Shown here in pieces: positions 1 through 64,000 of a stretch of DNA of 64,000 nt (the first letter of the stretch is position 1; each line of letters starts with the position of its first letter). The position numbers and the translations under genes were made by a program. The stretch spans positions 62,001-126,000 of the forward strand of contig JADZAS010000025.1 of NCBI GenBank assembly GCA_020852515.1, written 5' to 3'. The notes under the pieces are model-generated. The model made no database searches. It was not told the origin of the DNA and was given only the letters and a program-made list of their open reading frames with translations. Source of the stretch: Phycisphaerales bacterium (GTDB lineage: Bacteria; Planctomycetota; Phycisphaerae; Phycisphaerales; UBA5793).

Positions 1-144
1 TGGGATGAGTTCTTCCGAGTCATTCGCGGCAACGGGCCGTGCAACGCCAAGCGGCTCGCGCTGCGGCGGATGTCGTATGAGCAGGGCCACTGGGTGCGCC
101 ATGCGATCCTGAACGGTTCCACGTCGCTGCCGCCGGCGGCTTGA
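1..144 (+). CDS. paaA: 1,2-phenylacetyl-CoA epoxidase subunit PaaA (C-terminal end only)
   Basis: Only the last 47 codons are in the window, with the stop at 142-144; the gene starts outside. The tail carries WDEFF, GNGPCN and RLALRR followed by a W-V-R segment. This matches the C-terminus of PaaA, the di-iron catalytic subunit of the multicomponent monooxygenase that epoxidises the ring of phenylacetyl-CoA. The identification rests on a short stretch, but paaB, paaC and paaD follow directly, so the context is strong. paaB begins 16 bases downstream, consistent with one operon. Confidence 0.85.
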   Translation, partial: WDEFFRVIRGNGPCNAKRLALRRMSYEQGHWVRHAILNGSTSLPPAA

Positions 145-160
145 GAGAGGGCACTGCCGC

Positions 161-760
161 ATGTCCAAGTTGCGCGATGAGGTTGAACTGATCAGCGGCG
201 AACTGACGACGCCGCCCGAGGAGGATCTGCGCGGCTACGTGATCTTCACGCAGCTGAAGCCGGGTCAGCCGCATCTGTACGCCGGCTACCTCGACGCGGC
301 CGACGATGACATGGCGCTGATCTTCGCGCGCGAGCACTACGGCCAGGATCAGGAGTGCGTGGCCATCTGGGCCGTGCCTGTCGAATCTGTTTCAGGAACC
401 GACGCGGCGCATCCCGCCAGCCGCGACGTCGGCGCCGTGGAGATGTACCAGGTGTTCGTTCAGCCGCGGCGCGGGGCCGGGCACGTTTCGGCCGAGACGG
501 TGCAGGCGCGCAGCCCGGCGGAGGCGATCGATCAGGCGCGGCGAATTCACTCCGATCCGCGAAAGTACTACTCGCTCTGGGTCGTGCCGCAGCATCTCAT
601 CGCCAGCACGGGCCCCGGCGACGTCATCTGGCGATTCTCCGATCAGAGTTACCGCCTGGCGCGCGGCTACAGCAAAGACGTGCGCGAGAAGTGGACGCGG
701 TTCCGCGATGAACACTCGCTCAAGGAATATGAAAAGGACGATCTCAAGGAAGCGTTTTGA
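161..760 (+). CDS. paaB: Phenylacetyl-CoA epoxidase subunit PaaB, tandem-domain form
   Basis: PaaB is a small structural subunit linking PaaAC heterodimers in the phenylacetyl-CoA epoxidase. The product is 199 residues, about twice the usual ~95. It contains two PaaB-like modules: residues about 25-72 (from VIFTQLKPG to VAIWAVP) and about 93-147 (from YQVFVQPRRG to SLWVVP). Each has the pattern of an aromatic strand, an alternating helix with A-R/A-R-x-I-H, then a W-V/A-V-P strand. A charged tail follows (KDVREKWTRFRDEH). A GAGAGAGGG ribosome site lies 5' of the ATG. It sits between paaA and paaC in a tight operon. The duplication is seen directly; its effect on complex stoichiometry is inference. 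Confidence 0.88.
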   Translation: MSKLRDEVELISGELTTPPEEDLRGYVIFTQLKPGQPHLYAGYLDAADDDMALIFAREHYGQDQECVAIWAVPVESVSGTDAAHPASRDVGAVEMYQVFVQPRRGAGHVSAETVQARSPAEAIDQARRIHSDPRKYYSLWVVPQHLIASTGPGDVIWRFSDQSYRLARGYSKDVREKWTRFRDEHSLKEYEKDDLKEAF

Positions 761-1548
761 GCACTCCCATGCCCGATCTGCCCGAACATCTTCGCAAGCC
801 GCTGGTCAATCTGCTGCTCGCGGCGGCTGATGACAAGCTCTTTCTCGGCCACCGCAACAGCGAGTGGACAGGGCTGGGTCCCATCCTTGAAGAGGACATC
901 GCGTTTTCTTCGCTGGCCCAGGATGACATGGCTCACGCTGCCGCTTTGTACGAACTGGCCGGCTCGATCGACGGCCGCAGCGCCGATGAACTCGCCTTTG
1001 GGCGCACACCTGAGCAGTACCGCTGTGCTGCGATTGTCGAAGTGCCCGATGAGTTCGATTGGGCGACGGCGATTGTTCGGCGGTTCTTCTGCAATCATTT
1101 CGACCTGCTGCGCCTCACGCGATTTTCGCAGTCGGCGTGGAAGCCGCTGTCCGACCTGGCCCGGCGGCTTGTCGCCGAGCAGCAGGTGCACGTGCAGCAC
1201 GTCGATGACTGGATGGTGCGCCTCGGCACGGGCACGCCGGAATCGCACCGCCGGATGCAGGGAGCGATCGACGCGATCGGCCCGCTCGCCACGGAACTCT
1301 TCGAGCCGCTCGACGAGCTCAAGTCGCTCGTCGATGCGGGGCTGTATCCGGGCAGCGACTTCACGATGTACGACCAATGGACCGGCGCCGTTCAACACGT
1401 CCTCGGCCAGAGTCACCTGACGGTGCAGTTCGATATCGGATCGCCTGACGATCGCGGCGGGCGGCGCGGCGTACACACGCAGTACCTCGCTCCGATGCTC
1501 GAAGAGATGTGTGAGGTCTACCGCCTCGAACCTCGGGCCGCGTGGTGA
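757..1548 (+). CDS. paaC: Phenylacetyl-CoA epoxidase subunit PaaC
   Basis: PaaC is the non-catalytic ferritin-like partner of PaaA. The 263-residue product is helical and shows family hallmarks such as LLLAAADDKLFLGHRNSEW near the N-terminus, an E-E-D-I-A-F-S-S-L-A-Q-D-D-M-A-H helix at about 45-60 and V-A-E-Q-Q-V-H-V-Q-H-V at about 138-148. The start is a TTG at 757 whose T overlaps the paaB stop region. The AAGGAAG site at 746-752 is spaced correctly for it but too far from the next ATG at 769, so TTG is preferred, though ATG 769 cannot be excluded. paaD overlaps its stop. Confidence 0.9.
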   Translation: MSTPMPDLPEHLRKPLVNLLLAAADDKLFLGHRNSEWTGLGPILEEDIAFSSLAQDDMAHAAALYELAGSIDGRSADELAFGRTPEQYRCAAIVEVPDEFDWATAIVRRFFCNHFDLLRLTRFSQSAWKPLSDLARRLVAEQQVHVQHVDDWMVRLGTGTPESHRRMQGAIDAIGPLATELFEPLDELKSLVDAGLYPGSDFTMYDQWTGAVQHVLGQSHLTVQFDIGSPDDRGGRRGVHTQYLAPMLEEMCEVYRLEPRAAW

Positions 1549-2060
1549 TGATGATCAATCGCCAGGCCATCTTCGACGTGCTGCGCTCGATCCCTGATCC
1601 GGAGATGCCCATCAGCATCGTTGATCTCGGGCTCATCGAGTCCGTCGACGTGTCCGGCAGCGCAATAAACGTCGTGGCGCTTCCCACCTTTGTCGGCTGT
1701 CCAGCTCTGGAGATGATCTCGCGCGACATCGAGATGCGCCTGGGCCGCCTCCCGGGGGTCGCCTCCGTGAACGTGCGGTGGGTGAACGATCCGCCATGGT
1801 CGGTGCAGCGCATTACCGACGCCGGCCGCGCAGCGCTGCGCGAGCACGGCGTGACGGTGCCCGAGACCGGGAGTCGACTGGAGGTGCACGGCGCGGCCGG
1901 CGCGACCGTGCCGCTGACGGTGGGTGCTGCGGCCGTGCCCTGCCCGTTCTGTGGCTCGACGAAGACGCACCTGGACAGCCCATTCGGCCCGACCCGCTGC
2001 CGCATGATCTACTACTGCGACGCCTGCCGCAACAGTTTTGAGCATCTCAAGAACGTGTGA
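1548..2060 (+). CDS. paaD: Phenylacetate degradation protein PaaD (MIP18/DUF59 plus zinc domain)
   Basis: PaaD is thought to help install the iron cofactor of the phenylacetyl-CoA epoxidase. The N-terminal ~90 residues are a MIP18/DUF59 domain (SIPDPEMP, VDLGLI, PTFVGCPAL). The C-terminal part has C-P-F-C-G-S near residue 131 and C-D-A-C near 156, the zinc-binding pair typical of PaaD, separated by the S-P-F-G-P-T segment. The ATG at 1548 shares a base with the paaC stop (TGATG); in-frame GTG codons at 1542 and 1545 are possible alternatives. It is the last paa gene on this strand; the pyruvate dehydrogenase operon starts 82 bases on. Confidence 0.9.
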   Translation: MMINRQAIFDVLRSIPDPEMPISIVDLGLIESVDVSGSAINVVALPTFVGCPALEMISRDIEMRLGRLPGVASVNVRWVNDPPWSVQRITDAGRAALREHGVTVPETGSRLEVHGAAGATVPLTVGAAAVPCPFCGSTKTHLDSPFGPTRCRMIYYCDACRNSFEHLKNV

Positions 2061-2142
2061 TCGGCGCGCCGTTCTGGCGAGCGCGTTGCCGCTCGCGTAG
2101 GATGCTCCGAACCTGCTGTCCGCTCGGAGACCTGCTGCCGCC

Positions 2143-3303
2143 ATGTCGCCACGTTCGGCCAATTCGACCGCCTCGACCGCGCCGGTGGAGAACCGGCCCG
2201 TTCGCGTCGATAGCAATTCCGTGGAGACGATTGATCTTGGCCGCGTGGAAGTGATTCGCGTGCTCGACGAGAAGGGCCGCGTCGTTGACGCCGCGCTCGA
2301 GCCCGGCCTGCCCGATGATGAACTGCTGCGCCTCTACCGCGGTATGGTCCGTTCGCGGCGCTTTGACCAGCGCATGCTCGCCATGCAGCGCCAGGGCGAG
2401 ATGGGCACCTTTGCGCCGGGCCTCGGGCAGGAGGCAACGCAGATCGGCCAGGTCTATCCGATGCGGCCGACCGACTGGTATTCGCCTTCCTATCGCTCGA
2501 TCGGTGCGCAGGTCTGGCGCGGCTGGACGATGGAGCAGTTGCTGCTTCTGTGGGCGGGTTACTTCGAAGGCTTCGCGATCCCGGAAGTCGCCAACGAGCT
2601 GCCGTTCTCGATCGTCATCGGTTCGCACGTGCCGGTCGCGACGGGCGTGGCGATGGGAATCAAGGTTCGCAAGGACGACGCCGTGGTCGTGACGAACTTC
2701 GGCGACGGTGCTTCTTCGCAGGGAGTCGTGGCCGAGGCGTTCAACTTCGCCGCCGTCTACAAGGCGCCGATCGTGTTCATCGTCGAGAGCAACGGCTGGG
2801 CGATCTCAACTCCGCTTGAGAAGCAGGCGGGCAACACGGTGCTGGCGGCGCGCGGCGTGGGGTTCGGCATCCCGGCCGTGCGCGTGGATGGCAACGACGT
2901 GCTGGGCATGATCGCTGCGTGCACGCGCGCCATCGATCATGCACGCAGTGGTCGCGGGCCATACCTCGTCGAGGCCGTGACCTACCGCATGAGTCTGCAC
3001 ACGACCGCAGATGACCCGAAGGTGTACCGCAAGGACGAAGAGGTCAAGACGTGGGAGGGCAAGTGCCCGATCCTCCGCTTTGAGTCATACCTGAAGAGCA
3101 GGGACGTGCTCGATGATGATGCGATCGCGCGGATCAACGAAGAGATCGAGGCTGAAGTGATCGCGGCGCGCGACCGGTTCCGCGAACTGGCGGTCGCACG
3201 GCCGGAAGAGATATTCGATTTCGTGTACGAACAGTTGCCCGCAGAGTTGCGCGAGCAGAAGGCGGAGTACCTGGAGCGCCTCAAGCGCAAGGGCGTGCAG
3301 TAG
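2143..3303 (+). CDS. pdhA: Pyruvate dehydrogenase E1 component, alpha subunit
   Basis: This is the thiamine-diphosphate-dependent decarboxylase subunit of the alpha2beta2 E1, which makes acetyl groups for E2. At 386 residues it matches the Bacillus-type PdhA in length and motif order: RQGEMGTFAP and GQEA near residues 85-100, IGSH around 166, the TPP motif GDGASSQG from about 187 ending in V-E-S-N, then AISTPLEKQ and a conserved H-T-T-A-D-D-P-K-V-Y-R. A branched-chain 2-oxoacid dehydrogenase is the main alternative, but the best recalled similarity is to PdhA. It is first in an operon with pdhB, E2 and E3. A TAGGAT hexamer at 2098-2103 could be its -10 element. Confidence 0.9.
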   Translation: MSPRSANSTASTAPVENRPVRVDSNSVETIDLGRVEVIRVLDEKGRVVDAALEPGLPDDELLRLYRGMVRSRRFDQRMLAMQRQGEMGTFAPGLGQEATQIGQVYPMRPTDWYSPSYRSIGAQVWRGWTMEQLLLLWAGYFEGFAIPEVANELPFSIVIGSHVPVATGVAMGIKVRKDDAVVVTNFGDGASSQGVVAEAFNFAAVYKAPIVFIVESNGWAISTPLEKQAGNTVLAARGVGFGIPAVRVDGNDVLGMIAACTRAIDHARSGRGPYLVEAVTYRMSLHTTADDPKVYRKDEEVKTWEGKCPILRFESYLKSRDVLDDDAIARINEEIEAEVIAARDRFRELAVARPEEIFDFVYEQLPAELREQKAEYLERLKRKGVQ

Positions 3304-3364
3304 CGCGTTGAATTTTAAGCTGCGACCCGAAGGCTGTGCGAAGGGGAGCATACTGAGACCCACC

Positions 3365-4348
3365 ATGTCGCAACTCACAATGGTCGAGGCACTGAATCTG
3401 GCGCTTGGCGAGTCCATGGCCGCCGACGATCGCGTCTGCATCATGGGCGAAGACGTCGGCGTGAACGGCGGCGTGTTCCGCGTCACCAAGGGCCTGCTGG
3501 AGCGCTTCGGCGCTGATCGCGTGCTCGACACGCCTCTGGCGGAGGATTCGATCATCGGCACGGCGGTCGGCATGGCGGTGTACGGCCTCAAGCCTGTTGC
3601 AGAGATTCAGTTCTCCGGTTTCACCATGCAGGCGTTCGACCAGATCGAGCAGAACATGGCCCGACTCCGCAACCGCTCGCGCAGCCGCTATCCGATCTCG
3701 ATGGTGATGCGAGCGCCCTACGGCGGCGGCATCCGGGCTGTCGAGCATCACAGCGAATCGCGCGAGGCCTACTGGGCCCACACGCCCGGCCTCAAAGTGG
3801 TCATTCCATCCGGGCCCCGCAACGCGCGGGCTCTGCTGGCGGCGTCGATCGCCGACCCCGATCCTGTCGTCTTCTACGAGCCTAAAGCCGTCTACCGCGC
3901 CTTTCGCGAGGAGGTGAGCGAAGAGCCGGAAGTCATGGAAATCGGCAAGGCGCAGGTGGTCCGGCCCGGCGCCGACGTGACGCTCATCGGCTATGGGGCG
4001 ATGATGCGGCCGGTCCTCGAAGCGGCCGATGATCTGGTGGAGGAGCACGGCATCGACGTCGAGGTCATCGATCTCCTCTCAATCAAGCCGATGGATACGC
4101 AGACGCTTGTCGAATCGGTCAGCAAGACGGGGCGCTGCGTCGTGGTGCACGAAGGGCCGCGCATGTGCGGCGTCGCGGCGGAGATTATCGCGCGCCTCAA
4201 CGAGCATGCATTCGAATACCTGCTTGCGCCGATCAAACGCGTAACGGGCTTTGACATCCACTTCCCGTACTTCCAGGTTGAAAAGCATTACCTGCCCGAC
4301 AGCGATTCGATCGTCGTCGCGGTGAAGGAAACCATGCAGTGGACATGA
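3365..4348 (+). CDS. pdhB: Pyruvate dehydrogenase E1 component, beta subunit
   Basis: This is the partner of the E1 alpha subunit just upstream. The 327-residue product shows G-E-D-V-G at about 31-35, a D-T-P-L-A-E motif, EIQFSGFTMQAFDQI, MRAPYGGG and the C-terminal transketolase half with V-I-D-L-L-S-I-K-P-M-D. The ATG at 3365 is chosen because the reading frame before it has no family similarity. There is no convincing Shine-Dalgarno sequence. A CATACT hexamer at 3349-3354 lies about ten bases upstream, hinting at an internal promoter with a very short leader. An inverted-repeat element separates it from the E2 gene. Confidence 0.92.
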   Translation: MSQLTMVEALNLALGESMAADDRVCIMGEDVGVNGGVFRVTKGLLERFGADRVLDTPLAEDSIIGTAVGMAVYGLKPVAEIQFSGFTMQAFDQIEQNMARLRNRSRSRYPISMVMRAPYGGGIRAVEHHSESREAYWAHTPGLKVVIPSGPRNARALLAASIADPDPVVFYEPKAVYRAFREEVSEEPEVMEIGKAQVVRPGADVTLIGYGAMMRPVLEAADDLVEEHGIDVEVIDLLSIKPMDTQTLVESVSKTGRCVVVHEGPRMCGVAAEIIARLNEHAFEYLLAPIKRVTGFDIHFPYFQVEKHYLPDSDSIVVAVKETMQWT

Positions 4349-4370
4349 ACTGGCTTCGGAGGAACAGCGC

Positions 4371-4498
4371 TTACCACGAGGGACACGACGTCAAAAAGGA
4401 GGCACGAAGATCATGTCGAGGCATCGGCTCGGATGACCGGGGGCAACTCCAAGTTCTGCTTTGTGACCTCTTGGTGACTTCGTGCCCTTGGTGGTGAA
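4371..4498. repeat. Imperfect inverted-repeat element between pdhB and the E2 gene
   Basis: The left arm (4371-4415, starting TTACCACGAGGGACACGA) and the reverse complement of the right arm (4456-4498, ACCACCAAGGGCACGAAG) align over about 37 bases with scattered mismatches. The middle carries no reading frame. The A/G-rich CACGAAG-type wording recalls dispersed intergenic repeats of many environmental bacterial genomes, but I cannot check copy number. It ends against the E2 start region, so it is transcribed within the operon and would fold into a long hairpin. A differently worded element lies at 7931-8037. Confidence 0.6.
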
Positions 4499-4512
4499 TG
4501 TTGGACGAGAGC

Positions 4513-5817
4513 ATGGCAACGAGAGATTTCAAACTCCCTGATCTTGGCGAAGGTGTGCATGAGGGGCAGATCGTGCGCCTGATGGTCAAGGCCGGCGAGG
4601 CGATTCGCGAAGATGAGCCGCTGATGGAAGTCGAGACGGACAAGGCATCCGTCGAGATTCCCTCGCCTTTCACCGGCACGATCGCGAAATGGCACGTGCA
4701 GGAAGGACAGCTCGTGCACGTGGGTGACGTGATGGTCACCGTCGGCGACGCCGCGGGTTCGTCCGCTGCCGAGGTCGAATCAAAGTCGAGTGAGTCGGCG
4801 GCGCGCGCACGCAGCACTCACCCGCCGGCTCCGCATTCCGGCAACGGCGGGGTGGCGACAGCCGCGCCTCCGGTGCGAAGGGCGCCGGCTTCGCCCGCCG
4901 TCCGCAAGCTCGCGCGCAAGCACAGCATCGACATCGAAACCGTGCAGGGCAGCGGGCCCAACGGTCGCATCACCCGCGCCGATGTCGAGCGAGCCGCGTC
5001 CGGCGCTTCGCCTGTTCGCTCAGCTCTGCCCACCGGAGTTCGATCGAAGGCTTCGCCTCCGCCGGCGCCCGCACTTCATGCCGCCGTCGAACCTCCGGGT
5101 GAGGACGGGCATGACAACTGGGGGCCGATCCGCACGCAGAAGAACTCGCGGGCCCGAAGCACCATCGCAGCCAACATGACGCAGTCGTGGTCCACGATCC
5201 CGCACGTCACCGACAGCGACGACGCGGACGTTACCGAGCTCGACCGCCTGCGTCGCGGCTACCCGGCGGCCGAGAACGGTCATCGGAAGATCACGATGCT
5301 CGCGTTCATCATTCGCGCGGTGGCCCGCGCGCTGACGATGCATCCTGAGTTCAACGCTCAGTTCGACGCCGAAAACGACCAGATCATCTACCGCCGCTAC
5401 ATCAACATCGCCGTGGCGGTGCACACGGAGCGCGGTCTGATCACGCCGGTCATTCGCAACACGGATCAGCTCGGGATCGTGGCCATCGCCGACGCGTTGA
5501 ACGAACTTGCGGACAAAGCGCGGAGCGCCTCGTTTACCGTCAACGACACGCGCGGCGGCACGTACACGATCTCCAACCCCGGGGCGCTGGGCGGCAGCCG
5601 CTACTCGACGCCGATCATCCCGCCGGGCCAGGGCGCGGTCATGGCGCTGGGCCGCACGAGGCAGATGCCATGGGTGGTAGATGGCAGCGTGCAGCCGCGT
5701 CTTATTCTGCCCATCAGTCATTCGTTCGATCACCGCATCGCCGACGGCGGGCACGAAGTCGCCTTCATGCAGCAGGTCATCGGCGGACTCGAGAATCCGG
5801 CCCGACTGCTCCTCTAG
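4513..5817 (+). CDS. pdhC: Dihydrolipoamide acetyltransferase (E2) of pyruvate dehydrogenase
   Basis: E2 is the core of the complex: it takes acetyl from E1 on a lipoyl-lysine and passes it to CoA. The 434-residue product has one lipoyl domain (residues 1-80, with lipoyl-lysine K44 in ETDKASV), an Ala/Pro-rich linker, the peripheral-subunit-binding domain at about 126-162 (SPAVRKLARKHSIDI, GSGPNGRIT), another linker, and the catalytic domain with SHSFDHRIADG near 404 supplying the active-site His and Asp. The ATG at 4513 starts MATRDFKLPDLGEG, a standard E2 opening; an upstream in-frame ATG at 4498 lies in the inverted repeat. The E3 gene starts five bases after the stop. Confidence 0.93.
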   Translation: MATRDFKLPDLGEGVHEGQIVRLMVKAGEAIREDEPLMEVETDKASVEIPSPFTGTIAKWHVQEGQLVHVGDVMVTVGDAAGSSAAEVESKSSESAARARSTHPPAPHSGNGGVATAAPPVRRAPASPAVRKLARKHSIDIETVQGSGPNGRITRADVERAASGASPVRSALPTGVRSKASPPPAPALHAAVEPPGEDGHDNWGPIRTQKNSRARSTIAANMTQSWSTIPHVTDSDDADVTELDRLRRGYPAAENGHRKITMLAFIIRAVARALTMHPEFNAQFDAENDQIIYRRYINIAVAVHTERGLITPVIRNTDQLGIVAIADALNELADKARSASFTVNDTRGGTYTISNPGALGGSRYSTPIIPPGQGAVMALGRTRQMPWVVDGSVQPRLILPISHSFDHRIADGGHEVAFMQQVIGGLENPARLLL

Positions 5818-5822
5818 ACGGC

Positions 5823-7241
5823 ATGAGTCGGAAGGATGCGCTCTCCACGAGAGGCACGCAAATGGTTGTCGGCGAGTTCACGCAGGAAGCGAATCTGGTC
5901 GTCATCGGCTCCGGACCCGGCGGCTACAGCGCCGCGTTTCGCGCTGCCGAACTCGGCATCCAGACGATCATCGTTGACAGCCGCAAAGACCTTGGCGGCA
6001 TTTGCCTGCACGCGGGCTGCGTGCCAAGCAAGACGCTGCTGCACATCGCCGAGATCATCGGGCTGGGTCGCCGGGCCGCGGCGTTCGGCGTCGAGTACGG
6101 GCAGCCGCGGATTGATCTGGAAATGGTGCGCGCCTGGGTGCATCAGTCCACGGACCGGCTGTCATCCGGCCTGGCGAGCCGGGCGAAGAAACTCGGCGTC
6201 GAGGTCATCGCGGGCCGGGCCTCATTCGACGACGGCAAGAACCTCTCGATCCACGGCGGGTCGATCCCTCGCCTCAAGTTCCGCAAGGCGATCGTCGCGG
6301 TCGGCGCGCGTCCGGCCGGACACCCGCTCATGACTTTCGACGAGCGAATCGTCATCAACCCGTGGCAAGCGCTGCAAATTGAATCGATTCCTGAGTCACT
6401 GCTGGTGCTCGGCGGCGCAGCGCAGGCCATTGAACTGGCCATGATCTACGCCGCACTGGGCAGCAAGGTCACGCTCGCTGCGACCGAGGCGCAGATCCTG
6501 CCTGCGGGAGATGTGGACATCGTGCGGCCGCTGCACCGCGCGCTCGTGGAGAATCTCAACTCAGTGCTGCTCGGCGCGACCGTGACTTCCGCGAGCATCG
6601 GAGCATCGAGCGCACAGGTCGGTGTCGAGACGAAGGAAGGCCAGCGCCAGTTGGAGTTCGATCGGGTGATCATCGCGGTCGGGCAGACGGGCAACACGCG
6701 CGACCTCGGTCTCGATCGCACGAAAGTGGAGTGCGATTCGGCGGGGTTCATCACCGTCGATGGGCAGATGCGCACGAGCGAGTCGCGCATCCTGGCGGTG
6801 GGCGATGTCACGGGGCCGCCGTGGTCGGCGGATCGCGCGCTGGCGCAGGGGCGCGTTGCGGCTGAAGTCGTCGCCGGCTGGAACAGCGGGTTTGACTCCC
6901 TGGCGGCGCCGCGCGTGCTGTTCACGGATCCGAATGTCGCGTGGTGCGGCCTGACGGAGTCTCAGGCGAACGAACAGGGCGTTCCGCACAAGGTGGCCAA
7001 GATCCCCTGGGGCGCCTCGGGGCGGGCCGTGGGCATGAATCGCGTGGACGGCCTGACCAAACTCATCTACGACCCCGACACCAAGATCGTGCTGGGCGTG
7101 GGCATCGTCGGCGCCGGCGCTGCTGAGATGATCGGCGAAGGCGCGCTGGCCGTGGAGATGGGCGTCGAACTCGACGACCTCGCCGGCACGGTGCACCCGC
7201 ACCCATCCATGTGCGAACTGCTCAGCGACGCGGCGCGGTGA
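5823..7241 (+). CDS. lpdA: Dihydrolipoamide dehydrogenase (E3)
   Basis: E3 re-oxidises the lipoyl group of E2 using FAD and NAD+. At 472 residues it is the usual length. It shows GSGPGGYSAA (FAD-binding, about 24-33), the redox-active disulfide GGICLHAGCVPSK with C61 and C66, a second Rossmann motif V-L-G-G-A-A-Q-A-I-E, the AVGD FAD motif, and the C-terminal H-P-H-P-S-M-C-E with the catalytic His-Glu pair. The NAD motif ends GGAAQA rather than the common GGGxxG, a minor variation. The start is ATG 5823; ATG 5862 is an alternative. The gene ends 33 bases before the convergent paaY. Confidence 0.92.
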   Translation: MSRKDALSTRGTQMVVGEFTQEANLVVIGSGPGGYSAAFRAAELGIQTIIVDSRKDLGGICLHAGCVPSKTLLHIAEIIGLGRRAAAFGVEYGQPRIDLEMVRAWVHQSTDRLSSGLASRAKKLGVEVIAGRASFDDGKNLSIHGGSIPRLKFRKAIVAVGARPAGHPLMTFDERIVINPWQALQIESIPESLLVLGGAAQAIELAMIYAALGSKVTLAATEAQILPAGDVDIVRPLHRALVENLNSVLLGATVTSASIGASSAQVGVETKEGQRQLEFDRVIIAVGQTGNTRDLGLDRTKVECDSAGFITVDGQMRTSESRILAVGDVTGPPWSADRALAQGRVAAEVVAGWNSGFDSLAAPRVLFTDPNVAWCGLTESQANEQGVPHKVAKIPWGASGRAVGMNRVDGLTKLIYDPDTKIVLGVGIVGAGAAEMIGEGALAVEMGVELDDLAGTVHPHPSMCELLSDAAR

Positions 7242-7274
7242 AGCTCAAAGCGCCGCGCGGGGCGGACGTGCGTT

Positions 7275-7871
7275 TCACTTCTGCTCGTGCTTGGGCGCGT
7301 AGTCGTGCAGCGGCACCTTCGGCCGGTCGGACTCGATCTCGCGCAGCGGCGGCACTTCCCTGAAACTCGCACTGTAGTTGCGCGCGAGCTGCTGGTAGAT
7401 GCGCGTGCCCTCGGTCTTCCACCGCACTTCATCTTTGCTCAGTTCGCGGATCGGCTTGGCGGGAATGCCGGCCACGAGCGTGCGCGTCGGCACGATCATC
7501 CCGGCCCGGACGAAACTCAGTGCCCCGACGAACGCCTCTTCGCCGATGACCGCGTCATCCATGACTACCGCCATCATGCCGACCATGGCGTTGCGCTTGA
7601 TCGTGCAACTGTGCAGCACGGCGCCGTGGCCGATGTGGCCGTCTTCTTCGACCACGACATTCTTACCGGGAAAGCAGTGGAGCGTGCAGTTGTCCTGCAC
7701 GTTGGAGCCCGCCTTGAGTACCAGTTGACCGATGTCGCCGCGCAGCGAAGCGCCCGGCCCGACGAGACAGCCGGGGCCGACGATCACGTCGCCGATGAGC
7801 GAAGCAGTGGGGTGGATGAACGCCGTCGCATCCACCACCGGCCGAACGCCCATGAATTCGTAACACGGCAT
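7275..7871 (-). CDS. paaY: PaaY-like hexapeptide-repeat thioesterase / gamma carbonic anhydrase family
   Basis: PaaY is a left-handed beta-helix thioesterase that hydrolyses stalled ring-opened CoA thioesters in the phenylacetate pathway. The 198-residue product has the repeated [LIV]-G-x4 pattern across residues 18-130, the QDNCTLHCFP and EEDGHIGHGAVLH metal-ligand segments of gamma carbonic anhydrases, and a C-terminal helical extension (PAKPIRELS, EGTRIYQ, PPLREIE) typical of PaaY rather than plain carbonic anhydrases. It lies on the opposite strand to paaABCD but in front of paaN, in the same orientation. A generic gamma carbonic anhydrase is the alternative; the paa context favours PaaY. 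Confidence 0.8.
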   Translation of the reverse strand: MPCYEFMGVRPVVDATAFIHPTASLIGDVIVGPGCLVGPGASLRGDIGQLVLKAGSNVQDNCTLHCFPGKNVVVEEDGHIGHGAVLHSCTIKRNAMVGMMAVVMDDAVIGEEAFVGALSFVRAGMIVPTRTLVAGIPAKPIRELSKDEVRWKTEGTRIYQQLARNYSASFREVPPLREIESDRPKVPLHDYAPKHEQK

Positions 7872-7930
7872 GCGATGGCACCCTGGACCTTCAACACAAA
7901 GTCACAACAGAGACACGAAGAGATTCAGAA

Positions 7931-8037
7931 TAGCCGCAAAAAGGCGCAGAGGTCTCAAAAGGGAAGATACCCAGGAATCGAGAATTCGCAATCTGTCCAT
8001 TCCCCCTTTTGCGCATTCTGTGCCTCTTTGCGGCTAA
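7931..8037. repeat. Inverted-repeat element between paaN and paaY
   Basis: The left arm (7931-7963, TAGCCGCAAAAAGGCGCAGA) matches the reverse complement of the right arm (8003-8037, TAGCCGCAAAGAGGCACAGA) with few mismatches and also shares CAAAAGGG. The bases before the left arm (7891-7920) have a CACAAAG/ACACGAAG rhythm like the element at 4371-4498. There is no coding potential. It fills almost the whole gap between the paaN stop and the paaY start and would form a long RNA hairpin in any read-through transcript. A miniature mobile or REP-type element is likely; copy number is unknown. Confidence 0.6.
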
Positions 8038-8048
8038 GTCTTTCCATC

Positions 8049-9722
8049 TCAATTTGCGACCGGCATGCGGCTCTGCACGATCCGGAAGCGGCCGGCGACG
8101 AACGCGCTGTCGCACAGTGTGGCGTTGCCCGACGGATTGGCGCCTGAAACATGGAAGTCGCTGAACGCCGCGGCCTGGTTCACCCAGATTGAGCCCGTGA
8201 GATTCGTCGAGAGCGGTACGCCGGCGTCGGCCGTCGCCTCCTCGGCCCGGTGGATGACTTGCGGGTCCGTCGAATACAGCGCGCAAGTGATCGCGCCCTG
8301 GTTTCGCGCGACCTCGGTCGCGAGCCGGATGCTCTCATCCGTGTTGGCGGTTGCGACGACGTATGCGATCGGGCCGAACATCTCGCGGGCAAACTTGTCG
8401 CGGTCTCGGCTGTCGGCCTTGAGAATGAGCGGACTGCGGATGCGAGCCTTCGGGAACGCTTCGTTGTTCACGGGCGTCGACTCGCGCAGCACCGCCAGCC
8501 CCTCGTCTTTGGCCTGATCGACCCGGCGGGCGGTGTTCTCGTTCTGAATGGCGCCGAGCACCTCCGCGGCTCGCTTCGGCTCGCCGAGGAACCAGTCCAC
8601 CGCCTTCACCAGCGCTCCGGCGACTTCATCGAATGACTTGTGCCCTTCGCTCGTCTCGATCCCCTCGCGCGGAATGAAGATGTTCTGACTCGTCGTGCAC
8701 ATCTGGCCCGAATACAGGCTCAAGGTGAAGGCGAGATTGCCCGTGACGGCCTTAAGGTTGTCCACGCTGTCGATGATGACCGAGTTCACGCCCGCCTTTT
8801 CGGTGTAGACGATCGCCTGCCTGGCGTTCTGTTCGATCCACTCGCCGAACGCGCTGCCACCGGTGTAATCGATGATCTTTATCTCGGGCCGCTGCACGAT
8901 ATCTCTGGTGATGGGGGCGCTGAGTTCATCGGCGGCGAGGGTGATGACATTCGGGTCGAAGCCGGCCTCTGCGAGCACTTGCCTCGCGACTTCAACGGTG
9001 ATCGCCAGGGGCAGAATGGCCCCCGGATGCGGCTTGACGACGACTGCATTGCCGGTGGCGAGGCTCGCGAAGATGCCGGGGTAGCCGTTCCACGTCGGGA
9101 AGGTTGAGCAGCCGATGGTCAGCGCAATGCCGCGCGGCACGATCCGGAAGGTCTTGCGCAGCGTAACAGTCTCGTCTTTGCCGACGCGCTTGGACCAGAT
9201 CGCCTGCGCGGGCGTGCGCTGCATCTCGTCCCAGGCGTAGGCCACGGCTTCGAGGCCGCGATCCTGGGCGTGCGGCCCGCCGGCCTGGAAGGCCATCATC
9301 CAGCCTTGGCCGGTCGTGTGCATCACAGCCAGGGCCATCTCGAAACTGCGCCGATTCAGGCGGTGGAGAATTTCGAGACAGACGCCGACGCGGTCCTCGA
9401 CGCTGGCCTTCTTCCAGCCTTGCTCTGCTGCGCCGACCGCGGTAAAGAGACCGTCGAGTTCGACCTTTGGATAGGTGATGCCGAGATCAAAGCCGTATGG
9501 CGACGCCTCAGCGCCGACCTGACCGGCGCCCGGGTGGCCGGGCAGGTCGAAGGGGCGGTTGAGCCGCGACTGGAACGCCTTTTCGCCGTCGTCTTTCGCT
9601 GTTTCGCCGTAGACTTTGCCGCTGGGGACTTCGGGGTAGGCGCTCCAGTAGGCGCGGCTGTGGATGGCCTCGACAGCCTTGGCCAGTGCGTCGCGATGGG
9701 CTTGGAAGAATGGATGGCTCAC
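8049..9722 (-). CDS. paaN: Phenylacetate degradation protein PaaN, aldehyde dehydrogenase type
   Basis: This is a 557-residue aldehyde-dehydrogenase-fold protein of the PaaN type lacking the C-terminal MaoC hydratase domain of PaaZ. It likely oxidises the ring-opened semialdehyde-CoA intermediate. Seen: an extended N-terminus (ITYPKVE), the P-x-G-I-A-L-T-I-G-C-S-T-F-P-T-W-N cofactor segment, K-P-H-P, and the catalytic cysteine in SGQMCTTSQNIF near residue 340. The start is GTG at 9722, with an AAGGA site seven bases upstream. A separate hydratase for oxepin-CoA hydrolysis is not in this window. Downstream across the inverted repeat is paaY. Confidence 0.85.
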   Translation of the reverse strand: MSHPFFQAHRDALAKAVEAIHSRAYWSAYPEVPSGKVYGETAKDDGEKAFQSRLNRPFDLPGHPGAGQVGAEASPYGFDLGITYPKVELDGLFTAVGAAEQGWKKASVEDRVGVCLEILHRLNRRSFEMALAVMHTTGQGWMMAFQAGGPHAQDRGLEAVAYAWDEMQRTPAQAIWSKRVGKDETVTLRKTFRIVPRGIALTIGCSTFPTWNGYPGIFASLATGNAVVVKPHPGAILPLAITVEVARQVLAEAGFDPNVITLAADELSAPITRDIVQRPEIKIIDYTGGSAFGEWIEQNARQAIVYTEKAGVNSVIIDSVDNLKAVTGNLAFTLSLYSGQMCTTSQNIFIPREGIETSEGHKSFDEVAGALVKAVDWFLGEPKRAAEVLGAIQNENTARRVDQAKDEGLAVLRESTPVNNEAFPKARIRSPLILKADSRDRDKFAREMFGPIAYVVATANTDESIRLATEVARNQGAITCALYSTDPQVIHRAEEATADAGVPLSTNLTGSIWVNQAAAFSDFHVSGANPSGNATLCDSAFVAGRFRIVQSRMPVAN

Positions 9723-9751
9723 GGTCGTTCCTTGGAATTTGATGTCTGAAG

Positions 9752-9825
9752 CGCACCCGGGAGGATTCGAACCTCCGACCTGCGATTTAGGAAACCGCTG
9801 CTCTATCCTGCTGAGCTACGGGTGC
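9752..9825 (-). tRNA. tRNA-Arg (anticodon CCT)
   Basis: A full cloverleaf folds on the minus strand. The acceptor stem is GCACCCG/CGGGTGC with discriminator G, the T-arm reads GGAGGTTCGAATCC, and the anticodon arm GCGGT-TTCCTAA-ATCGC puts CCT in the anticodon, which reads AGG. CCA is not encoded. Its 5' end faces that of the plus-strand tRNA-Arg at 9961, 135 bases away. Confidence 0.95.
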
Positions 9826-9960
9826 TCGCCGGCGGCCGCGCCGCCGAGCAAAGATACGACCGACGCGCGGCGTAAGCCAGCACTGATGGCGATTGCCCGT
9901 TCGGAGATGGGTGCTACCCTCATTTTCCGTGGTTGGGGCCACTGTGCCTGGCCGCGTGTT

Positions 9961-10034
<74 letters not shown>

Positions 10035-10099
10035 TTGCCGATAGTGTCATCGACCGGGCTCGCGCGGCGCCCAGCGGCGCCGAACCCACAGGAGCGTCG

Positions 10100-11293
10100 A
10101 TGAGCCGCATTGGCCACAAGCGTCGCAAGCATGCCCAGCGCCGCACGAAGCGGCCGCCTCCCGGCGCCAAGCCCGGCACGATTGCCATCGATCCGGCCGC
10201 CACCCCGTCGCTCATCCGCGTGATGGCCTGCTCGCCAACGGCGTGCAGCGACCTCGTGATCCAGAATCCGGCGGAGCTCAGTCTCGACGCCGTCAAGGGC
10301 GGCACGAGGTGGATCAACGTCGATGGCGTGGGCAGCAGCGCGTCGATTTCGACGATCGGCTCGATGATCGGCCTGCACATGCTCACCGTGGCAGACATCT
10401 GCAACGTGTACCAGCGGCCCAAGGTCGAAGAGTACGACGATTACATCTACCTCGTCATTCGCGAGCCGCACGCCGACGGCGCGCTGACGACCGAGCAGAT
10501 CAGCATCTGCCTCAAGGCGGACCTGGTGGCCACGTTTCAGGAGCGGCCGGGCGACTGCTTTGATCCGATTCGCGCCCGTATTCACGAGACCAACAGCCGC
10601 ATCTGCGCCCGCGGGCCGGATTACCTTGCATACGCCCTGATCGACGCAATCATCGACTCGTACTTTCCGATTCTTGAGGGGCTCGGCGACCGGCTGGAAC
10701 TGCTTGAGGAGCGTGTGTTTTCCGCCGCGGACGAACAGGTGCTCACGGAGTTGCACTGCATTCGGCGCGACCTGGTGACGCTGCGGCGGTCCGTCTGGCC
10801 GCTGCGCGACCCGCTCAACCTGCTGTTGCGCAGTGAGACCAAGCTCGTGTCCGCCGAAACGCGAATCTACCTGCGCGACTGCTATGACCACGTCGTGCAG
10901 ATCATCGATCTCATCGAGACGCACCGCGAGATCTGCAGCAGCCTCATGGAGGTCTACCTCTCGCAACTGAGCCAGCGCACCAACGAGGTCATGAAGGTGC
11001 TGGCGATGATCGGCACCGTGTTTCTGCCGCTGACCTTTATCGTTGGCGTGTACGGCATGAACTTTGACACGAGCGTCTCGCCGTGGAACATGCCCGAACT
11101 GAAGTGGCGGTGGGGGTATCCCGCCATCTGGGCCGTCATGATCGCGGTCGGTGGCGGCACGCTGTGGCTCTTCCACCGATTCGGATGGATCGGCCGCCGT
11201 CGGCGCCACGCCGCCAATGGCGCCAATGGCGCTTCAAATCACGCGGCAAGCGGTGCGAACCGTGCCAATGGGAACGGACACGGCCATTCATAG
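10100..11293 (+). CDS. corA: CorA-family magnesium/cobalt transporter
   Basis: CorA is a pentameric inner-membrane Mg2+ channel. The 397-residue protein has a basic N-terminal extension (residues 1-25), the alpha/beta cytoplasmic funnel, a long helix, and two C-terminal membrane segments at about 293-315 and 335-357. The signature YGMNF lies at about 317-321, between them. The tail after the second membrane segment is unusual: after an R/H-rich stretch it is low-complexity N-G-A-N-G-A and N-G-H-G-H-S, which could bind metal, though that is a guess. An ACAGGAG site precedes the ATG. Confidence 0.9.
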   Translation: MSRIGHKRRKHAQRRTKRPPPGAKPGTIAIDPAATPSLIRVMACSPTACSDLVIQNPAELSLDAVKGGTRWINVDGVGSSASISTIGSMIGLHMLTVADICNVYQRPKVEEYDDYIYLVIREPHADGALTTEQISICLKADLVATFQERPGDCFDPIRARIHETNSRICARGPDYLAYALIDAIIDSYFPILEGLGDRLELLEERVFSAADEQVLTELHCIRRDLVTLRRSVWPLRDPLNLLLRSETKLVSAETRIYLRDCYDHVVQIIDLIETHREICSSLMEVYLSQLSQRTNEVMKVLAMIGTVFLPLTFIVGVYGMNFDTSVSPWNMPELKWRWGYPAIWAVMIAVGGGTLWLFHRFGWIGRRRRHAANGANGASNHAASGANRANGNGHGHS

Positions 11294-11314
11294 CGGCTCT
11301 CGCTGTGCCGGCCC

Positions 11315-11320
11315 TACTAT
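11315..11320 (+). promoter_or_regulatory. TACTAT -10-like hexamer, six bases before the MscS-type gene start
   Basis: TACTAT is followed by CACCGC and then ATG 11327. No ribosome site separates them, so transcription would begin at or within a base or two of the start codon (leaderless). No clear -35 is visible. Confidence 0.5.
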
Positions 11321-11326
11321 CACCGC

Positions 11327-14300
11327 ATGCTGCGGTGGAGCGATCGGCACGGCGTTGCGATGGGCGGAGTGAAGCGAGCGGCGCTGCTGCTTCTGGTCGT
11401 GGCGGCATGGTTGTCGCTTGCCGCTCCGCTGGCCGGGCAGGATGCGCAGCCGCCGGCCGCACCGCCCGACATTCGCACGCTGGTTGAGGAGATTCTTCCC
11501 AAACTCACGGAAGCTGAGCGGGTGCCGTTCGGCGATGCGCTCGAGTCGCTGGCCGGGCTCGAGGAGTCGCGCCGGGCCGACGCCCGCGAGCGGCTCAGCG
11601 CCATCTCCGCCGACCTCACGAGCATCCAGACCTCTTTGAACAAGATCGAGGACCTCAACCAGCGTATCGCCAATGCTCCGCTGCTACTCGAGCAGATCCG
11701 AGGTGAATTGGCGTTGCCGCCTGCCGCGATCGAGATCCCTGCAGGCCAGAGCATTCAGCAGCTCGAGCAGGGCGTGTCGCAGGCGGAGGCGGAACTCAAG
11801 GCCGCCCGCGAAGACGTGACCAACCTCGAAGATGAGGCCAGGAAGCGAACGCTGCTTCGGGAGGAGATCCCGACGTCCATTGCGCGAGCGAGGCAGGAAA
11901 TCGAGACGGTCAACGACGAGATCGAGAGCGGCCGCGCGCTGGGCGCGATCGATCCACTCTCGCGCCTGGAACTGCTCCAGCACATCGTGCATCGCCGGGC
12001 GCTCGAGCAGCGGATCACTGAGCTGGAAACGGAGCAGCAGTCGATCGAGGCTCGCCGTGAGGCGCTTCGGGCCCGGCAGGACCGCGCCGCCCGGCGCGTC
12101 AGCCAGGCGGAGAAGCGTCTTGAGGCCTGGCGGCAGACTCTTAATGAAGCGCGCGAAGTGGAAGCGCGCCGGGTGGCCGACGAAGCGCGTCGCGCGCTGC
12201 AGCAGGCCGCCAACGAGCACCCGGTGATCCAGGACCTGCTCAAAGAGCGCACCGAACTCGCCAGCCGACACGAACAGCTCATCGGGCAGCATCAGCAGGC
12301 GCAGAAGAAGCGGCAGGCGCTCGAGGCGGAGGTGCGCGACGTGCGCGCTCAGTTCGCGCGCAGCTTTGAAGAGATCGAGCGAGCGGGCCTCACCAACACG
12401 GTGGGCATGATCCTCGGCCGGCGCCGCGGCGATCTGCCCAATGTTCGAACGTTGCGCCAGGAGATGCGGCAGCGGCAGCAGCGCCTTTCCGAAGCCCTGG
12501 GCGAGCAGTTCAAGTTCGAGCGCGAACTCGATGAAATCCGCGACATCGGCGCCGCCGTCGAGCGGCGCATGGAGTCGCTCGACAGCGCCATTCCGCGCGA
12601 GGAGCGCGAGGCCGTGAGCCTACGGCTGACCGAAGAACTCCGCGCCCAGAGCGCGCTGCTGGCGCGTGTGGTTGAAACCCTGCGCGACCTGAGTGAGGAG
12701 TTCTCCGAGGCGGACACGGCCGAGCGGGCGCTGCTGGGGGTGACGGAAGAGTACATCTCGTTCATTGACGAGCGCATCCTGTGGATCCGCAGCACGTCGC
12801 CGCTTCGCTGGTCGGACCTGCGGGCCGCCGGCGAAGTCCTGTCGCGCTTCGCGGATCCCACCATCTGGCGCAGCACCTACGACGCCTTTCGCATCGGAGC
12901 GCAGCGGGATCCGGTCCCGTATGTTGTCCTGATCGTCCCTCTGGCGGCGTGGTCTCTGCTGCTGTTCTCGGGTCGACGCATCGGGCGGGTGCGCGAAGCG
13001 CTGGCCGAAGAACTGAACCGCGACCGGTTGAGGCCGTCGTTCCGGCCAACGGTCAAGGCGATCGGGCTGCTGCTGCTCGGGTCGCTTCTGTGGCCGCTGC
13101 TCATGCTGCTCGTCGCGCAGATTCTGGCGGTCAGTCCCGATGCGCCGCCGGCCATCCAGTCGCTTGTGGAAGCGCTTCGCGCCACGGCCGTCGTGTGGCT
13201 GGCGCTCGAGGTCGGGCGGCGCGCCTGCCGCAGCGGCGGGTTTGCCGAAGTGCACCTCCGCTGGCCCCGCGAGTCGGTTGCAGCGGTGCGGCGGCAGATT
13301 TTCTGGCTGGAGTGCCTGGTCGTGCCGCTCGACGTGCTGTTCCGCGTCGTGAGCAGCGACGGCCACGAGTGGACCAGCGAGTCGCTGGCGCGGCTCGCGT
13401 TCATTGCAGGCATAGTCGTGCTGGCGCTGTTCATCCAGCGCACGCTTCGCCCGCACGGACCGATCCTGCGCCCGTATTTCGCGCCGCTGCGCGGCAGTTG
13501 GCTGGCGCGGCTGAGCGGGCTGTGGTTTCTTGTTCTGGTCTGCCTGCCGCTGTTCCTGGCGGTGCTGACGGGGCTGGGCTACTTCTATTCCGCCCAGCGC
13601 CTGCAGCAGGGGCTCAGCGCGACGCTGCTGCTGGGCCTGCTCATGATCATCGTCTCGGCGCTGTTCTACCGCTGGCTCTGGGTGACGCGCCGCCGCGTGG
13701 CCATTGACCAGGCGCTCAAGCGCCGTGCAGCCGCACAGGAGCAGGCGGAGAGCGTTGAGCAGACGCCCGCCGAATCGGCCGCGATCACCGAAGAGGAAAT
13801 CGACCTGCCCGCGGCCAATGCGCAGACCCTGCAACTGTTCCGCAGCGCCGCGGTGCTCGTGATGCTCGTCGCGCTGTGGGGGATCTGGAACAACGTCCTG
13901 CCGGCGCTGGGGCTGCTCGACCAATTCGAACTCTGGCCGCATTTCGGGCCGGTCGAACGAGTCAGCGAGCGCCCCGAGAGCCTGCGGACGATGGAAGTTG
14001 AACCTGCCTCGCCCGCGGTGCAGCCGGCCGGCAATGAAGGCGCCAGCCAGGGCAACGGCGCTTCCACCGGCGGCGGCAATCTCTCGCTGCCGCTGCCCGG
14101 ACAAGCCTCAGATCGCGGTGCGGCGGGCGCATCGGAGCCGGCGGCCGCCGTGCAGCGCGTGACGATCGCCGACCTCACCATGGCGATCATCATCGGCATC
14201 ACAACTCTCATTCTCACGAGAAACATCCCCGGGCTGCTCGAGATCGCGCTGCTGCAGCGCCTGCCTCTTGATGCGGGCAGCCGGTACGCCGTCTCAACGA

Positions 14301-15007
14301 TTGTGCGCTATGTCATCGTCATCGTCGGCGTGATGGTGACGTTTGGAGCGGTCGGCATCGGCTGGTCGCAGATCCAGTGGCTGGCGGCGGCGCTCACCTT
14401 CGGCCTCGCATTCGGTCTGCAGGAGATCTTCGCGAATTTCATCTCCGGACTGATCATTCTCATTGAGCGGCCCATGCGCGTCGGCGACACGGTGACCATC
14501 GGCGACATCTCCGGCGAGGTGTCGCGCATCCGCATGCGGGCCACAACGATCACGCAGTGGAACAAGAAGGAACTCATCGTTCCCAATCGCGAGTTCATCA
14601 CCGGCCAACTGGTGAACTGGACGCTGACCGACCAGATGCTGCGCCTTGAGATCGCCGTCGGCATCGCATACGGCTCGGACACGCGGCTGGCGCGTTCGCT
14701 GCTGCTCAAGGTCGCCAACAAGTGTGAAACGGTGCTCAAGGATCCACCGCCGCGCGCTCTGTTCCTGGCGTTTGGCGACAGCGCGCTCAACTTCGAACTG
14801 CGCGTTTTCATCTCCGGACTGAACAACTACCTCGACACCGTCACGACACTCAACTTCGGCATCGACGATGAGTTTCGCAAGGCGGGAATCGAAATCTCGT
14901 TCCCGCAGCGCGACATCCACATCCGTACAATCAATGGAGTGCTTCCGGTTCAGCAGATCGAGAAAGCGGCGGACGCGGGAGAGCAGGGCCGCGGATCGGA
15001 GGAATGA
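11327..15007 (+). CDS. Large MscS-family mechanosensitive channel (MscK/KefA-like)
   Basis: The 1226-residue protein has a signal peptide (LLLLVVAAWLSLAAPLAG, about 18-35), a long alpha-helical periplasmic region of roughly residues 45-470 rich in E/R/Q heptads, many membrane segments between about 525 and 960, and a C-terminal MscS core near 960-1200. The core includes a G-L-A-F-G-L-Q-E-I-F-A-N-F pore helix, I-E-R-P-M-R-V-G-D and V-P-N-R-E-F-I. This is the domain order of the large MscK-type channels that release solutes on hypo-osmotic shock. An acidic, Gly/Asn-rich insert lies near 875-945. The start at 11327 fits the TACTAT box; ATG 11360 is an alternative. The stop overlaps the next gene's start region. 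Confidence 0.85.
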   Translation: MLRWSDRHGVAMGGVKRAALLLLVVAAWLSLAAPLAGQDAQPPAAPPDIRTLVEEILPKLTEAERVPFGDALESLAGLEESRRADARERLSAISADLTSIQTSLNKIEDLNQRIANAPLLLEQIRGELALPPAAIEIPAGQSIQQLEQGVSQAEAELKAAREDVTNLEDEARKRTLLREEIPTSIARARQEIETVNDEIESGRALGAIDPLSRLELLQHIVHRRALEQRITELETEQQSIEARREALRARQDRAARRVSQAEKRLEAWRQTLNEAREVEARRVADEARRALQQAANEHPVIQDLLKERTELASRHEQLIGQHQQAQKKRQALEAEVRDVRAQFARSFEEIERAGLTNTVGMILGRRRGDLPNVRTLRQEMRQRQQRLSEALGEQFKFERELDEIRDIGAAVERRMESLDSAIPREEREAVSLRLTEELRAQSALLARVVETLRDLSEEFSEADTAERALLGVTEEYISFIDERILWIRSTSPLRWSDLRAAGEVLSRFADPTIWRSTYDAFRIGAQRDPVPYVVLIVPLAAWSLLLFSGRRIGRVREALAEELNRDRLRPSFRPTVKAIGLLLLGSLLWPLLMLLVAQILAVSPDAPPAIQSLVEALRATAVVWLALEVGRRACRSGGFAEVHLRWPRESVAAVRRQIFWLECLVVPLDVLFRVVSSDGHEWTSESLARLAFIAGIVVLALFIQRTLRPHGPILRPYFAPLRGSWLARLSGLWFLVLVCLPLFLAVLTGLGYFYSAQRLQQGLSATLLLGLLMIIVSALFYRWLWVTRRRVAIDQALKRRAAAQEQAESVEQTPAESAAITEEEIDLPAANAQTLQLFRSAAVLVMLVALWGIWNNVLPALGLLDQFELWPHFGPVERVSERPESLRTMEVEPASPAVQPAGNEGASQGNGASTGGGNLSLPLPGQASDRGAAGASEPAAAVQRVTIADLTMAIIIGITTLILTRNIPGLLEIALLQRLPLDAGSRYAVSTIVRYVIVIVGVMVTFGAVGIGWSQIQWLAAALTFGLAFGLQEIFANFISGLIILIERPMRVGDTVTIGDISGEVSRIRMRATTITQWNKKELIVPNREFITGQLVNWTLTDQMLRLEIAVGIAYGSDTRLARSLLLKVANKCETVLKDPPPRALFLAFGDSALNFELRVFISGLNNYLDTVTTLNFGIDDEFRKAGIEISFPQRDIHIRTINGVLPVQQIEKAADAGEQGRGSEE

Positions 15008-16467
15008 TGGATGTCCGCGAGCTGCACATTCAGACGCGCAACCTCATCGGCGGACAGTGGGTGAGCGCGGCCGACGGCGGCACGTTCGAAGTGATTGACC
15101 CGGCGACGGACCGACCGATCGCAGAGGTGGCCGACTGCGGCGCCGCGGAGACGGGTGAGGCCATTGGCGCCGCTGCGCGGGCCTTTCCGGAATGGAGCAG
15201 CCGCACCGCCGAAGATCGCGGCACCCTCCTGCACCGCCTGGCGGATCTGATGATGCGCGACCAGCAGCGGCTGGCGCATCTCATGACGCTTGAGCAGGGC
15301 AAACCAATCGCCGAGGCGCGCGGCGAGATCGCCTACGCCGCGGCGTTCATGTACTGGGCCGCGGAAGAAGGCAAGCGGCTTTACGGCGAGACCATTCCGG
15401 CCTCAAGCCCCGCCAAGCGCATCCTGGTGTTGCGCCAGCCCATCGGCGTCGTCGCCGCCATCACGCCGTGGAACTTCCCCAGCGCGATGATCACGCGGAA
15501 ACTCGGGCCCGCCCTGGCGTGCGGCAATACGTGCGTCATCAAGCCGGCCGAGCAGACGCCGCTCTCGGCTCTGGCCCTGGGTGAACTGGCGATCGAAGCC
15601 GGGCTGCCCTCGGGGGTGGTCAACATCATCACCGGCGATGCGCCGACGATCGCGGGCGCGCTCTTCGCCGACACGCGCGTGCGCAAGGTGTCATTCACGG
15701 GCTCGACGGAGGTCGGCAAGATCCTCATGAAGCACGCCGCGGACCACGTCGTGCGCCTCTCGCTCGAACTCGGCGGCCACGCGCCGTTCATCGTTTTTGA
15801 AGACGCCGATCTCGAAGCGGCCGTGGCGGGCGCGATGGCAAGCAAACTGCGCAATTCGGGCCAGACGTGCGTGTGCGCCAACCGTTTTTTCGTGCACGAG
15901 GCCGTGTATGACGATTTCGCGACGCGCCTGGCCGCGGCGATGCAGAGTCTCAAGGTCGGCTGCGGCTTTGACGAGGGCGTGCAGGTCGGCCCGCTCATCG
16001 ACGACAACGCGATCGCCAAGGTGCAGAGCCACGTGAGCGACGCCGTCAGTCGCGGCGCCCGCATTCGCACCGGCGGCAATCTGGCCGATCTTGGCCAAGG
16101 CTACAGCCGGCGCTTTTACGCGCCGACGGTCATCGATGGTTTCACGCCGGACATGAAGGTCAATTGCGAAGAGACGTTCGGCCCGGTGGCGCCGCTGCGG
16201 CGGTTCAGTTCCGAAGATGAAGCCATCGCCATGGCCAACGACTCGCCCTACGGCCTGGCGGCGTACTTCTACACCCGCGATGCATCGCGTCTCATGCGCG
16301 TCGCCGAGGCGCTCGAATACGGCATCGTCGGCGCCAACGACGGCCTGCCGTCAACACCGCAGGCACCCTTCGGCGGCGTCAAGCAGTCCGGCTTCGGCCG
16401 CGAAGGCGGTCGCCACGTCATGCACGAGTACACGAACATCAAGTACGTGTCGTGGGGGCTGGGCTGA
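15007..16467 (+). CDS. gabD: Succinate-semialdehyde dehydrogenase (NAD(P)+), aldehyde dehydrogenase family
   Basis: Oxidises succinate semialdehyde to succinate. The 486-residue product has the GabD layout: N-x-I-G-G-Q-W, the T-P-W-N-F-P cofactor loop, KPAEQTPLSAL, F-T-G-S-T-E-V-G-K, the general-base Glu in LELGGHAPF near 254 and the catalytic Cys in SGQTCVCANRF near 288. A second Cys two residues after the catalytic one is also typical of SSADHs. It ends with PFGGVKQSGFGREGG. ATG 15007 is preferred over 15004 because the GGAGG site at 14998-15002 is otherwise too close. It is translationally coupled to the MscS-type gene. A related glutarate-semialdehyde dehydrogenase is possible. Confidence 0.85.
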   Translation: MDVRELHIQTRNLIGGQWVSAADGGTFEVIDPATDRPIAEVADCGAAETGEAIGAAARAFPEWSSRTAEDRGTLLHRLADLMMRDQQRLAHLMTLEQGKPIAEARGEIAYAAAFMYWAAEEGKRLYGETIPASSPAKRILVLRQPIGVVAAITPWNFPSAMITRKLGPALACGNTCVIKPAEQTPLSALALGELAIEAGLPSGVVNIITGDAPTIAGALFADTRVRKVSFTGSTEVGKILMKHAADHVVRLSLELGGHAPFIVFEDADLEAAVAGAMASKLRNSGQTCVCANRFFVHEAVYDDFATRLAAAMQSLKVGCGFDEGVQVGPLIDDNAIAKVQSHVSDAVSRGARIRTGGNLADLGQGYSRRFYAPTVIDGFTPDMKVNCEETFGPVAPLRRFSSEDEAIAMANDSPYGLAAYFYTRDASRLMRVAEALEYGIVGANDGLPSTPQAPFGGVKQSGFGREGGRHVMHEYTNIKYVSWGLG

Positions 16468-16470
16468 GGA

Positions 16471-17898
16471 CTACTGGTTGAACGCCGCCTGGATCTTCGC
16501 GCGCAGTTCGGTGACGGCGTCGAATGCGTGCAACGGAAACGCCCAGGTGCGGTCATTGAGCAGGTCGCGCTCGTGCATGCGGCGCTCGGTGAGGCGCAGG
16601 TTCGTTTGCGCCGACTCGATCAAGTCGGGATGGTCTTCCACGAGGCGCCGCTGTTGCCGGCGGATGGCGTCAAAGAGTTCCCGCCGTCGGACTGAGCCGC
16701 GCGGCTGCGCCTCGATCTCTTCAATGAGCCGCGAGCGCTCCCGCAGCGCTGCATCATCATCGAGAAAGCGATCAAGGTTGTAGGGCAGATGGTGGATGAG
16801 CCACTTCGCCCGCGCCAGTTCCCGTTCCTGAACCGGCTCGCGATCGAGGTCCAGCGTCATGGTGGCCGTCGCCATGGCGCGGGGCGAGAGATCGCATCCA
16901 AGCCAGTCGGCGAACCAGCGCTCGGTGACGACGTCATACTCAGCGCCGCTCAGGCCGTGGATGAACAGGTTCGCCAGCGCCAGTCGCACGAGGCCGGTCA
17001 TGAGCAGGGCGCGCGGTAGCAGTTGGGCGTCGGGTCGTCGGAGGTCGTGTTCGAAGGCTCGATGCCGCTGCCGATCCGGAGTGACGAGCCAGCACGGCAC
17101 TTCGCAGCCACCGCTCGGACGGTGTTCCAGCGGCAGCATGCCGGCGCCGGGCGACTGCGCGACGGCCTGGTTGTAGGCTTCCCACATCGCGCGTGGATCG
17201 GCGCGCATCCGCGCAAGAACTTCCCGCCAGAGACTCGTGGTCGTGAGCGCGGACGCCGGCACCAGGAACCGGCGCTCGCGCAGCGGGTCATTCACGTCGG
17301 CGCCGACGGCGGCCACGCGCCGGTTGGCGAAGCGCACTTCCCGCAGCATCGCCGCTGCCAGCGCGAACTGCTCCGCCCGCGACGCGGCGTTGCGGTGCAG
17401 CAGCAGAGCGCGCCCCATGATGCGGCACGCCATGTAAATGCCGGCGCCCGCGAACAGATGGCCGTCTTCCAACTCCCAGGCTCCGGGTTCGGCGAGGATC
17501 GGCGGCAGCACGCCCGTGGGGCTTTGCCGCTCCCGCTCGGGCCAGTAGGTCCAGGGCATCGACTGCGCCACGAGCACGCCCTGGGCATCCAGCGCCGGCA
17601 CGCGCAGGGCGCGCAGATCATTCACATCCTGATCGACGACGAGTTCAACGACGGCGTCGGCGCGCATCGCCGCCGCAGCCGCATCCATGGCGAGGTACTT
17701 GGCAAGGATGCCCGGATGCCAGAAGCCGGCTTGGTGGCCCGTGGCGACGATGCGTGAAAAAGATCGACCGAGCAGTTCGCGGCGGGTGAGTTCGCGCCAC
17801 TGTGCCAGCGGGGCGCCGAGGAATTCAGCCGGGGTCTGCGACTCGATCAGGCCCGGCCATTGCGGTGGCGGGGGCTCGATCCGGATCGATTGCAGCAT
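16471..17898 (-). CDS. Hypothetical protein, distantly BshC-like
   Basis: Function not recognised with confidence. The 475-residue protein has a Rossmann-like opening, ATGHQAGFWHPGILAKYLAM, followed by a V-D-Q-D-V-N-D strand. This resembles the T-G-Q-Q-A-G and D-H-D segments of BshC, the cysteine-adding enzyme of bacillithiol synthesis. A later motif, LFIHGLSGAEYDVVTERWF, and a coiled-coil C-terminal third follow. Length is a little below BshC (~540). The start at 17898 avoids overlap with the upstream glycosyltransferase, which it follows by 29 bases in the same direction. No other bacillithiol gene is evident, so substrate and pathway are open. Confidence 0.45.
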   Translation of the reverse strand: MLQSIRIEPPPPQWPGLIESQTPAEFLGAPLAQWRELTRRELLGRSFSRIVATGHQAGFWHPGILAKYLAMDAAAAAMRADAVVELVVDQDVNDLRALRVPALDAQGVLVAQSMPWTYWPERERQSPTGVLPPILAEPGAWELEDGHLFAGAGIYMACRIMGRALLLHRNAASRAEQFALAAAMLREVRFANRRVAAVGADVNDPLRERRFLVPASALTTTSLWREVLARMRADPRAMWEAYNQAVAQSPGAGMLPLEHRPSGGCEVPCWLVTPDRQRHRAFEHDLRRPDAQLLPRALLMTGLVRLALANLFIHGLSGAEYDVVTERWFADWLGCDLSPRAMATATMTLDLDREPVQERELARAKWLIHHLPYNLDRFLDDDAALRERSRLIEEIEAQPRGSVRRRELFDAIRRQQRRLVEDHPDLIESAQTNLRLTERRMHERDLLNDRTWAFPLHAFDAVTELRAKIQAAFNQ

Positions 17899-17927
17899 GA
17901 GGCCGGCCCTCTCCGCGGCGAGCGGCG

Positions 17928-18740
17928 TTAGTGTCCGCAGGTGCAGCAGGCCGCCTCGGCGGCCGCGAGATCGCGCCATGCCGATTCGCGCAGCATGCGC
18001 CGGCAACGGATGAGTTCGCTGTGCATGGTCCGGCGATACTGGGCCAGGCGCGCTGCCGGGTCATCGAGCGGACCGCCGAACGAGCGGTTCGGATCGTTGT
18101 AGATGAGGCGGATGGGCAGTTCTCGAATCCGCAGGCCGTGCGCCACCGCCTGCACCCAGAACTGCATGGGGAAGTCGTAGCCGTCCACGTCGAGATTCAG
18201 CCGCCGCACGGCCGACACGCGATAGGCCTTGAAGCCGCAGAAGCCATCGGTCAGTTGAAGCCCGAGCCGCTCGTTGAGTTCGGCGGTGATTTCCGAGTTG
18301 ATGGCGCGGCGGTCGGAAGGCGGAGTCGAGTCGCCGTTGCTTGGCGCGAGGTATCGGCTGCCGGAGATCACGTCGGCGTCGCCGTCTTCCATGGCGCGCA
18401 GGAAATCGGGGATCGATTCCGGCTCGTGCTGTTCATCGCAGTCCATGGTGATGACCCACTCCTGCCGATCGACCGCCGCCCAGCGGAAGGCGTCGAGCAT
18501 CGACCGCCCGTAGCCTCGGTTCTCGGCGTGGCGGATGACTTCAACCGGATGCATGGCCAGCAGGGTGGGGGTGTGGTCGGTGGAGCCGTCGTCGATGGCC
18601 AGCACGTTGGGGGCGAACTGCCGCACGCGGCCGAGCACATCCGCGACGTGCCGCTGCTCGTTGTAGATGGGAATGGCGACGAGGGTGCGCTGCAGGAGCG
18701 TGCGCTGCGAGTCGGTGCAGGACAGCGGTTTACACGTCAT
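17928..18740 (-). CDS. Family 2 glycosyltransferase, dolichyl-phosphate-mannose-synthase-like
   Basis: The 270-residue cytosolic GT-A enzyme opens with LVAIPIYNE and D-D-G-S-T-D-H-T, has N-R-G-Y-G-R, the metal-binding M-D-C-D-E-Q-H-E-P-E and the I-S-G-S-R-Y strand. This is typical of polyprenyl-phosphate or lipid-linked sugar transferases. There is no C-terminal membrane segment; instead the tail has a Cys cluster (CCTCGH). The start at 18740 is chosen because a TAACAT hexamer sits five bases upstream and the longer frame would run antisense through fur. It heads a two-gene unit with the BshC-like gene. Confidence 0.75.
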   Translation of the reverse strand: MTCKPLSCTDSQRTLLQRTLVAIPIYNEQRHVADVLGRVRQFAPNVLAIDDGSTDHTPTLLAMHPVEVIRHAENRGYGRSMLDAFRWAAVDRQEWVITMDCDEQHEPESIPDFLRAMEDGDADVISGSRYLAPSNGDSTPPSDRRAINSEITAELNERLGLQLTDGFCGFKAYRVSAVRRLNLDVDGYDFPMQFWVQAVAHGLRIRELPIRLIYNDPNRSFGGPLDDPAARLAQYRRTMHSELIRCRRMLRESAWRDLAAAEAACCTCGH

Positions 18741-18745
18741 GCCGG

Positions 18746-18751
18746 ATGTTA
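18746..18751 (-). promoter_or_regulatory. TAACAT -10-like hexamer for the glycosyltransferase
   Basis: On the minus strand TAACAT is followed by CCGGC and then ATG 18740, with no ribosome site. It diverges from the fur box at 18826. Confidence 0.45.
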
Positions 18752-18825
18752 CACGTTGGTGAGCGAGCCGGCCAACGCGGAGCGGACGGGGCGGCGGCGT
18801 CGTGGCGGCGGGCCGTGCGGTTCTG

Positions 18826-18831
18826 TAGAAT
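18826..18831 (+). promoter_or_regulatory. TAGAAT -10-like hexamer six bases before fur
   Basis: TAGAAT-GAGCCG-ATG: a good -10 match directly before the start codon and no Shine-Dalgarno sequence, implying a leaderless transcript. Confidence 0.5.
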
Positions 18832-18837
18832 GAGCCG

Positions 18838-19338
18838 ATGTGCGCCGTCTCCAACGCGACCTCGGCCCCCCGGCCCAGCGACCAGCCGCTGATTGTGCCG
18901 CTCTGCGCCGTGTTTCGCCGGCACCTCAAGCAGGACGGGCAGAAGTTCACCGCCGAGCGGGCCCGGGTGCTCGACACCGTGATCCGCATGGAGCGCGTTT
19001 TCGAGCCCGAGGAACTGCTCGACGAACTCCGCCGCCGCCGCATGCGCGTGTCGAAGGCCACCATCTACCGGACGCTTAAACTGCTGCAGGACGCCGGCAT
19101 TATCGAGCCGGTGCTCTACGACCAGAAACAGACGCACTATCAGCTCGCCTACGGCCAAGGCCCCAAGGACCAGATGATCTGCATCGAGACGGGCCGCATT
19201 GTCGAGATCTCGGTTCCCGAGATCGTCGAGCTCCGCCGGCAGGTTGCCGAGCGGATGGGGTGGGCGGCGGTGGGGCATCGGCTGCAGATCTTCGCCGTGT
19301 CGCCCGAGGGCGCGGAGTCGGCGGAGGCGGAAGATTGA
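18838..19338 (+). CDS. Fur-family transcriptional regulator with altered metal site
   Basis: The 166-residue protein has the Fur winged-helix domain (about 25-95: KFTAERARVLDTV, ELLDELRRRRMRVSKATIYRTL, LLQDAGII) and a dimerisation half. The usual HHDH ligand segment before L-I-C is here GPKDQMICIETG, so the His ligands are replaced and the C-x2-C zinc pair is absent; one C-terminal His (VGHRLQIF) remains. It may therefore use different ligands or none. There is an N-terminal extension of about 20 residues. It stands alone, divergent from the glycosyltransferase. Whether it senses iron, zinc, peroxide or another signal cannot be read from the sequence. Confidence 0.8.
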   Translation: MCAVSNATSAPRPSDQPLIVPLCAVFRRHLKQDGQKFTAERARVLDTVIRMERVFEPEELLDELRRRRMRVSKATIYRTLKLLQDAGIIEPVLYDQKQTHYQLAYGQGPKDQMICIETGRIVEISVPEIVELRRQVAERMGWAAVGHRLQIFAVSPEGAESAEAED

Positions 19339-19387
19339 GCCGTTGTACGTCCGCATAACGGCCCGGCGAGTTCAGGATTTGCCTCAC

Positions 19388-19416
19388 TTGTCCGCCTCGG
19401 GTCGGGGCCGTATATT
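19388..19416 (+). promoter_or_regulatory. Sigma-70-type promoter for the 3D-domain gene
   Basis: TTGTCC at 19388-19393, a 17-base spacer and TATATT at 19411-19416. This is the best two-part promoter match seen in this intergenic region. It implies a leader of about 180 bases before the GTG at 19601. Confidence 0.6.
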
Positions 19417-19600
19417 CAGCCATCGCTACAACCGTGTCAGGCGGCTTATCCGGCCCTCATCGATCGTGGAACAGGCTCTGATTTCTGGCCCGCATGCCTC
19501 GTTGTGGTAGTCTTGGTCACTCACCGACGGACTGGTGTGTTTCTCGCCGCCCAAGGATGGGTTCGGCACTGACCGCTGGTTGGATTGCGGAGTGACAAAA

Positions 19601-20251
19601 GTGAAGACAAGCACGAAACCGTGGCTGCGCCGTCAGTCTACTCATGCCGCAGGAGTGGTCCTTCCCGCCATCTGCGCGTTGACCGCTTTTGTCGGCGTCG
19701 GACTTGGCCTGCTCGTCGTGCAGGGCGCGCAACGCTCGCCCGGCACGGGCTTGCTCCAAGTCACCACCACGGGCGCCGCAGCCGTCGTGCGCGAAGTAGC
19801 TCCAGCCGCGCCGGCGCTACCTGTCGCCGCTGATGTCGAAGCGCCGGCACCGACGATCACGGTGATCGAAGAGCGCCCGGTGGATGCGACGCCCAGCGAC
19901 ATCCGATACTTCGACGGCCGGCCGATCCGCCCGGTCAAGACCATCAGCATGATCGTGACCGCCTACAGCCCCGATGCGCGGAGCTGCGCGCCGTTTGCCG
20001 ATGGCATCACGGCCAGCGGGAAGTCGGTCGTCACGAATGGCGGCAAGTTGATCGCCGCCGACAAGCGCTTCAAATTCGGCTCGCTCCTCAGCGTGCCCGG
20101 CTACAACAACAACCTGCCCACGCCGGTGCTCGATCGCGGCGGGGCGATCAAGGGCAACCGCCTCGATGTGCTCTACCCGACGCACGAGATCGCCCGCAAG
20201 TGGGGCCGCCAGCGCCTCGACGTGGTCGTCTGGGAATACGTGGACGGCTGA
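19601..20251 (+). CDS. 3D-domain protein, membrane-anchored or exported, possible peptidoglycan hydrolase
   Basis: The 216-residue product has a positively charged N-terminus, one membrane segment or signal anchor at about 16-40, an Ala/Pro-rich linker, then a 3D domain. The domain shows M-I-V-T-A-Y-S-P, an N-G-G-K-L-I-A-A-D strand and V-L-D-R-G-G-A-I-K-G-N-R-L-D-V-L, carrying the conserved aspartates of the double-psi barrel related to lytic transglycosylases (YuiC, MltA family). An envelope location and a role on peptidoglycan are inferred. GTG 19601 is chosen because GGAG at 19589-19592 is eight bases upstream; ATG 19535 lacks a ribosome site. Confidence 0.75.
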   Translation: MKTSTKPWLRRQSTHAAGVVLPAICALTAFVGVGLGLLVVQGAQRSPGTGLLQVTTTGAAAVVREVAPAAPALPVAADVEAPAPTITVIEERPVDATPSDIRYFDGRPIRPVKTISMIVTAYSPDARSCAPFADGITASGKSVVTNGGKLIAADKRFKFGSLLSVPGYNNNLPTPVLDRGGAIKGNRLDVLYPTHEIARKWGRQRLDVVVWEYVDG

Positions 20252-20255
20252 GGCT

Positions 20256-20280
20256 AGCCGCGTCCGCCGCCGTCGCGGCT
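20256..20280. terminator. Hairpin between the convergent 3D and HAF genes
   Basis: AGCCGCG (20256-20262) pairs with CGCGGCT (20274-20280) around an 11-base loop, between two convergent stop codons. There is no T-run, so it is only a plausible bidirectional terminator. Confidence 0.35.
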
Positions 20281-20286
20281 GGTGTC

Positions 20287-21609
20287 TCAATTCACCATCT
20301 TGAACAGCGCCCACGCGGGCGGGCTGACTTCGCAGGTCGTGTGGTCCACAGCCTGGAAGATGTAGTTGCCTTCGACATTGGCGGGGACGTTGAGAGTGAT
20401 CCGCGCGACGCCGTTTGCATCGGCGACGCCAACGGCGGCCAGGCGCGGGTCGGCGAGATCGATCATTGCGCCGCTGCACTGCTCGAAGGGTTGCGGCTCG
20501 CTGCGCGTCGTGCCCCAGAGCAGGATGACCCGGCCATTGGGCGAGACGTGATGAATCTCAATGGTGTTGCGCCGGCCGGGTCGCGAAGGGTCGATGCCCC
20601 AAAGCGTGAGGCCGGTGTCAACGGGTTCGAGACGCACTGGTTTGCCGCCGACTGAGTGCCGCCCGATGAGAGTGCCGATCTGTCCTGAGTCGTTGATGCG
20701 TGTATCTCCCCAGACGTACCACTCGTCTTCAAGCGGCTCGGTGAGCAGGTCGTTGAGGTCCATCATGAGGTTGTGCCGCCAGATGCAGGCGCGGGTTACC
20801 GTGATACCCGATGGTTGGATGAAGTACTGCCCCGCCATGTCGCCGCTCTCGTTGATGGAAATCGCCCAGGCGCCAATGCCGAAGTGTGGCAGTTGACGGA
20901 TCTCACCATTCTCCCAGATCACTGGGAAGCCCTCGATGCCTGACGAGCCGACAATCTGCCCTGCGTCGTTGATGTCATTGGCCCAGTCGGAGCCGCCGAG
21001 ACTGGGAAGCGAGGTGATCCTTCCGTTCTCCCACACGACCGCCTTGGTGTAGTTGCGTCCGATGATCTGTCCGCGGTTATTGATGTCGCCGGGCGACGAG
21101 AGTGGAGCGAGCGGCGTGAGCACTCCGTTCTCCAGTCGGAACGCGCCAAAGTTGGAGCCGACGATCACACCCAGGTCATTGATGGCTGTGGCACGACTCT
21201 GGTAACTGTCGAAGAGTCTGGTCACGCGGCCGTCGCCAGGCCACAATACCGCCTGTTCACCGAGCGAGCGATATTCGGATGTTCCGACGATCTGCCCCAG
21301 TTCATTGATGCCCCACGCCGCACCTGAGTTGTCGTGTTGCGTCGCCCAGCCGTACGGCTCGGAATCGAGTATCGGCAGGCCGATCGCCTCGCCATCGCGC
21401 CAGAGGAACGGCAAGTTGAGCGTGCTGTAGCGGTGATAGCCGGTGCCGACCACGTCACCGCGATTGTTGATGTCCCCGATCTCAAGACCGCTGAAGCCGG
21501 GCGGGAATTCCAGGTATGTGATGTCGTAGCGCTGGGCAAGGGCTGCGGTGGCTGCGAGCGCCATGGTGCAGCCGGCTGCATGCGCGACCGACCTGATGGC
21601 CTTGGTCAT
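20287..21609 (-). CDS. Secreted HAF-repeat protein
   Basis: The 440-residue protein has a signal peptide (AHAAGCTMALAATAALAQ) followed by about seven HAF-family repeats of the form D-I-N-N-x-G-x-I-V-G, as in 'probable extracellular repeat' proteins. They alternate with W-E-N-G or W-R-D-G strands and probably build a beta-propeller. The last ~100 residues form a different module (G-R-V-I-L-L-W-G, A-D-A-N-G-V-A-R-I-T, Y-I-F-Q-A-V-D) resembling the C-terminus of the propeller proteins at 35.8-39.1 kb. ATG 21609 has a GGAG site upstream. Function unknown; an extracellular or surface role is likely. Confidence 0.7.
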   Translation of the reverse strand: MTKAIRSVAHAAGCTMALAATAALAQRYDITYLEFPPGFSGLEIGDINNRGDVVGTGYHRYSTLNLPFLWRDGEAIGLPILDSEPYGWATQHDNSGAAWGINELGQIVGTSEYRSLGEQAVLWPGDGRVTRLFDSYQSRATAINDLGVIVGSNFGAFRLENGVLTPLAPLSSPGDINNRGQIIGRNYTKAVVWENGRITSLPSLGGSDWANDINDAGQIVGSSGIEGFPVIWENGEIRQLPHFGIGAWAISINESGDMAGQYFIQPSGITVTRACIWRHNLMMDLNDLLTEPLEDEWYVWGDTRINDSGQIGTLIGRHSVGGKPVRLEPVDTGLTLWGIDPSRPGRRNTIEIHHVSPNGRVILLWGTTRSEPQPFEQCSGAMIDLADPRLAAVGVADANGVARITLNVPANVEGNYIFQAVDHTTCEVSPPAWALFKMVN

Positions 21610-21692
21610 GGCTCTACTCCTTGGCTGTTGTAAGAGCCGCACGCTGTTGCGTTGGGCAGGAAGGGGATTCCCGCCGCTGGACTCTCAGTTGT

Positions 21693-21720
21693 AGTATACC
21701 ACAAATCGCAGCGCCCGCAA
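21693..21720 (-). promoter_or_regulatory. Promoter of the HAF-repeat gene
   Basis: On the minus strand TTGCGG (21715-21720), a 16-base spacer ending GTGG, then TATACT (21693-21698). This gives a leader of roughly 80 bases with a normal ribosome site. Confidence 0.6.
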
Positions 21721-21815
21721 GCCATCTTGCCGGGAAGGCACGTACATTTGAGGCGGCTTCCCTGTCCGCCGGGCACCGTCCGTGCGGTGCGGTTCCTCGA
21801 CCTGAGCTGCGCCGC

Positions 21816-22367
21816 TTACGCCGTCGCTGCGGCCGCCTCGACGTAGCGCTTCAACTGGTCGAGATGCCAGAGGTCGTGGCCGGCGAGGAGCAGGCGGATG
21901 TGCCGCTGCGATTCGTCGCCGCGTTCGCTGTGCACGCCGCAGCGGTCGAGTTCGGCGTCGGTCATCCCGTTCCAGAACCGCAAGTTGATCTCGCGCATCG
22001 CGCGAAAGTCGGCGGCGAGATCGTGTGCGCTCCGCTTGTTGTAACGCTGAGCCGCGACCCAGAGATCCTGATCCATGCCCAGCAGGGTGGGGCGGTCGTG
22101 GGCGGCGATCATCCGCGTACGAAAGCCGTAGGTCCACTCGACGTCGATGAGATGGCCGATGATCTCGGTCGGCGTCCACTTGCCTTCGAACGGCCGGCGC
22201 TGCAGGACAGCCGCGCTGCGGCGGGCGATGAGTTCATCGATCCGGCCGGGCGTGCTCGCCAGCACCGCCATGGGATCGCGATCGCCGACCAACCCGACCT
22301 GGCGCTTGATGTAAGCATGGGGGTCGGCGAGTTCGAGGCGCGTTTCCGATTGTGCCGTCTGCGACAT
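21816..22367 (-). CDS. DinB-family (four-helix bundle) protein
   Basis: The 183-residue protein fits the DinB/YfiT metal-dependent helical bundle: P-G-R-I-D-E-L-I opening helix, WTPTEIIGHLIDVEW with the first His ligand near residue 76, and G-H-D-L-W-H-L-D-Q-L-K-R-Y near the C-terminus with two more His. Members act as thiol-linked transferases or hydrolases, but the substrate is not predictable here. A GGGAGA site precedes the ATG. It is last in a minus-strand run after DUF1294 and rny. Confidence 0.8.
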   Translation of the reverse strand: MSQTAQSETRLELADPHAYIKRQVGLVGDRDPMAVLASTPGRIDELIARRSAAVLQRRPFEGKWTPTEIIGHLIDVEWTYGFRTRMIAAHDRPTLLGMDQDLWVAAQRYNKRSAHDLAADFRAMREINLRFWNGMTDAELDRCGVHSERGDESQRHIRLLLAGHDLWHLDQLKRYVEAAAATA

Positions 22368-22391
22368 GGTTCTCTCCCTCTGCTGGTTCGG

Positions 22392-22784
22392 TCAGCCGCT
22401 GGGCGCGGTGGCCCAGGACCAAAATGCGTACAGCACGATGCCGATCTGGATGCCGACGATGATGCCGAGCATGAAGCGGAACTGGGGGTCGATGGTCTTG
22501 TGCCGCCGCCCGAGCATCACGATGATCCCGCCGACGCTGCCGCCGATGAGGCACAGCCAGAGCAAGGTGAGTTCGGGTATGCGCCGACCGGGGTCGTTGA
22601 GCCGGCTCACGCGCTTGTCCCAGTAGAAGACCGCGGCGGTGAGCCCGGTGATGGTCATGAACCACACGAGCATCGGCCGTTCGGGAAAGAGCAGAAAGTG
22701 CAGGGCGGTGGCGATGATGAGAGCCGCGACGGTGAAGACCGCGGCCAGGATCATCGCCTTGCGGTGCCGATCAATGATTCGCAT
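22392..22784 (-). CDS. DUF1294 membrane protein
   Basis: A 130-residue inner-membrane protein with about four hydrophobic segments. The DUF1294 core is visible: F-Y-W-D-K-R (residues ~53-58), R-I-P-E-L-T-L-L-W-L, G-G-S-V-G-G and R-R-H-K-T. No biochemical function is known for the family. It lies between rny and dinB with gaps of 33 and 24 bases, so it is probably co-transcribed with the RNase Y gene. Confidence 0.75.
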   Translation of the reverse strand: MRIIDRHRKAMILAAVFTVAALIIATALHFLLFPERPMLVWFMTITGLTAAVFYWDKRVSRLNDPGRRIPELTLLWLCLIGGSVGGIIVMLGRRHKTIDPQFRFMLGIIVGIQIGIVLYAFWSWATAPSG

Positions 22785-22817
22785 GCACGCGCCTTTCGCC
22801 GCACGGGCCGCCGTACC

Positions 22818-24407
22818 TCAGGTGGCAAATTCGATCGCCCGCGTCTCGCGCAGGACGGTGACCTTGATCTCGCCGGGGAAGGTCATCTCCGCCGAAACGC
22901 GATGGGCGATGTTACGCGCGATGCCGAACGCGTCGGCGTCGCTCACTCGCTGGGCATCGACGATGACGCGCACCTCCCGGCCCGCCTGAATGGCATATGC
23001 CTCGGCGACGCCCTCGTTTTCTTTGGCGATGCCTTCGAGCTGTTCGAGGCGCTGGATGTACTGCTCCATCGAGTCGCGCCGCGCGCCGGGGCGGGCGCCG
23101 CTGACGGCGTCGGCGGCCATGACGATCGGCGTATAGGGGCTGGTTGCGGGGATGTCGCCGTGGTGCCCGCCGACGGCGTTGAGGATCTCCTCGCGCTCGC
23201 CGTACTTGCGGCAGAAGTCCATGCCCAGCTTGGGATGCGTTCCCTGCTGCTCGTGGTCCATCGCCTTACCGATGTCGTGCAGGAACCCGCACCTGCGGGC
23301 GAGTTCGCCGTCGAGCCCGAGCTGGTCGGCGATGATCTGGCTCAGGAAGGCGACTTCGATCGAGTGCTTGAGCATGTTCTGGCCGTATGACGTGCGGAAG
23401 TGCAGTTTGCCCATAGCCTCGATGATCTTGGGATGCAGGCCGCCGAGTTTCACTTCGTTGGCCGCGTCCCGGCCGTGGCGGATGATCCGCTCTTCGACGT
23501 TTTTCTGCACCGAAGCGACGATTTCATCGATGCGGGTGGGGTGAATGCGTCCGTCTTCGAGCAGCTTCTGCAGTGACTCGACGGCGATGGTCTGGCGCAC
23601 CTTGTCGAAGCAGGACACGCTGATGACCCCTGGGGTGTCATCGACGAGCACATCCACGCCCGTGGCCCGCTCGATGGCACGGATATTTCGGCCTTCGCGA
23701 CCGATGATGCGGCCTTTCATGTCGTCGCTGGGGATGGCGACGCTGCGCACCGTGGTTTCGGTGGTGAATTCGCCGGCGTAGCGCTGCACGGCCTGGAGGA
23801 GGATCTCCTGGCCACGCGTGCGGGCGCTTTCCTCGATCTCCGCGTAGCGTTTCAGGGCGATCTGGTTCACTTCCTGCTGGCATTCATCTTCAACGCGTTG
23901 CAGGAGCATGTCCCGGGCCTGGTCGCGGGTCAGGCCAGACACCTGCGCCAGCCGGTTTTTCTGCTCTTCAAGAGTGTGCTGGGCCTCGGCGACGGCCTGA
24001 GAGGCCGCTTCTTCCTGCCGGGCGACGGCCTTGGCGCGATCGTCGAGGTGCCGCTCCTTGACGTCGAGCGTCTCCAGCTTGCGGTCGAGCATGTCCTCGC
24101 GCTTGGTGAGGCGGCGCTCGTGGTCGCGAAGTTCCTCACGGGCCTTGTTGGCTTCGGCGTCGGCCTGCTGGCGGAGTTCGATGGTCTTGCGCTCGGCTTC
24201 GAGAATGATTTTCTCGCGAGCGGTCTCGGCCTCGCGCTGGGCGCTTTCGGCGATGCGCCGGGCCTCCTCGCGCGCGGCGCTGATGGTGCTGCGCGTGAGA
24301 ATCTGGACGGCCACGGCGCCGATGGCGATGCCGGCGATCAGCGCCACGACCGCGCTGACGATCGTCGTCGCCGTGATTTGCGCCAGAGTCAAGAGATGTG
24401 GTCCCAC
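22818..24407 (-). CDS. rny: Ribonuclease Y
   Basis: A membrane-anchored endoribonuclease that initiates mRNA decay. At 529 residues it matches the family. It has an N-terminal membrane helix (about 8-35), a long charged coiled coil (about 45-185: EEARRIAESAQREAE and similar), a KH domain with GRIIGREGRNIRAIE near 230-250, then an HD domain with H-S-I-E-V-A near 365 and C-G-F-L-H-D-I-G-K carrying the HD metal dyad. The start is GTG 24407 with AAAGGA six bases upstream. The ~500-base upstream region contains a series of hairpins and no gene. Confidence 0.95.
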   Translation of the reverse strand: MGPHLLTLAQITATTIVSAVVALIAGIAIGAVAVQILTRSTISAAREEARRIAESAQREAETAREKIILEAERKTIELRQQADAEANKAREELRDHERRLTKREDMLDRKLETLDVKERHLDDRAKAVARQEEAASQAVAEAQHTLEEQKNRLAQVSGLTRDQARDMLLQRVEDECQQEVNQIALKRYAEIEESARTRGQEILLQAVQRYAGEFTTETTVRSVAIPSDDMKGRIIGREGRNIRAIERATGVDVLVDDTPGVISVSCFDKVRQTIAVESLQKLLEDGRIHPTRIDEIVASVQKNVEERIIRHGRDAANEVKLGGLHPKIIEAMGKLHFRTSYGQNMLKHSIEVAFLSQIIADQLGLDGELARRCGFLHDIGKAMDHEQQGTHPKLGMDFCRKYGEREEILNAVGGHHGDIPATSPYTPIVMAADAVSGARPGARRDSMEQYIQRLEQLEGIAKENEGVAEAYAIQAGREVRVIVDAQRVSDADAFGIARNIAHRVSAEMTFPGEIKVTVLRETRAIEFAT

Positions 24408-24924
24408 CTTGAGTCCTTTCAGCCGGCCTTTCGCGGCCTTCGAGGGCGCGCGAAAACTTGCCGGAAAGACGCCGGGTGGTCATCGGGGTTGGCTGGTCGA
24501 CGGTCGCCCAAAGACGACCTGTGCAGGGGGACGAGAATTGATTCAGCCTTGATCGGCGACGTTCATCATCTCATCTGTCTCGCTGATCCTCGTTCAAAGC
24601 CGCTTGCCGATTGCGCTCATCGTTCCGAAAGGAGGCGCCCGGTTGCGTCAATTCAGACGCGAGCACCCGCTGCAACAGGATTCTTCAGGCTGTCGTCGCT
24701 CCTGGCGCAGCGCCATGGAGCCGGCCGACCGGCCACTCAAGTAGACTGACCACCAGGCGATGTGCCTGGTTGCGGGCCGTGCGTCCTTCCAACTCACTCG
24801 ACACGACCTTACACAAATCTAGGCAATCTTCCTGAAACCGGCAACTCGTACCGGGTCATGTTTCTATGCTTGCCCGTTCCGCAGATGCCTGCGGCCGCCG
24901 CGATTGCCCCACCCCGAGCCGCTC
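24408..24924. other. Divergent intergenic region with four successive hairpins
   Basis: No coding sequence is visible. Four stems follow one another: GCGTC/GACGC (24645-24660), CTCC-TGGCGC/GCGCCA-GGAG (24699-24720), GCCGG/CCGGC (24720-24733) and ACCAGGC/GCCTGGT (24752-24770). They could be a structured leader of rny on the minus strand, a small RNA, or regulatory DNA. TATGCT at 24865-24870 may be the -10 of the dipeptidase gene. No RNase P, SRP, tmRNA or 6S core motif was recognised. Confidence 0.4.
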
Positions 24925-25938
24925 ATGAGCCTCAGCCCCGGTCCGTGGTTTGACGGACATCTCGATCTGGCCTGCATGGCCCTGGACGGCCGCGACCTCA
25001 TGCAGCCGCTGGATGCCGCCTCCGGGCCGCCCCAGCCGGCGGCGATCACACTGCCGAGCCTTGCGCAGGGCCGCGTCACGCATTTCCTCGCGACGCTATA
25101 CACCGGGCTGGGCACCGAAGGCCCCTGCGGCTACTCCGACAGCAGCGACCTGGAGACGCCGCATCGCGCCGCACAGGCCCAACTGGAGGTGTACCAGACT
25201 CTCGCAGCCGCGGGCCGGCTCCGGCTGATCCGATCCGCCGGCGACCTCGACGAGCCCACTGGCCTGCCCGCGGCGGTGCTGCTCATGGAGGGGGCCGATC
25301 CGATCCGCACACCTGACGAAGCCGACTGGTGGTTCGAGCAGGGCGTCCGCGCCGTCGGCCTCACTTGGGCTCGCGGCACCCGATACGCCGGGGGAAACGC
25401 TGCGCCCGGCCCGTTGAGCCCGCTCGGCCGGACGCTCGTCGAGCGACTGGACCGTCTCGGGGTGATCCACGACCTTTCGCATCTTGCCGATGATGCCGCC
25501 CGGCAACTGCTCGATCTCGCCACGGGGCCGATTGTTGCCAGCCACTCGAACGCTCGGGCTGTCTGTCTCGGTCACAGTCAGCGGAACCTGCCGGATGAGT
25601 TGATCGCGGCGATCGCCGAGCGCGGCGGCGTCATCGGTCTCAACCTCTTCAGCCTGTTTCTGATCAGCGACGGCGACCGGCGGCGGGCGACGGTGGACGA
25701 GACGGTGCTCCACATCGAACACATCGCGCAGACCGCAGGCCGCGGCGACGTCGTCGCCTTGGGAAGCGACATGGACGGCGGCTTTGGGGCGGATCGCCTG
25801 CCGCGCGGCATCAACTCCCCGGCCGATCTGCACTTGCTGGCTGACGCCCTGAGCAGCCGCGGCTGGAACGACGAGGCCATCGCGGGCTTTCGCTTCGACA
25901 ACTGGCGGCAATTCCTGAATCGCAGCCTGCCGCAATAA
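24925..25938 (+). CDS. Membrane dipeptidase, peptidase family M19
   Basis: A TIM-barrel binuclear-zinc dipeptidase of the renal dipeptidase family (337 residues). The expected ligands are visible in order: H-x-D in FDGHLDLACMALDGRDL near residue 9, the bridging Glu in L-L-M-E-G-A-D-P, His in H-D-L-S-H-L-A-D-D, His in SHSNARAV and Asp in ALGSDMDGGFG. It hydrolyses dipeptides, often including those with D-amino acids. There is no signal peptide, so a cytosolic location is likely. It is convergent with and four bases from the M48 gene. The start ATG 24925 directly precedes the conserved region. Confidence 0.88.
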   Translation: MSLSPGPWFDGHLDLACMALDGRDLMQPLDAASGPPQPAAITLPSLAQGRVTHFLATLYTGLGTEGPCGYSDSSDLETPHRAAQAQLEVYQTLAAAGRLRLIRSAGDLDEPTGLPAAVLLMEGADPIRTPDEADWWFEQGVRAVGLTWARGTRYAGGNAAPGPLSPLGRTLVERLDRLGVIHDLSHLADDAARQLLDLATGPIVASHSNARAVCLGHSQRNLPDELIAAIAERGGVIGLNLFSLFLISDGDRRRATVDETVLHIEHIAQTAGRGDVVALGSDMDGGFGADRLPRGINSPADLHLLADALSSRGWNDEAIAGFRFDNWRQFLNRSLPQ

Positions 25939-25942
25939 ACCG

Positions 25943-26905
25943 TCAGTTCTGCTCGGCCCGGCAGTGGGCGCACCAGGTCTCGGGGTGCGCGAGCAGGGCC
26001 GCGAGCGTCTCCGTCCCGGCGCCTGTTCCACCTGCCTGTTTCCGCTCACGGGCAAGGGCGTCCAGACGAGGTACGGCGATGCGCTGGAAGCGTTCTTCGT
26101 GGAACGACAGGTTCGGGTTGTTGTCCGCGTTCGAGTAGATGTCGCGCATGTCTTCCTTGATGCGCTCGATGCGGGTATCCGGGTACGGGTGGGTGCTGAG
26201 GAACTCGGGCGCGGTGGCGCCTCCTCCTTCGTTCATGGCGTCGAGCAGAATCTGCATCACCTGCATCTGGGCCCGCGGGTTGTAGCCCGCCCGCGCCATG
26301 TAGCGCATGCCGAGATGATCGGCTTCGCTTTCCTGGTCGCGGCTGAACTTGAGCAGGAAACCCTGGCCTCCCACGCCGACGACTGCGGGCAAGGCTTTCG
26401 CCAGCAGATTGTCGCTCTTGCGCGTGCCCAGTGCAGCACTTGTGACGACCCCCTGCAGGATCAGTGCATCAGCCATGCGATCATTGACATGCTGTGCCGT
26501 GACGTGGCCGACTTCGTGGCCGAGCACGCCGGCCAGTTGGGCCTCGTTGGTCATGCGCTCCATCAACCCGCGCGACATGAAGACCTTGCCGCCGGGCAGC
26601 GCAAAGGCGTTGATGACGTCGCTGTCGAGCAGCGTGAACTCCCACGGATTGCTTGGGTTGTCGCCTTCGGTGTGCGGCGTAAGTTTGCCGCCGACTTCGC
26701 TGACGTATTCGCGGAGCACCGCGTCAGGCACTTCCCCGCCGTATTCCTTGACGAGTTCAGGCATCGCCTCTTCGCCGAGTGCAATTTCCTGCTCGTGCGA
26801 GAGCACGATCAACTGCGAGCGGCCGGTGGCTTCGTTCGTGCGGCAGCCGGTCAGATTCAGGGCCGTCATCAGCGCCAGGCCGGCCAGTACGTTCAGAATG
26901 CGCAT
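25943..26905 (-). CDS. M48-family metalloprotease, lipoprotein
   Basis: The 320-residue protein has a lipoprotein signal with lipobox L-T-G-C (Cys at about 20), the zinc site HEVGHVTAQH near 128 and the third ligand in ESEADHLGM near 190, as in LoiP/BepA-type envelope proteases that help quality control of outer-membrane proteins. It ends with C-A-H-C. ATG 26905 is chosen because the GGAGG at 26912-26916 is correctly spaced for it and abuts the alternative ATG at 26911. Placement in the periplasmic leaflet is inferred from the lipobox. Confidence 0.88.
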   Translation of the reverse strand: MRILNVLAGLALMTALNLTGCRTNEATGRSQLIVLSHEQEIALGEEAMPELVKEYGGEVPDAVLREYVSEVGGKLTPHTEGDNPSNPWEFTLLDSDVINAFALPGGKVFMSRGLMERMTNEAQLAGVLGHEVGHVTAQHVNDRMADALILQGVVTSAALGTRKSDNLLAKALPAVVGVGGQGFLLKFSRDQESEADHLGMRYMARAGYNPRAQMQVMQILLDAMNEGGGATAPEFLSTHPYPDTRIERIKEDMRDIYSNADNNPNLSFHEERFQRIAVPRLDALARERKQAGGTGAGTETLAALLAHPETWCAHCRAEQN

Positions 26906-26983
26906 GCTCATCCTCCCTGAGGGTTGTCCGCTTCGATTCTAAGCGCGGCAGGCGGCCGGCGGGCGCACCGCGCCGCCCAACAC

Positions 26984-26989
26984 TATGAT
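26984..26989 (+). promoter_or_regulatory. TATGAT -10-like hexamer five bases before ubiE/menG
   Basis: TATGAT-CTCGC-GTG with no ribosome site: the leaderless pattern. Confidence 0.45.
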
Positions 26990-26994
26990 CTCGC

Positions 26995-27783
26995 GTGCCC
27001 ACGACCGCCGAGCCAACTTCCGAGCCCGTCGCCTGGGATGAGACGCATCTGGCCGATCCGCATTCCGAGGCGGACAAGGCTCAGCGCGTCAACGCGATGT
27101 TTGACGCCATCGCTGACAGTTATGACCTTAACAACCGGCTGCACTCGCTCTGGCGCGACCAGGCATGGCGACGAAAGGCAGTGCGGCTGGCCGCCGTGAT
27201 TCCGGGCCGCGACGATGTGGTTGACGTGGCCTGCGGCACCGGCGACCTGGCGTTCGCCTTCGCGCGGGCCCGGCCTCGCAGCGTGATCGGCATCGACTTT
27301 GTTCCGCGCATGATCCGCCTGGCTCAGGAGAAGGCGGCGAAGCAGGATGGTCCGCTGGCACCCACGTTTCGCGTCGGTGACGCCATGAGCCTGGATCTGC
27401 CCGACGCCTGCTGCGACATTGTGTCGATTGCGTTCGGCATCCGCAACGTGTCTGATCCACAGAGGGCGATCGACGAGTTCCGTCGAATTCTGCGCCCCGG
27501 CGGGCGGCTGGTCATTCTCGAATTCAGCACGCCGACAAACGCGCTGATGCGCGGGCTCTACAACTTCTACTTCCACAAGGTGATGCCGCGCACCGCGACG
27601 TGGATCAGCCGGGATCGCACCGGGGCCTATAGGTACCTGCCGCGCTCGGTTTCGACGTTTGTGACGCGGGAGCGGATGATGGAACTGATGCGCCATGCCG
27701 GTTTCGAGGGAGTGAAGCCGCATCCGATGACGCTGGGCATCTGCGTGGCCTACCTCGGCCGGGTGCCCGCAACGTCCGCCTAA
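26995..27783 (+). CDS. menG: Demethylmenaquinone / ubiquinone-biosynthesis C-methyltransferase (UbiE/MenG)
   Basis: S-adenosylmethionine-dependent methylation of the quinone ring, the last step of menaquinone synthesis. In 262 residues it shows F-D-A-I-A-D-S-Y-D-L-N-N (near 36-47), the SAM motif VDVACGTGDLAF at about 76, GIDFVPRMI, D-A-M-S-L-D-L-P and AFGIRNVSDPQRAI, then R-P-G-G-R-L-V-I-L-E-F-S. All are standard for UbiE/MenG. Menaquinone is the likely product in planctomycetes. The start is a GTG at 26995. It is a single-gene unit. Confidence 0.9.
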   Translation: MPTTAEPTSEPVAWDETHLADPHSEADKAQRVNAMFDAIADSYDLNNRLHSLWRDQAWRRKAVRLAAVIPGRDDVVDVACGTGDLAFAFARARPRSVIGIDFVPRMIRLAQEKAAKQDGPLAPTFRVGDAMSLDLPDACCDIVSIAFGIRNVSDPQRAIDEFRRILRPGGRLVILEFSTPTNALMRGLYNFYFHKVMPRTATWISRDRTGAYRYLPRSVSTFVTRERMMELMRHAGFEGVKPHPMTLGICVAYLGRVPATSA

Positions 27784-27957
27784 CACGTTCCCGCCGCGCC
27801 CGCCATCGCCGTTACCGGACACAATTCTGCCCTGTCCAGAAGGGCCGGCGTTTGCGTCGATGAACCTGTCTCCAGGCGGGGCGGCGTCGCGAGAGCGCAC
27901 GTCGCATCAATGGTGGGCCCGCCAGATCGAACGGACGGCTTCACAGGAGACACGGCA

Positions 27958-28659
27958 GTGAACAAGGAAGTACTGATTGAGCGCCTCTTCCAGACACTCA
28001 TCTCGGGCGATCGAGCCGGGTCGCGCGGCATCGTGAACGAGACCATTGAGATGGGCGTGCCTGCAGAAGAACTGCTCTCGGAAATCTTCTGGCCAACGCT
28101 GAATCTCGTTCAGAAGCTCTTCCGCGCCGACCAACTCTCCTGCCTGTCGCATCACTTTGCGACGCGCATCATGCGCTCACTCGCGGACCAGGCGCAGACG
28201 CGGCTGAGGGTCTCGCCGTCCAACGGCAAGCGCATTCTTGTTGCGTGCGGCGGCACCGAGCAGGATGAACTCGCCGCGTCGATGGCCGTCGATCTCATCG
28301 AAGCGGGCGGCTTCGAAGTGGCCTTCGCCGGCGGCGGCGTGCCGTTCGACGAGATCATGGCGCGAGTGGGGGAGGACCGCCCGGACATCCTGCTGCTCTT
28401 CTCTTCAGCCGCGAAGGACCTGCCCGAGATCCGGCGCCTCATCGACGAACTGCACGAAGTGAATGTGTGCCCAGAGATGCAGATCGTCGTCGGCGGCGGC
28501 GTGTACGGCCGGGCCGAGGGGCTGGCCGAAGAGATCGGCGCCGATCTCTACGTTCCCGAACTCGGCCAGGTCGTCGATCTGCTGCTCGATCAGAACACCA
28601 AGCGGGCCCGGAGCGATCAGCGCACGGTCGGCCGCAAACGCCGCGCAAAAGTGGCATGA
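27958..28659 (+). CDS. B12-binding-fold protein lacking the cobalamin histidine
   Basis: The 233-residue product has an N-terminal helical cap (about 1-85, like the modular B12-binding PCMT/MerR-type caps) and a C-terminal cobalamin-binding fold (about 90-215) with G-G-x-P-F-D-E-I, L-L-L-F-S-S-A-A-K-D-L-P and I-V-V-G-G-G-V-Y. The usual D-x-H-x-x-G loop reads GTEQDELAAS, so the axial-ligand His is Asp. It may bind cobalamin base-on, another ligand, or serve as a scaffold. GTG 27958 has an AGGAG site eight bases upstream. No methyltransferase or radical-SAM partner is adjacent. Confidence 0.7.
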   Translation: MNKEVLIERLFQTLISGDRAGSRGIVNETIEMGVPAEELLSEIFWPTLNLVQKLFRADQLSCLSHHFATRIMRSLADQAQTRLRVSPSNGKRILVACGGTEQDELAASMAVDLIEAGGFEVAFAGGGVPFDEIMARVGEDRPDILLLFSSAAKDLPEIRRLIDELHEVNVCPEMQIVVGGGVYGRAEGLAEEIGADLYVPELGQVVDLLLDQNTKRARSDQRTVGRKRRAKVA

Positions 28660-28722
28660 CGCGGAATTTATTCGCCAGCAGCCGGAGCCGCGGATCGTCA
28701 AGGTCCGCGGCTTCGTTCTCTT

Positions 28723-29919
28723 TCAGGCGTCGACGGCGAGTCGAGGCGTGCGAAGCCTGGGTCCGCCAATGCGTCCATGCAGCGCTATGTTCGCCGCCGT
28801 GATGGGGCTGGCCGTCAGCACGCGCGCAGCGCGCCGCGTGCTCACATTCGCCACCGCCGTGGCGACGACGGTGAGGCGCTCGCCGGCTTGCTGCGGCTGG
28901 CTCACGTCGCCGATGGCGTTGACGCACGCCGCGCAACCGGGCAGGCCGAGGTCGCAGCCGGCCTCGCGGAACACTGTCTCCAGATCGGGTCCGTCATCGC
29001 CGAGCCGCACCTGTTTCAAGAGTTGAACATCGCGCATCGAAGCGGGCGCGATCACCGTGGGCACGTGCACGCGCTGGCCGGCAAGCACCTCCGCCGCCAG
29101 ACGCAGGTCGGCGACCGAGCCCGTGGTGCAGGAGCCGATGTAGACGCGATCGACGTCGGTGGGCTCGAATGATCCGAGCGCGTGCACGCTCTCGTCCTCG
29201 CCGATCACGGGCGACAGGTCCGGAGCGTTGACACGAGTCGCGTTCAGATCATCGATCCCGTGCGTGACGGTGATGTTCTGCGCGGGGCTGTCGCCCAGCA
29301 GCAGGGCGCACAACGCGCAGAGCGATGAGTCGTCGCGGTGCTGCGGCCAGTCGAGACACGCCCACACGCCGCGGCGAATCAGGGGCCGCAGCGTGATGGC
29401 CAGGTCGTGCACCGCAGCGCCGGGGGGAAGGTCACCTTCGATGATGATCTGCTGCACGGGCGGTCGGCAGGCCCAGGTGCGCCCCTTGGCCAGCAGCGCC
29501 GCCACGTCCATGGGTTGGACCAGAACGGACACGCAGCCGCGTGCGGCCGCAGCCGCGTCGGCTTTGCGCGTCGTCGCGATGAGCCACTCGCGCCCTGCGG
29601 GGGCCAGTGGCGCACAGCCGTCGTCGCAGCCGCCGATCTGGTGGGTAAAAATCAATCCGTGCTGAGCCGCGAAGGCCTGCAGCGCCTCGTGCGCGGCGAC
29701 GCGATCGGGCAGGGCGGACTCCAGATCGATGCCGGAAACGACATGAACGCGGTCGGGCCGCGCCAGCGGCGCGTGGGCGCCGAAGTGCTCGACGAGCAGC
29801 CGCAGCGCCGCCGGGCCGTGCAGGTCATCAACGATCACGAGATCCGGCTCGACCCAGACCGCCGGCGCCGGCTCGTCGCGCGGGCCCGACTCGAACAAGG
29901 TGCGCAACGCTTCGCTCAT
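28723..29919 (-). CDS. Divergent aconitase/LeuC-like protein
   Basis: The 398-residue protein resembles the large subunit of isopropylmalate or homoaconitate dehydratase. The [4Fe-4S] cysteines appear conserved: YIGSCTTGSVADLR and P-G-C-A-A-C. The P-P-G-A-A-V-H-D region and the C-terminal A-S-P-I-T-A-A-N-I-A-L-H-G helix also match. The active-site D-S-H-T segment is replaced by I-A-T-T-R-K-A-D-A-A, so the normal hydro-lyase reaction is doubtful. A LeuD-like small subunit lies at 51970-52530, not beside it. The start at 29919 has TAGAAT seven bases upstream. Confidence 0.7.
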   Translation of the reverse strand: MSEALRTLFESGPRDEPAPAVWVEPDLVIVDDLHGPAALRLLVEHFGAHAPLARPDRVHVVSGIDLESALPDRVAAHEALQAFAAQHGLIFTHQIGGCDDGCAPLAPAGREWLIATTRKADAAAAARGCVSVLVQPMDVAALLAKGRTWACRPPVQQIIIEGDLPPGAAVHDLAITLRPLIRRGVWACLDWPQHRDDSSLCALCALLLGDSPAQNITVTHGIDDLNATRVNAPDLSPVIGEDESVHALGSFEPTDVDRVYIGSCTTGSVADLRLAAEVLAGQRVHVPTVIAPASMRDVQLLKQVRLGDDGPDLETVFREAGCDLGLPGCAACVNAIGDVSQPQQAGERLTVVATAVANVSTRRAARVLTASPITAANIALHGRIGGPRLRTPRLAVDA

Positions 29920-29926
29920 GCGCGGG

Positions 29927-29932
29927 ATTCTA
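29927..29932 (-). promoter_or_regulatory. TAGAAT -10-like hexamer for the LeuC-like gene
   Basis: On the minus strand TAGAAT-CCCGCGC-ATG, with no Shine-Dalgarno sequence. Confidence 0.5.
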
Positions 29933-29993
29933 TCGCGCCGCGATGAGGCGCGGGGCAAGACGAGCCGGGAAACTGCGCAGCCGTTCGCCAGCC

Positions 29994-32069
<2,076 letters not shown>

Positions 32070-32427
32070 GAAGGCACCTCCATCCGTGGATTGAATCGCC
32101 TGACGTTCAGGTCAGTGAACGCCGACGCTCAGGCCGCTGGCGGGTCGAGGCAACAGCCCGGCCGGAGTCAGATCCCGATCCTCATGGATGCCACGTCCCC
32201 CGCACGAGGCTGGATGCGCTGGATCGCCCCATAATTATTCGTCATCCGGCGCATCGTGGTTCAGCCTGATTTTGAATCTATCGGCACAAGGCCGCGCCAG
32301 GCGGGATCATCTCAACGAGCGGGCCGGAAATGACGCAGCCGGCCTTAGATTATTCCTCACGACCGGCCGTCTGGTCGGGTATGCTTGGCTGACGGCAGGA
32401 CGCGATATTCATCCCGAGGAGCCCCTT
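32070..32427. other. Divergent intergenic region between prkA and a hypothetical gene
   Basis: No convincing gene. It contains the prkA ribosome site at its left end. A TATGCT hexamer at 32380-32385 followed by a GAGGAG ribosome site at 32416-32421 serves the plus-strand gene. AT-richer patches near 32230-32280 and 32345 suggest promoters. No hairpin stands out. Confidence 0.4.
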
Positions 32428-32958
32428 TTGAGCGCGCCATCGCCGATGCACTTCGGAGCGAACGGCCAGCACCCGCCACTGCCAGGCGTGGCCGAGCGCC
32501 TCGTCGCCCGGCGTTTCGGCCGCACGGGCGGGTTTCATCCCGGCACCGGCGCCGCACTGCGATTGACCCACCGCCAGCGCGACCTGCTCCGAAAGGGGAT
32601 GGCTGAACTCCACTCCGCGTGCGGCGATGAGGCGACGTGGCGACTCGCGGCCGACGAGGCTGAGGCCGCCCAGCGTGAACTCCAAATCGCCGATCTCGCG
32701 CCGGGGTTCATCATGTGGGCCACGAACACCGCCGCCATCGCCAGCGGCGCCTGGTGGCTGCTCCTGCCCGGCTGCGGCGCGCCGGCGCTGCAGTCCACCA
32801 TCTGCGCCTACCTCCGCGTGCCGTGGATCGAGCGCCGGCCCGAGTACGCGCGACTCGCCGAGGCCATCGCGCAGGGGCGCTACCCGACGATGAAGCGGAT
32901 CATCGAGTGGGCCGAGCGCGTGCGCTGTGCGCTCATGATCAACGTGCGCGACCGGTAA
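32428..32958 (+). CDS. Hypothetical protein
   Basis: Not recognised. The 176-residue product begins after a GAGGAG ribosome site six bases before TTG 32428; ATG 32446 is the alternative. The frame is open further upstream to 32188, but that part looks non-coding. It has a charged helical region (THRQRDLLRKGMAELHSA), a hydrophobic stretch of about 22 residues near 100-122 (FIMWATNTAAIASGAWWLLL) that could be a membrane segment, and a polar tail ending MKRIIEWAERVRCALMINVRDR. A competing long frame on the other strand (32350-33183) has less protein-like composition. Confidence 0.45.
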   Translation: MSAPSPMHFGANGQHPPLPGVAERLVARRFGRTGGFHPGTGAALRLTHRQRDLLRKGMAELHSACGDEATWRLAADEAEAAQRELQIADLAPGFIMWATNTAAIASGAWWLLLPGCGAPALQSTICAYLRVPWIERRPEYARLAEAIAQGRYPTMKRIIEWAERVRCALMINVRDR

Positions 32959-33004
32959 GGCATCGGTGATGAACTGAATCGGCCCGGCCCCGTCGGGCCG
33001 CGCG

Positions 33005-33010
33005 TACCAT
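33005..33010 (+). promoter_or_regulatory. TACCAT -10-like hexamer six bases before trmB
   Basis: TACCAT-CCCGCC-ATG, no ribosome site; a GC-rich dyad (GGCCCGGCCCC/GGGCCG) lies just upstream. Confidence 0.45.
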
Positions 33011-33016
33011 CCCGCC

Positions 33017-33688
33017 ATGAGTTTCGGTCTGGCTCGCGGCAAACCGCTTGACATCACCGGCGTCGGCATCCAGTCGGCCGACCTGCCTGACTTCGACGCC
33101 GCGCGGTTCATCGACGTGCGCGAGTGGTTCGGCTCGCGCGCGCACCTCCCGCTCGAAATCGAGATCGGCTCGGGCAAGGGCACCTTCCTGGTTCAGCAGG
33201 CGCCGCGGCAGCAGGATGTAAATTTCCTCGGCATCGAGTGGGCCGGCGAGTTCTTTCGCTACGCCGCCGATCGCGTGCGCCGAAATGAGATTTCCAACGT
33301 GCGGTTGCTGCACGGTGATGCAATCGAGTTCATCCGCCACCGCTGCCCGGCGGAGATCTGCCGCGTGATCCATCTCTACTTCCCCGACCCCTGGCCCAAG
33401 AAGCGCCACCACAAGCGGCGCAGCGTGCAGGACCAGTCGCTGCGCGACTTTCACCGTATTCTTGAACCGGGCGGCGAGGCCCGGATCGTCACCGACCACG
33501 ACGAGTACTGGCAGTGGATCGAAGAGCACGCGCTGCGGGCTGAGTCGCTCTTCGCCCGCGAGCCGTTCGCGCCGCCGGGCGATGGTGGGGCAGACGGCGG
33601 CGAACTCGTGGGCACCAACTTTGAGCGCAAGTACCGCCGCGAGGGCCGGCCGTTCCACGCGATGACGCTGCGGAAAAAAGTGACATGA
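33017..33688 (+). CDS. trmB: tRNA (guanine(46)-N7)-methyltransferase
   Basis: SAM-dependent N7 methylation of G46 in the tRNA variable loop. The 223-residue protein has the L-E-I-E-I-G-S-G-K-G-T-F motif (about 50-60), G-I-E-W, the characteristic Y-F-P-D-P-W-P-K-K-R-H-H-K-R-R near 126-140, and the T-D-H-D-E-Y segment. C-terminal T-N-F-E-R-K-Y (T-x-F/Y-E-x-K) completes the family signature. The length is normal. It appears to be a leaderless single-gene unit. Confidence 0.93.
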   Translation: MSFGLARGKPLDITGVGIQSADLPDFDAARFIDVREWFGSRAHLPLEIEIGSGKGTFLVQQAPRQQDVNFLGIEWAGEFFRYAADRVRRNEISNVRLLHGDAIEFIRHRCPAEICRVIHLYFPDPWPKKRHHKRRSVQDQSLRDFHRILEPGGEARIVTDHDEYWQWIEEHALRAESLFAREPFAPPGDGGADGGELVGTNFERKYRREGRPFHAMTLRKKVT

Positions 33689-33698
33689 GCCGCGAGGC

Positions 33699-34484
33699 TC
33701 ACGGGCCCGATTCGAGCAGGCGGCACAGCTTCTTGACGCTGATCTTGCGTGCGATCGCATGTGATGAGCCGCGAAGTGATGCGACCGCGCGGGCAATTTC
33801 GTCAGAGGTCGGATTCAACGGATGCAGCACCCGCACCAATCGCGGATAGACCTCGCGATTCATGAACCGCGGAACGTCTGTCGCGACCAGAGCCAGCAGA
33901 AGGGCGAGACTGGCCAGCCCGCCGTAGAGCAGCACGTCGTCGGTCCCGGCGGCCCCTCCAGCAATCCACCCGTTGGCGCGCGCGAGTCCGATGACGAGCG
34001 GTGTGAGGACCCCCAGCAGCGCCAGGCCGCTCCATGGGTCGAGTCGCACCTGGATGACGCGCTGATCCAGTTCGCGGCTGGCGCGGAGGAGAATCTGTGC
34101 GATGCAGTGGATGCGCGCCTGCGGCATCGCGCCGGGACCACGAGCCGAGGCGGCGGCGGCGATTTCGCGGCTTCGGCGTGCGAAGACTTCCGGATGTGTT
34201 TCGTCGATGAGGCGCTTGATCGTTGACGATGAGGCAGCCCAACGAGCCACGCCCGCATAATCCTCGCGCTGCGTCTCCATCTCATTGCCGCACTCTTCGC
34301 AAATCACGGAGTCATCGAGCTTGACGCCCAGGCCGGTGGGGATTCCCCAAAGATGGTCCATGTTGCGGCGCCGGCAATAGCGCATCGGCTGCACTTGACC
34401 ACAGTCGAGACAGAAGTCCGCCACGTGCCCAATGCGTCGACGGCGGACCTTTCTTGTGATCACAAGGACGCCGAATGGTGTCAT
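33699..34484 (-). CDS. Hypothetical membrane protein with N-terminal zinc ribbon
   Basis: The 261-residue protein has two C-x2-C pairs (F-C-L-D-C-G near residue 25 and I-C-E-E-C-G near 62), which suggests a zinc ribbon. A helical middle, two membrane segments (about 147-165 and 178-198) and a C-terminal cytoplasmic helix ending KKLCRLLESG follow. No known family was recognised. It is convergent with trmB and divergent from the cyclophilin gene. The first Cys pair starts close to the N-terminus, so the ATG at 34484 is probably close to the true start. Confidence 0.55.
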   Translation of the reverse strand: MTPFGVLVITRKVRRRRIGHVADFCLDCGQVQPMRYCRRRNMDHLWGIPTGLGVKLDDSVICEECGNEMETQREDYAGVARWAASSSTIKRLIDETHPEVFARRSREIAAAASARGPGAMPQARIHCIAQILLRASRELDQRVIQVRLDPWSGLALLGVLTPLVIGLARANGWIAGGAAGTDDVLLYGGLASLALLLALVATDVPRFMNREVYPRLVRVLHPLNPTSDEIARAVASLRGSSHAIARKISVKKLCRLLESGP

Positions 34485-34534
34485 GACTGTAGATCCAGAT
34501 GCGGCCGAGGCTCCAGCGATGGCGTGACGACCCC

Positions 34535-34540
34535 TATACT
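34535..34540 (+). promoter_or_regulatory. TATACT -10 element of the cyclophilin gene
   Basis: A TATACT match 67 bases before ATG 34608, whose AAGGAG ribosome site is at 34593-34598. The -35 is not clear. Confidence 0.45.
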
Positions 34541-34607
34541 AGCAAACGGTCGCTGGTTCGCGGGATGGTCCGCTTCTGCGCGACGCGTATCCAAGGAGTT
34601 TTCTGCA

Positions 34608-35591
34608 ATGATTCTCGCACTGGCAGTTTCAGTCGCCCTCTCCGCCACGCCCCTCACGCCTGAGCGGCTCTATTACCAGATCGACCGGGCCATGCCCATT
34701 GCCGTCGAGGCCGGCGAGAGCCGCGAACTGGCGCTGCTCAAGCCCGACAACACGCTCATCACGCGCGTCAACGTGCCCAATGACGCCACGGCGGTCGATC
34801 TCAACATTCTCATTCCCGATCTCTACTCAAATACCGAGGTTTGTTACCTGCAGCTGCTCGAGCGCGGCGAGCCGACCGGCGCAGCGCTGCTGCTCGAGCC
34901 GCTCGTCGAGCGGCCCAAACCCGTGCTGCGCTACGGCGAGCGCGGCCCCGTCGTGGACAACTGGATGCGGCCAAGCCCCGATCAACTCTCCATGGCGGGC
35001 TTTCGAGTCTCCGTCGAGCGCGATGTCGTGCTCCACACGACCATGGGCAACATCCGGATGGTGATGCGGCCCGACATGGCGCCCAACTCGGCGTGGAACT
35101 TCACCAGCCTCGTCGACGGCGGCTTTTACACGCACATACCCTTCCACCGCATCATCGGCAACACGCCCAGCGGCAAGGGCTTTGTCATCCAGGCCGGCGA
35201 TCCGACCGGCACCGGCACCGGCGGCCCGGGCTACAGCATCGATCTCGAACCCAGCACGCTGCCTCATGATCTCGGCGTCATCAGCATGGCGCGCGAAGGC
35301 GGCAACGTCGATACCGGCGGCAGCCAGTTCTTCATCTGCCTCTCGCGCGAGATGACCGCCAGGCTCGACGGGCAGTACACCTCATTCGGCCAGACGATCG
35401 AAGGGCTGGACGTAGTGGGCAAACTCGGCGCTGTGCCGACGGGCGCCGAAGACCGGCCGCTCACGATGCCTTACATCGAGACAGCCGAACTCGTGCCGGC
35501 GTCCCCGCGGTCGCCCGGCGTCAAGCCGAGTTGGATGGCCCAGAAGGCGGAGTCTAAGCCCGAGCCGCCGCCGGCGAATCCGCAGCGGTGA
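34608..35591 (+). CDS. Secreted cyclophilin-type peptidyl-prolyl isomerase
   Basis: The 327-residue product has a short signal peptide (ALAVSVALSATPL), a ~115-residue N-terminal domain of unknown type, then a cyclophilin domain (about 140-300). That domain shows F-H-R-I-I-G, F-V-I-Q-A-G-D-P-T-G-T-G-T-G-G-P-G-Y, G-V-I-S-M-A-R and S-Q-F-F-I-C-L-S. A Pro/Lys-rich tail follows. Export to the periplasm and folding of secreted proteins is the expected role. The catalytic Arg in FHR and the QAGD segment are present. The frame is open far upstream but only ATG 34608 has an AAGGAG site. Confidence 0.88.
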   Translation: MILALAVSVALSATPLTPERLYYQIDRAMPIAVEAGESRELALLKPDNTLITRVNVPNDATAVDLNILIPDLYSNTEVCYLQLLERGEPTGAALLLEPLVERPKPVLRYGERGPVVDNWMRPSPDQLSMAGFRVSVERDVVLHTTMGNIRMVMRPDMAPNSAWNFTSLVDGGFYTHIPFHRIIGNTPSGKGFVIQAGDPTGTGTGGPGYSIDLEPSTLPHDLGVISMAREGGNVDTGGSQFFICLSREMTARLDGQYTSFGQTIEGLDVVGKLGAVPTGAEDRPLTMPYIETAELVPASPRSPGVKPSWMAQKAESKPEPPPANPQR

Positions 35592-35843
35592 ACGTAACGG
35601 CTCGCCCTGCATCTAGTTCACCTTCCTCTGTCCCTAGCTTGTTTGCGCCAAGGTGTCAAAGCAGTCATGGCATAGCCACTACCTCTCCAACAGACTGAGG
35701 GCCCCGTTGCGGCCGCTTGAGTGCCGGCAGGTGACTTTCTGGAACTACTTGATTGTCGCATGCGAAAGCGCATGTGCCTTCAAGTGAAGTTCCGAGGCCG
35801 CGAGCCCGGTTGCACGAAGGGCACAGCGAAGAAGGAGAGTGTC

Positions 35844-37358
35844 ATGAGTTCCGTTCGGACTGTTGGTCTCGCTGCTTTCGCAGTCGTCGCGTTGTTGGTT
35901 GGTATCGCTTCTGCGCAGCCATGCGCCCCCGGCTGGGACGCGGCATTTGCCGAGAAGGGCGCCGACAGAAAGGTGTGGGCGTTCCTGGAGTTTGATGACG
36001 GGTCGGGCCCGGCTCTCTACGCCGGAGGTGATTTCACCACGATCGGCGGCGAGCTCGCCTCGGGACTGGCCAAGTGGGATGGTCATCGTTGGACCGAAGT
36101 TGGCGACGGCGTGAGCTTCGACGGTTCGCCCGGGCAGGTGCGCAGCCTGGCCACATGGGACGATGGAAGCGGGCCGGCGATCTACGTCGGAGGATGGTTC
36201 GACCACGCCGGAGGCGTCGCCGCGAACCATGTGGCGAAGTGGGACGGCCGTGAATGGTCGGCACTTGGTGGCGGAACTGGCGGCTACGTCCAGTCTTTCG
36301 GTGTGTACGACGACGGACGCGGCGAAGCGCTCTATGCAGGAGGCTTTTTCCGAAGCGCCGGCGGCATCGCTGCAGAGCACATCGCGCGCTGGGACGGGCA
36401 GAGATGGGAAGCGCTGGGTGAAGGTCTGACGTTTGATGCCGTCGGAGTGCTGACGATGGCAGTCTTCGAGGATTCCCAAGGTCGCGGGCTGTTTGTCGGC
36501 GGCGGATTCACATACGCCGGCGCGGTTGCCGCACACTACTTCGCTCGATGGGATGGTCGTGAATGGTTATCGCCAGATGGCGATACACTGCGACGTCGGT
36601 CGGAGGGCCAGATCGGGCACGTCGATCAACTCGTCGTCTGGGATGACGGGAACGGGCCCGCGCTCTATGTCGCAGGTGAATTCCAGGATCAGGAGGGCAA
36701 CGTCAGCCTGTTGCGCTGGGACGGAGCGTCGTTCACGGCTCTTCCCGGCATCGAGATTTCACCTGCATCGCACATCGCTGAATTGGTCACTCGTGTCGAA
36801 GACTCGCGAGAAGTTCTCTACGCCGGAAGTAACGGCACCATCGTGCTCCTCAACCCCAGGCGGGCAACTTGTGTTGCCCGCTTTGACGGTCGAGCGTGGC
36901 TTGCGCCCCTTTCCTTCCCTGTGCCGAACGTGTTTGCCCTGCAGTTCTTCAACGACGGGTTTGGCGAAGCCCTCTATGTCGGCGGCGATTTGCGCCTTAT
37001 GCAGCCCGAGAGTACATTTATCCACAACATCACGCGCTGGAGCGCACCGCACATGGCGCTTCAGCACACGGCTCTTCGCGCCGGGCAGCCGGCGCGTTTC
37101 AGCACGACCTGCGCTACACCCGGCGGCCGGGTCTACTTCACCTACAGCACGACGGGCCTGGGTTCGTTCTTTGTGCCGCAATTGAATGTGACGCTTGATC
37201 TCGACGCGCCGCACCTGGCCGGCAGCGGGGTGGCCAACCAGGACGGCAGGGCGGAGCTGATCCGCAGGATTCCGCCTGATGCCTCCGGGCGAACCGTCTA
37301 TCTCCAGGCCGCCGAGCAGGGGCGCAAGAGCGAGGTCGTCGAAGCGATGATTAAGTAG
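35844..37358 (+). CDS. Secreted beta-propeller-like repeat protein, copy 1
   Basis: The 504-residue protein has a signal peptide (FAVVALLVGIASAQ) and then about six repeats of roughly 55-60 residues. Each repeat holds W-D-D-G-x-G-P-A-L/I-Y-V/A-G-G-x-F and A-x-W-D-G-x-x-W, a pattern expected of propeller blades. The final ~95 residues are a separate module shared almost unchanged with copy 2. Function is unknown; extracellular binding is a guess. GAAGGAG at 35831-35837 precedes ATG 35844. It is first of a three-member tandem array with copy 2 (37586) and a remnant (39330). Confidence 0.7.
   Translation: MSSVRTVGLAAFAVVALLVGIASAQPCAPGWDAAFAEKGADRKVWAFLEFDDGSGPALYAGGDFTTIGGELASGLAKWDGHRWTEVGDGVSFDGSPGQVRSLATWDDGSGPAIYVGGWFDHAGGVAANHVAKWDGREWSALGGGTGGYVQSFGVYDDGRGEALYAGGFFRSAGGIAAEHIARWDGQRWEALGEGLTFDAVGVLTMAVFEDSQGRGLFVGGGFTYAGAVAAHYFARWDGREWLSPDGDTLRRRSEGQIGHVDQLVVWDDGNGPALYVAGEFQDQEGNVSLLRWDGASFTALPGIEISPASHIAELVTRVEDSREVLYAGSNGTIVLLNPRRATCVARFDGRAWLAPLSFPVPNVFALQFFNDGFGEALYVGGDLRLMQPESTFIHNITRWSAPHMALQHTALRAGQPARFSTTCATPGGRVYFTYSTTGLGSFFVPQLNVTLDLDAPHLAGSGVANQDGRAELIRRIPPDASGRTVYLQAAEQGRKSEVVEAMIK
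37062..37355 (+). repeat. Direct repeat, 3' module of copy 1
   Basis: A 294-base segment matching 38810-39103 without gaps and with about 20 mismatches by eye (~93% identity). It encodes the C-terminal module of both propeller proteins. The rest of the two genes is far less alike. Confidence 0.85.
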
Positions 37359-37441
37359 CGTCAGTTCGACTCCTCCCGTGCGACGCATCCAGGGTCCGCG
37401 ACGCGCAACCCGGGCTCTGTTTCCGTTCTGGCAATTTGCCC

Positions 37442-37470
37442 TTGCAATCCGGCTCAGGATCTGTTAGACT
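37442..37470 (+). promoter_or_regulatory. Promoter of propeller copy 2
   Basis: TTGCAA (37442-37447), 17-base spacer, TAGACT (37465-37470). A very similar arrangement precedes the remnant copy at 39167-39196, so the promoter was duplicated with the gene. Confidence 0.65.
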
Positions 37471-37585
37471 GATGTGATAGCTCCACGAGCCGCGCGAGGT
37501 CGCAATGACCCGCCCGAAAGCCGCTTCGTGGCGCCGGCTTGCCCCCGCGAGTCTGATGAAATCTCTCACCGAATAGGAGGCTGGT

Positions 37586-39106
37586 ATGGCGTTTCTGCTT
37601 CGGCCCATGGTGTTTTGTGCGGCAGCCTGCAGCCCACTCGTTGCACTTGTGCAACCCACATTCGCCCAATCGTGCGAGCCAGGTTGGGACGAATATTTCA
37701 AGGGGTCAGGTACAGTCGTCGAGGATTTGAAAGCGTTTGACGATGGAACCGGAGCGGCGCTTTATGTTGCAGGGCCATTCATTGAAATGCAAGGCCAGAG
37801 AGCATGGGGCCTCGCCAAGTGGGACGGGCACGAGTGGAGCGAAGTCGGAGGCGGACTTCAAAGGGATGAATTGCCGGGATTTGGATATGCGCTTTCGGTC
37901 TGGGATGACGGGCGCGGACCAGCGCTGTACGTCGGTGGGTCCTTTTCATCTGCTGGAGGAGTTGCCGCAAGCAACGTGGCCCGCTGGGATGGTCAGCATT
38001 GGGAGCCGCTGGGCGCCGGCACAAATGAGACTGTATTTTCTTTTGGCCAATTCGATGATGGACGTGGTCAAGCCCTCTACGTTGGTGGCCGGTTCGAACG
38101 TGCTGGCGACGTCGACGCGTTATCGATCGCGCGCTGGAATGGCGCGGAGTGGGAACCGCTTGAGAGCGGGCTTCCGAGCATCCCGCGTTGGCGGGGTGTG
38201 CGCACTATGACTGAATTTGATGATGGAACTGGTAATCGCCTGTACGTCGGGGGCGACTTCTACAGGAGCGATCCCGTCCGAACGCCTGGCGGCGGATTCC
38301 AGAAGGATCTTGCACGATGGGACGGGCGCGAATGGTCCAGCGTTCCCGGTGCTCCGCTGCGATCGCTGGGAGGTGGCTACGCGACCCATGTCGATCAATT
38401 GCTTGTGCACGACGATGGATTCGGCAAGGCTCTGTTCGTCACCGGGGGGTTTCTCACGCCGCTTGGCTCTCAGTGGGCAACCGGCTTCCTGCGATGGGAT
38501 GGGATCAATTGGACCGTGCCTGGGGGTGGGTTCGTCCAAAGCTACTCGCACCCCGACGCAATGGCCGTATTTGACAGTGGGAGTGGACCAGAGCTCTGGA
38601 TTGGCGGCGGTAGTATCGGATTGATGAAATCGCGAGAATACGGCTACGTGTTCCGGTGGAATGGTCTGGAGCTGACGCGAGTCAAGCCGTACCCCAGAGT
38701 TCAGTGGGTTAACGTGCTGTTGCCTTTCAATGACGGCTACGGGCTGGCGCTTTACCTGGGAGATGAGTACTCGGCAGTTCAGCGCTGGGCCGTGCCGCAT
38801 ATGACGGTGCAGCACACGCCCCTTCGCGCCGGGCAGCCGGCGCGTTTCAGCACGACCTGTGCCACACCCGGCGGCCGGGTCTACTTCACCTACAGCACGA
38901 CGGGTCTGGGCTCGTTCTTTGTGCCGCAACTGAATGTGACGCTTGATCTCGATGCGCCGCACCTGGCCGGCAGCGGGGTGGCCAACCAGGACGGCAAGGC
39001 GGAGCTGATCCGCAGGATTCCGCCTGATGCGGCCGGGCGAACCGTCCATCTCCAGGCCGCCGAGCAGGGGCGCAAGAGTGAAGTGGTTGAAGCGGTCATT
39101 GAATAG
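37586..39106 (+). CDS. Secreted beta-propeller-like repeat protein, copy 2
   Basis: A 506-residue paralogue of the preceding gene, with the same plan: signal peptide ending T-F-A-Q, F-D-D-G-x-G-x-A-L-Y-V-G-G and A-R-W-D-G/N-x-x-W repeats, then the conserved C-terminal module G-R-V-Y-F-T-Y-S-T-T-G ... A-A-E-Q-G-R-K-S-E-V-V-E. The repeat region has diverged while the C-terminal module remains about 93% identical at DNA level, suggesting recent duplication or gene conversion of the 3' end. AGGAGG at 37577-37582 lies just before the ATG. Function unknown. Confidence 0.7.
   Translation: MAFLLRPMVFCAAACSPLVALVQPTFAQSCEPGWDEYFKGSGTVVEDLKAFDDGTGAALYVAGPFIEMQGQRAWGLAKWDGHEWSEVGGGLQRDELPGFGYALSVWDDGRGPALYVGGSFSSAGGVAASNVARWDGQHWEPLGAGTNETVFSFGQFDDGRGQALYVGGRFERAGDVDALSIARWNGAEWEPLESGLPSIPRWRGVRTMTEFDDGTGNRLYVGGDFYRSDPVRTPGGGFQKDLARWDGREWSSVPGAPLRSLGGGYATHVDQLLVHDDGFGKALFVTGGFLTPLGSQWATGFLRWDGINWTVPGGGFVQSYSHPDAMAVFDSGSGPELWIGGGSIGLMKSREYGYVFRWNGLELTRVKPYPRVQWVNVLLPFNDGYGLALYLGDEYSAVQRWAVPHMTVQHTPLRAGQPARFSTTCATPGGRVYFTYSTTGLGSFFVPQLNVTLDLDAPHLAGSGVANQDGKAELIRRIPPDAAGRTVHLQAAEQGRKSEVVEAVIE
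38810..39103 (+). repeat. Direct repeat, 3' module of copy 2
   Basis: Partner of 37062-37355; same length, no gaps. The last ~100 bases recur a third time in the remnant at 39471-39573. Confidence 0.85.
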
Positions 39107-39166
39107 CAGTGGCCGGGACGCTGGATCGGCTTCTGGGTTAATTTTTGCCAACTTCCCGGATTTTGC

Positions 39167-39196
39167 TTGCAATCCCGGCGGGCTGCAGGTTATTCT
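39167..39196 (+). promoter_or_regulatory. Promoter upstream of the propeller remnant
   Basis: TTGCAA (39167-39172), 18-base spacer, TATTCT (39191-39196). It resembles the copy 2 promoter in sequence and context (CTTGCAATCC in both). Confidence 0.55.
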
Positions 39197-39329
39197 GAAC
39201 GCAGCCATTCGATTGCGCAGATTCGGGCACGCACAGGCCCGGGCGCAGCCGGATGAAGTGCACCGGGAAATTGCCCGCTCCGCCCGCGAGGCAGGGCCGC
39301 GCGAACATCCTGCAAATAAGGAGGTTGCC

Positions 39330-39573
39330 ATGGCTTCCGTTCGACATGTTGCGCCAATGGCGATGGCCGCTCTTGTCGTGTTTGCTTACCGTCGCGTCAG
39401 CCGAGTCGCGCGCCCGGTTGCGTTGCGACGTTTCCTGGACAGGCGGTGCCGACAGGACCGTGTCAGCGCGGCTGATCCGCAGGATTCCGCCAGATGCGGC
39501 CGGCCGGACCGTCTATCTCCAGGCCGCCGAGCAGGGGCGCAAGAGCGAAGTGGTTGAAGCGATGATCGAGTAG
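39330..39573 (+). pseudogene. Remnant third copy of the propeller family (internally deleted, frameshifted)
   Basis: An excellent AAGGAGG ribosome site is followed by ATG 39330 and a start like the other copies (MASVRHVAPMAMAALVVFA against MSSVRTVGLAAFAVVALL). The frame then goes astray. From 39471 another frame encodes the last ~34 residues of the family (LIRRIPPDAAGRTVYLQAAE onward) up to TAG 39571-39573. About 1.3 kb of repeat region is missing. An ATG at 39346 opens a short frame that runs in phase with the tail and has a signal-peptide-like start, so a small secreted product is possible, but decay by deletion is the simplest reading. Confidence 0.75.
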
Positions 39574-39606
39574 CGTCAGCGCGACTCCCCCCCGCGCGGC
39601 GCACCT

Positions 39607-39632
39607 AGCCCCGGGTCTCCGGGCCCGGGGCT
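39607..39632 (+). terminator. GC-rich hairpin after the propeller remnant
   Basis: AGCCCCGGG (39607-39615) pairs perfectly with CCCGGGGCT (39624-39632) around an 8-base loop, followed by CCCTCTTC. A likely transcription stop for the array. Confidence 0.45.
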
Positions 39633-39681
39633 CCCTCTTCAGATGGCGGCAATGCACCGGCGCGAAGTCGCCCATCTTAAC

Positions 39682-39704
39682 AAAAGGTGCCAGGTACCTT
39701 TTTT
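39682..39704. terminator. Intrinsic terminator between the propeller array and folD
   Basis: AAAAGGTGC (39682-39690) and GGTACCTTTT (39693-39702) form a near-perfect stem with one G-T pair and a tiny loop, followed by further T on the plus strand. It overlaps the folD stop codon, so it can act on both strands. Confidence 0.7.
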
Positions 39705-40584
39705 ATGGCCGGGCGGCGTCGACCGTGTTGCGCAGCAGCATGGCAACCGTCACCGGGCCCACGCCGCCGGGGACGGGTGAGATCCAGCCCGCCACGTTGC
39801 GCACCTCGTCGAACGCCACGTCGCCGACGACGCGCTTCTTACCGGTGGCCGGATCGAGCTGCCGGTTGATGCCGACATCCACGACCACCGCGCCGGGCTT
39901 GACCATGTCTGCGGTGATGAGCGCCGCTTTGCCGGCGGCGGCGACGAGCACATCCGCCTGCCGCGTCATGGCCGCCAGATCTTGCGTGTACTTGTTGCAA
40001 CTGTGCACCGTCGCCTCGCGCTGCATCATCAGGATGGCGACGGGTTTACCGACGATGTTGCTCGCGCCAACGCAGACCACTTCGCTGCCGCGCAGTTCGA
40101 CGCCCGTCGATTCGACCATCTTCATCACCGCCAGGGCGGTGCAGGGCACGAGCGACGAGCGGTCGTAGACGACGTTGCCGATGTTGGCGGGGTTGACGCC
40201 CTCGACGTCCTTGGCCGGGTCGATGAGCGACTGGACGCGATAGGGGTCGATGCCCTCGGGAAGGGGCATGTGCACCATGATGGCCGTCACGCGTTCATCG
40301 GTGCTGAGCAGCAGCACGCGGCCGGCGATGTCCTCGTAGGTGGCGGTGTGCGGCAGGACGTGCAAGCGATATTCGATTCCCAGTTCAGCGCAGCCGGCTT
40401 TCTGGTTTTCGGCGTAGATGCGGCCGCTGCTCTTGACGCCCGGCTCGCCATCGACGAGCACGGCGTCGAGCGAGACGGCTCGGCCACGGGCAATCGACTG
40501 CTCGACATCGCGCCGGATTTCGGCGCGGAACCGGTCCGCCAGAGCCCGCCCGTCGATGATTTGTGCGCCGCCAGAGCCGCTCAT
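39703..40584 (-). CDS. folD: Methylenetetrahydrofolate dehydrogenase / cyclohydrolase
   Basis: A bifunctional enzyme interconverting 5,10-methylene-, methenyl- and 10-formyl-THF. The ~293-residue product shows the catalytic Lys in Y-A-E-N-Q-K-A-G-C, the V-H-M-P-L-P-E-G-I-D segment, P-C-T-A-L-A-V-M, V-V-C-V-G-A-S-N-I-V-G-K-P for NADP, and P-G-G-V-G-P-V-T-V-A-M-L at the end. The GASNIVGKP loop (normally G-R-S) is slightly altered. Start 40584 is preferred because TATCAT sits seven bases upstream; an in-frame ATG at 40593 overlaps that box. It is divergent from the aminotransferase gene. Confidence 0.92.
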   Translation of the reverse strand: MSGSGGAQIIDGRALADRFRAEIRRDVEQSIARGRAVSLDAVLVDGEPGVKSSGRIYAENQKAGCAELGIEYRLHVLPHTATYEDIAGRVLLLSTDERVTAIMVHMPLPEGIDPYRVQSLIDPAKDVEGVNPANIGNVVYDRSSLVPCTALAVMKMVESTGVELRGSEVVCVGASNIVGKPVAILMMQREATVHSCNKYTQDLAAMTRQADVLVAAAGKAALITADMVKPGAVVVDVGINRQLDPATGKKRVVGDVAFDEVRNVAGWISPVPGGVGPVTVAMLLRNTVDAARP

Positions 40585-40591
40585 CGCCGAC

Positions 40592-40597
40592 ATGATA
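40592..40597 (-). promoter_or_regulatory. TATCAT -10-like hexamer for folD
   Basis: Minus strand TATCAT-GTCGGCG-ATG 40584. It lies only ten bases from the divergent TACACT box at 40608. Confidence 0.4.
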
Positions 40598-40607
40598 GCG
40601 GGAGGTC

Positions 40608-40613
40608 TACACT
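40608..40613 (+). promoter_or_regulatory. TACACT -10-like hexamer six bases before the aminotransferase gene
   Basis: TACACT-GCGCAC-ATG 40620, leaderless pattern. Confidence 0.45.
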
Positions 40614-40619
40614 GCGCAC

Positions 40620-41468
40620 ATGCCGACCGTCTACCTGAACGGCCAGTTCATTTCACCCGACGAAGCGCGCATCAGCGTCTTCGATCGGGGCTTTCTGTTT
40701 GGCGACGCGGTCTACGAGGTCATCCGCTACTTCAACGGCCGGCCCTACGCCATGGACCTGCACGTCCAGCGCCTGCAGCGCACCTTGCGCGAGGTCCGCT
40801 TCGGGCATTTCGAGGCTGCGGAGATCGTGCGCCTCGGCGAAGAACTGCTGGCCCGCAACGACCTGCGCGACGCGTGCGTCTACTGGCAGATCACGCGCGG
40901 CACCGGCCAGGGTCGCTCGCACTTGCCGCCGGCGGACCTGCGGCCGACCGTGTTCGGCTGCGTCGATCGCACGCCGCCGCTTTCAGAATGTGCGACGCCG
41001 GCGGAGACGACCGCAGCGCTGCATGAGGACTGGCGCTGGGCCCGCTGCGACATCAAATCGACGAATCTGCTGCCCAACATCCTCGGCAAGATTGCCGCGA
41101 CCGACGCCGGGGCGCAGGAGGTCATCTTTCATCGCGGCGGCCGGGTCAGCGAGGGCGGCTCGACGACGGTGCTCATCGCGCGCGGCGGTCAACTCATCAC
41201 GCCGCCGATTGATGACCCCGACCTGAGCATCCTGCACGGCGTGACCCGGCGCGCCATCGCCGCGCTGCCGAACGTGAACCTGATCGAGCGGCCGCTGACG
41301 GTTGAGGAACTGCGCCGCGCCGACGAAATCATCCTCGCAGGGACGCGCACGCTGCTGGCGGCGGTGGTGAGCCTCGACGGGCGGAAGGTCGGTGACGGCC
41401 GCGCCGGCCCGGCCGTCGGCAGGCTGCTGACCGCCTTTGTCGGATCGATTCGCGCCGCCACGCACTGA
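40620..41468 (+). CDS. Class IV aminotransferase (D-alanine / branched-chain type)
   Basis: A 282-residue PLP-dependent fold-type IV enzyme with V-Y-L-N-G-Q-F, FDRGFLFGDAVYEVIRYFNG near 21-40, the catalytic Lys in D-I-K-S-T-N-L-L-P-N-I-L near 144, the glutamate in E-V-I-F-H-R-G-G-R-V-S-E-G and the I-L-x-G-V-T-R segment. The opening (Y-E-V-I-R) fits D-amino-acid aminotransferase, which supplies D-Ala and D-Glu for peptidoglycan, rather better than IlvE. Aminodeoxychorismate lyase is another possibility given the divergent folD neighbour. Confidence 0.82.
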   Translation: MPTVYLNGQFISPDEARISVFDRGFLFGDAVYEVIRYFNGRPYAMDLHVQRLQRTLREVRFGHFEAAEIVRLGEELLARNDLRDACVYWQITRGTGQGRSHLPPADLRPTVFGCVDRTPPLSECATPAETTAALHEDWRWARCDIKSTNLLPNILGKIAATDAGAQEVIFHRGGRVSEGGSTTVLIARGGQLITPPIDDPDLSILHGVTRRAIAALPNVNLIERPLTVEELRRADEIILAGTRTLLAAVVSLDGRKVGDGRAGPAVGRLLTAFVGSIRAATH

Positions 41469-41488
41469 TCGCCTGATCAGACGCGATT

Positions 41489-44400
41489 TCACGCTGAGCG
41501 TGCCGCCGGGCGCGATCCGCTGCGGGATCGCTGTATCCGTTCACGAATGAGCGTGAGCAGTGCGGTTCGGTCGATGGGTTTGGTGGTGTAATCATCGCAG
41601 CCTGCGGCGAGGCATTTCTCGCGGTCGCCGAGCATGGCGTGCGCGGTGATCGCCACGATGGACCCCGTGTAGCCGCTCGAGCGCAGGAAGCGGGTCGCGT
41701 CGTAGCCATCCAGTTCGGGCATCTGCATGTCCATGAGTACGACGTCGAACGGGGCCACATCGAGCGCTGCGAGCGCCTGCTCGACCGCGGCGCGCCCGTT
41801 GTCGGCGATGGTGACTGCGGCGCCCGCTTTGCGCAGATGGAAGCCGATGAGGCGCTGGTTGTCGGGGCCGTCTTCGGCGAGCAGAATGCGCGCCCCATCA
41901 AGGCGAACCGCCGGTTCGGCCGGCTCGGCGTGGTCCGGTTTCAGCGCGCACAGCTCGGTCGGCGGGAACGTGAGCCTCAGGTTGGTCAGCGGCCCGGTGC
42001 TGATGCGAACGGTGAAGGCGCTTCCTTCGCCGGGAGAGGAGCAGACGGTAATGTCGCCGCCGAGCATGCGAGCGAGGCGCCGAGAGATGGTCAGGCCCAG
42101 TCCGGTGCCGCCGAAGCGCCGGGCCATGGAGGTGTCGGCCTGCGAGAAGGACTCGAAGATGCGGGTCATCTGCTCTTGGCTCATGCCGATGCCCGTGTCC
42201 ACGACCTCGACGCTCAGCGTGCCTTCATCGGCGTCATCGCGGCGCGCGAAGCGGGCGATGAGCCGCACGCCGCCGCTCTCAGTGAACTTCACGGCGTTGC
42301 CGGCCAGGTTGAGAAGGATCTGCCGCAGTCTTGTCGGATCCGAGTGAATGGTTTCAGGAATCTTCGTTGCGTACTCCACGCCGAACCGCAGTCCCTTTTC
42401 ATCGGCGCGAAGGCGAAGTAGCGACTCGACGTCGGAAAGCACTTCACGCGGCGAGCAGGCGATCCGCTCGAGGGTCATGCAGTTGGCTTCGATCTTGGAA
42501 AGGTCGAGGATGTCGTTGATGAGTGCGGTGAGGTGCGCGCCGTTGCGACGAATGGTCTGGATGCACTGCAGGCGCTCCACGGCCGACTGCGTGGGGTCGA
42601 GAAGCAAGTCGGCAAAGCCCAGAATTGCCGTCATGGGCGTTCGGATTTCGTGGCTCATGTTGGCGAGGAATTCGCTCTTGGCGCGGTTGGCGGCTTCGGC
42701 CTCGAGCCGCGCCGCCTCCAGTTCGCACGACTTGATCGCGAGTTCAGCGCTGTGCTGCTCGATCTGCTCCTTGGTGGTGATGAGATCCACCAGCGAGCGG
42801 GCCAGATTGTCCTCGGCGACGCGCCGCTCGTGGATGTCGGTGATCGACCCGGCCATTCGCTCGGGCGAGCCGTCGGCGCTCCAGACGGCCTGCCCGCGCA
42901 ACTGGAACCATCGCGCCTCGCCGCCGGCCGCAGTCATCCGGCACTCAACCGAGAGCGGCTCGCGCGTCGCGAGGTGGTGCTCAATCGCCTCGATGACCTG
43001 GGCGCGGTCGCTTTCCGCGACAAATTGCATGAGCGAAGTCATCGGCGCCGCGGAAGGCCAGGGCCCGGCGCCGAGGAGTTCGCGGAATCGATCGCTGCAG
43101 AAGACCTCGTCGTGGTGGATGTCCCAGTCCCAGATCCCGCTGTCGGCGCCGCGCACGACGAGGTCGTAGCGGCGTTCGCTGCGATAGAGGAACGCGGCCC
43201 GCTCGTTGGCCGTCTGCCAGAGCATCAGCGTCAGCGGCACGAGACCCGAGAAGAGCAGTCCCAGCGCCAGCGTCGAACCGGGCATGGGTGATTGCAGCAG
43301 CGCCAGCGTCCGCCTCGAAGGCAGCACGGTCGCCAGCCATTCGAACTGGAAGGCGCTGAACCGGCTCGTGTACTGGTACCGCTCGTCGCAGTCGTCCACC
43401 ATCCGCTCGTAATGAATGTCCGAGTCCGCATCAGCGCGCAGCGCGATGTTGTAACCGGGAGCGATGTGCTGCGCTGTGAGCGTGCGCTGCAGGAGCCTTG
43501 AGCCGCTGAAGATGCCCACGATGCGCCGGCCTTCCTGCGCCAGAGGCGCAGGCGGCAGTACGGCAATGATCTCCTCGCCCTGCACCGTCAGCGACACGAA
43601 GCGCGAAGGCAAGAGCATTCGCGGCGGCGTCGCATCGGCCGGCAGCCAGACAATCCCCTCATCGGTCACTCGAGCGAGGACGCGACCTGCGTCGTCGATC
43701 CACTCTGCGGCTTTGAGAATCGGTTGATCGGCGATCAGCCGCTGGGCTCGCGCCATGCCTGAGGCGCTCCGGGCTTCTTCGTCAGACAGGTGGTCGGCGA
43801 GGTGCCGGAGCAGTTCGACCTGGTGCTCGACTTCGATCTGAAACGCGCTTTCGATCGCAGCCGCCTGGGCCGCGGTGATCTGCCTGATGTGCTGATCGTC
43901 CGACGCCTCGGCGGCCTGCCAGGCGACGACGGTGGTCATGGCCAGCGCGACGCCCACCACCGCCGGCGCCCATTGCGGAAGTACGACCGTGCGCGGATTG
44001 GAGTGGCCCCACACCAGGGCGATAAGCGCCGCCCCCAGACAGCCGAACATGATGAGCGAACCCGTCGAAATCTCGCCGAGGTGCTCCCAGCCGACGGCCA
44101 GTTGCAGGTCGATGAGCTTGGCCACCGCCGGCAACCCGACCAGTCCAATGAGAATGGCGCCCAGCACCGCCGTCGCGCCGTCCGGCCGCGCCTCGCTCCG
44201 CCGGTTTGCCTGAATCAGCAGCGCCGTGCCGGCCAGCGTGAGGCATGCCCCGCTGAGCACCGACAGGCGCACGACCCGCTCCGACGACGATGAATGGCGA
44301 AACGGCAGATTGGCCAGCCAAAGGTGAGCCTCGGCGAACACATCAACTCGTCCCAACAGGAGCAGCACGCCAAGTACGGCGGTCGCAGCGCCGACGATGA

Positions 44401-44671
44401 GCGTGCCCACCCGCTTGCGCCTCGCCGCCAGGCACACGCCGACTGCGGCCAGCGCTCCGCCCAGCGCCGTGGTCCACGGCGTCGGATCGCTGTTGGGCAC
44501 GAGCCTGATCAGTTCGACGCGGTCCGTAACCGTGCCGAAGGCAATCAGAGCGCTGACACACAGCACCGCAGCGCATGCGAAGTTCATGACGAGCCGGCCG
44601 GGCGGGGGTGCGGCGTCAGGAAGCCCAGCGCACTCATCGACCGCAGGAGTTTGACTCTGCTCGAGGGACAT
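41489..44671 (-). CDS. Hybrid sensor histidine kinase with CHASE-like, PAS, kinase and receiver domains
   Basis: The 1060-residue membrane receptor has six to eight hydrophobic segments in residues 28-275, an extracytoplasmic CHASE-like region (about 275-465) closed by another membrane segment, a PAS/PAC domain (about 500-630), a coiled linker, the dimerisation H-box [13 protein letters not shown] near 668-680, an HATPase with G-I-G-M-S and G-T-G-L-G-L-T-I-S, and a C-terminal receiver with phospho-acceptor Asp in V-L-M-D-M-Q-M-P near 980 and K in T-K-P-I-D. No response regulator or output domain is adjacent, so the downstream relay is unknown. No clear ribosome site was found at the ATG. Confidence 0.9.
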
Positions 44672-44854
44672 GTCTCGAACCCGTCACGGGTGATTGCCAC
44701 GCGGGCGGCTGGAGAGAACTCCCGCCGCCTCTCTGGGTCGCTTTCCGTCACCCATTCCGGAGGGACCCCTGTCTGTGCATCGGTTGCCCGGCGGGGCTTC
44801 TTTATCGCCCACACAGGCGGGTGATCGGCTGACGGACATTGCCCGTTGCCCGCC

Positions 44855-44860
44855 TACCCT
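44855..44860 (+). promoter_or_regulatory. TACCCT -10-like hexamer seven bases before coaX
   Basis: TACCCT-TACCCAC-ATG 44868 with no ribosome site. Confidence 0.35.
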
Positions 44861-44867
44861 TACCCAC

Positions 44868-45653
44868 ATGGTGAGTGAGTTATCGATCCTTCTCGTGAGC
44901 GTGGGCAACACGCGCACCGCCGTCGGTCAGGCCGAGGGACAGCGACTGCAGGGCGTGCAGCGGCTTTCCAACGATGATCCGGTCCGGATCATGGAGGCGC
45001 TGCGGGCGATGGCGGCGGACGGGCCGGACGAGCCGCTGGTACTCGTCGCGTCGGTCAACCAGCGCGTTTCGCGCCCGCTCATCGCGCAGATCGAATCGCA
45101 AATCGGAGCCCGTGTGATGCGTCTGGGCGATGATCTTCCGATTCCCATCGGCACATGCATCGACCCGGACGCTCGGCCGGGCCAGGACCGCCTGCTCAAT
45201 GCGGCGGCGGCGTTTGACCGCTTCCGGCAGGCGTGCGTGGTGATCGACGCGGGCACGGCCGTGACGGTGGACTTCGTCGATGGCGAAGGCACGTTCCACG
45301 GCGGGGCGATCGCGCCCGGCGCGCAGATGCAACTCAACGCAATGCACTCTGGCACCGACGCGCTGCCCCAACTTGAGATGCGCGCTCCGGAGCCCGAGCC
45401 CTTTGGCGCCAACACGACGCAGGCGATGCTGCACGGGGTGTACTACGGCATTCGCGGCATGGTCCGCCACATCGCTGAGCGCTACGCCGAAGCGTACGGG
45501 GCCTATCCGGCGATCATTGCCACCGGCGGCGATGCACATCTCCTGTTCGATGAGGATGAACTCGTCGAGCACATCGTGGATGATCTGACGCTGCACGGGA
45601 TGATCGCCGCCCACAAGCTCGCGTCTGAAGTGTTCGGCAGCCGCGAAGAGTGA
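44868..45653 (+). CDS. coaX: Type III pantothenate kinase
   Basis: First step of coenzyme A synthesis. The 261-residue protein has the ASKHA-fold N-terminal V-G-N-T loop, P-G-Q-D-R-L-L-N-A-A-A-A (about 104-115), V-I-D-A-G-T-A-V-T-V-D with the catalytic Asp near 125-134, GGAIAPGAQM and A-T-G-G-D-A-H. The phosphate-binding D-x-G-N-T at the N-terminus is S-V-G-N-T here, an unusual change at a normally conserved Asp. ATG 44868 is the only start that gives a family-like N-terminus. It overlaps the next gene by four bases (GTGA). Confidence 0.85.
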   Translation: MVSELSILLVSVGNTRTAVGQAEGQRLQGVQRLSNDDPVRIMEALRAMAADGPDEPLVLVASVNQRVSRPLIAQIESQIGARVMRLGDDLPIPIGTCIDPDARPGQDRLLNAAAAFDRFRQACVVIDAGTAVTVDFVDGEGTFHGGAIAPGAQMQLNAMHSGTDALPQLEMRAPEPEPFGANTTQAMLHGVYYGIRGMVRHIAERYAEAYGAYPAIIATGGDAHLLFDEDELVEHIVDDLTLHGMIAAHKLASEVFGSREE

Positions 45654-46645
45654 TCGTAGTGGCAGTGGGGCCGCCATCCGGAGCCGTCTTTCGACTCGCG
45701 ACACCGCGCGGCCCGGGACCTGTGGCCATTTTTGAACTCGCCGCCGCGCCCGGAGTGAATCTTGAAGCAGCGCTCGGTCTGGCGCCGCGCCCGGCGGGCG
45801 TCGTGCGGCTCGAGCGTCTCGCCGACATCGATACCGCGCTGGTCGTGCGCTTGAGCGATTCACTGCTTTGGCTGATGCCGCACGGCGGAACCCGCATCGC
45901 ACAGCGCGTTGCGCAGTGGCTTGCGTCGCTGGGTTTGCAGGCGCAGAGAGATCCCGATCCTCAAACGGCGTGGCCCGAAGCCAAGTCGCACGATGAAGCG
46001 CTGGCGCTGGACGCGCTGGGCCGCGCGGCAAGCCCGCTGGCGGTCGATCTGCTGCTCGACCAGCGCCGGCGCTGGCAGGAGCATCGACTGCACCCTCGTG
46101 AGACGCTGCAGGAAGTCAGGCGCCGTTCGCGCCGCTTGAATCGGCTGCTGGCGCCGCCGCTCGTGGTCGTCGTCGGCCGGCCAAACGTCGGCAAGAGTAC
46201 GCTGACCAACGCACTGCTCGGACGCGAGGCGGCGATCACCTCCGACGCGCGAGGCACGACGCGCGACTACGTGATGACGCAACTTGATCTTGCCGGCCTG
46301 GTCGTGCGCTGGTGCGACACGCCCGGCCGGCGGGACACGGCCGACCACATCGAGCGCGAGGCGATAGAAATCGCCGCAGAACTGATCGAATCCGCGGACT
46401 GTCTCATCAGCGTTGCAGCACCTGGGATCGACTGGCCCGAGCTGTCGCGGAGCGAGGATATTCGAGTGCAACTCAAGGCCGACCTGCCCGGCAGGGTTTC
46501 GGCCGATGCCCTGCTCCGCATCAGCGCACGCCAGGGAACCGGGCTGGGCGAACTTGTCGCGAAAGTCCGCGATTTTCTCGTGCCGCCGGCCGATCTGGCG
46601 CACCCGGGACCGTGGCTGTTCGACGAAAGGCTCGTCTCAGGCTGA
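45650..46645 (+). CDS. Short MnmE/TrmE-like GTPase
   Basis: The 331-residue protein has a reduced N-terminal domain reminiscent of the MnmE THF-binding domain (L-A-T-P-R-G-P-G-P-V-A-I-F-E-L), helices, and a G domain from about 167. The G domain shows G1 GRPNVGKSTL, T-x-x-x-R-G-T-T-R-D and G3 D-T-P-G-R-R. The G4 N-K-x-D is not intact (Q-L-K-A-D), and the C-terminal C-x-G-K that modifies wobble uridine is missing; MnmE is normally ~450 residues. It may therefore be a repurposed GTPase rather than a tRNA-modifying enzyme. GTG 45650 overlaps the coaX stop, so the two are translationally coupled. Confidence 0.65.
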   Translation: MIVVAVGPPSGAVFRLATPRGPGPVAIFELAAAPGVNLEAALGLAPRPAGVVRLERLADIDTALVVRLSDSLLWLMPHGGTRIAQRVAQWLASLGLQAQRDPDPQTAWPEAKSHDEALALDALGRAASPLAVDLLLDQRRRWQEHRLHPRETLQEVRRRSRRLNRLLAPPLVVVVGRPNVGKSTLTNALLGREAAITSDARGTTRDYVMTQLDLAGLVVRWCDTPGRRDTADHIEREAIEIAAELIESADCLISVAAPGIDWPELSRSEDIRVQLKADLPGRVSADALLRISARQGTGLGELVAKVRDFLVPPADLAHPGPWLFDERLVSG

Positions 46646-46727
46646 TTCGCAACCCTGCGCTTTGCACCCTATCATCAACGCCCTGCGTTGCGCAAGCGCC
46701 CGCAGGGATTGAAAGGGAACCGGCGAC

Positions 46728-47639
46728 ATGGCAGATAAACGACTGCAGGACATCCGCACGAGCGACGACGCTGAATCGACCGTCAACGTCGAACTCATCG
46801 AGTGGCTCAAGACCAGCGGTGTCAATTACCTGCTGTTCATTCTCGTGATCGTGATCGTCTTCCGCGGCTGGTTGTGGTGGGGCGAGCGCCGCGAGCGCAT
46901 CAGCGACGAAGCCTGGGCCGACTTGGCCGGGACCGACACTGCGGCGTCGCTCGAAGCGCTGGCGGATCGCGCTGCCGGGATCGACTCGGTGCCCGAACTG
47001 GCGCTGCTTCGCGCGGCAGACCTGTACCAACTCGACATCCTGCGCGACCAGACGCTCGATCTCGTCCCCGACGAGCCGGCGATGGACGATCCGAACAATT
47101 CGGACGCAGGATCGACTGACGATGAAGCGAAGGTTACGCCGCGCATGACCGAGCAGGAGCGGACTCAGACGCTCGATCGCATGCAGCGCATCTACCAGCG
47201 CGTCTATGACTCGACTGCCGAACGGGGAAGCGGCGCCAACTGGAAGGAACTGCTGCACATCCGGGCGATGTTCGGTCTGGCCGCCGTCGCCGAGATGCGC
47301 GGGGAGGCGGATGAGGCGCAGGAGTGGTACGCGAAGATCGACGCTGCAGCCAGCCCTCGCTACGCGGAGCTGGGCAAAGTCGCGCTCGCATGGCGCGACC
47401 ATCCTGAGGGTCTCACTCGCATCGAATTTCCGGAGGAGTCGGTGGTGAACGAGGCGCTGCGTGAGCCGCCCGCAGCCGCCGCGCCGGCCGGAGACGAATC
47501 GACGGACAAACCGACCGAGGCCGCGCCGGATGATGCGACAAAGACCGAGCCGGCGGGAGACTCGACGGGCCAGCCCGCCGAACCGCCTGCAGACGAACCG
47601 GCCAAGCCGGACGAACCGGCGCCCGGCGACGGCGGCTGA
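46728..47639 (+). CDS. Membrane-anchored hypothetical protein, YfgM/TPR-like
   Basis: The 303-residue product has a ~30-residue cytoplasmic N-terminus, one membrane segment (about 33-48, YLLFILVIVIVFRGWLWW) and a helical extracytoplasmic region. That region's A/L pattern (about 60-235, with gaps) resembles the TPR_21/YfgM proteins that assist the Sec translocon or envelope chaperones. A low-complexity E/P/A/D tail covers 240-303. AAAGGG precedes the ATG. It sits 82 bases after the GTPase gene and four bases before the pseudouridine synthase gene. The assignment is by topology and composition only. Confidence 0.55.
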   Translation: MADKRLQDIRTSDDAESTVNVELIEWLKTSGVNYLLFILVIVIVFRGWLWWGERRERISDEAWADLAGTDTAASLEALADRAAGIDSVPELALLRAADLYQLDILRDQTLDLVPDEPAMDDPNNSDAGSTDDEAKVTPRMTEQERTQTLDRMQRIYQRVYDSTAERGSGANWKELLHIRAMFGLAAVAEMRGEADEAQEWYAKIDAAASPRYAELGKVALAWRDHPEGLTRIEFPEESVVNEALREPPAAAAPAGDESTDKPTEAAPDDATKTEPAGDSTGQPAEPPADEPAKPDEPAPGDGG

Positions 47640-47644
47640 AGCGC

Positions 47645-48892
47645 GTGCCGCTCGATCCGCGCCACATTCGCCCGCAAGAGCGCGCGCCTGCCGGATCACG
47701 TGGTGCGACACCGAATCCAGCGGCGCCACCGGTCGATGATCCTGCGCCGGACCTCTCGCTGCTTACCGGCGGGGGCAAGGTCGATCCCGACCTGGTTCGC
47801 GCCGCGTCGGCGGGCGGCGACGAAGACAACACCGACGCCGCGCTCACCGTCACCTTTCGCCTGACGCGCGACCTGCGCAAGCGGCTGGACAAGTACCTCC
47901 AGGACCGCATTCCGTTCATGAGTCGAACGCAACTGCAGCGCCTCATCTCCGAGCGGGCGGTTACGGTGAACGACCGCCAGCCGAAGGCTTCGACGACGCT
48001 GCGCATCGGCGATGTGGTGACGGTCGTCGTGCCGCCGCCGCCCACCAAGGACATTCCAGCCGAGGACATCCCGCTGCAGGTGCTCTACGAGGATGATGAC
48101 CTCATTGTCGTCAACAAGCAGCCCGAACTCATCGTTCACCCCGCGCGGGGCAACAAGCGCGGCACGCTCATCAACGCCCTCGTCTGGCATTTCACGCACC
48201 GGACCGCCGGGGCGCTCTCGAGCGTCGGCGCCGATGATGCGCGGCCGGGCGTGGTGCATCGGCTCGATCGCAGCACGACGGGCGCCATCGTCGTCGCCAA
48301 GACCGACATCGCCCACTGGCGGCTGGCGCGGCAGTTCGAGAATCGCACCACCGACAAGCGTTACCTGGCCGTGGTGCACGGCCGCGTCGAGCCGGTGGCT
48401 GACATCATCGATCAGCCGATCGGCAAGCACCCGATCCACCGCGAACTTATGGCCGTGCGCTACGACGACGCGGCCAAGCCGTCGCAGACGCTCTATCGCG
48501 TGCGCGAGCAGTTTGACGAGTTTGCGCTGGTCGAACTCGAACTGCACACCGGCCGCACGCACCAGATCCGCGTGCATCTCGCGCACCTCGGCTGGCCGAT
48601 CGTGGGCGACGAGCCATATGGCGGCCAGGGGGCGAGCGAACAGCAGATCGCGCGTGGCGGCGGAAGCGCCGAGCCGGTAATCACCCGCCAGGCGCTGCAC
48701 GCGACGAGTCTGGCGGTCCGTCACCCAATGACGGGTCAGCCGATGGAGTTCATCGCACCGCTCTGGCCGGACATGCGCTGGCTCATCGATCTGCTTCGCC
48801 GGCATCGGCGCACGACTGGCCCGATTGCGCCGGCCGGATCGCGCGTCGATGTCGAAGCGCTTCTGAATCAGCCGACCTCGCCTGCAGGCTGA
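47645..48892 (+). CDS. RluA-family pseudouridine synthase
   Basis: The 415-residue enzyme has a proline-rich N-terminal extension (about 70 residues), an S4 RNA-binding domain (about 75-135: KRLDKYLQDRIPFMSRTQL ...), the catalytic H-R-L-D-R-S-T-T-G near 204-212 with the active Asp, and L-H-T-G-R-T-H-Q-I-R-V-H-L, G-D-E-P-Y-G-G. It isomerises uridines in rRNA (RluC/RluD type); the target site cannot be told. The start is a GTG six bases after the upstream stop, so it is in the same operon as the membrane protein. Confidence 0.88.
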   Translation: MPLDPRHIRPQERAPAGSRGATPNPAAPPVDDPAPDLSLLTGGGKVDPDLVRAASAGGDEDNTDAALTVTFRLTRDLRKRLDKYLQDRIPFMSRTQLQRLISERAVTVNDRQPKASTTLRIGDVVTVVVPPPPTKDIPAEDIPLQVLYEDDDLIVVNKQPELIVHPARGNKRGTLINALVWHFTHRTAGALSSVGADDARPGVVHRLDRSTTGAIVVAKTDIAHWRLARQFENRTTDKRYLAVVHGRVEPVADIIDQPIGKHPIHRELMAVRYDDAAKPSQTLYRVREQFDEFALVELELHTGRTHQIRVHLAHLGWPIVGDEPYGGQGASEQQIARGGGSAEPVITRQALHATSLAVRHPMTGQPMEFIAPLWPDMRWLIDLLRRHRRTTGPIAPAGSRVDVEALLNQPTSPAG

Positions 48893-48937
48893 AGCGGCCT
48901 GCGACTCCGCCGCATGCTGCACCAGTCGCGCCGCGGA

Positions 48938-48943
48938 TACACT
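48938..48943 (+). promoter_or_regulatory. TACACT -10-like hexamer six bases before cls
   Basis: TACACT-CAGGCG-ATG 48950, no ribosome site; the same hexamer and spacing as at 40608. Confidence 0.5.
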
Positions 48944-48949
48944 CAGGCG

Positions 48950-50407
48950 ATGTCATCGATGAGTTGGTTCGCCATCCTGCTGTTCTCGGCGGATTGGATC
49001 GTCCGCATCGGCCTGGCCGTGCGCGTCATCCTGGGCCGCTCGACGGTGCCCGTTACGCTGGCCTGGCTGCTCATTCTGCTGTTCTTTCCGTTCGGCGGAA
49101 TTGTGCTGTACCTGCTCATCGGCGAGAACCGCCTGGGCCAGTGGCGGGTCGAGCGCTACAACCGGCTGTCATCCGAGATTGACGCCGAGACGGTTTCGAT
49201 GTGGCGGCACCACCACCTCGACTGGGACAAGGAGCAGGATGCTTATCGCCAGGCGGCGCGCATGGGCACAGCCGTGTCCGGCTTTCCACCCGTGGGCGGC
49301 AACGCGCTCGAACTCATCTCCGAGTCTGACCGGATGATCGATCGTCTCATCGGCGATATCGACAGCGCCAAGCACCACTGCCACCTGCTTTACTACATCT
49401 GGATGGAGAGCGGTTGCGGCGTGCGCGTCGTCAGCGCCATGGTGCGTGCGGCACAGCGCGGCGTGCAGTGCCGTGTCATTGTGGACTCGGTCGGCAGCCG
49501 GCCGTTCCTGCGCAGCCCGCTCGCCGCGCAGTTGCGCGACGCCGGCGTGCAGGTGATCGAAGCGCTGCCGGCGAACCCGATTCGCATGCTCTTTGCCCGC
49601 ATCGATCTGCGCAATCACCGCAAGATCGCCGTCATCGACGGACGCGTCGGCTACGCCGGCAGTCAGAACATCACGGATGACACGTTCAAGTTCAATCCGC
49701 GCTACGGCATCGGGCCTTGGGTGGACGCGACGCTCCGGCTCGAGGGGCCGGCCGTGCACGCGCTTCAGACGATCTTCCTGCGCGACTGGATCCTGGACAG
49801 TTACGACGAGTTTGCTTCGTTTGAAGAATTCTTTCCGGAGTTTCCGCCGGCCGAAGGCGGCTCGATCGTTCATGTCATCCCCTCGGGCCCGGGCACTCAG
49901 CTCGATGCCGTCCACCAGTCGTTTCTTTCAACGATCTACGCGGCTCGCGAGGAACTGGTCATCACCACGCCCTACTTCGTTCCCGACGAGGCGACGAAAG
50001 CCGCGATCTGCATGGCGGCGCTGCGCGGCGTCGACGTCACGCTCGTGGTGCCCAAGGAGCCTGATGCGCCCCTCGTCGCCGCGGCGGCCCGCTCGCATTA
50101 CCTTGATCTCCTTGAGGCGGGCGTCAATCTCTACGAGTTCCACGCGGGCCTGCTGCATTCCAAGACGATGACCACCGACCGGAAACTCGCCATCATGAGT
50201 TCGGCCAACGTGGACATGCGCTCGTTCTGGCTCAACTTCGAAGTGACGCTGTTCATCTACGACGACGACTTCTCCAGCCTGGTGCGCTTCATGCAGAAGG
50301 ACTACCTCAACCAGGCGCGCAAAGTGAAGCGCGAAGACTGGAGCAACCGCAATATCTTTCAGCGCTTCGGCGACAACTGCGCCCAACTCGTCGGGCCGCT
50401 GCTCTGA
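48950..50407 (+). CDS. cls: Cardiolipin synthase (phospholipase D type)
   Basis: An inner-membrane enzyme condensing two phosphatidylglycerols. The 485-residue protein has two N-terminal membrane segments (about 5-25 and 36-56), then two PLD domains with complete H-x-K-x4-D motifs: N-H-R-K-I-A-V-I-D-G near 223 and L-H-S-K-T-M-T-T-D near 403, followed by S-S-A-N-V-D-M-R-S. The length and order match bacterial Cls/ClsA. ATG 48950 is chosen over 48914 because of the TACACT box and because the earlier residues look non-membrane and non-family. Confidence 0.92.
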   Translation: MSSMSWFAILLFSADWIVRIGLAVRVILGRSTVPVTLAWLLILLFFPFGGIVLYLLIGENRLGQWRVERYNRLSSEIDAETVSMWRHHHLDWDKEQDAYRQAARMGTAVSGFPPVGGNALELISESDRMIDRLIGDIDSAKHHCHLLYYIWMESGCGVRVVSAMVRAAQRGVQCRVIVDSVGSRPFLRSPLAAQLRDAGVQVIEALPANPIRMLFARIDLRNHRKIAVIDGRVGYAGSQNITDDTFKFNPRYGIGPWVDATLRLEGPAVHALQTIFLRDWILDSYDEFASFEEFFPEFPPAEGGSIVHVIPSGPGTQLDAVHQSFLSTIYAAREELVITTPYFVPDEATKAAICMAALRGVDVTLVVPKEPDAPLVAAAARSHYLDLLEAGVNLYEFHAGLLHSKTMTTDRKLAIMSSANVDMRSFWLNFEVTLFIYDDDFSSLVRFMQKDYLNQARKVKREDWSNRNIFQRFGDNCAQLVGPLL

Positions 50408-50422
50408 CCTGACCAGCAGCAG

Positions 50423-51379
50423 TCAGGATGCGGCCGAGGGCTCGCGCAGCGCCGCCTGCCACCAGACGTCGCCGGGCGCGCAGCGGATGATCTTTCCAAG
50501 CCCATCGTCGCCGGCGACCGCGATGAGCCGCTCGAGCGGTTCGTCGTGGTGCTCGTCGCTCAGTTTGAATGTTGAGTGATGCACCGGCAACAGCAGGCGC
50601 CCGCCGCACGAGTTGAACATCGACCACACCTGCTCGGGCGTGGCGTGCGCTTCCTCCCACGGGTCGTAGGCGCCGATGCCGAAGATGGCGAGATCCACGT
50701 CGTTGAGGTGACTGAAAGCGGGGGTGAGCGCCGTGTCGCCGGCGTAGAGCACACGGCGCGGATCCGATTCGATGAGGTAACTGTTGTAGCCGCGATGCTG
50801 GTCCCAAGCCGATCGGGCGCCCCAGTGGCGTGGTCGGATGGCGGTGAAGCGCAGGCCCTGCACGGTGATGGCACGATCCCAGCCGAGTTCGATCACGCGG
50901 CGAAATCCCTTGGGGATGAGCCGCTTGGTGTGCCGGGCCGTGATGACAGTGGTCTGCGGACTGACCAGACGCGCCAGCGTGTTCTTGTCGAGGTGATCAA
51001 AGTGCGCATGCGAAATGGCGATGATGTCGATCGGCGGCAGGTGCTCGGGTTCGGCGGGCAGTTCGCACAGGCGGGAGATGCCGACTTTCATCTTACCTAC
51101 GCACGGGCCGATTCGATGCGAGAGGACCGGGTCGGTCAGAATGGTCTTGCCGTTGAGGCGCAGCAGAACCGTTGCATGACCGAGCCACGCCGCAGCGATG
51201 GGCTGCTCCTCAAACTCCGTCGGCACCGTCCACGACGCCACTGCATCCACCTGCCGGTATCGCGGGCGGACCGACTGCCAGAGTTCGCGCGGATAGCGCC
51301 GCATGCCTGATCGCATGACCTTGACGGCGTTGCGACTCCGGCCCGGCTGCGGCGCTTGACGATCTTGCGGTCGATTCAT
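50423..51379 (-). CDS. MBL-fold metallohydrolase (NAPE-PLD / UlaG-like)
   Basis: The 318-residue metallo-beta-lactamase-fold protein has W-L-G-H-A-T-V-L-L near 65, P-V-L-S-H-R-I-G-P, the zinc site SHAHFDHLD (H-x-H-x-D-H), T-P-A-F-S-H with the later ligand region, and L-P-V-H-H-S-T-F-K near the end. The segment R-F-T-A-I-R-P-R-H-W-G-A-R is typical of NAPE-hydrolysing phospholipase D-like members (N-acyl-phosphatidylethanolamine hydrolase), which would suit the convergent cardiolipin synthase, but the substrate is uncertain. A GAAGGG site precedes the ATG. Confidence 0.8.
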   Translation of the reverse strand: MNRPQDRQAPQPGRSRNAVKVMRSGMRRYPRELWQSVRPRYRQVDAVASWTVPTEFEEQPIAAAWLGHATVLLRLNGKTILTDPVLSHRIGPCVGKMKVGISRLCELPAEPEHLPPIDIIAISHAHFDHLDKNTLARLVSPQTTVITARHTKRLIPKGFRRVIELGWDRAITVQGLRFTAIRPRHWGARSAWDQHRGYNSYLIESDPRRVLYAGDTALTPAFSHLNDVDLAIFGIGAYDPWEEAHATPEQVWSMFNSCGGRLLLPVHHSTFKLSDEHHDEPLERLIAVAGDDGLGKIIRCAPGDVWWQAALREPSAAS

Positions 51380-51419
51380 CTCACCCTTCCCAACGATGCT
51401 GGCGTGCGATCACGCAATT

Positions 51420-51956
51420 CTATTTACGATCCGGTTCGTCAACCGGTTCATGCCTCAGCCGATCGAGCAGATTGGCGTATCCGCCGGCGATTGCTTCACC
51501 GAGAATCGGCGAAAAAGCGGAGCGCAATTCCGCAATCCGCTCATGGCACGCCTTGACGTGGTTCTTGCGGCTGACCTGCGCTTCGAATTCGATGAACGTG
51601 CCGAGTTCCTCCACGCGGTCGAGATGGATGCGCACATGGCCCAGCAGCCACAACTCTCGTGTTTTTCGGACCACGAGCCACTCGCGCAGGGGCAGCACGC
51701 CCCAGCGGGCTTTGGCCTGCTCATCCGAGTAGAGCATGAAGTGGCTCATCTTGGACGTCGGCCGGTCGTTGCGATGGTAGAAGATCCACTCGACCGGCTC
51801 GCCCGGCACCACCCGCTTCTTAAGCCGGCCGTCGGGAATCCTGAAGTACGTGTCGGTCTGGGCGAGCACGCGGACAAAGCCGGCGCCCAGCGCGCGGCAC
51901 TGCGATCGCGCCACCTCGAGATCGCGCAATTCGGCTTTGAACTCGACGTTCTGCAT
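51420..51956 (-). CDS. CYTH-domain protein (class IV adenylate cyclase / triphosphatase family)
   Basis: The 178-residue protein begins N-V-E-F-K-A-E-L, the diagnostic E-x-E/K-x-K-like strand of CYTH triphosphate tunnel enzymes. It continues with Q-T-D-T-Y-F, G-R-L-K-K-R, an L-W-L-L-G-H-V-R-I-H-L-D-R-V strand and G-T-F-I-E-F-E-A. The family includes CyaB-type adenylate cyclases, thiamine triphosphatases and inorganic triphosphatases; activity cannot be chosen from sequence. A TAGAAT at 51967-51972 on this strand overlaps the leuD-like stop and may be its own promoter. Confidence 0.82.
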   Translation of the reverse strand: MQNVEFKAELRDLEVARSQCRALGAGFVRVLAQTDTYFRIPDGRLKKRVVPGEPVEWIFYHRNDRPTSKMSHFMLYSDEQAKARWGVLPLREWLVVRKTRELWLLGHVRIHLDRVEELGTFIEFEAQVSRKNHVKACHERIAELRSAFSPILGEAIAGGYANLLDRLRHEPVDEPDRK

Positions 51957-51969
51957 GGAGACGGCAATT

Positions 51970-52530
51970 CTAGCGGCCCGGCATCGCCTTCAGACAGGAC
52001 GCAAGCCCGCCTGCGGCCACAACGTCGAGCATGACCCCGGTTGGTGCGATTTTCAGCCGCTGGTCCGGGGCGGCAAGCGTCAAGGCGGTCAGGTCGATTT
52101 CCACGCTCATGCCAGTTTCGAGCCGGCGCTCGCCGGGGCCGGTGGCGAACCGGAGGCAGTGCAGCCAGCCGCCGTTGACCGCCGAGCGGAGAAATCCCGG
52201 GGCGTAACTGTCGGCCACGACGCAGCGCACGCCGGCTTCGTGCAGGGCGATGGCCGAGTGCTCCCGCGCGCTGCCACGGCCGAAGTCCCGGCCGGCGGTG
52301 AGAATGCTGTAGGCGGACTGGAACTCTCCGACGGGAACAAACGTACCAAAGGAGTCGGCGAAGCGCGCCAGCGCGTAGGCCCCCAGCCATCGCCGCTCAG
52401 CGGGATCAGACAGATCGAACGAGAGGTATTCCGGGGCGAGGATGTCGTCGGCCCCCACGCCGTCACCCACGCAGTAAATGCGGCCGCGTAGAGGCGTCAA
52501 TGAGGCGGTTGGCGGCGGGTCGGCTGGCAC
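51970..52530 (-). CDS. LeuD-like small subunit (isopropylmalate / homoaconitate dehydratase family)
   Basis: The 186-residue swivel-domain protein has G-R-I-Y-C-V-G-D-G-V-G-A-D-D-I-L, where LeuD has the N-T-D/D-T-D loop, G-R-D-F-G-R-G-S-A-R-E-H-S-A-I-A-L near 83-99 (substrate-binding G-S-S-R-E-H in LeuD), and A-D-S-Y-A-P-G-F. It looks like the partner of the LeuC-like protein encoded at 28723-29919, though 22 kb apart. It could act in another pathway. The start is GTG 52530. Normal leucine operon neighbours are absent. Confidence 0.72.
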   Translation of the reverse strand: MPADPPPTASLTPLRGRIYCVGDGVGADDILAPEYLSFDLSDPAERRWLGAYALARFADSFGTFVPVGEFQSAYSILTAGRDFGRGSAREHSAIALHEAGVRCVVADSYAPGFLRSAVNGGWLHCLRFATGPGERRLETGMSVEIDLTALTLAAPDQRLKIAPTGVMLDVVAAGGLASCLKAMPGR

Positions 52531-52807
52531 GGGTCGTTCCGATAATGTGGAAGTCGTTTGACGTTCTTTGAGGCCGGTCGCAAAATTGATTCGAAATCAA
52601 GCCGGGGCAGGCTATATTCATAGGAGCAGTTCGCCCGCCGGACCCGCGACGCCGCCAGGCGCCGCCGCAGGCGACTGAACCCGATGGACTCGCGTCGAGC
52701 GGATTTGTGGATGAACGCCAGGCGAGGTGGTCGGGGCCGCATCGAAACAAGAGTTCCCGCCAGCGGGATGCGGTCGGCAAGCCCAGAAGATGTCAAGGAG
52801 CCTCGCG
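52531..52807. promoter_or_regulatory. Divergent control region before the export-like operon
   Basis: It contains a perfect dyad TTGATTCGAAATCAA (52586-52600), TATATT at 52613-52618 as a possible -10 for the plus-strand operon, and CATTAT near 52541-52546 as a possible minus-strand -10 for the leuD-like gene. The dyad overlaps the expected -35 of the plus promoter, so it could be an operator. The leader before ATG 52808 would be about 180 bases. Confidence 0.4.
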
Positions 52808-53761
52808 ATGGAGATGATGCGTCGCCCGGAAGTTGCGTCCCCAGCCTCGCCGCGCCGTCGGCGCGCCGTGTCGCCGCGCCTGGTCGGCGCCGCCTGTCTT
52901 GCCGCCGTGGCGACCGTCACCTGGCTCGCCGGCGCTTCGTACTCGCAGTCGAGCGGGCGAAGCGCGCCGCCTCTGTTCGAGGGATACCGGCCCGAAGGCT
53001 ACCCCGCGATCTCCACGCCCAGCCGCACCATTACTCTGGCCTTCACCCAGTCGGGGACTGTCGAGCGCATTCCCGTCGTCGAGAGCCAGGTCGTAGCGCC
53101 CGGCGATGTGATCGCACAACTTGATGACGAGGTGCAGCGACTGCAGGTGCAGGCCCAGCGCCTGACTGCGGAAGACAATTCCGCCGTGGCCGCCGCCGAA
53201 CGCCAAGCGGAACTGGCGCTGTACGACCTCGAAAACGTGAAGGAACTGACGGCACTGGACTCGGCCGCTCCCCGCGAACTCAAGCGAGCCGAGGCTGAGT
53301 ACGCGCTGCGGCAGATCGACGTCCAGGCCGCCAAGCGCAACCACGCCCAGGCGGGGATCATCCTCGAGCGCGAGACGGCCGCGCTCAACGACATGACGCT
53401 GCGCAGCCCGATACACGGGATCGTGGCGCGTGTGGCCGCGCAGGAAGGCGAGACGCTTGAGGGCCTTGAGCCTGTGGCCCACGTCGTGTCGATCGATCCG
53501 CTGTGGATGGATGTCTCCGTGCCGGTGCGGCTTGGTCTGCTCGTCGAGCCGGGCAGCATCGCGGACATTCACTGGCGCGACGTGCCCGGCGACATGCGCT
53601 TCGAGGGGCGCGTGCTGTGGGTCTCGACGGTGGCCGACGCCGCATCGAGTTCGATCGTCGCGCGGGTCGAAATCGACAATCCCAATCGTCTGCCGGCCGG
53701 TCTGCACGCCCTGGTGCAGTTTCCAGAGGCTCAGGACGCCCTGCTTCGATTGAATCCGTAA
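52808..53761 (+). CDS. HlyD/AcrA-type membrane-fusion (periplasmic adaptor) protein
   Basis: The 317-residue protein has an N-terminal membrane anchor (about 20-42), half a lipoyl domain (T-L-A-F-T-Q-S-G-T-V-E-R-I, V-V-A-P-G-D-V-I-A-Q-L-D-D), a coiled-coil hairpin (about 110-185), the second lipoyl half (L-R-S-P-I-H-G-I-V-A-R-V) and a beta-barrel (D-P-L-W-M-D-V-S-V-P-V). This is the RND/ABC adaptor fold that bridges inner- and outer-membrane components, but no RND pump, ABC transporter or TolC is encoded nearby. ATG 52808 has AAGGAG seven bases upstream. It is the first gene of the five-gene operon. Confidence 0.85.
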   Translation: MEMMRRPEVASPASPRRRRAVSPRLVGAACLAAVATVTWLAGASYSQSSGRSAPPLFEGYRPEGYPAISTPSRTITLAFTQSGTVERIPVVESQVVAPGDVIAQLDDEVQRLQVQAQRLTAEDNSAVAAAERQAELALYDLENVKELTALDSAAPRELKRAEAEYALRQIDVQAAKRNHAQAGIILERETAALNDMTLRSPIHGIVARVAAQEGETLEGLEPVAHVVSIDPLWMDVSVPVRLGLLVEPGSIADIHWRDVPGDMRFEGRVLWVSTVADAASSSIVARVEIDNPNRLPAGLHALVQFPEAQDALLRLNP

Positions 53762-53807
53762 CGCTCACCTACCATTGACCTGCGAACCACCAACGAAAGG
53801 ACACGAA

Positions 53808-54158
53808 GTGGCAGAACAGAAACCGCAATTGACCGAGACGCAGACCGGCCCCGAAGGACAGCGCCGCGAAGTGACGCTGCGCATCGACGAGTCGGACATG
53901 AGTTCGGCGTATTCCAACACGTTCCGCACCGACGGCTCAGCCGAGGAAGTGATCCTCGACTTCGGCCTCAATCGCATGGTGCCGGGCCGGCAGAATGAGA
54001 TGGTCTTCAAGGTGCGCAACCAGGTCATTCTCAACTGGCGCAACACCAAGCGCCTCGCGCTCACGCTGGCCAACATCGTGCGCCAGCACGAGGAGCGCTT
54101 CGGCGAAATCGACATCAAGCAGGGTCAGGCGCAGCCGCAGTCGGGCCAGCAGGGCTGA
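53808..54158 (+). CDS. DUF3467 protein
   Basis: A 116-residue soluble protein. The DUF3467 core is clear: Y-S-N-T-F-R-T-D-G-S-A-E-E-V-I-L-D-F-G-L-N at about 37-57 and V-I-L-N-W-R-N-T-K-R-L-A-L-T-L near 75-89, then F-G-E-I-D-I and a Gln-rich tail. The family has no assigned function. GTG 53808 with AAAGGA upstream is preferred over ATG 53775. Position two in the operon, between two adaptor-type proteins, suggests a cytoplasmic accessory of the system. Confidence 0.8.
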   Translation: MAEQKPQLTETQTGPEGQRREVTLRIDESDMSSAYSNTFRTDGSAEEVILDFGLNRMVPGRQNEMVFKVRNQVILNWRNTKRLALTLANIVRQHEERFGEIDIKQGQAQPQSGQQG

Positions 54159-54199
54159 ATCGCGCCGAGCACCTCGGCGCCTGAAGCAGAGGTCTTCAC

Positions 54200-56083
54200 A
54201 TGGACGAACAGGTCGTCTCCATTTCCGCATCGACCTCCGCCGAGGTGGAGGGTTCGGGGCCGCTGCGCCCCGGCCATGGCGTTGATGCGTTTTTGAGCGA
54301 CCTGATCAAGCGCCAATGCGGGCTTGTCCAGGCGGTCGCCGGCGTCGTTCTGCTTCGACCGACGCGCGAGCAACCTTCCGGCGCGACGATTCGGCACGAG
54401 GTGGACGGGCGCTTCAACATCACGCCGCGCCACTACCGACGCCTGACCGAGCTGGCCACGCGCGCCGCGCAGCAGAGCAGGCCGCTCATCGACCACATCG
54501 CCGCGGATACCGGCCTGCTCTCGGCCGCGCCCGAGTACCGCGTGCTGGCGGCGCCGCTCATGCTCGCGGGCCGGCCGCACGGCGCCTCGGTCTGCATTGT
54601 GCCGGATCGATCCGAGCGCGAACTTGAGGAGAGCCTCAAGCGGCTCGAACTGAGCACCATCGCCTTCGAGGCGTTTCTCTGGCGCCAGCAGGCGTTCATC
54701 GAGGCGGAGTCGAAGATCCAGTTGCGTGAAGCGCTCGACCTGCTCGACAAGTCCAACCAGGGGCACGACACGAGCGAAATGGCGGCGATGTTCTGCAACG
54801 AACTGCAGCGCCGCTTCGGCTGCACGCGCGTCTCCATAGGGCTCATTCACGGCCATGCCGTGCGCGTCGTCGCCATCGGCGGGAGCGAACACCTCGACAA
54901 GCGCAGCGAACTGGCCGAGGCGCTCGAAGCCGTGATGGAAGAGTGCGCCGACCAGGACACCGAAATCCGCTATCCGCAGCCTCCCGACGCCGACGCGTCG
55001 GAGCGGCGCGTGGTCCGCGCGCACGCCTCGCTGAGCGAACGCTACGGCCCGTGCTCGATTGCCAGTTTCCCGCTGCGGATTGAAGATGGCCTGATCGGCG
55101 TGGTCGTGATGGAGCGCGATCCGAGCGATCCGTTCAATGATTCGACGCTGCGCCTGCTGCGCCTGATTGCCGAGTACATCGGGCCCACCGTTTGGACGCG
55201 GCGCATGGCCGACCGCGGCGTGCTCGCCGTGAGCCGTGACCGCGCCATCGATCTTTCCGAGACGCTCGTCGGGCCGCAGAAGACCGGGCCGAAGGTGTTT
55301 GCGCTGGTGGCGCTGCTCGTGCTGGCGATATCGTTGCTCGTCCCGGTGCGCGACCGGGCGGTGGGCACCGGCCGCGTCGAGGCCGACCTGCGCCGCGAGA
55401 TCGCCGTGCCCTACGCCGGGCGGCTCGAGGAGGTTTTTGTAACTCCCGGCGATCGCGTCGAGGCCGGCGTGACGCCGCTGTTCCGGCTCGACACGCGCGA
55501 GGCGAAACTGCAGCTGCAATCGACCATCGGCGAGGTGCAGCGTCTGCGCACGCAGGCGGATGATGCGCGCTACCGCGGCAAGATGGCCGAGGCGGCTCAG
55601 TTTGATGCGCGAATCCTCGCCGCCCAGGCCGACATCGATCTCTACCGATACCAGATCGACAGCGCCACCGTCGTCGCGCCCATCAGCGGCATCGTCACCG
55701 TCGGCGACCTGACGGACCGGCTCGGGCAGATCGTGCAGCCGGAGCGGCCGATCATGGAAGTCGCCCAACTCGATTCAATCACCGCCGTGGCGATGATTCC
55801 CGAGAGCGGCATTGCGCGGGTGGCCGTCGGTCAGCGCGGCGCGCTGGCGATTACGGCCCGGCCCGGCGACAAAGTGGGATTCGAGGTGGTGCGGATCACG
55901 CCTGCCGCCGAGATGTTCGAGCAGAAGAACGTCTACCGCGTCGAAGTCGAACTCATCGACCACCCCGAGTGGCTCCGGCCCGGCATGGAAGGCCAGGCGA
56001 AGATCTGGGGCCAGCGAACCAACCTCTTCACGATCTACACCCGGCCGCTGTTTGATGCGCTGCGTCTGCGCTGGTGGTGGTGA
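54200..56083 (+). CDS. GAF-domain / HlyD-type adaptor fusion protein
   Basis: The 627-residue protein has an N-terminal cytoplasmic half with one GAF-like region (about 30-160) and a clearer GAF domain (about 185-335: F-C-N-E-L-Q-R-R-F-G-C, G-L-I-H-G, S-I-A-S-F-P-L). A single membrane segment follows at about 367-386 (VFALVALLVLAISLLVPV), then an extracytoplasmic HlyD-like part with V-P-Y-A-G-R-L-E-E-V-F-V-T-P-G-D-R-V, a short coiled coil, V-V-A-P-I-S-G-I-V and a barrel. Ligand sensing or protein binding inside could thus be coupled to an adaptor outside. An AGAGG site precedes the ATG; the next gene is 58 bases away. Confidence 0.8.
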   Translation: MDEQVVSISASTSAEVEGSGPLRPGHGVDAFLSDLIKRQCGLVQAVAGVVLLRPTREQPSGATIRHEVDGRFNITPRHYRRLTELATRAAQQSRPLIDHIAADTGLLSAAPEYRVLAAPLMLAGRPHGASVCIVPDRSERELEESLKRLELSTIAFEAFLWRQQAFIEAESKIQLREALDLLDKSNQGHDTSEMAAMFCNELQRRFGCTRVSIGLIHGHAVRVVAIGGSEHLDKRSELAEALEAVMEECADQDTEIRYPQPPDADASERRVVRAHASLSERYGPCSIASFPLRIEDGLIGVVVMERDPSDPFNDSTLRLLRLIAEYIGPTVWTRRMADRGVLAVSRDRAIDLSETLVGPQKTGPKVFALVALLVLAISLLVPVRDRAVGTGRVEADLRREIAVPYAGRLEEVFVTPGDRVEAGVTPLFRLDTREAKLQLQSTIGEVQRLRTQADDARYRGKMAEAAQFDARILAAQADIDLYRYQIDSATVVAPISGIVTVGDLTDRLGQIVQPERPIMEVAQLDSITAVAMIPESGIARVAVGQRGALAITARPGDKVGFEVVRITPAAEMFEQKNVYRVEVELIDHPEWLRPGMEGQAKIWGQRTNLFTIYTRPLFDALRLRWWW

Positions 56084-56141
56084 ACCGGCCGCCGCAACGG
56101 AGGCCCGGCCGATCGTGATGAACTGCATACGTTGAGCGACC

Positions 56142-58367
56142 ATGGCTGAGATCAGCAGGACATTCAGCGAACTCTGGTACCGCGTGGCGGACTTTCGTCC
56201 TCGCCTCAGCGCCCATCTTGTGGTGCGCCGGCACACGTACCGCAGCCAGACCTGGTTCGTGCTGGGCGATCCCACGAGCACCAAGTTCTACCGCTTCAAC
56301 GCCGCCGCCTACCGGTTCCTCGGCCTGCTCGACGGCCAGCGGACCGTGCAGGAAGCGTGGGACGTCTGCAACGCGCAGCTCGGCGATGACGCGCCGACGC
56401 AGCGCGACTGCCTCGACCTGCTCGCCCAACTCCAGATGTACGGCCTGCTCCGCAACGACCTGCCCGTGGATGTGCAGCGCCTGCGCGAACGCATCGTGCA
56501 GATTCGCGAGCAGCGCTACCAGGAACTCACGGGCAAGTACCTCTTCTGGACGGTGCCGCTGTTCAACCCTGAGAGATTCCTCGCGAAGTTCGCCAACGTC
56601 GCGCGCGTGGTGTTCGGCAGATGGGGCTTTGCGGCGCTTGGCATCCTGCTGCTGCTGGCGATCCGCGCCGTCGTGCCGCGCTGGGAGGAGCTGACGGGTT
56701 CGCTTAACAGCGTCATCGCCATCGACAACCTCTTCTGGCTCTCGTTCACGTTCCTCGTGCTCAAGGCGATCCACGAACTGGGCCACGGCTTTGCCTGCAA
56801 GGCCTATGGCGGGCGGGTGACGGAAATCGGCATCATGTTCATGATCGTGCTGCCGATTCCTTACTGCGACGCAACGACCAGTTGGGCGTTCGCCAACAAG
56901 TGGCACCGCATCCTGGTGAGCAGCGCCGGCGTCATGTCCGAACTCGCCGTCGCGTCGATTGCGGCGATGATCTGGGCCGCGACTGATGCCGGCTTCGTCC
57001 ACACGCTGGCGTACAACGTCATGTTTGTCGCGTCCGTCGCCACGGTGGTGTTCAACATCAATCCACTGCTGCGCTACGACGGCTATTACATCCTGGCGGA
57101 TCTGACCGAGATACCCAACCTCGCCACGCGCTCGCAAGAACTGCTCAAGTGGATGACGCGGCGCTATCTCTTCGGCGTCAAGGGCGAACCGTGCCCGCCG
57201 CTGCACGACCGCACCGAGGGCGCGATCATGGTCACGCACGCCGCTCTCGCGTTTCCCTACCGGCTGGTGGTGATGGTCTCTATCGTGGCATTCGTGGCCC
57301 AGAAGTACTTTGTCTTCGGCCTGCTGCTGGCGCTGTTCGGCACGATCATGTGGCTGGCCGCGCCGATCGTCAAGGGACTCAGTTACGTCCTTTCCGAGCC
57401 GACACTGCAGGTGGTGCGCGTCCGGGCGGTGGCGGTGTCGTTCGGACTGGTGTTGGCGGCCGTCGCGTTCGTGGGGCTGGCGCCGATGCCGGCGCGCGTG
57501 GCGGCCCTGGGCGTCGTCGAGCCGCTGGATCGCAAGACCTACCGGGTCCCGCACGAGGGGTTCCTCGATCAATTCTTCGCCGTAAACGGGCAGCGCATCG
57601 CCGCGGCCGAACCGCTGTTTGCCATGTCCAATCCCGAGATGGAGCAGCAGCACAAGCGAGCCGTGGCCGGCGTGGAACTCGAGCGGCTGCGCCGCGACGC
57701 CGGCTACGCCAGCAGCGCCGCCGAGGGGCAGGTCGGCGAGTCGCTCTACCACGACGCAGTCGATCGACTCGACGCCATCGAAGAAGCAATGAGCGAGATG
57801 TACGTCGAGGCGCCCTTTGACGGCTACGTCATCGCGCCGGACCTCGATACGCGCGTCGGCTCCTACTTCAAGGCCGGAGACACGCTGCTGCTGCTCGCCA
57901 CGCTGGACGACATGGTCATTCGCGCCTACGTGGACGATCGTGACTTTGCCTGGCTCTTTCCCGACGGACTCACGGAGGGCGCGACGGCGTCCGTGCGGGT
58001 CAAGGGGCGCCTCTATGACTCGCCCGACCAAGTCGTCGAGTTTGACATCGACGTGCAGCGCTCGGGGTACACCGGCGAGCGCAGCCTGCCGTTCCAGTCG
58101 CTCGGGCTGAACGTGAGCGGCGGCGGCATCGCGGTGGATCCGACGGACAACCAGGGCCAGCGCACGCTCAGCCCTCAATGGCTGGTGACGCTCCGCCCGC
58201 GCACGCCGCTGGTCGAGCGCGGCTCGGGTGAGGTCGAGCCAGGCAACGCCATGGCGGCCCTGCCGGGCACCCGGGCGCGCATCCGCTTCAGCCGGCCCGC
58301 CGAACCGCTCCTGACCCAGTGGGTGCGCCGTCTGCGCCAGGCGCTCACGCGGAGGTTTGAGATCTGA
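56142..58367 (+). CDS. PqqD-like / M50 site-2 protease / HlyD multidomain membrane protein
   Basis: The 741-residue protein has an N-terminal PqqD-like winged-helix domain (about 20-110: L-V-V-R-R-H-T-Y-R-S, F-Y-R-F-N-A-A-A-Y-R-F-L, L-L-A-Q-L-Q-M-Y-G-L-L). An intramembrane M50 metalloprotease core follows, with HELGHGF near 210-216 and N-P-L-L-R-Y-D-G near 306-313, about six to eight membrane segments up to residue ~450, and a C-terminal lipoyl/HlyD-like region (V-P-H-E-G-F-L-D-Q-F-F-A-V, Y-V-E-A-P-F-D-G-Y-V). All zinc ligands look intact. The domain order is typical of planctomycete and proteobacterial 'M50-HlyD' proteins of unknown role. Its last base is shared with the SecA start. Confidence 0.85.
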   Translation: MAEISRTFSELWYRVADFRPRLSAHLVVRRHTYRSQTWFVLGDPTSTKFYRFNAAAYRFLGLLDGQRTVQEAWDVCNAQLGDDAPTQRDCLDLLAQLQMYGLLRNDLPVDVQRLRERIVQIREQRYQELTGKYLFWTVPLFNPERFLAKFANVARVVFGRWGFAALGILLLLAIRAVVPRWEELTGSLNSVIAIDNLFWLSFTFLVLKAIHELGHGFACKAYGGRVTEIGIMFMIVLPIPYCDATTSWAFANKWHRILVSSAGVMSELAVASIAAMIWAATDAGFVHTLAYNVMFVASVATVVFNINPLLRYDGYYILADLTEIPNLATRSQELLKWMTRRYLFGVKGEPCPPLHDRTEGAIMVTHAALAFPYRLVVMVSIVAFVAQKYFVFGLLLALFGTIMWLAAPIVKGLSYVLSEPTLQVVRVRAVAVSFGLVLAAVAFVGLAPMPARVAALGVVEPLDRKTYRVPHEGFLDQFFAVNGQRIAAAEPLFAMSNPEMEQQHKRAVAGVELERLRRDAGYASSAAEGQVGESLYHDAVDRLDAIEEAMSEMYVEAPFDGYVIAPDLDTRVGSYFKAGDTLLLLATLDDMVIRAYVDDRDFAWLFPDGLTEGATASVRVKGRLYDSPDQVVEFDIDVQRSGYTGERSLPFQSLGLNVSGGGIAVDPTDNQGQRTLSPQWLVTLRPRTPLVERGSGEVEPGNAMAALPGTRARIRFSRPAEPLLTQWVRRLRQALTRRFEI

Positions 58368-60433
58368 TGGCCGTGCGCGCCAAGGCTCATTCCGACGGCG
58401 GCGATGGCCCCGGTGGCGCCACATCCGCCGCGGCCGTTGCCCTCGAGCCGGCCAGCACGCAGCGCCTCTGGCGGCCGTTCTCGTATCGCCCCAGGCGGCC
58501 GCGCGAACTCAAGGAACTCGATCGCTACAACGAGTCGATGCTCGGGGCCGTGCAGCGCCTGTACTGGGCGCACCGCCGGCTCCGTGCCTCGGCCGAGCGC
58601 GTCGTGCGCCTCAGCGACGCCATGATGCGACTGTCCGAAGCGGTGTTCGATGACGAGATCGAACAGGCGCGCGAGATGGCGCGGCGGGGCCGGCGCGATC
58701 ACGAATCGCGCACCCATGCGTTTGCGGTCGTGCGCGAAGCCGTCCGCCGAACCACCGGCCTGCGCCTCTTCGCCGAGCAGGTCATGGGCGCGTGGGTGAT
58801 GGAGGATGGCTGCCTGGCGGAAATGGCTACTGGCGAAGGCAAGACGATCACCGCTTGCCTCACCGCGGCCGTACAGGGCTGGATGGGCTACGGCGCCCAC
58901 GTCGTCACGGTCAACGACTACCTCGCCCGTCGTGATGCCGAACTCAACGGTCCGGTGTATCGGCGCCTGGGCCTGAGCGTGGGCATCGTGCAGGACTCAA
59001 GCCAGCCGCCCGAGCGGCTCGAGGCCTACTCGCGCGACATCACGTACATCACCGACCAGCAACTCATCTTCGATTACCTGCGCGACAAACTGCACGCGCC
59101 GCTCCAGCCGCGCGTCTCGTCGCTGCTGCTCGATGAAGTGACGGATACGGCAATGGCGGGGCGGCGCGAGCTGTGGACCAGCCGCATTGTGCAGCGCGGG
59201 CTGTACGCCGCAACGATCGACGAAGCCGACAGCGTCCTCATCGACCAGGCAACGACGCCGGCGATCATCGGTTCGGAGGGTGGCGAAGACAAGGCGGCGC
59301 AGTATTACTTTACCGCCGCCGAACTTGCGGCGTCGCTGCGCGGCGGCGAGCACTACGTCGTCGATGTGCCCCAGCACCGCGTGGACCTGACCGAGGAGGG
59401 ACTCGAGCGGCTCAAGACCGTATCCGATGCACTGCCGCCCTTCTGGGCCGGGCCGCGCCGGCGCGCCGAACTCGTCACTCAGGCGCTGGTGGCCAAGGAA
59501 CTCTTCCACAACGAAGATCACTACATCGTCCGCGACGGCGACGTGCACATCGTCGATCCGCAGACGGGGCGCATTCTCGACGGCCGGCAGTGGCAACTCG
59601 GCCTGCACCAGGCTGTTCAGGCCAAAGAGGGGCTCACTGTCACTGGCGCACGCGAGACGATGGCGCGCATCAGTTACCAGCGCTTCTTTCAGATGTACCG
59701 CCGGCTCAGCGGCATGACCGGCACGGCGTGGGAAGTCCGCAAGGAGATGTGGAGCATCTACCGCCTGCCTGTCGTGCGCATCCCGACGCACAAACCGATG
59801 ATCCGCAAACAAGCGCGCGACCGCGTCTATCTCGATCGCGCCGCCAAGTTTGAGGCCGTGGCCGATCGCGTGGCTGAGTTGCACCGGCAGGGGCGGCCGG
59901 TGCTCGTCGGCACGCGCAGCGTCGATGCGAGCGAAGCGATGGACCGACTGCTCGAGGAGCGGAACATTCCGCATCGCGTGCTCAACGCCGTGCGCCACGA
60001 ACAGGAAGCAGCGATCGTTGCGGCGGCCGGCAAGCCGGGTTCGGTCACCGTCGCGACGAACATGGCCGGACGCGGCACGGACATCATCCTCGGCCCGGGC
60101 GTGGCGGAAAAAGGCGGCCTGGTTGTGATCGCGACCGAGCGCCATGAGTCGCGCCGCATTGACCGGCAACTTTTCGGTCGCGCCGGCCGCCAGGGCGATC
60201 CCGGTCTGGCGGAGGTTTATAAGTCGTTCGACGACGCCTTGATTAAGCAGAGCGGCATCAAGCCTCTGGCGCGGCTGCTGCGCCGCTCGGCGCTGGCCCG
60301 GCGCCTCGGCCTGGAGCGATTCCTGTGGTGGCACGCTCAGCGAGCCGCCTCGCGCCGCCAGTCGCTGAGCCGCCAGATGATCGCCAAGAGCGATCTGTGG
60401 TTCGACCGGGCCTTGTATTTCGAGAACCGGTAG
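58367..60433 (+). CDS. Short SecA-like ATPase (accessory SecA)
   Basis: The 688-residue DEAD-type translocase motor has Walker A M-A-T-G-E-G-K-T near 153-160, V-T-V-N-D-Y-L-A-R-R-D-A-E, I-F-D-Y-L-R-D, a Walker B-like L-L-L-D-E-V, I-D-E-A-D-S-V-L-I-D with the protein-crosslinking region following, R-L-S-G-M-T-G-T-A, V-G-T-R-S-V and N-M-A-G-R-G-T-D-I-I-L-G, then Q-L-F-G-R-A-G-R-Q-G-D. It stops soon after the second helicase domain, so most of the helical wing/scaffold and the C-terminal zinc (SEC-C) tail of ~850-900-residue SecA are missing. It is probably not the housekeeping SecA. It overlaps the M50 gene by one base, implying coupled synthesis. Confidence 0.85.
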   Translation: MAVRAKAHSDGGDGPGGATSAAAVALEPASTQRLWRPFSYRPRRPRELKELDRYNESMLGAVQRLYWAHRRLRASAERVVRLSDAMMRLSEAVFDDEIEQAREMARRGRRDHESRTHAFAVVREAVRRTTGLRLFAEQVMGAWVMEDGCLAEMATGEGKTITACLTAAVQGWMGYGAHVVTVNDYLARRDAELNGPVYRRLGLSVGIVQDSSQPPERLEAYSRDITYITDQQLIFDYLRDKLHAPLQPRVSSLLLDEVTDTAMAGRRELWTSRIVQRGLYAATIDEADSVLIDQATTPAIIGSEGGEDKAAQYYFTAAELAASLRGGEHYVVDVPQHRVDLTEEGLERLKTVSDALPPFWAGPRRRAELVTQALVAKELFHNEDHYIVRDGDVHIVDPQTGRILDGRQWQLGLHQAVQAKEGLTVTGARETMARISYQRFFQMYRRLSGMTGTAWEVRKEMWSIYRLPVVRIPTHKPMIRKQARDRVYLDRAAKFEAVADRVAELHRQGRPVLVGTRSVDASEAMDRLLEERNIPHRVLNAVRHEQEAAIVAAAGKPGSVTVATNMAGRGTDIILGPGVAEKGGLVVIATERHESRRIDRQLFGRAGRQGDPGLAEVYKSFDDALIKQSGIKPLARLLRRSALARRLGLERFLWWHAQRAASRRQSLSRQMIAKSDLWFDRALYFENR

Positions 60434-60435
60434 AC

Positions 60436-61680
60436 TCAGTTCCGCGCTGTGCCCGCGTGCTCCTGCACGTACTTGAGAATGTCGCCCTTGAGCGCGTGGC
60501 CGTTGCCGGCGTAGATGATTTTGCCTTGCCGATCAATGAGGACGCAGAAGGGGATGCCCTGCACGCCATAGGTCTGTGTCACCGCGCCTGCTGCGTCGTG
60601 CACCTTGATCCACGAGCACTCGCCGCGCGTGTGATTGCCGCCGCGGATGACCGGCTCGTCTTTCGCTTCCGCCCAGGCGAGTTGCATCTGGGCCGTTTCG
60701 CCGCGCCAGTTCGTGCCGACGCCGAGGATGACCAGGTCCTTGTCCTTGAAGTCGCGGTGGAGATCGACCAGAAATGAGTCCATCAGGCTCACGCACGGCC
60801 CGCACCACGTGGCCCAGAAGTCCAGGAGGACGATCTTGCCGCGCAGGTCTTCCAGTTTCACTTCCTTGCCCGTGTGGATGTCATTGAGCCCGAAGACCGG
60901 AGCGATCTTGCCCGGGGCGATTTCACCGGCGCCTGCAAGGGCCTCGGCGCGGCTGCGCAACTGCATCTGCGCGCGCAGGACGTTGGCCGACTGCACGCCC
61001 AGCGCCTGAGCCTGCTCGACGAGCGTGCCGGCCTCCTTGAGATTCGCGTCGCCGCCTTGCTCGATGAGAAGCATCGCCTTGGCGCCGAGCGCATCGGCGC
61101 GGAGGTCGGCGGCGTCGCCCGCCAGCGTCAGCGCCTGTTCGATGGTCGCCAGACGCTGCTCCATGCTCTGGCCTTCGATGCCGGTGCGCACCAGCAGCAG
61201 CCTGACCTGCCTCGTCTGCGCCGATGCGATGGCGCGATCGATCTCCTTCAACGCGCCCTCGGCGCCGTGCACTTTGACTGCAGCCAGGGTCCGCATGTTT
61301 AGCGCGCGATCAAATTCGGCCGGCGTCAGCACATCCGCGTCCAGCCAGCGATCCACCGTATCGATGACCCTCTGCGGCGCATCCATGCGCGCCAGGCACG
61401 AGAGAAGCGTCGATCGAGCCATGACCGCCTTGTCGCCGCGCGGAAATGCGTCGCCGTATCTGGCGCACGCATCGGCGTAGGCGCTGAGAAGCTCGGGCGG
61501 AGACGTGCCGCCGCGCGGCGTGGCGTCAACCAGAGCCTGACGCGCTGCATCCATTGCCGAGACGAGTGAGTCCTGCGACGCCGGGGGCTCGTTGCTCTGC
61601 GCCAGGGCGACAGGCGCGTGCAATGCTGCAACCAGAGCGACGCATGCGGCCGACGCTCGCCAGAGACTCAGTGCATTCAT
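60436..61680 (-). CDS. TlpA-like thioredoxin-domain protein, exported
   Basis: The 414-residue protein has a signal peptide (AACVALVAALHAPVALAQ), a helical TPR-like domain of about 250 residues, and a C-terminal TlpA/ResA thioredoxin domain (about 275-414) with the active site F-W-A-T-W-C-G-P-C near 312 and a cis-Pro region (G-V-Q-G-I-P-F). It should act as an extracytoplasmic thiol-disulfide oxidoreductase. AGGAG precedes ATG 61680. It ends two bases from the SecA stop (convergent), so it is not part of that operon, though it could help fold its clients. Confidence 0.87.
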   Translation of the reverse strand: MNALSLWRASAACVALVAALHAPVALAQSNEPPASQDSLVSAMDAARQALVDATPRGGTSPPELLSAYADACARYGDAFPRGDKAVMARSTLLSCLARMDAPQRVIDTVDRWLDADVLTPAEFDRALNMRTLAAVKVHGAEGALKEIDRAIASAQTRQVRLLLVRTGIEGQSMEQRLATIEQALTLAGDAADLRADALGAKAMLLIEQGGDANLKEAGTLVEQAQALGVQSANVLRAQMQLRSRAEALAGAGEIAPGKIAPVFGLNDIHTGKEVKLEDLRGKIVLLDFWATWCGPCVSLMDSFLVDLHRDFKDKDLVILGVGTNWRGETAQMQLAWAEAKDEPVIRGGNHTRGECSWIKVHDAAGAVTQTYGVQGIPFCVLIDRQGKIIYAGNGHALKGDILKYVQEHAGTARN

Positions 61681-61794
61681 TTCAGTTCTCCTGAAGAGGG
61701 AGAGGCGACGATAGAGCTGCGCCTTCCCCGGCACGGAGTGCCGAGGCTTTGCCTTGCCTCGTTGCCTTGGTCCCTGGTTGGCTGCCGCCTTCGC

Positions 61795-62439
61795 TCACCC
61801 CTGACCCTTTTTCCAGTCGGCCAGGAACTTCTCCAGACCGACGTCGGTGAGCGGGTGGCTCATCATCTGCTTGATCACGCTGAATGGGACGGTCGCGACA
61901 TCGGCGCCGGCCTTGGCGACGTCCACGAGATGTTTGCTGTGCCGGATCGACGCGGCGAGAATGCGCGTGTCGTAGCCGAAGTTGTCGTAGATGGTGCGGA
62001 TTTCGCTGATGAGATGCACGCCGTCGCCGGCAATGTCGTCGATGCGCCCAAGAAACGGGCTGACCAGAAACGCCCCGGCCTTGGCCACGAGCATTGCCTG
62101 CAGCGACTGGAAACACAGCGTCATGTTCACTCGCACGCCGCGGTCGCTGAGCGTCTTGCAGGCCTTGAGGCCCTCGACGATGCACGGCAGTTTGATGACG
62201 ATGTTGTCGGCGATTTTCGTCAAGGTGTTCGCTTCGCGGATCATGCCGTCGTGGTCGACGCTGACGACCTCGGCCGAGACGGGTCCGGACACGATTTCAC
62301 AGATCTCGCCCAGCCGCTTGTGGAAATCGACCTTTTCTTTGGCGACCAGCGACGGGTTGGTGGTGACCCCATCAAGGACGCCCATGTCGTTGGCCTGGCG
62401 AATCTCGTCGAGGTTGGCGGTGTCAATGAAAATGTCCAT
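61795..62439 (-). CDS. tal: Transaldolase (TalC/MipB-type, short form)
   Basis: The 214-residue class I aldolase of the transaldolase/fructose-6-phosphate aldolase group has M-D-I-F-I-D-T-A-N-L-D-E-I, G-V-T-T-N-P-S-L, the Schiff-base Lys in N-I-V-I-K-L-P-C near 85, F-S-x-x-Q-A (C-F-Q-S-L-Q-A) and V-S-P-F-L-G-R-I-D-D. It transfers dihydroxyacetone units between pentose-phosphate intermediates. Transaldolase is favoured over FSA because F-Q-S-L-Q-A-M-L matches the TalB-like pattern, but the two cannot be fully separated by eye. Confidence 0.9.
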   Translation of the reverse strand: MDIFIDTANLDEIRQANDMGVLDGVTTNPSLVAKEKVDFHKRLGEICEIVSGPVSAEVVSVDHDGMIREANTLTKIADNIVIKLPCIVEGLKACKTLSDRGVRVNMTLCFQSLQAMLVAKAGAFLVSPFLGRIDDIAGDGVHLISEIRTIYDNFGYDTRILAASIRHSKHLVDVAKAGADVATVPFSVIKQMMSHPLTDVGLEKFLADWKKGQG

Positions 62440-62539
62440 ATCGATTCATCCTTCCCGATGGGTGTGTCGCGTGCGTCGCCCTCACTCAAAGCGTAGGCCG
62501 GCCGGGGCAGCAGAAAGACGAGCGATCGTCATGTGGCGT

Positions 62540-63424
62540 TCACCACGCGCCCGCGAGGATCTGCTCGATGGCGTGGGCAACGCCGTCCTGTTCCTGGGGG
62601 AGCGTGACGCGGTCGGCGACCTGCTTGATCGGGTCGATCGCGTTGCCCATGGCGATGCCGAGTCCGGCGTGACGGATCATCGCCACGTCGTTGATCTCAT
62701 CGCCGATCGCGGCGACCTGCGCCGGTGTGAGGCCGCGATCGGCCGCCAGAGCCGCGATCGCCGCCCATTTGTTCGTCTGGGCGTTGAAGATCTCCATGAG
62801 GTGGATCGCGTCGTCGTGGAGGTGCCGGCCGTTGCCGTCGGCAGAGATGACGGGGAAGTGATGCACGAACGTGCGCCGGGCAAAGTCCTGCACGACGCGG
62901 GCGCCCAGCTTTTTCATCTCGCGCGCCGTCGTCACGATCCCCAGCCGCACCGTTTCATCGGGATAGGGATCATCCTCAAACCGCTCAGCCCGCGTGACGA
63001 TCACCGGCACCTGGCGGAACCACCATTCGCTGGCGGCATCCACCTTGCCGTTGCCCAGCAGCACATAATCCACGCCCGTGCTCGAGCGATCCTTGAGCAG
63101 CAGGACGTAGTGACCGGTCGCATCGTTGAGAATCCGCGAAAGATCGCGCACGAGATCGCCCGGCATGGCGCTGCGGTGCACGGTCCTGCGCGAAGGCAGC
63201 TCGACCGTCATCGCCCCGCCCGCAACCACCGCAGCGCCCGCCAGGTCGAGCTGCTCGATGACGTGGCTGCACTCGGCCAGCCCGCGACCCGTACAGACCA
63301 CGACTTCGATCCCCGCCTCGACGGCTCGGGCGACGGCATCGCGATTGGCGTTGCTCAGCACGCCACCGGGGTCGAGCAGCGTCCCGTCGAGGTCGATCGC
63401 GAGCAGTCGGTAAGAAGAGGCCAT
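62540..63424 (-). CDS. Cof-type HAD-superfamily sugar-phosphatase
   Basis: The 294-residue HAD IIB hydrolase has the nucleophile motif A-I-D-L-D-G-T-L-L-D (Asp at about 10), V-V-C-T-G-R, a cap domain in the middle, the catalytic Lys region (Q-T-N-K-W-A-A-I) and G-D-E-I-N-D-V-A-M near 233 with A-M-G-N-A. It dephosphorylates sugar or cofactor phosphates; the substrate is not predictable. TAGAAT at 63434-63439 (minus strand) lies nine bases before the ATG, suggesting a leader of only two or three bases. Confidence 0.88.
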   Translation of the reverse strand: MASSYRLLAIDLDGTLLDPGGVLSNANRDAVARAVEAGIEVVVCTGRGLAECSHVIEQLDLAGAAVVAGGAMTVELPSRRTVHRSAMPGDLVRDLSRILNDATGHYVLLLKDRSSTGVDYVLLGNGKVDAASEWWFRQVPVIVTRAERFEDDPYPDETVRLGIVTTAREMKKLGARVVQDFARRTFVHHFPVISADGNGRHLHDDAIHLMEIFNAQTNKWAAIAALAADRGLTPAQVAAIGDEINDVAMIRHAGLGIAMGNAIDPIKQVADRVTLPQEQDGVAHAIEQILAGAW

Positions 63425-63433
63425 GAGTGGGTG

Positions 63434-63439
63434 ATTCTA
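63434..63439 (-). promoter_or_regulatory. TAGAAT -10-like hexamer for the Cof-type phosphatase
   Basis: Minus strand TAGAAT, nine bases, then ATG 63424; no ribosome site. Confidence 0.4.
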
Positions 63440-63527
63440 ACGCCCCGGGCAAGCGCCGCGAAGCCCCGAAGGCTCGGCAACATTCACGGCTCGCCGGGCG
63501 TCTCGTCGATACGGAGTGGAACTCGCG

Positions 63528-64000
63528 ATGAAGAAGGCAAGCGCGTGCCAGGCCGGTCTGAGACGTCTGGACGCCGGCTGGCTATACCTGCTGGCCGGCG
63601 CTGCTCTCGTTTCGTCCATGGTGCTGATCGGTCCGGCAGACGATCTCGCCCAACTCCGTCACCGCCGAGACCGCCTGGCCGGGCTCGAGTCAGACGCCAT
63701 CACCCGGCTGCAGGCGTACGAGACTTTCCTCGAAGCCCTGGACGACGCCGACCCCATGCTCGTGCGCCGGCTGGCCGCAGCCCAACTCAACCTGATCCCG
63801 GAATCCGTCAAACCGATCGGACTGATCGGCGTGGAACTCGACGCCCACGTTGACGACTGGATCCACGAAGCGCTGCCACCTCCGACGGTCGTCGATCCGC
63901 CACAGGTGAAGGACTCTTGGCTGCGCCGCCTGGCGTCCGGTCCGACGCGGCTGTGGACGATGCTCGCCGGCATGCTGCTCATCTTCATCGGCCTGCTGCC
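63528..64000 (+). CDS. Hypothetical membrane protein, cut by the window end
   Basis: The open frame runs from ATG 63528 (GGAG at 63513-63516 upstream) to the window edge, at least 157 residues. Two hydrophobic segments are seen, at about 18-36 (GWLYLLAGAALVSSMVLIG) and from about 142 (MLAGMLLIFIGLL). Between them lies a charged helical region starting L-A-Q-L-R-H-R-R-D-R-L-A-G-L-E, with a coiled-coil look. This resembles septum-type membrane proteins with one helix and a coiled coil, but no family was recognised. Confidence 0.6.
   Translation, partial: MKKASACQAGLRRLDAGWLYLLAGAALVSSMVLIGPADDLAQLRHRRDRLAGLESDAITRLQAYETFLEALDDADPMLVRRLAAAQLNLIPESVKPIGLIGVELDAHVDDWIHEALPPPTVVDPPQVKDSWLRRLASGPTRLWTMLAGMLLIFIGLL

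Follow-up and report, generated by a model that had tools for sequence, protein, structure and literature searches.

Results

The window analysed here, a stretch of 64,000 nucleotides, comes from contig C25 of a draft assembly (genome of 4.7 Mb in 39 contigs). Between a gene for a cyclophilin-type peptidyl-prolyl isomerase and a minus-strand gene that we take from its sequence to be folD (39703-40593), it carries two related genes in tandem, copies 1 and 2, and a shortened third member, here called S. An earlier note on this DNA had described the first two as intact, and both reading frames are indeed open: copy 1 (35844-37358, plus strand) encodes a secreted protein of 504 amino acids and copy 2 (37586-39106, plus strand) one of 506. 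Each has a signal peptide (recognised by eye), a body built from the repeat unit FDDG..ALYVGG....RWDG..W and a C-terminal domain of ~100 residues, the tail, which alignment places at 37056-37358 in copy 1 and 38804-39106 in copy 2 (both plus strand). For copy 2, the predicted model is confident over approximately residues 35-400 (mean pLDDT 70.8 overall; tail below 50 in the full-length model) and its strand pattern is that of a propeller, with seven blades by our own count of strands in the model. Many propeller proteins (WD40 and others) were among the top fold matches in the PDB, with global TM-scores that are modest, partly since the tail is unmodelled. The copies are predicted from this model to adopt a beta-propeller fold, with a ring of beta-sheet blades. 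Weak matches and the propeller model liken them to the DUF5122 (PF17164) and Rax2 (PF12768) beta-propellers of Pfam, but every match lies under the curated cut-offs (at best 26.5 bits against 27 for DUF5122 and 26.8 against 28.8 for Rax2).

S lies downstream of copy 2 on the plus strand and consists of three parts. The leader (39117-39329) comprises the 3' spacer, a promoter-like pair TTGCAA-18-TATTCT situated 133 nt upstream of the ATG, an untranslated leader and a perfect AAGGAGG (39318-39324), the only one on the plus strand of 35001-40000, which ends 5 bases upstream of the ATG at 39330. The frame opened there (the SD-ATG frame) starts with MASVRHVAPMAMAALVVFA..., the beginning of a signal peptide, so that both signals claimed in the earlier note are present. 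The signal-peptide remnant and the first ~45 codons (39330-39471) are followed by the family's last 102 bases (39472-39573), for which the matches to copy 1 (E 1e-44, 133-nt stretch) and copy 2 (91% over 104 nt, E 4e-39) are far beyond chance; on the low-confidence predicted model of the tail, this portion corresponds to roughly the last ~3 of its 7 strands. Homology at the 5' end is weak but present, with 75% identity to copy 1 over 40 nt (E 0.003) and 70% over ~125 nt to the region upstream of a full-length copy in G001, another genome of the genus (E 4e-5 to 6e-5). S therefore has the make-up of a truncated pseudogene, with both ends homologous to intact members and the core missing, and sequence comparison supports the earlier proposal of a family member reduced to its two ends that keeps the last ~100 bases. 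Its source appears to have been another cassette, seemingly neither copy 1 nor copy 2, as its leader is closest to the G001 leaders. The promoter of common layout that had been proposed applies loosely to copy 2, which has TTGCAA-17-TAGACT 115 nt upstream of its ATG, but not to copy 1, where no comparable hexamer pair lies upstream; a strict sigma-70 scan of the region returned 0 sites against 0.7 expected.

The SD-ATG frame of S runs for 75 amino acids in the window and is out of phase with the tail, and an internal ATG at 39346 opens a frame of 75 residues that is in phase with it. The frame neighbouring the SD-ATG frame reads TVASAES, a cleavage-like end, then GADRTVSA, and continues into the in-phase tail LIRRIPPDAAGR...EAMIE. 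GADRTVSA stands directly before the junction, resembles GADRKVWA of copy 1 and is in phase with the tail; because the codons before the junction are in phase, the frameshift would lie upstream of it, in the signal peptide near 39387 and common to both genomes that carry S, a placement made by comparison with copy 1 only, a full-length version of S not having been found. The earlier description of a jump out of frame thus holds for the SD-ATG frame but not for the junction, and the large internal deletion seems to be in phase, with the frameshift inside the signal peptide.

We compared the locus among five genomes of the genus, including the window's own, together with G005 from the same family. 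S occurs in two of the five, the window's genome and that of a sister species (G004). The array locus without S holds two intact copies in G001 and one each in G002 and G003; G005, outside the genus, has neither S nor the propeller gene at the thresholds used. The order differs between the two carriers, being 1-2-S in the window and A-S-2 in G004, where S lies between the two intact copies. The two S sequences are 94-95% identical in DNA over ~450-515 nt and differ across 39117-39471 by 6 substitutions and 4 single-base indels; the copy 2 body shows no alignment gap in 1205 nt. One further indel, at 39472, brings the SD-ATG frame of G004 (80 residues) in phase with the tail, and the other frame of G004 stops at the junction. 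The window is the reverse, with the 39346 frame running into the tail and the SD-ATG frame failing to do so. Both carriers are draft assemblies, and any single-base indel could be a sequencing error. As in a pseudogene, no frame is kept between the related genomes, of which there are two. All three substitutions in 39330-39471 change a residue in the SD-ATG frame and two of the three do so in the other, where ~71-73% would be expected without selection; neutrality is unprovable from three substitutions, but they give no sign of constraint. That G004 retains an 80-codon frame with a ribosome site is an observation that speaks against decay.

The bodies of copies 1 and 2 share 47% amino acid and 51% DNA identity (codon alignment), a divergence close to that of most other paralogue pairs of the genus, whereas their tails share 94% and 93%, respectively. 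When the window and G004 are taken together, their four intact copies have tails of 87-94% and bodies of 43-48% amino acid identity, except for the two copies 2 (90% in the body), the sole orthologous pair; in 30-codon bins the jump in identity coincides with the tail border. The duplication of copies 1 and 2 is therefore old, only the tails having been kept alike, and on the divergence of the bodies we rejected a recent duplication; the "snapshot of duplication" proposed earlier is not supported. In its place, the best reading is one of paralogues that are old but have homogenised tails, beside a cassette that has decayed and is carried around by recombination. Tail and body identity were also compared in four other arrays. 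In L074, all 10 pairs have tails of 71-78% and bodies of 25-34% identity, and one neighbour pair of L073 reaches 97% in the tail and 62% in the body. L076 shows a modest tail effect in 3 of 6 pairs. That homogenisation was found in none of the 6 pairs of L075, and is absent or modest for most pairs of L073 and L076, counts against tails acting as handles.

The best match of the S tail switches along its length. Before 39537 the window agrees with S of G004 at 63 of 64 bases and with copy 2 of G004 at 61 of 64; after 39537 the counts are 27 of 37 and 35 of 37, and beyond the stop codon of S they are 47 of 56 and 55 of 56. After ~39536 the window follows the G004 sequence before folD, as found behind copy 2 of G004. 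Because of this switch we place an apparent recombination breakpoint inside the S tail near 39537.

Over 355 nt, S of the window is 97.5% identical to that of G004, where the background, taken from 5991 overlapping 300-nt windows across the alignable part of the 64 kb, averages 88%, with its 99th percentile at 97.7%. Taken alone, the identity of S could mean constraint. A tract of copy 2 (38041-38540, plus strand) is, however, equally or more identical to copy 2 of G004, with 300-nt windows reaching 99.3%, and a run of 118 codons there holds 2 nucleotide differences, neither of them synonymous, whereas the first and last bins of the body differ by about 12-18%. This pattern points to recent exchange between lineages at the array locus, and such exchange, given a copy 2 middle that is ~99% identical without synonymous change, would also explain the identity of S; conservation of S was accordingly set aside as proof of function. 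The changed position of S requires recombination in any case. As a separate observation against decay, the S-specific DNA lies at the 99th percentile of identity, and constraint on an RNA or leader would give the same.

Copy 1 has matches at 91 places in its own genome. At 89 of them, a count that takes in copies 1, 2 and S, the match concerns the C-terminal domain, and at 2 the body only; at 24 of the 26 own-genome places inspected the domain ends at most 4 residues from the stop. By eye, the tail-bearing proteins inspected resemble proteases, carboxypeptidases, sialidase-like repeats and others. With one C-terminal domain common to many unrelated secreted proteins (secretion of the others likewise judged by eye), the tail looks like a sorting or anchoring domain. 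A profile of 22 aligned members found 119, 113, 72, 110 and 149 instances in G001 to G005, respectively; as no more than 150 candidates were scored in any genome, most of these counts are lower bounds (at least 149 in G005). The domain occurs in at least 18 of 199 genomes drawn from the phylum, the window's own included, with no instance found in 8 genomes from the same order or in 4 from the same class (no more than 24 candidates were scored in each, so that weak cases may escape). Against the 22 aligned members, Pfam and NCBIfam gave no real family match, only hits to single members at E 0.013 or worse; solved structures gave no match (best E 0.66). A comparison with PHROGs gave two weak matches without function. 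Modelled alone, the domain is of low confidence (mean pLDDT 55.5) and probably all-beta. The SprA model TIGR04189 of type IX secretion had no match in 3 of 3 genomes, and likewise none in 14 of 14 controls. Titles and abstract openings in the literature yielded no description of the domain or of such arrays in Planctomycetota.

Discussion

We consider it likely that S, within a tandem array for secreted beta-propeller proteins, is a cassette that has decayed and is non-coding, carried along by recombination of homologous tails. A cassette would consist of spacer, promoter, leader, signal peptide, body and tail domain, and the near-identical tails would offer homologous handles through which crossing-over or gene conversion could move, replace or exchange the parts upstream, also between species. 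An internal deletion, probably an in-phase one, would have removed from S most of the body and the greater part of the tail domain. S would also have a frameshift in the signal peptide and would then have moved along with the array, ending up at different places in the two sister species. The arrays of these species share S in a changed order and with unlike frames, and combine homogenised tails with a mosaic of identity; homologous recombination in the tails would be the cause, and S itself would have no function.

The other readings of S differ in what its conserved ends are taken to mean. A real small gene, encoding a secreted or membrane-located peptide of 75-80 residues and drawing on the promoter, ribosome site and final tail strands of the family, would make good use of the perfect AAGGAGG 5 nt upstream of the ATG, of the open frames of 80 codons in G004 and 75 in the window and of a leader that is more conserved than its surroundings; we nevertheless regard it as unlikely. 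The frame that enters the tail differs between the two species, synonymous changes are not in excess, nothing but the end of the tail domain remains and S is absent from three of the five genus genomes. The secreted peptide of ~75 residues that had been proposed from ATG 39346 does have its frame in phase with the tail, but no ribosome site stands immediately before this ATG, and in G004 its frame is closed by a stop at the junction. The earlier note had named, as what would refute its reading and make S a real small gene, a relative in which the short form is conserved under selection; the form is present in one of the four congeners and its frame is not kept, and the small gene gains no support from it. 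We rejected a small secreted peptide gene since no common frame with a ribosome site under purifying selection was found.

Of slightly lower probability still is that the leader serves the array as a conserved element, either a regulatory RNA or a promoter, the coding remnant being incidental. The 97% identity of 39117-39318 to G004 stands out beside 90% in the spacer before copy 2 and 76% in 39640-39702, but the copy 2 tract without synonymous changes allows this to be explained by recent exchange, and the four single-base indels of S fall in the leader. The region has no strict sigma-70 site, and the sole Rfam match scored 19 against a gathering score of 50 bits, by which a known small RNA or cis-regulatory family was rejected. 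An assembly artefact is the least credible of these readings and a very improbable one: homologous tails in tandem can mislead assemblers and the draft is in 39 contigs, but S was recovered independently in the G004 assembly, 97.5% identical and with the same junction to within one base. We retain the decayed cassette as the preferred reading of S.

It is conceivable, though rather doubtful, that the tail serves twice, as a protein module for sorting or anchoring and as a DNA handle for the exchange of whole bodies within and between species, in which case the genes for surface propeller proteins would exchange cassettes at arrays such as this one, S being a travelling "empty" cassette. The decay of the remnant itself is ordinary, and the tail domain is the more interesting object. 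S is useful as a marker, its changed position and in-tail breakpoint tracing the rearrangement of a row of surface-protein genes, and it points to a C-terminal domain family that is large, lacks a Pfam or NCBIfam model and may define an unrecognised route of export or anchoring.

Several known systems offer points of comparison. S resembles a truncated tandem paralogue under concerted evolution, i.e., a pseudogene, in its kept ends, lost core, frameshift and homogenised neighbouring tails, but it has moved within the array and occurs in two species, at a different position in each. In polymorphic toxin systems (PMC3482391), too, a constant part is combined with exchangeable cassettes in a secreted-protein locus; here, in contrast, the C-terminus is constant and the body variable, and the likeness drawn is one of cassette layout. 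Silent-cassette conversion at vlsE and pilE (PMC2632889, PMC4023411) also involves tandem surface-protein sequences, partial copies among them, that undergo homologous recombination. The present array is likened to it without an expression site and silent donors, and as its bodies have diverged to ~47%, exchange would have to use the tails. Closest to the tail itself are the PEP-CTERM/EpsH and GlyGly-CTERM sorting signals (PMC1569441, PMC3237569), in which one C-terminal homology region is found on many otherwise unrelated exported proteins of one genome; the tail differs from them in that no partner machinery was found for it and in being a domain of ~100 residues that is probably all-beta.

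Results and Discussion

Copies 1 and 2 of the secreted propeller-type protein both end in an unnamed C-terminal domain of approximately 100 residues (window positions 37056-37358 and 38804-39106; loci L004-L030; genomes G000-G005), for which no model was found in Pfam or NCBIfam. The domain occurs at 89 places in the window's own genome (G000), and five other family genomes, one of which represents another genus, carry from 72 to at least 149 copies each; it is a candidate for sorting or anchoring. In two other tandem arrays of secreted proteins, L073 (G000:C15:420000-431000) and L074 (G001:C33:66500-76500), the likeness among the tails far exceeds that among the bodies.

Within copy 2, the tract at 38041-38540 is almost identical to its counterpart in the sister species G004, with no synonymous changes, despite a difference of approximately 12% between the two genomes across the window, which points to a recent exchange. 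Separately, the 3' half of the cyclophilin gene (35151-35590) reaches approximately 98% identity to G004 in 300-nt windows, well over the regional mean; either constraint or the border of an exchanged stretch could account for this.

Shortly downstream of the remnant third unit lies a 17-base palindrome-like repeat, AAGGTGCCAGGTACCTT (39684-39700). Nine copies were counted in the window's own genome and none in the 12 relatives searched, and the reversed control gave no matches; the repeat is REP-like.
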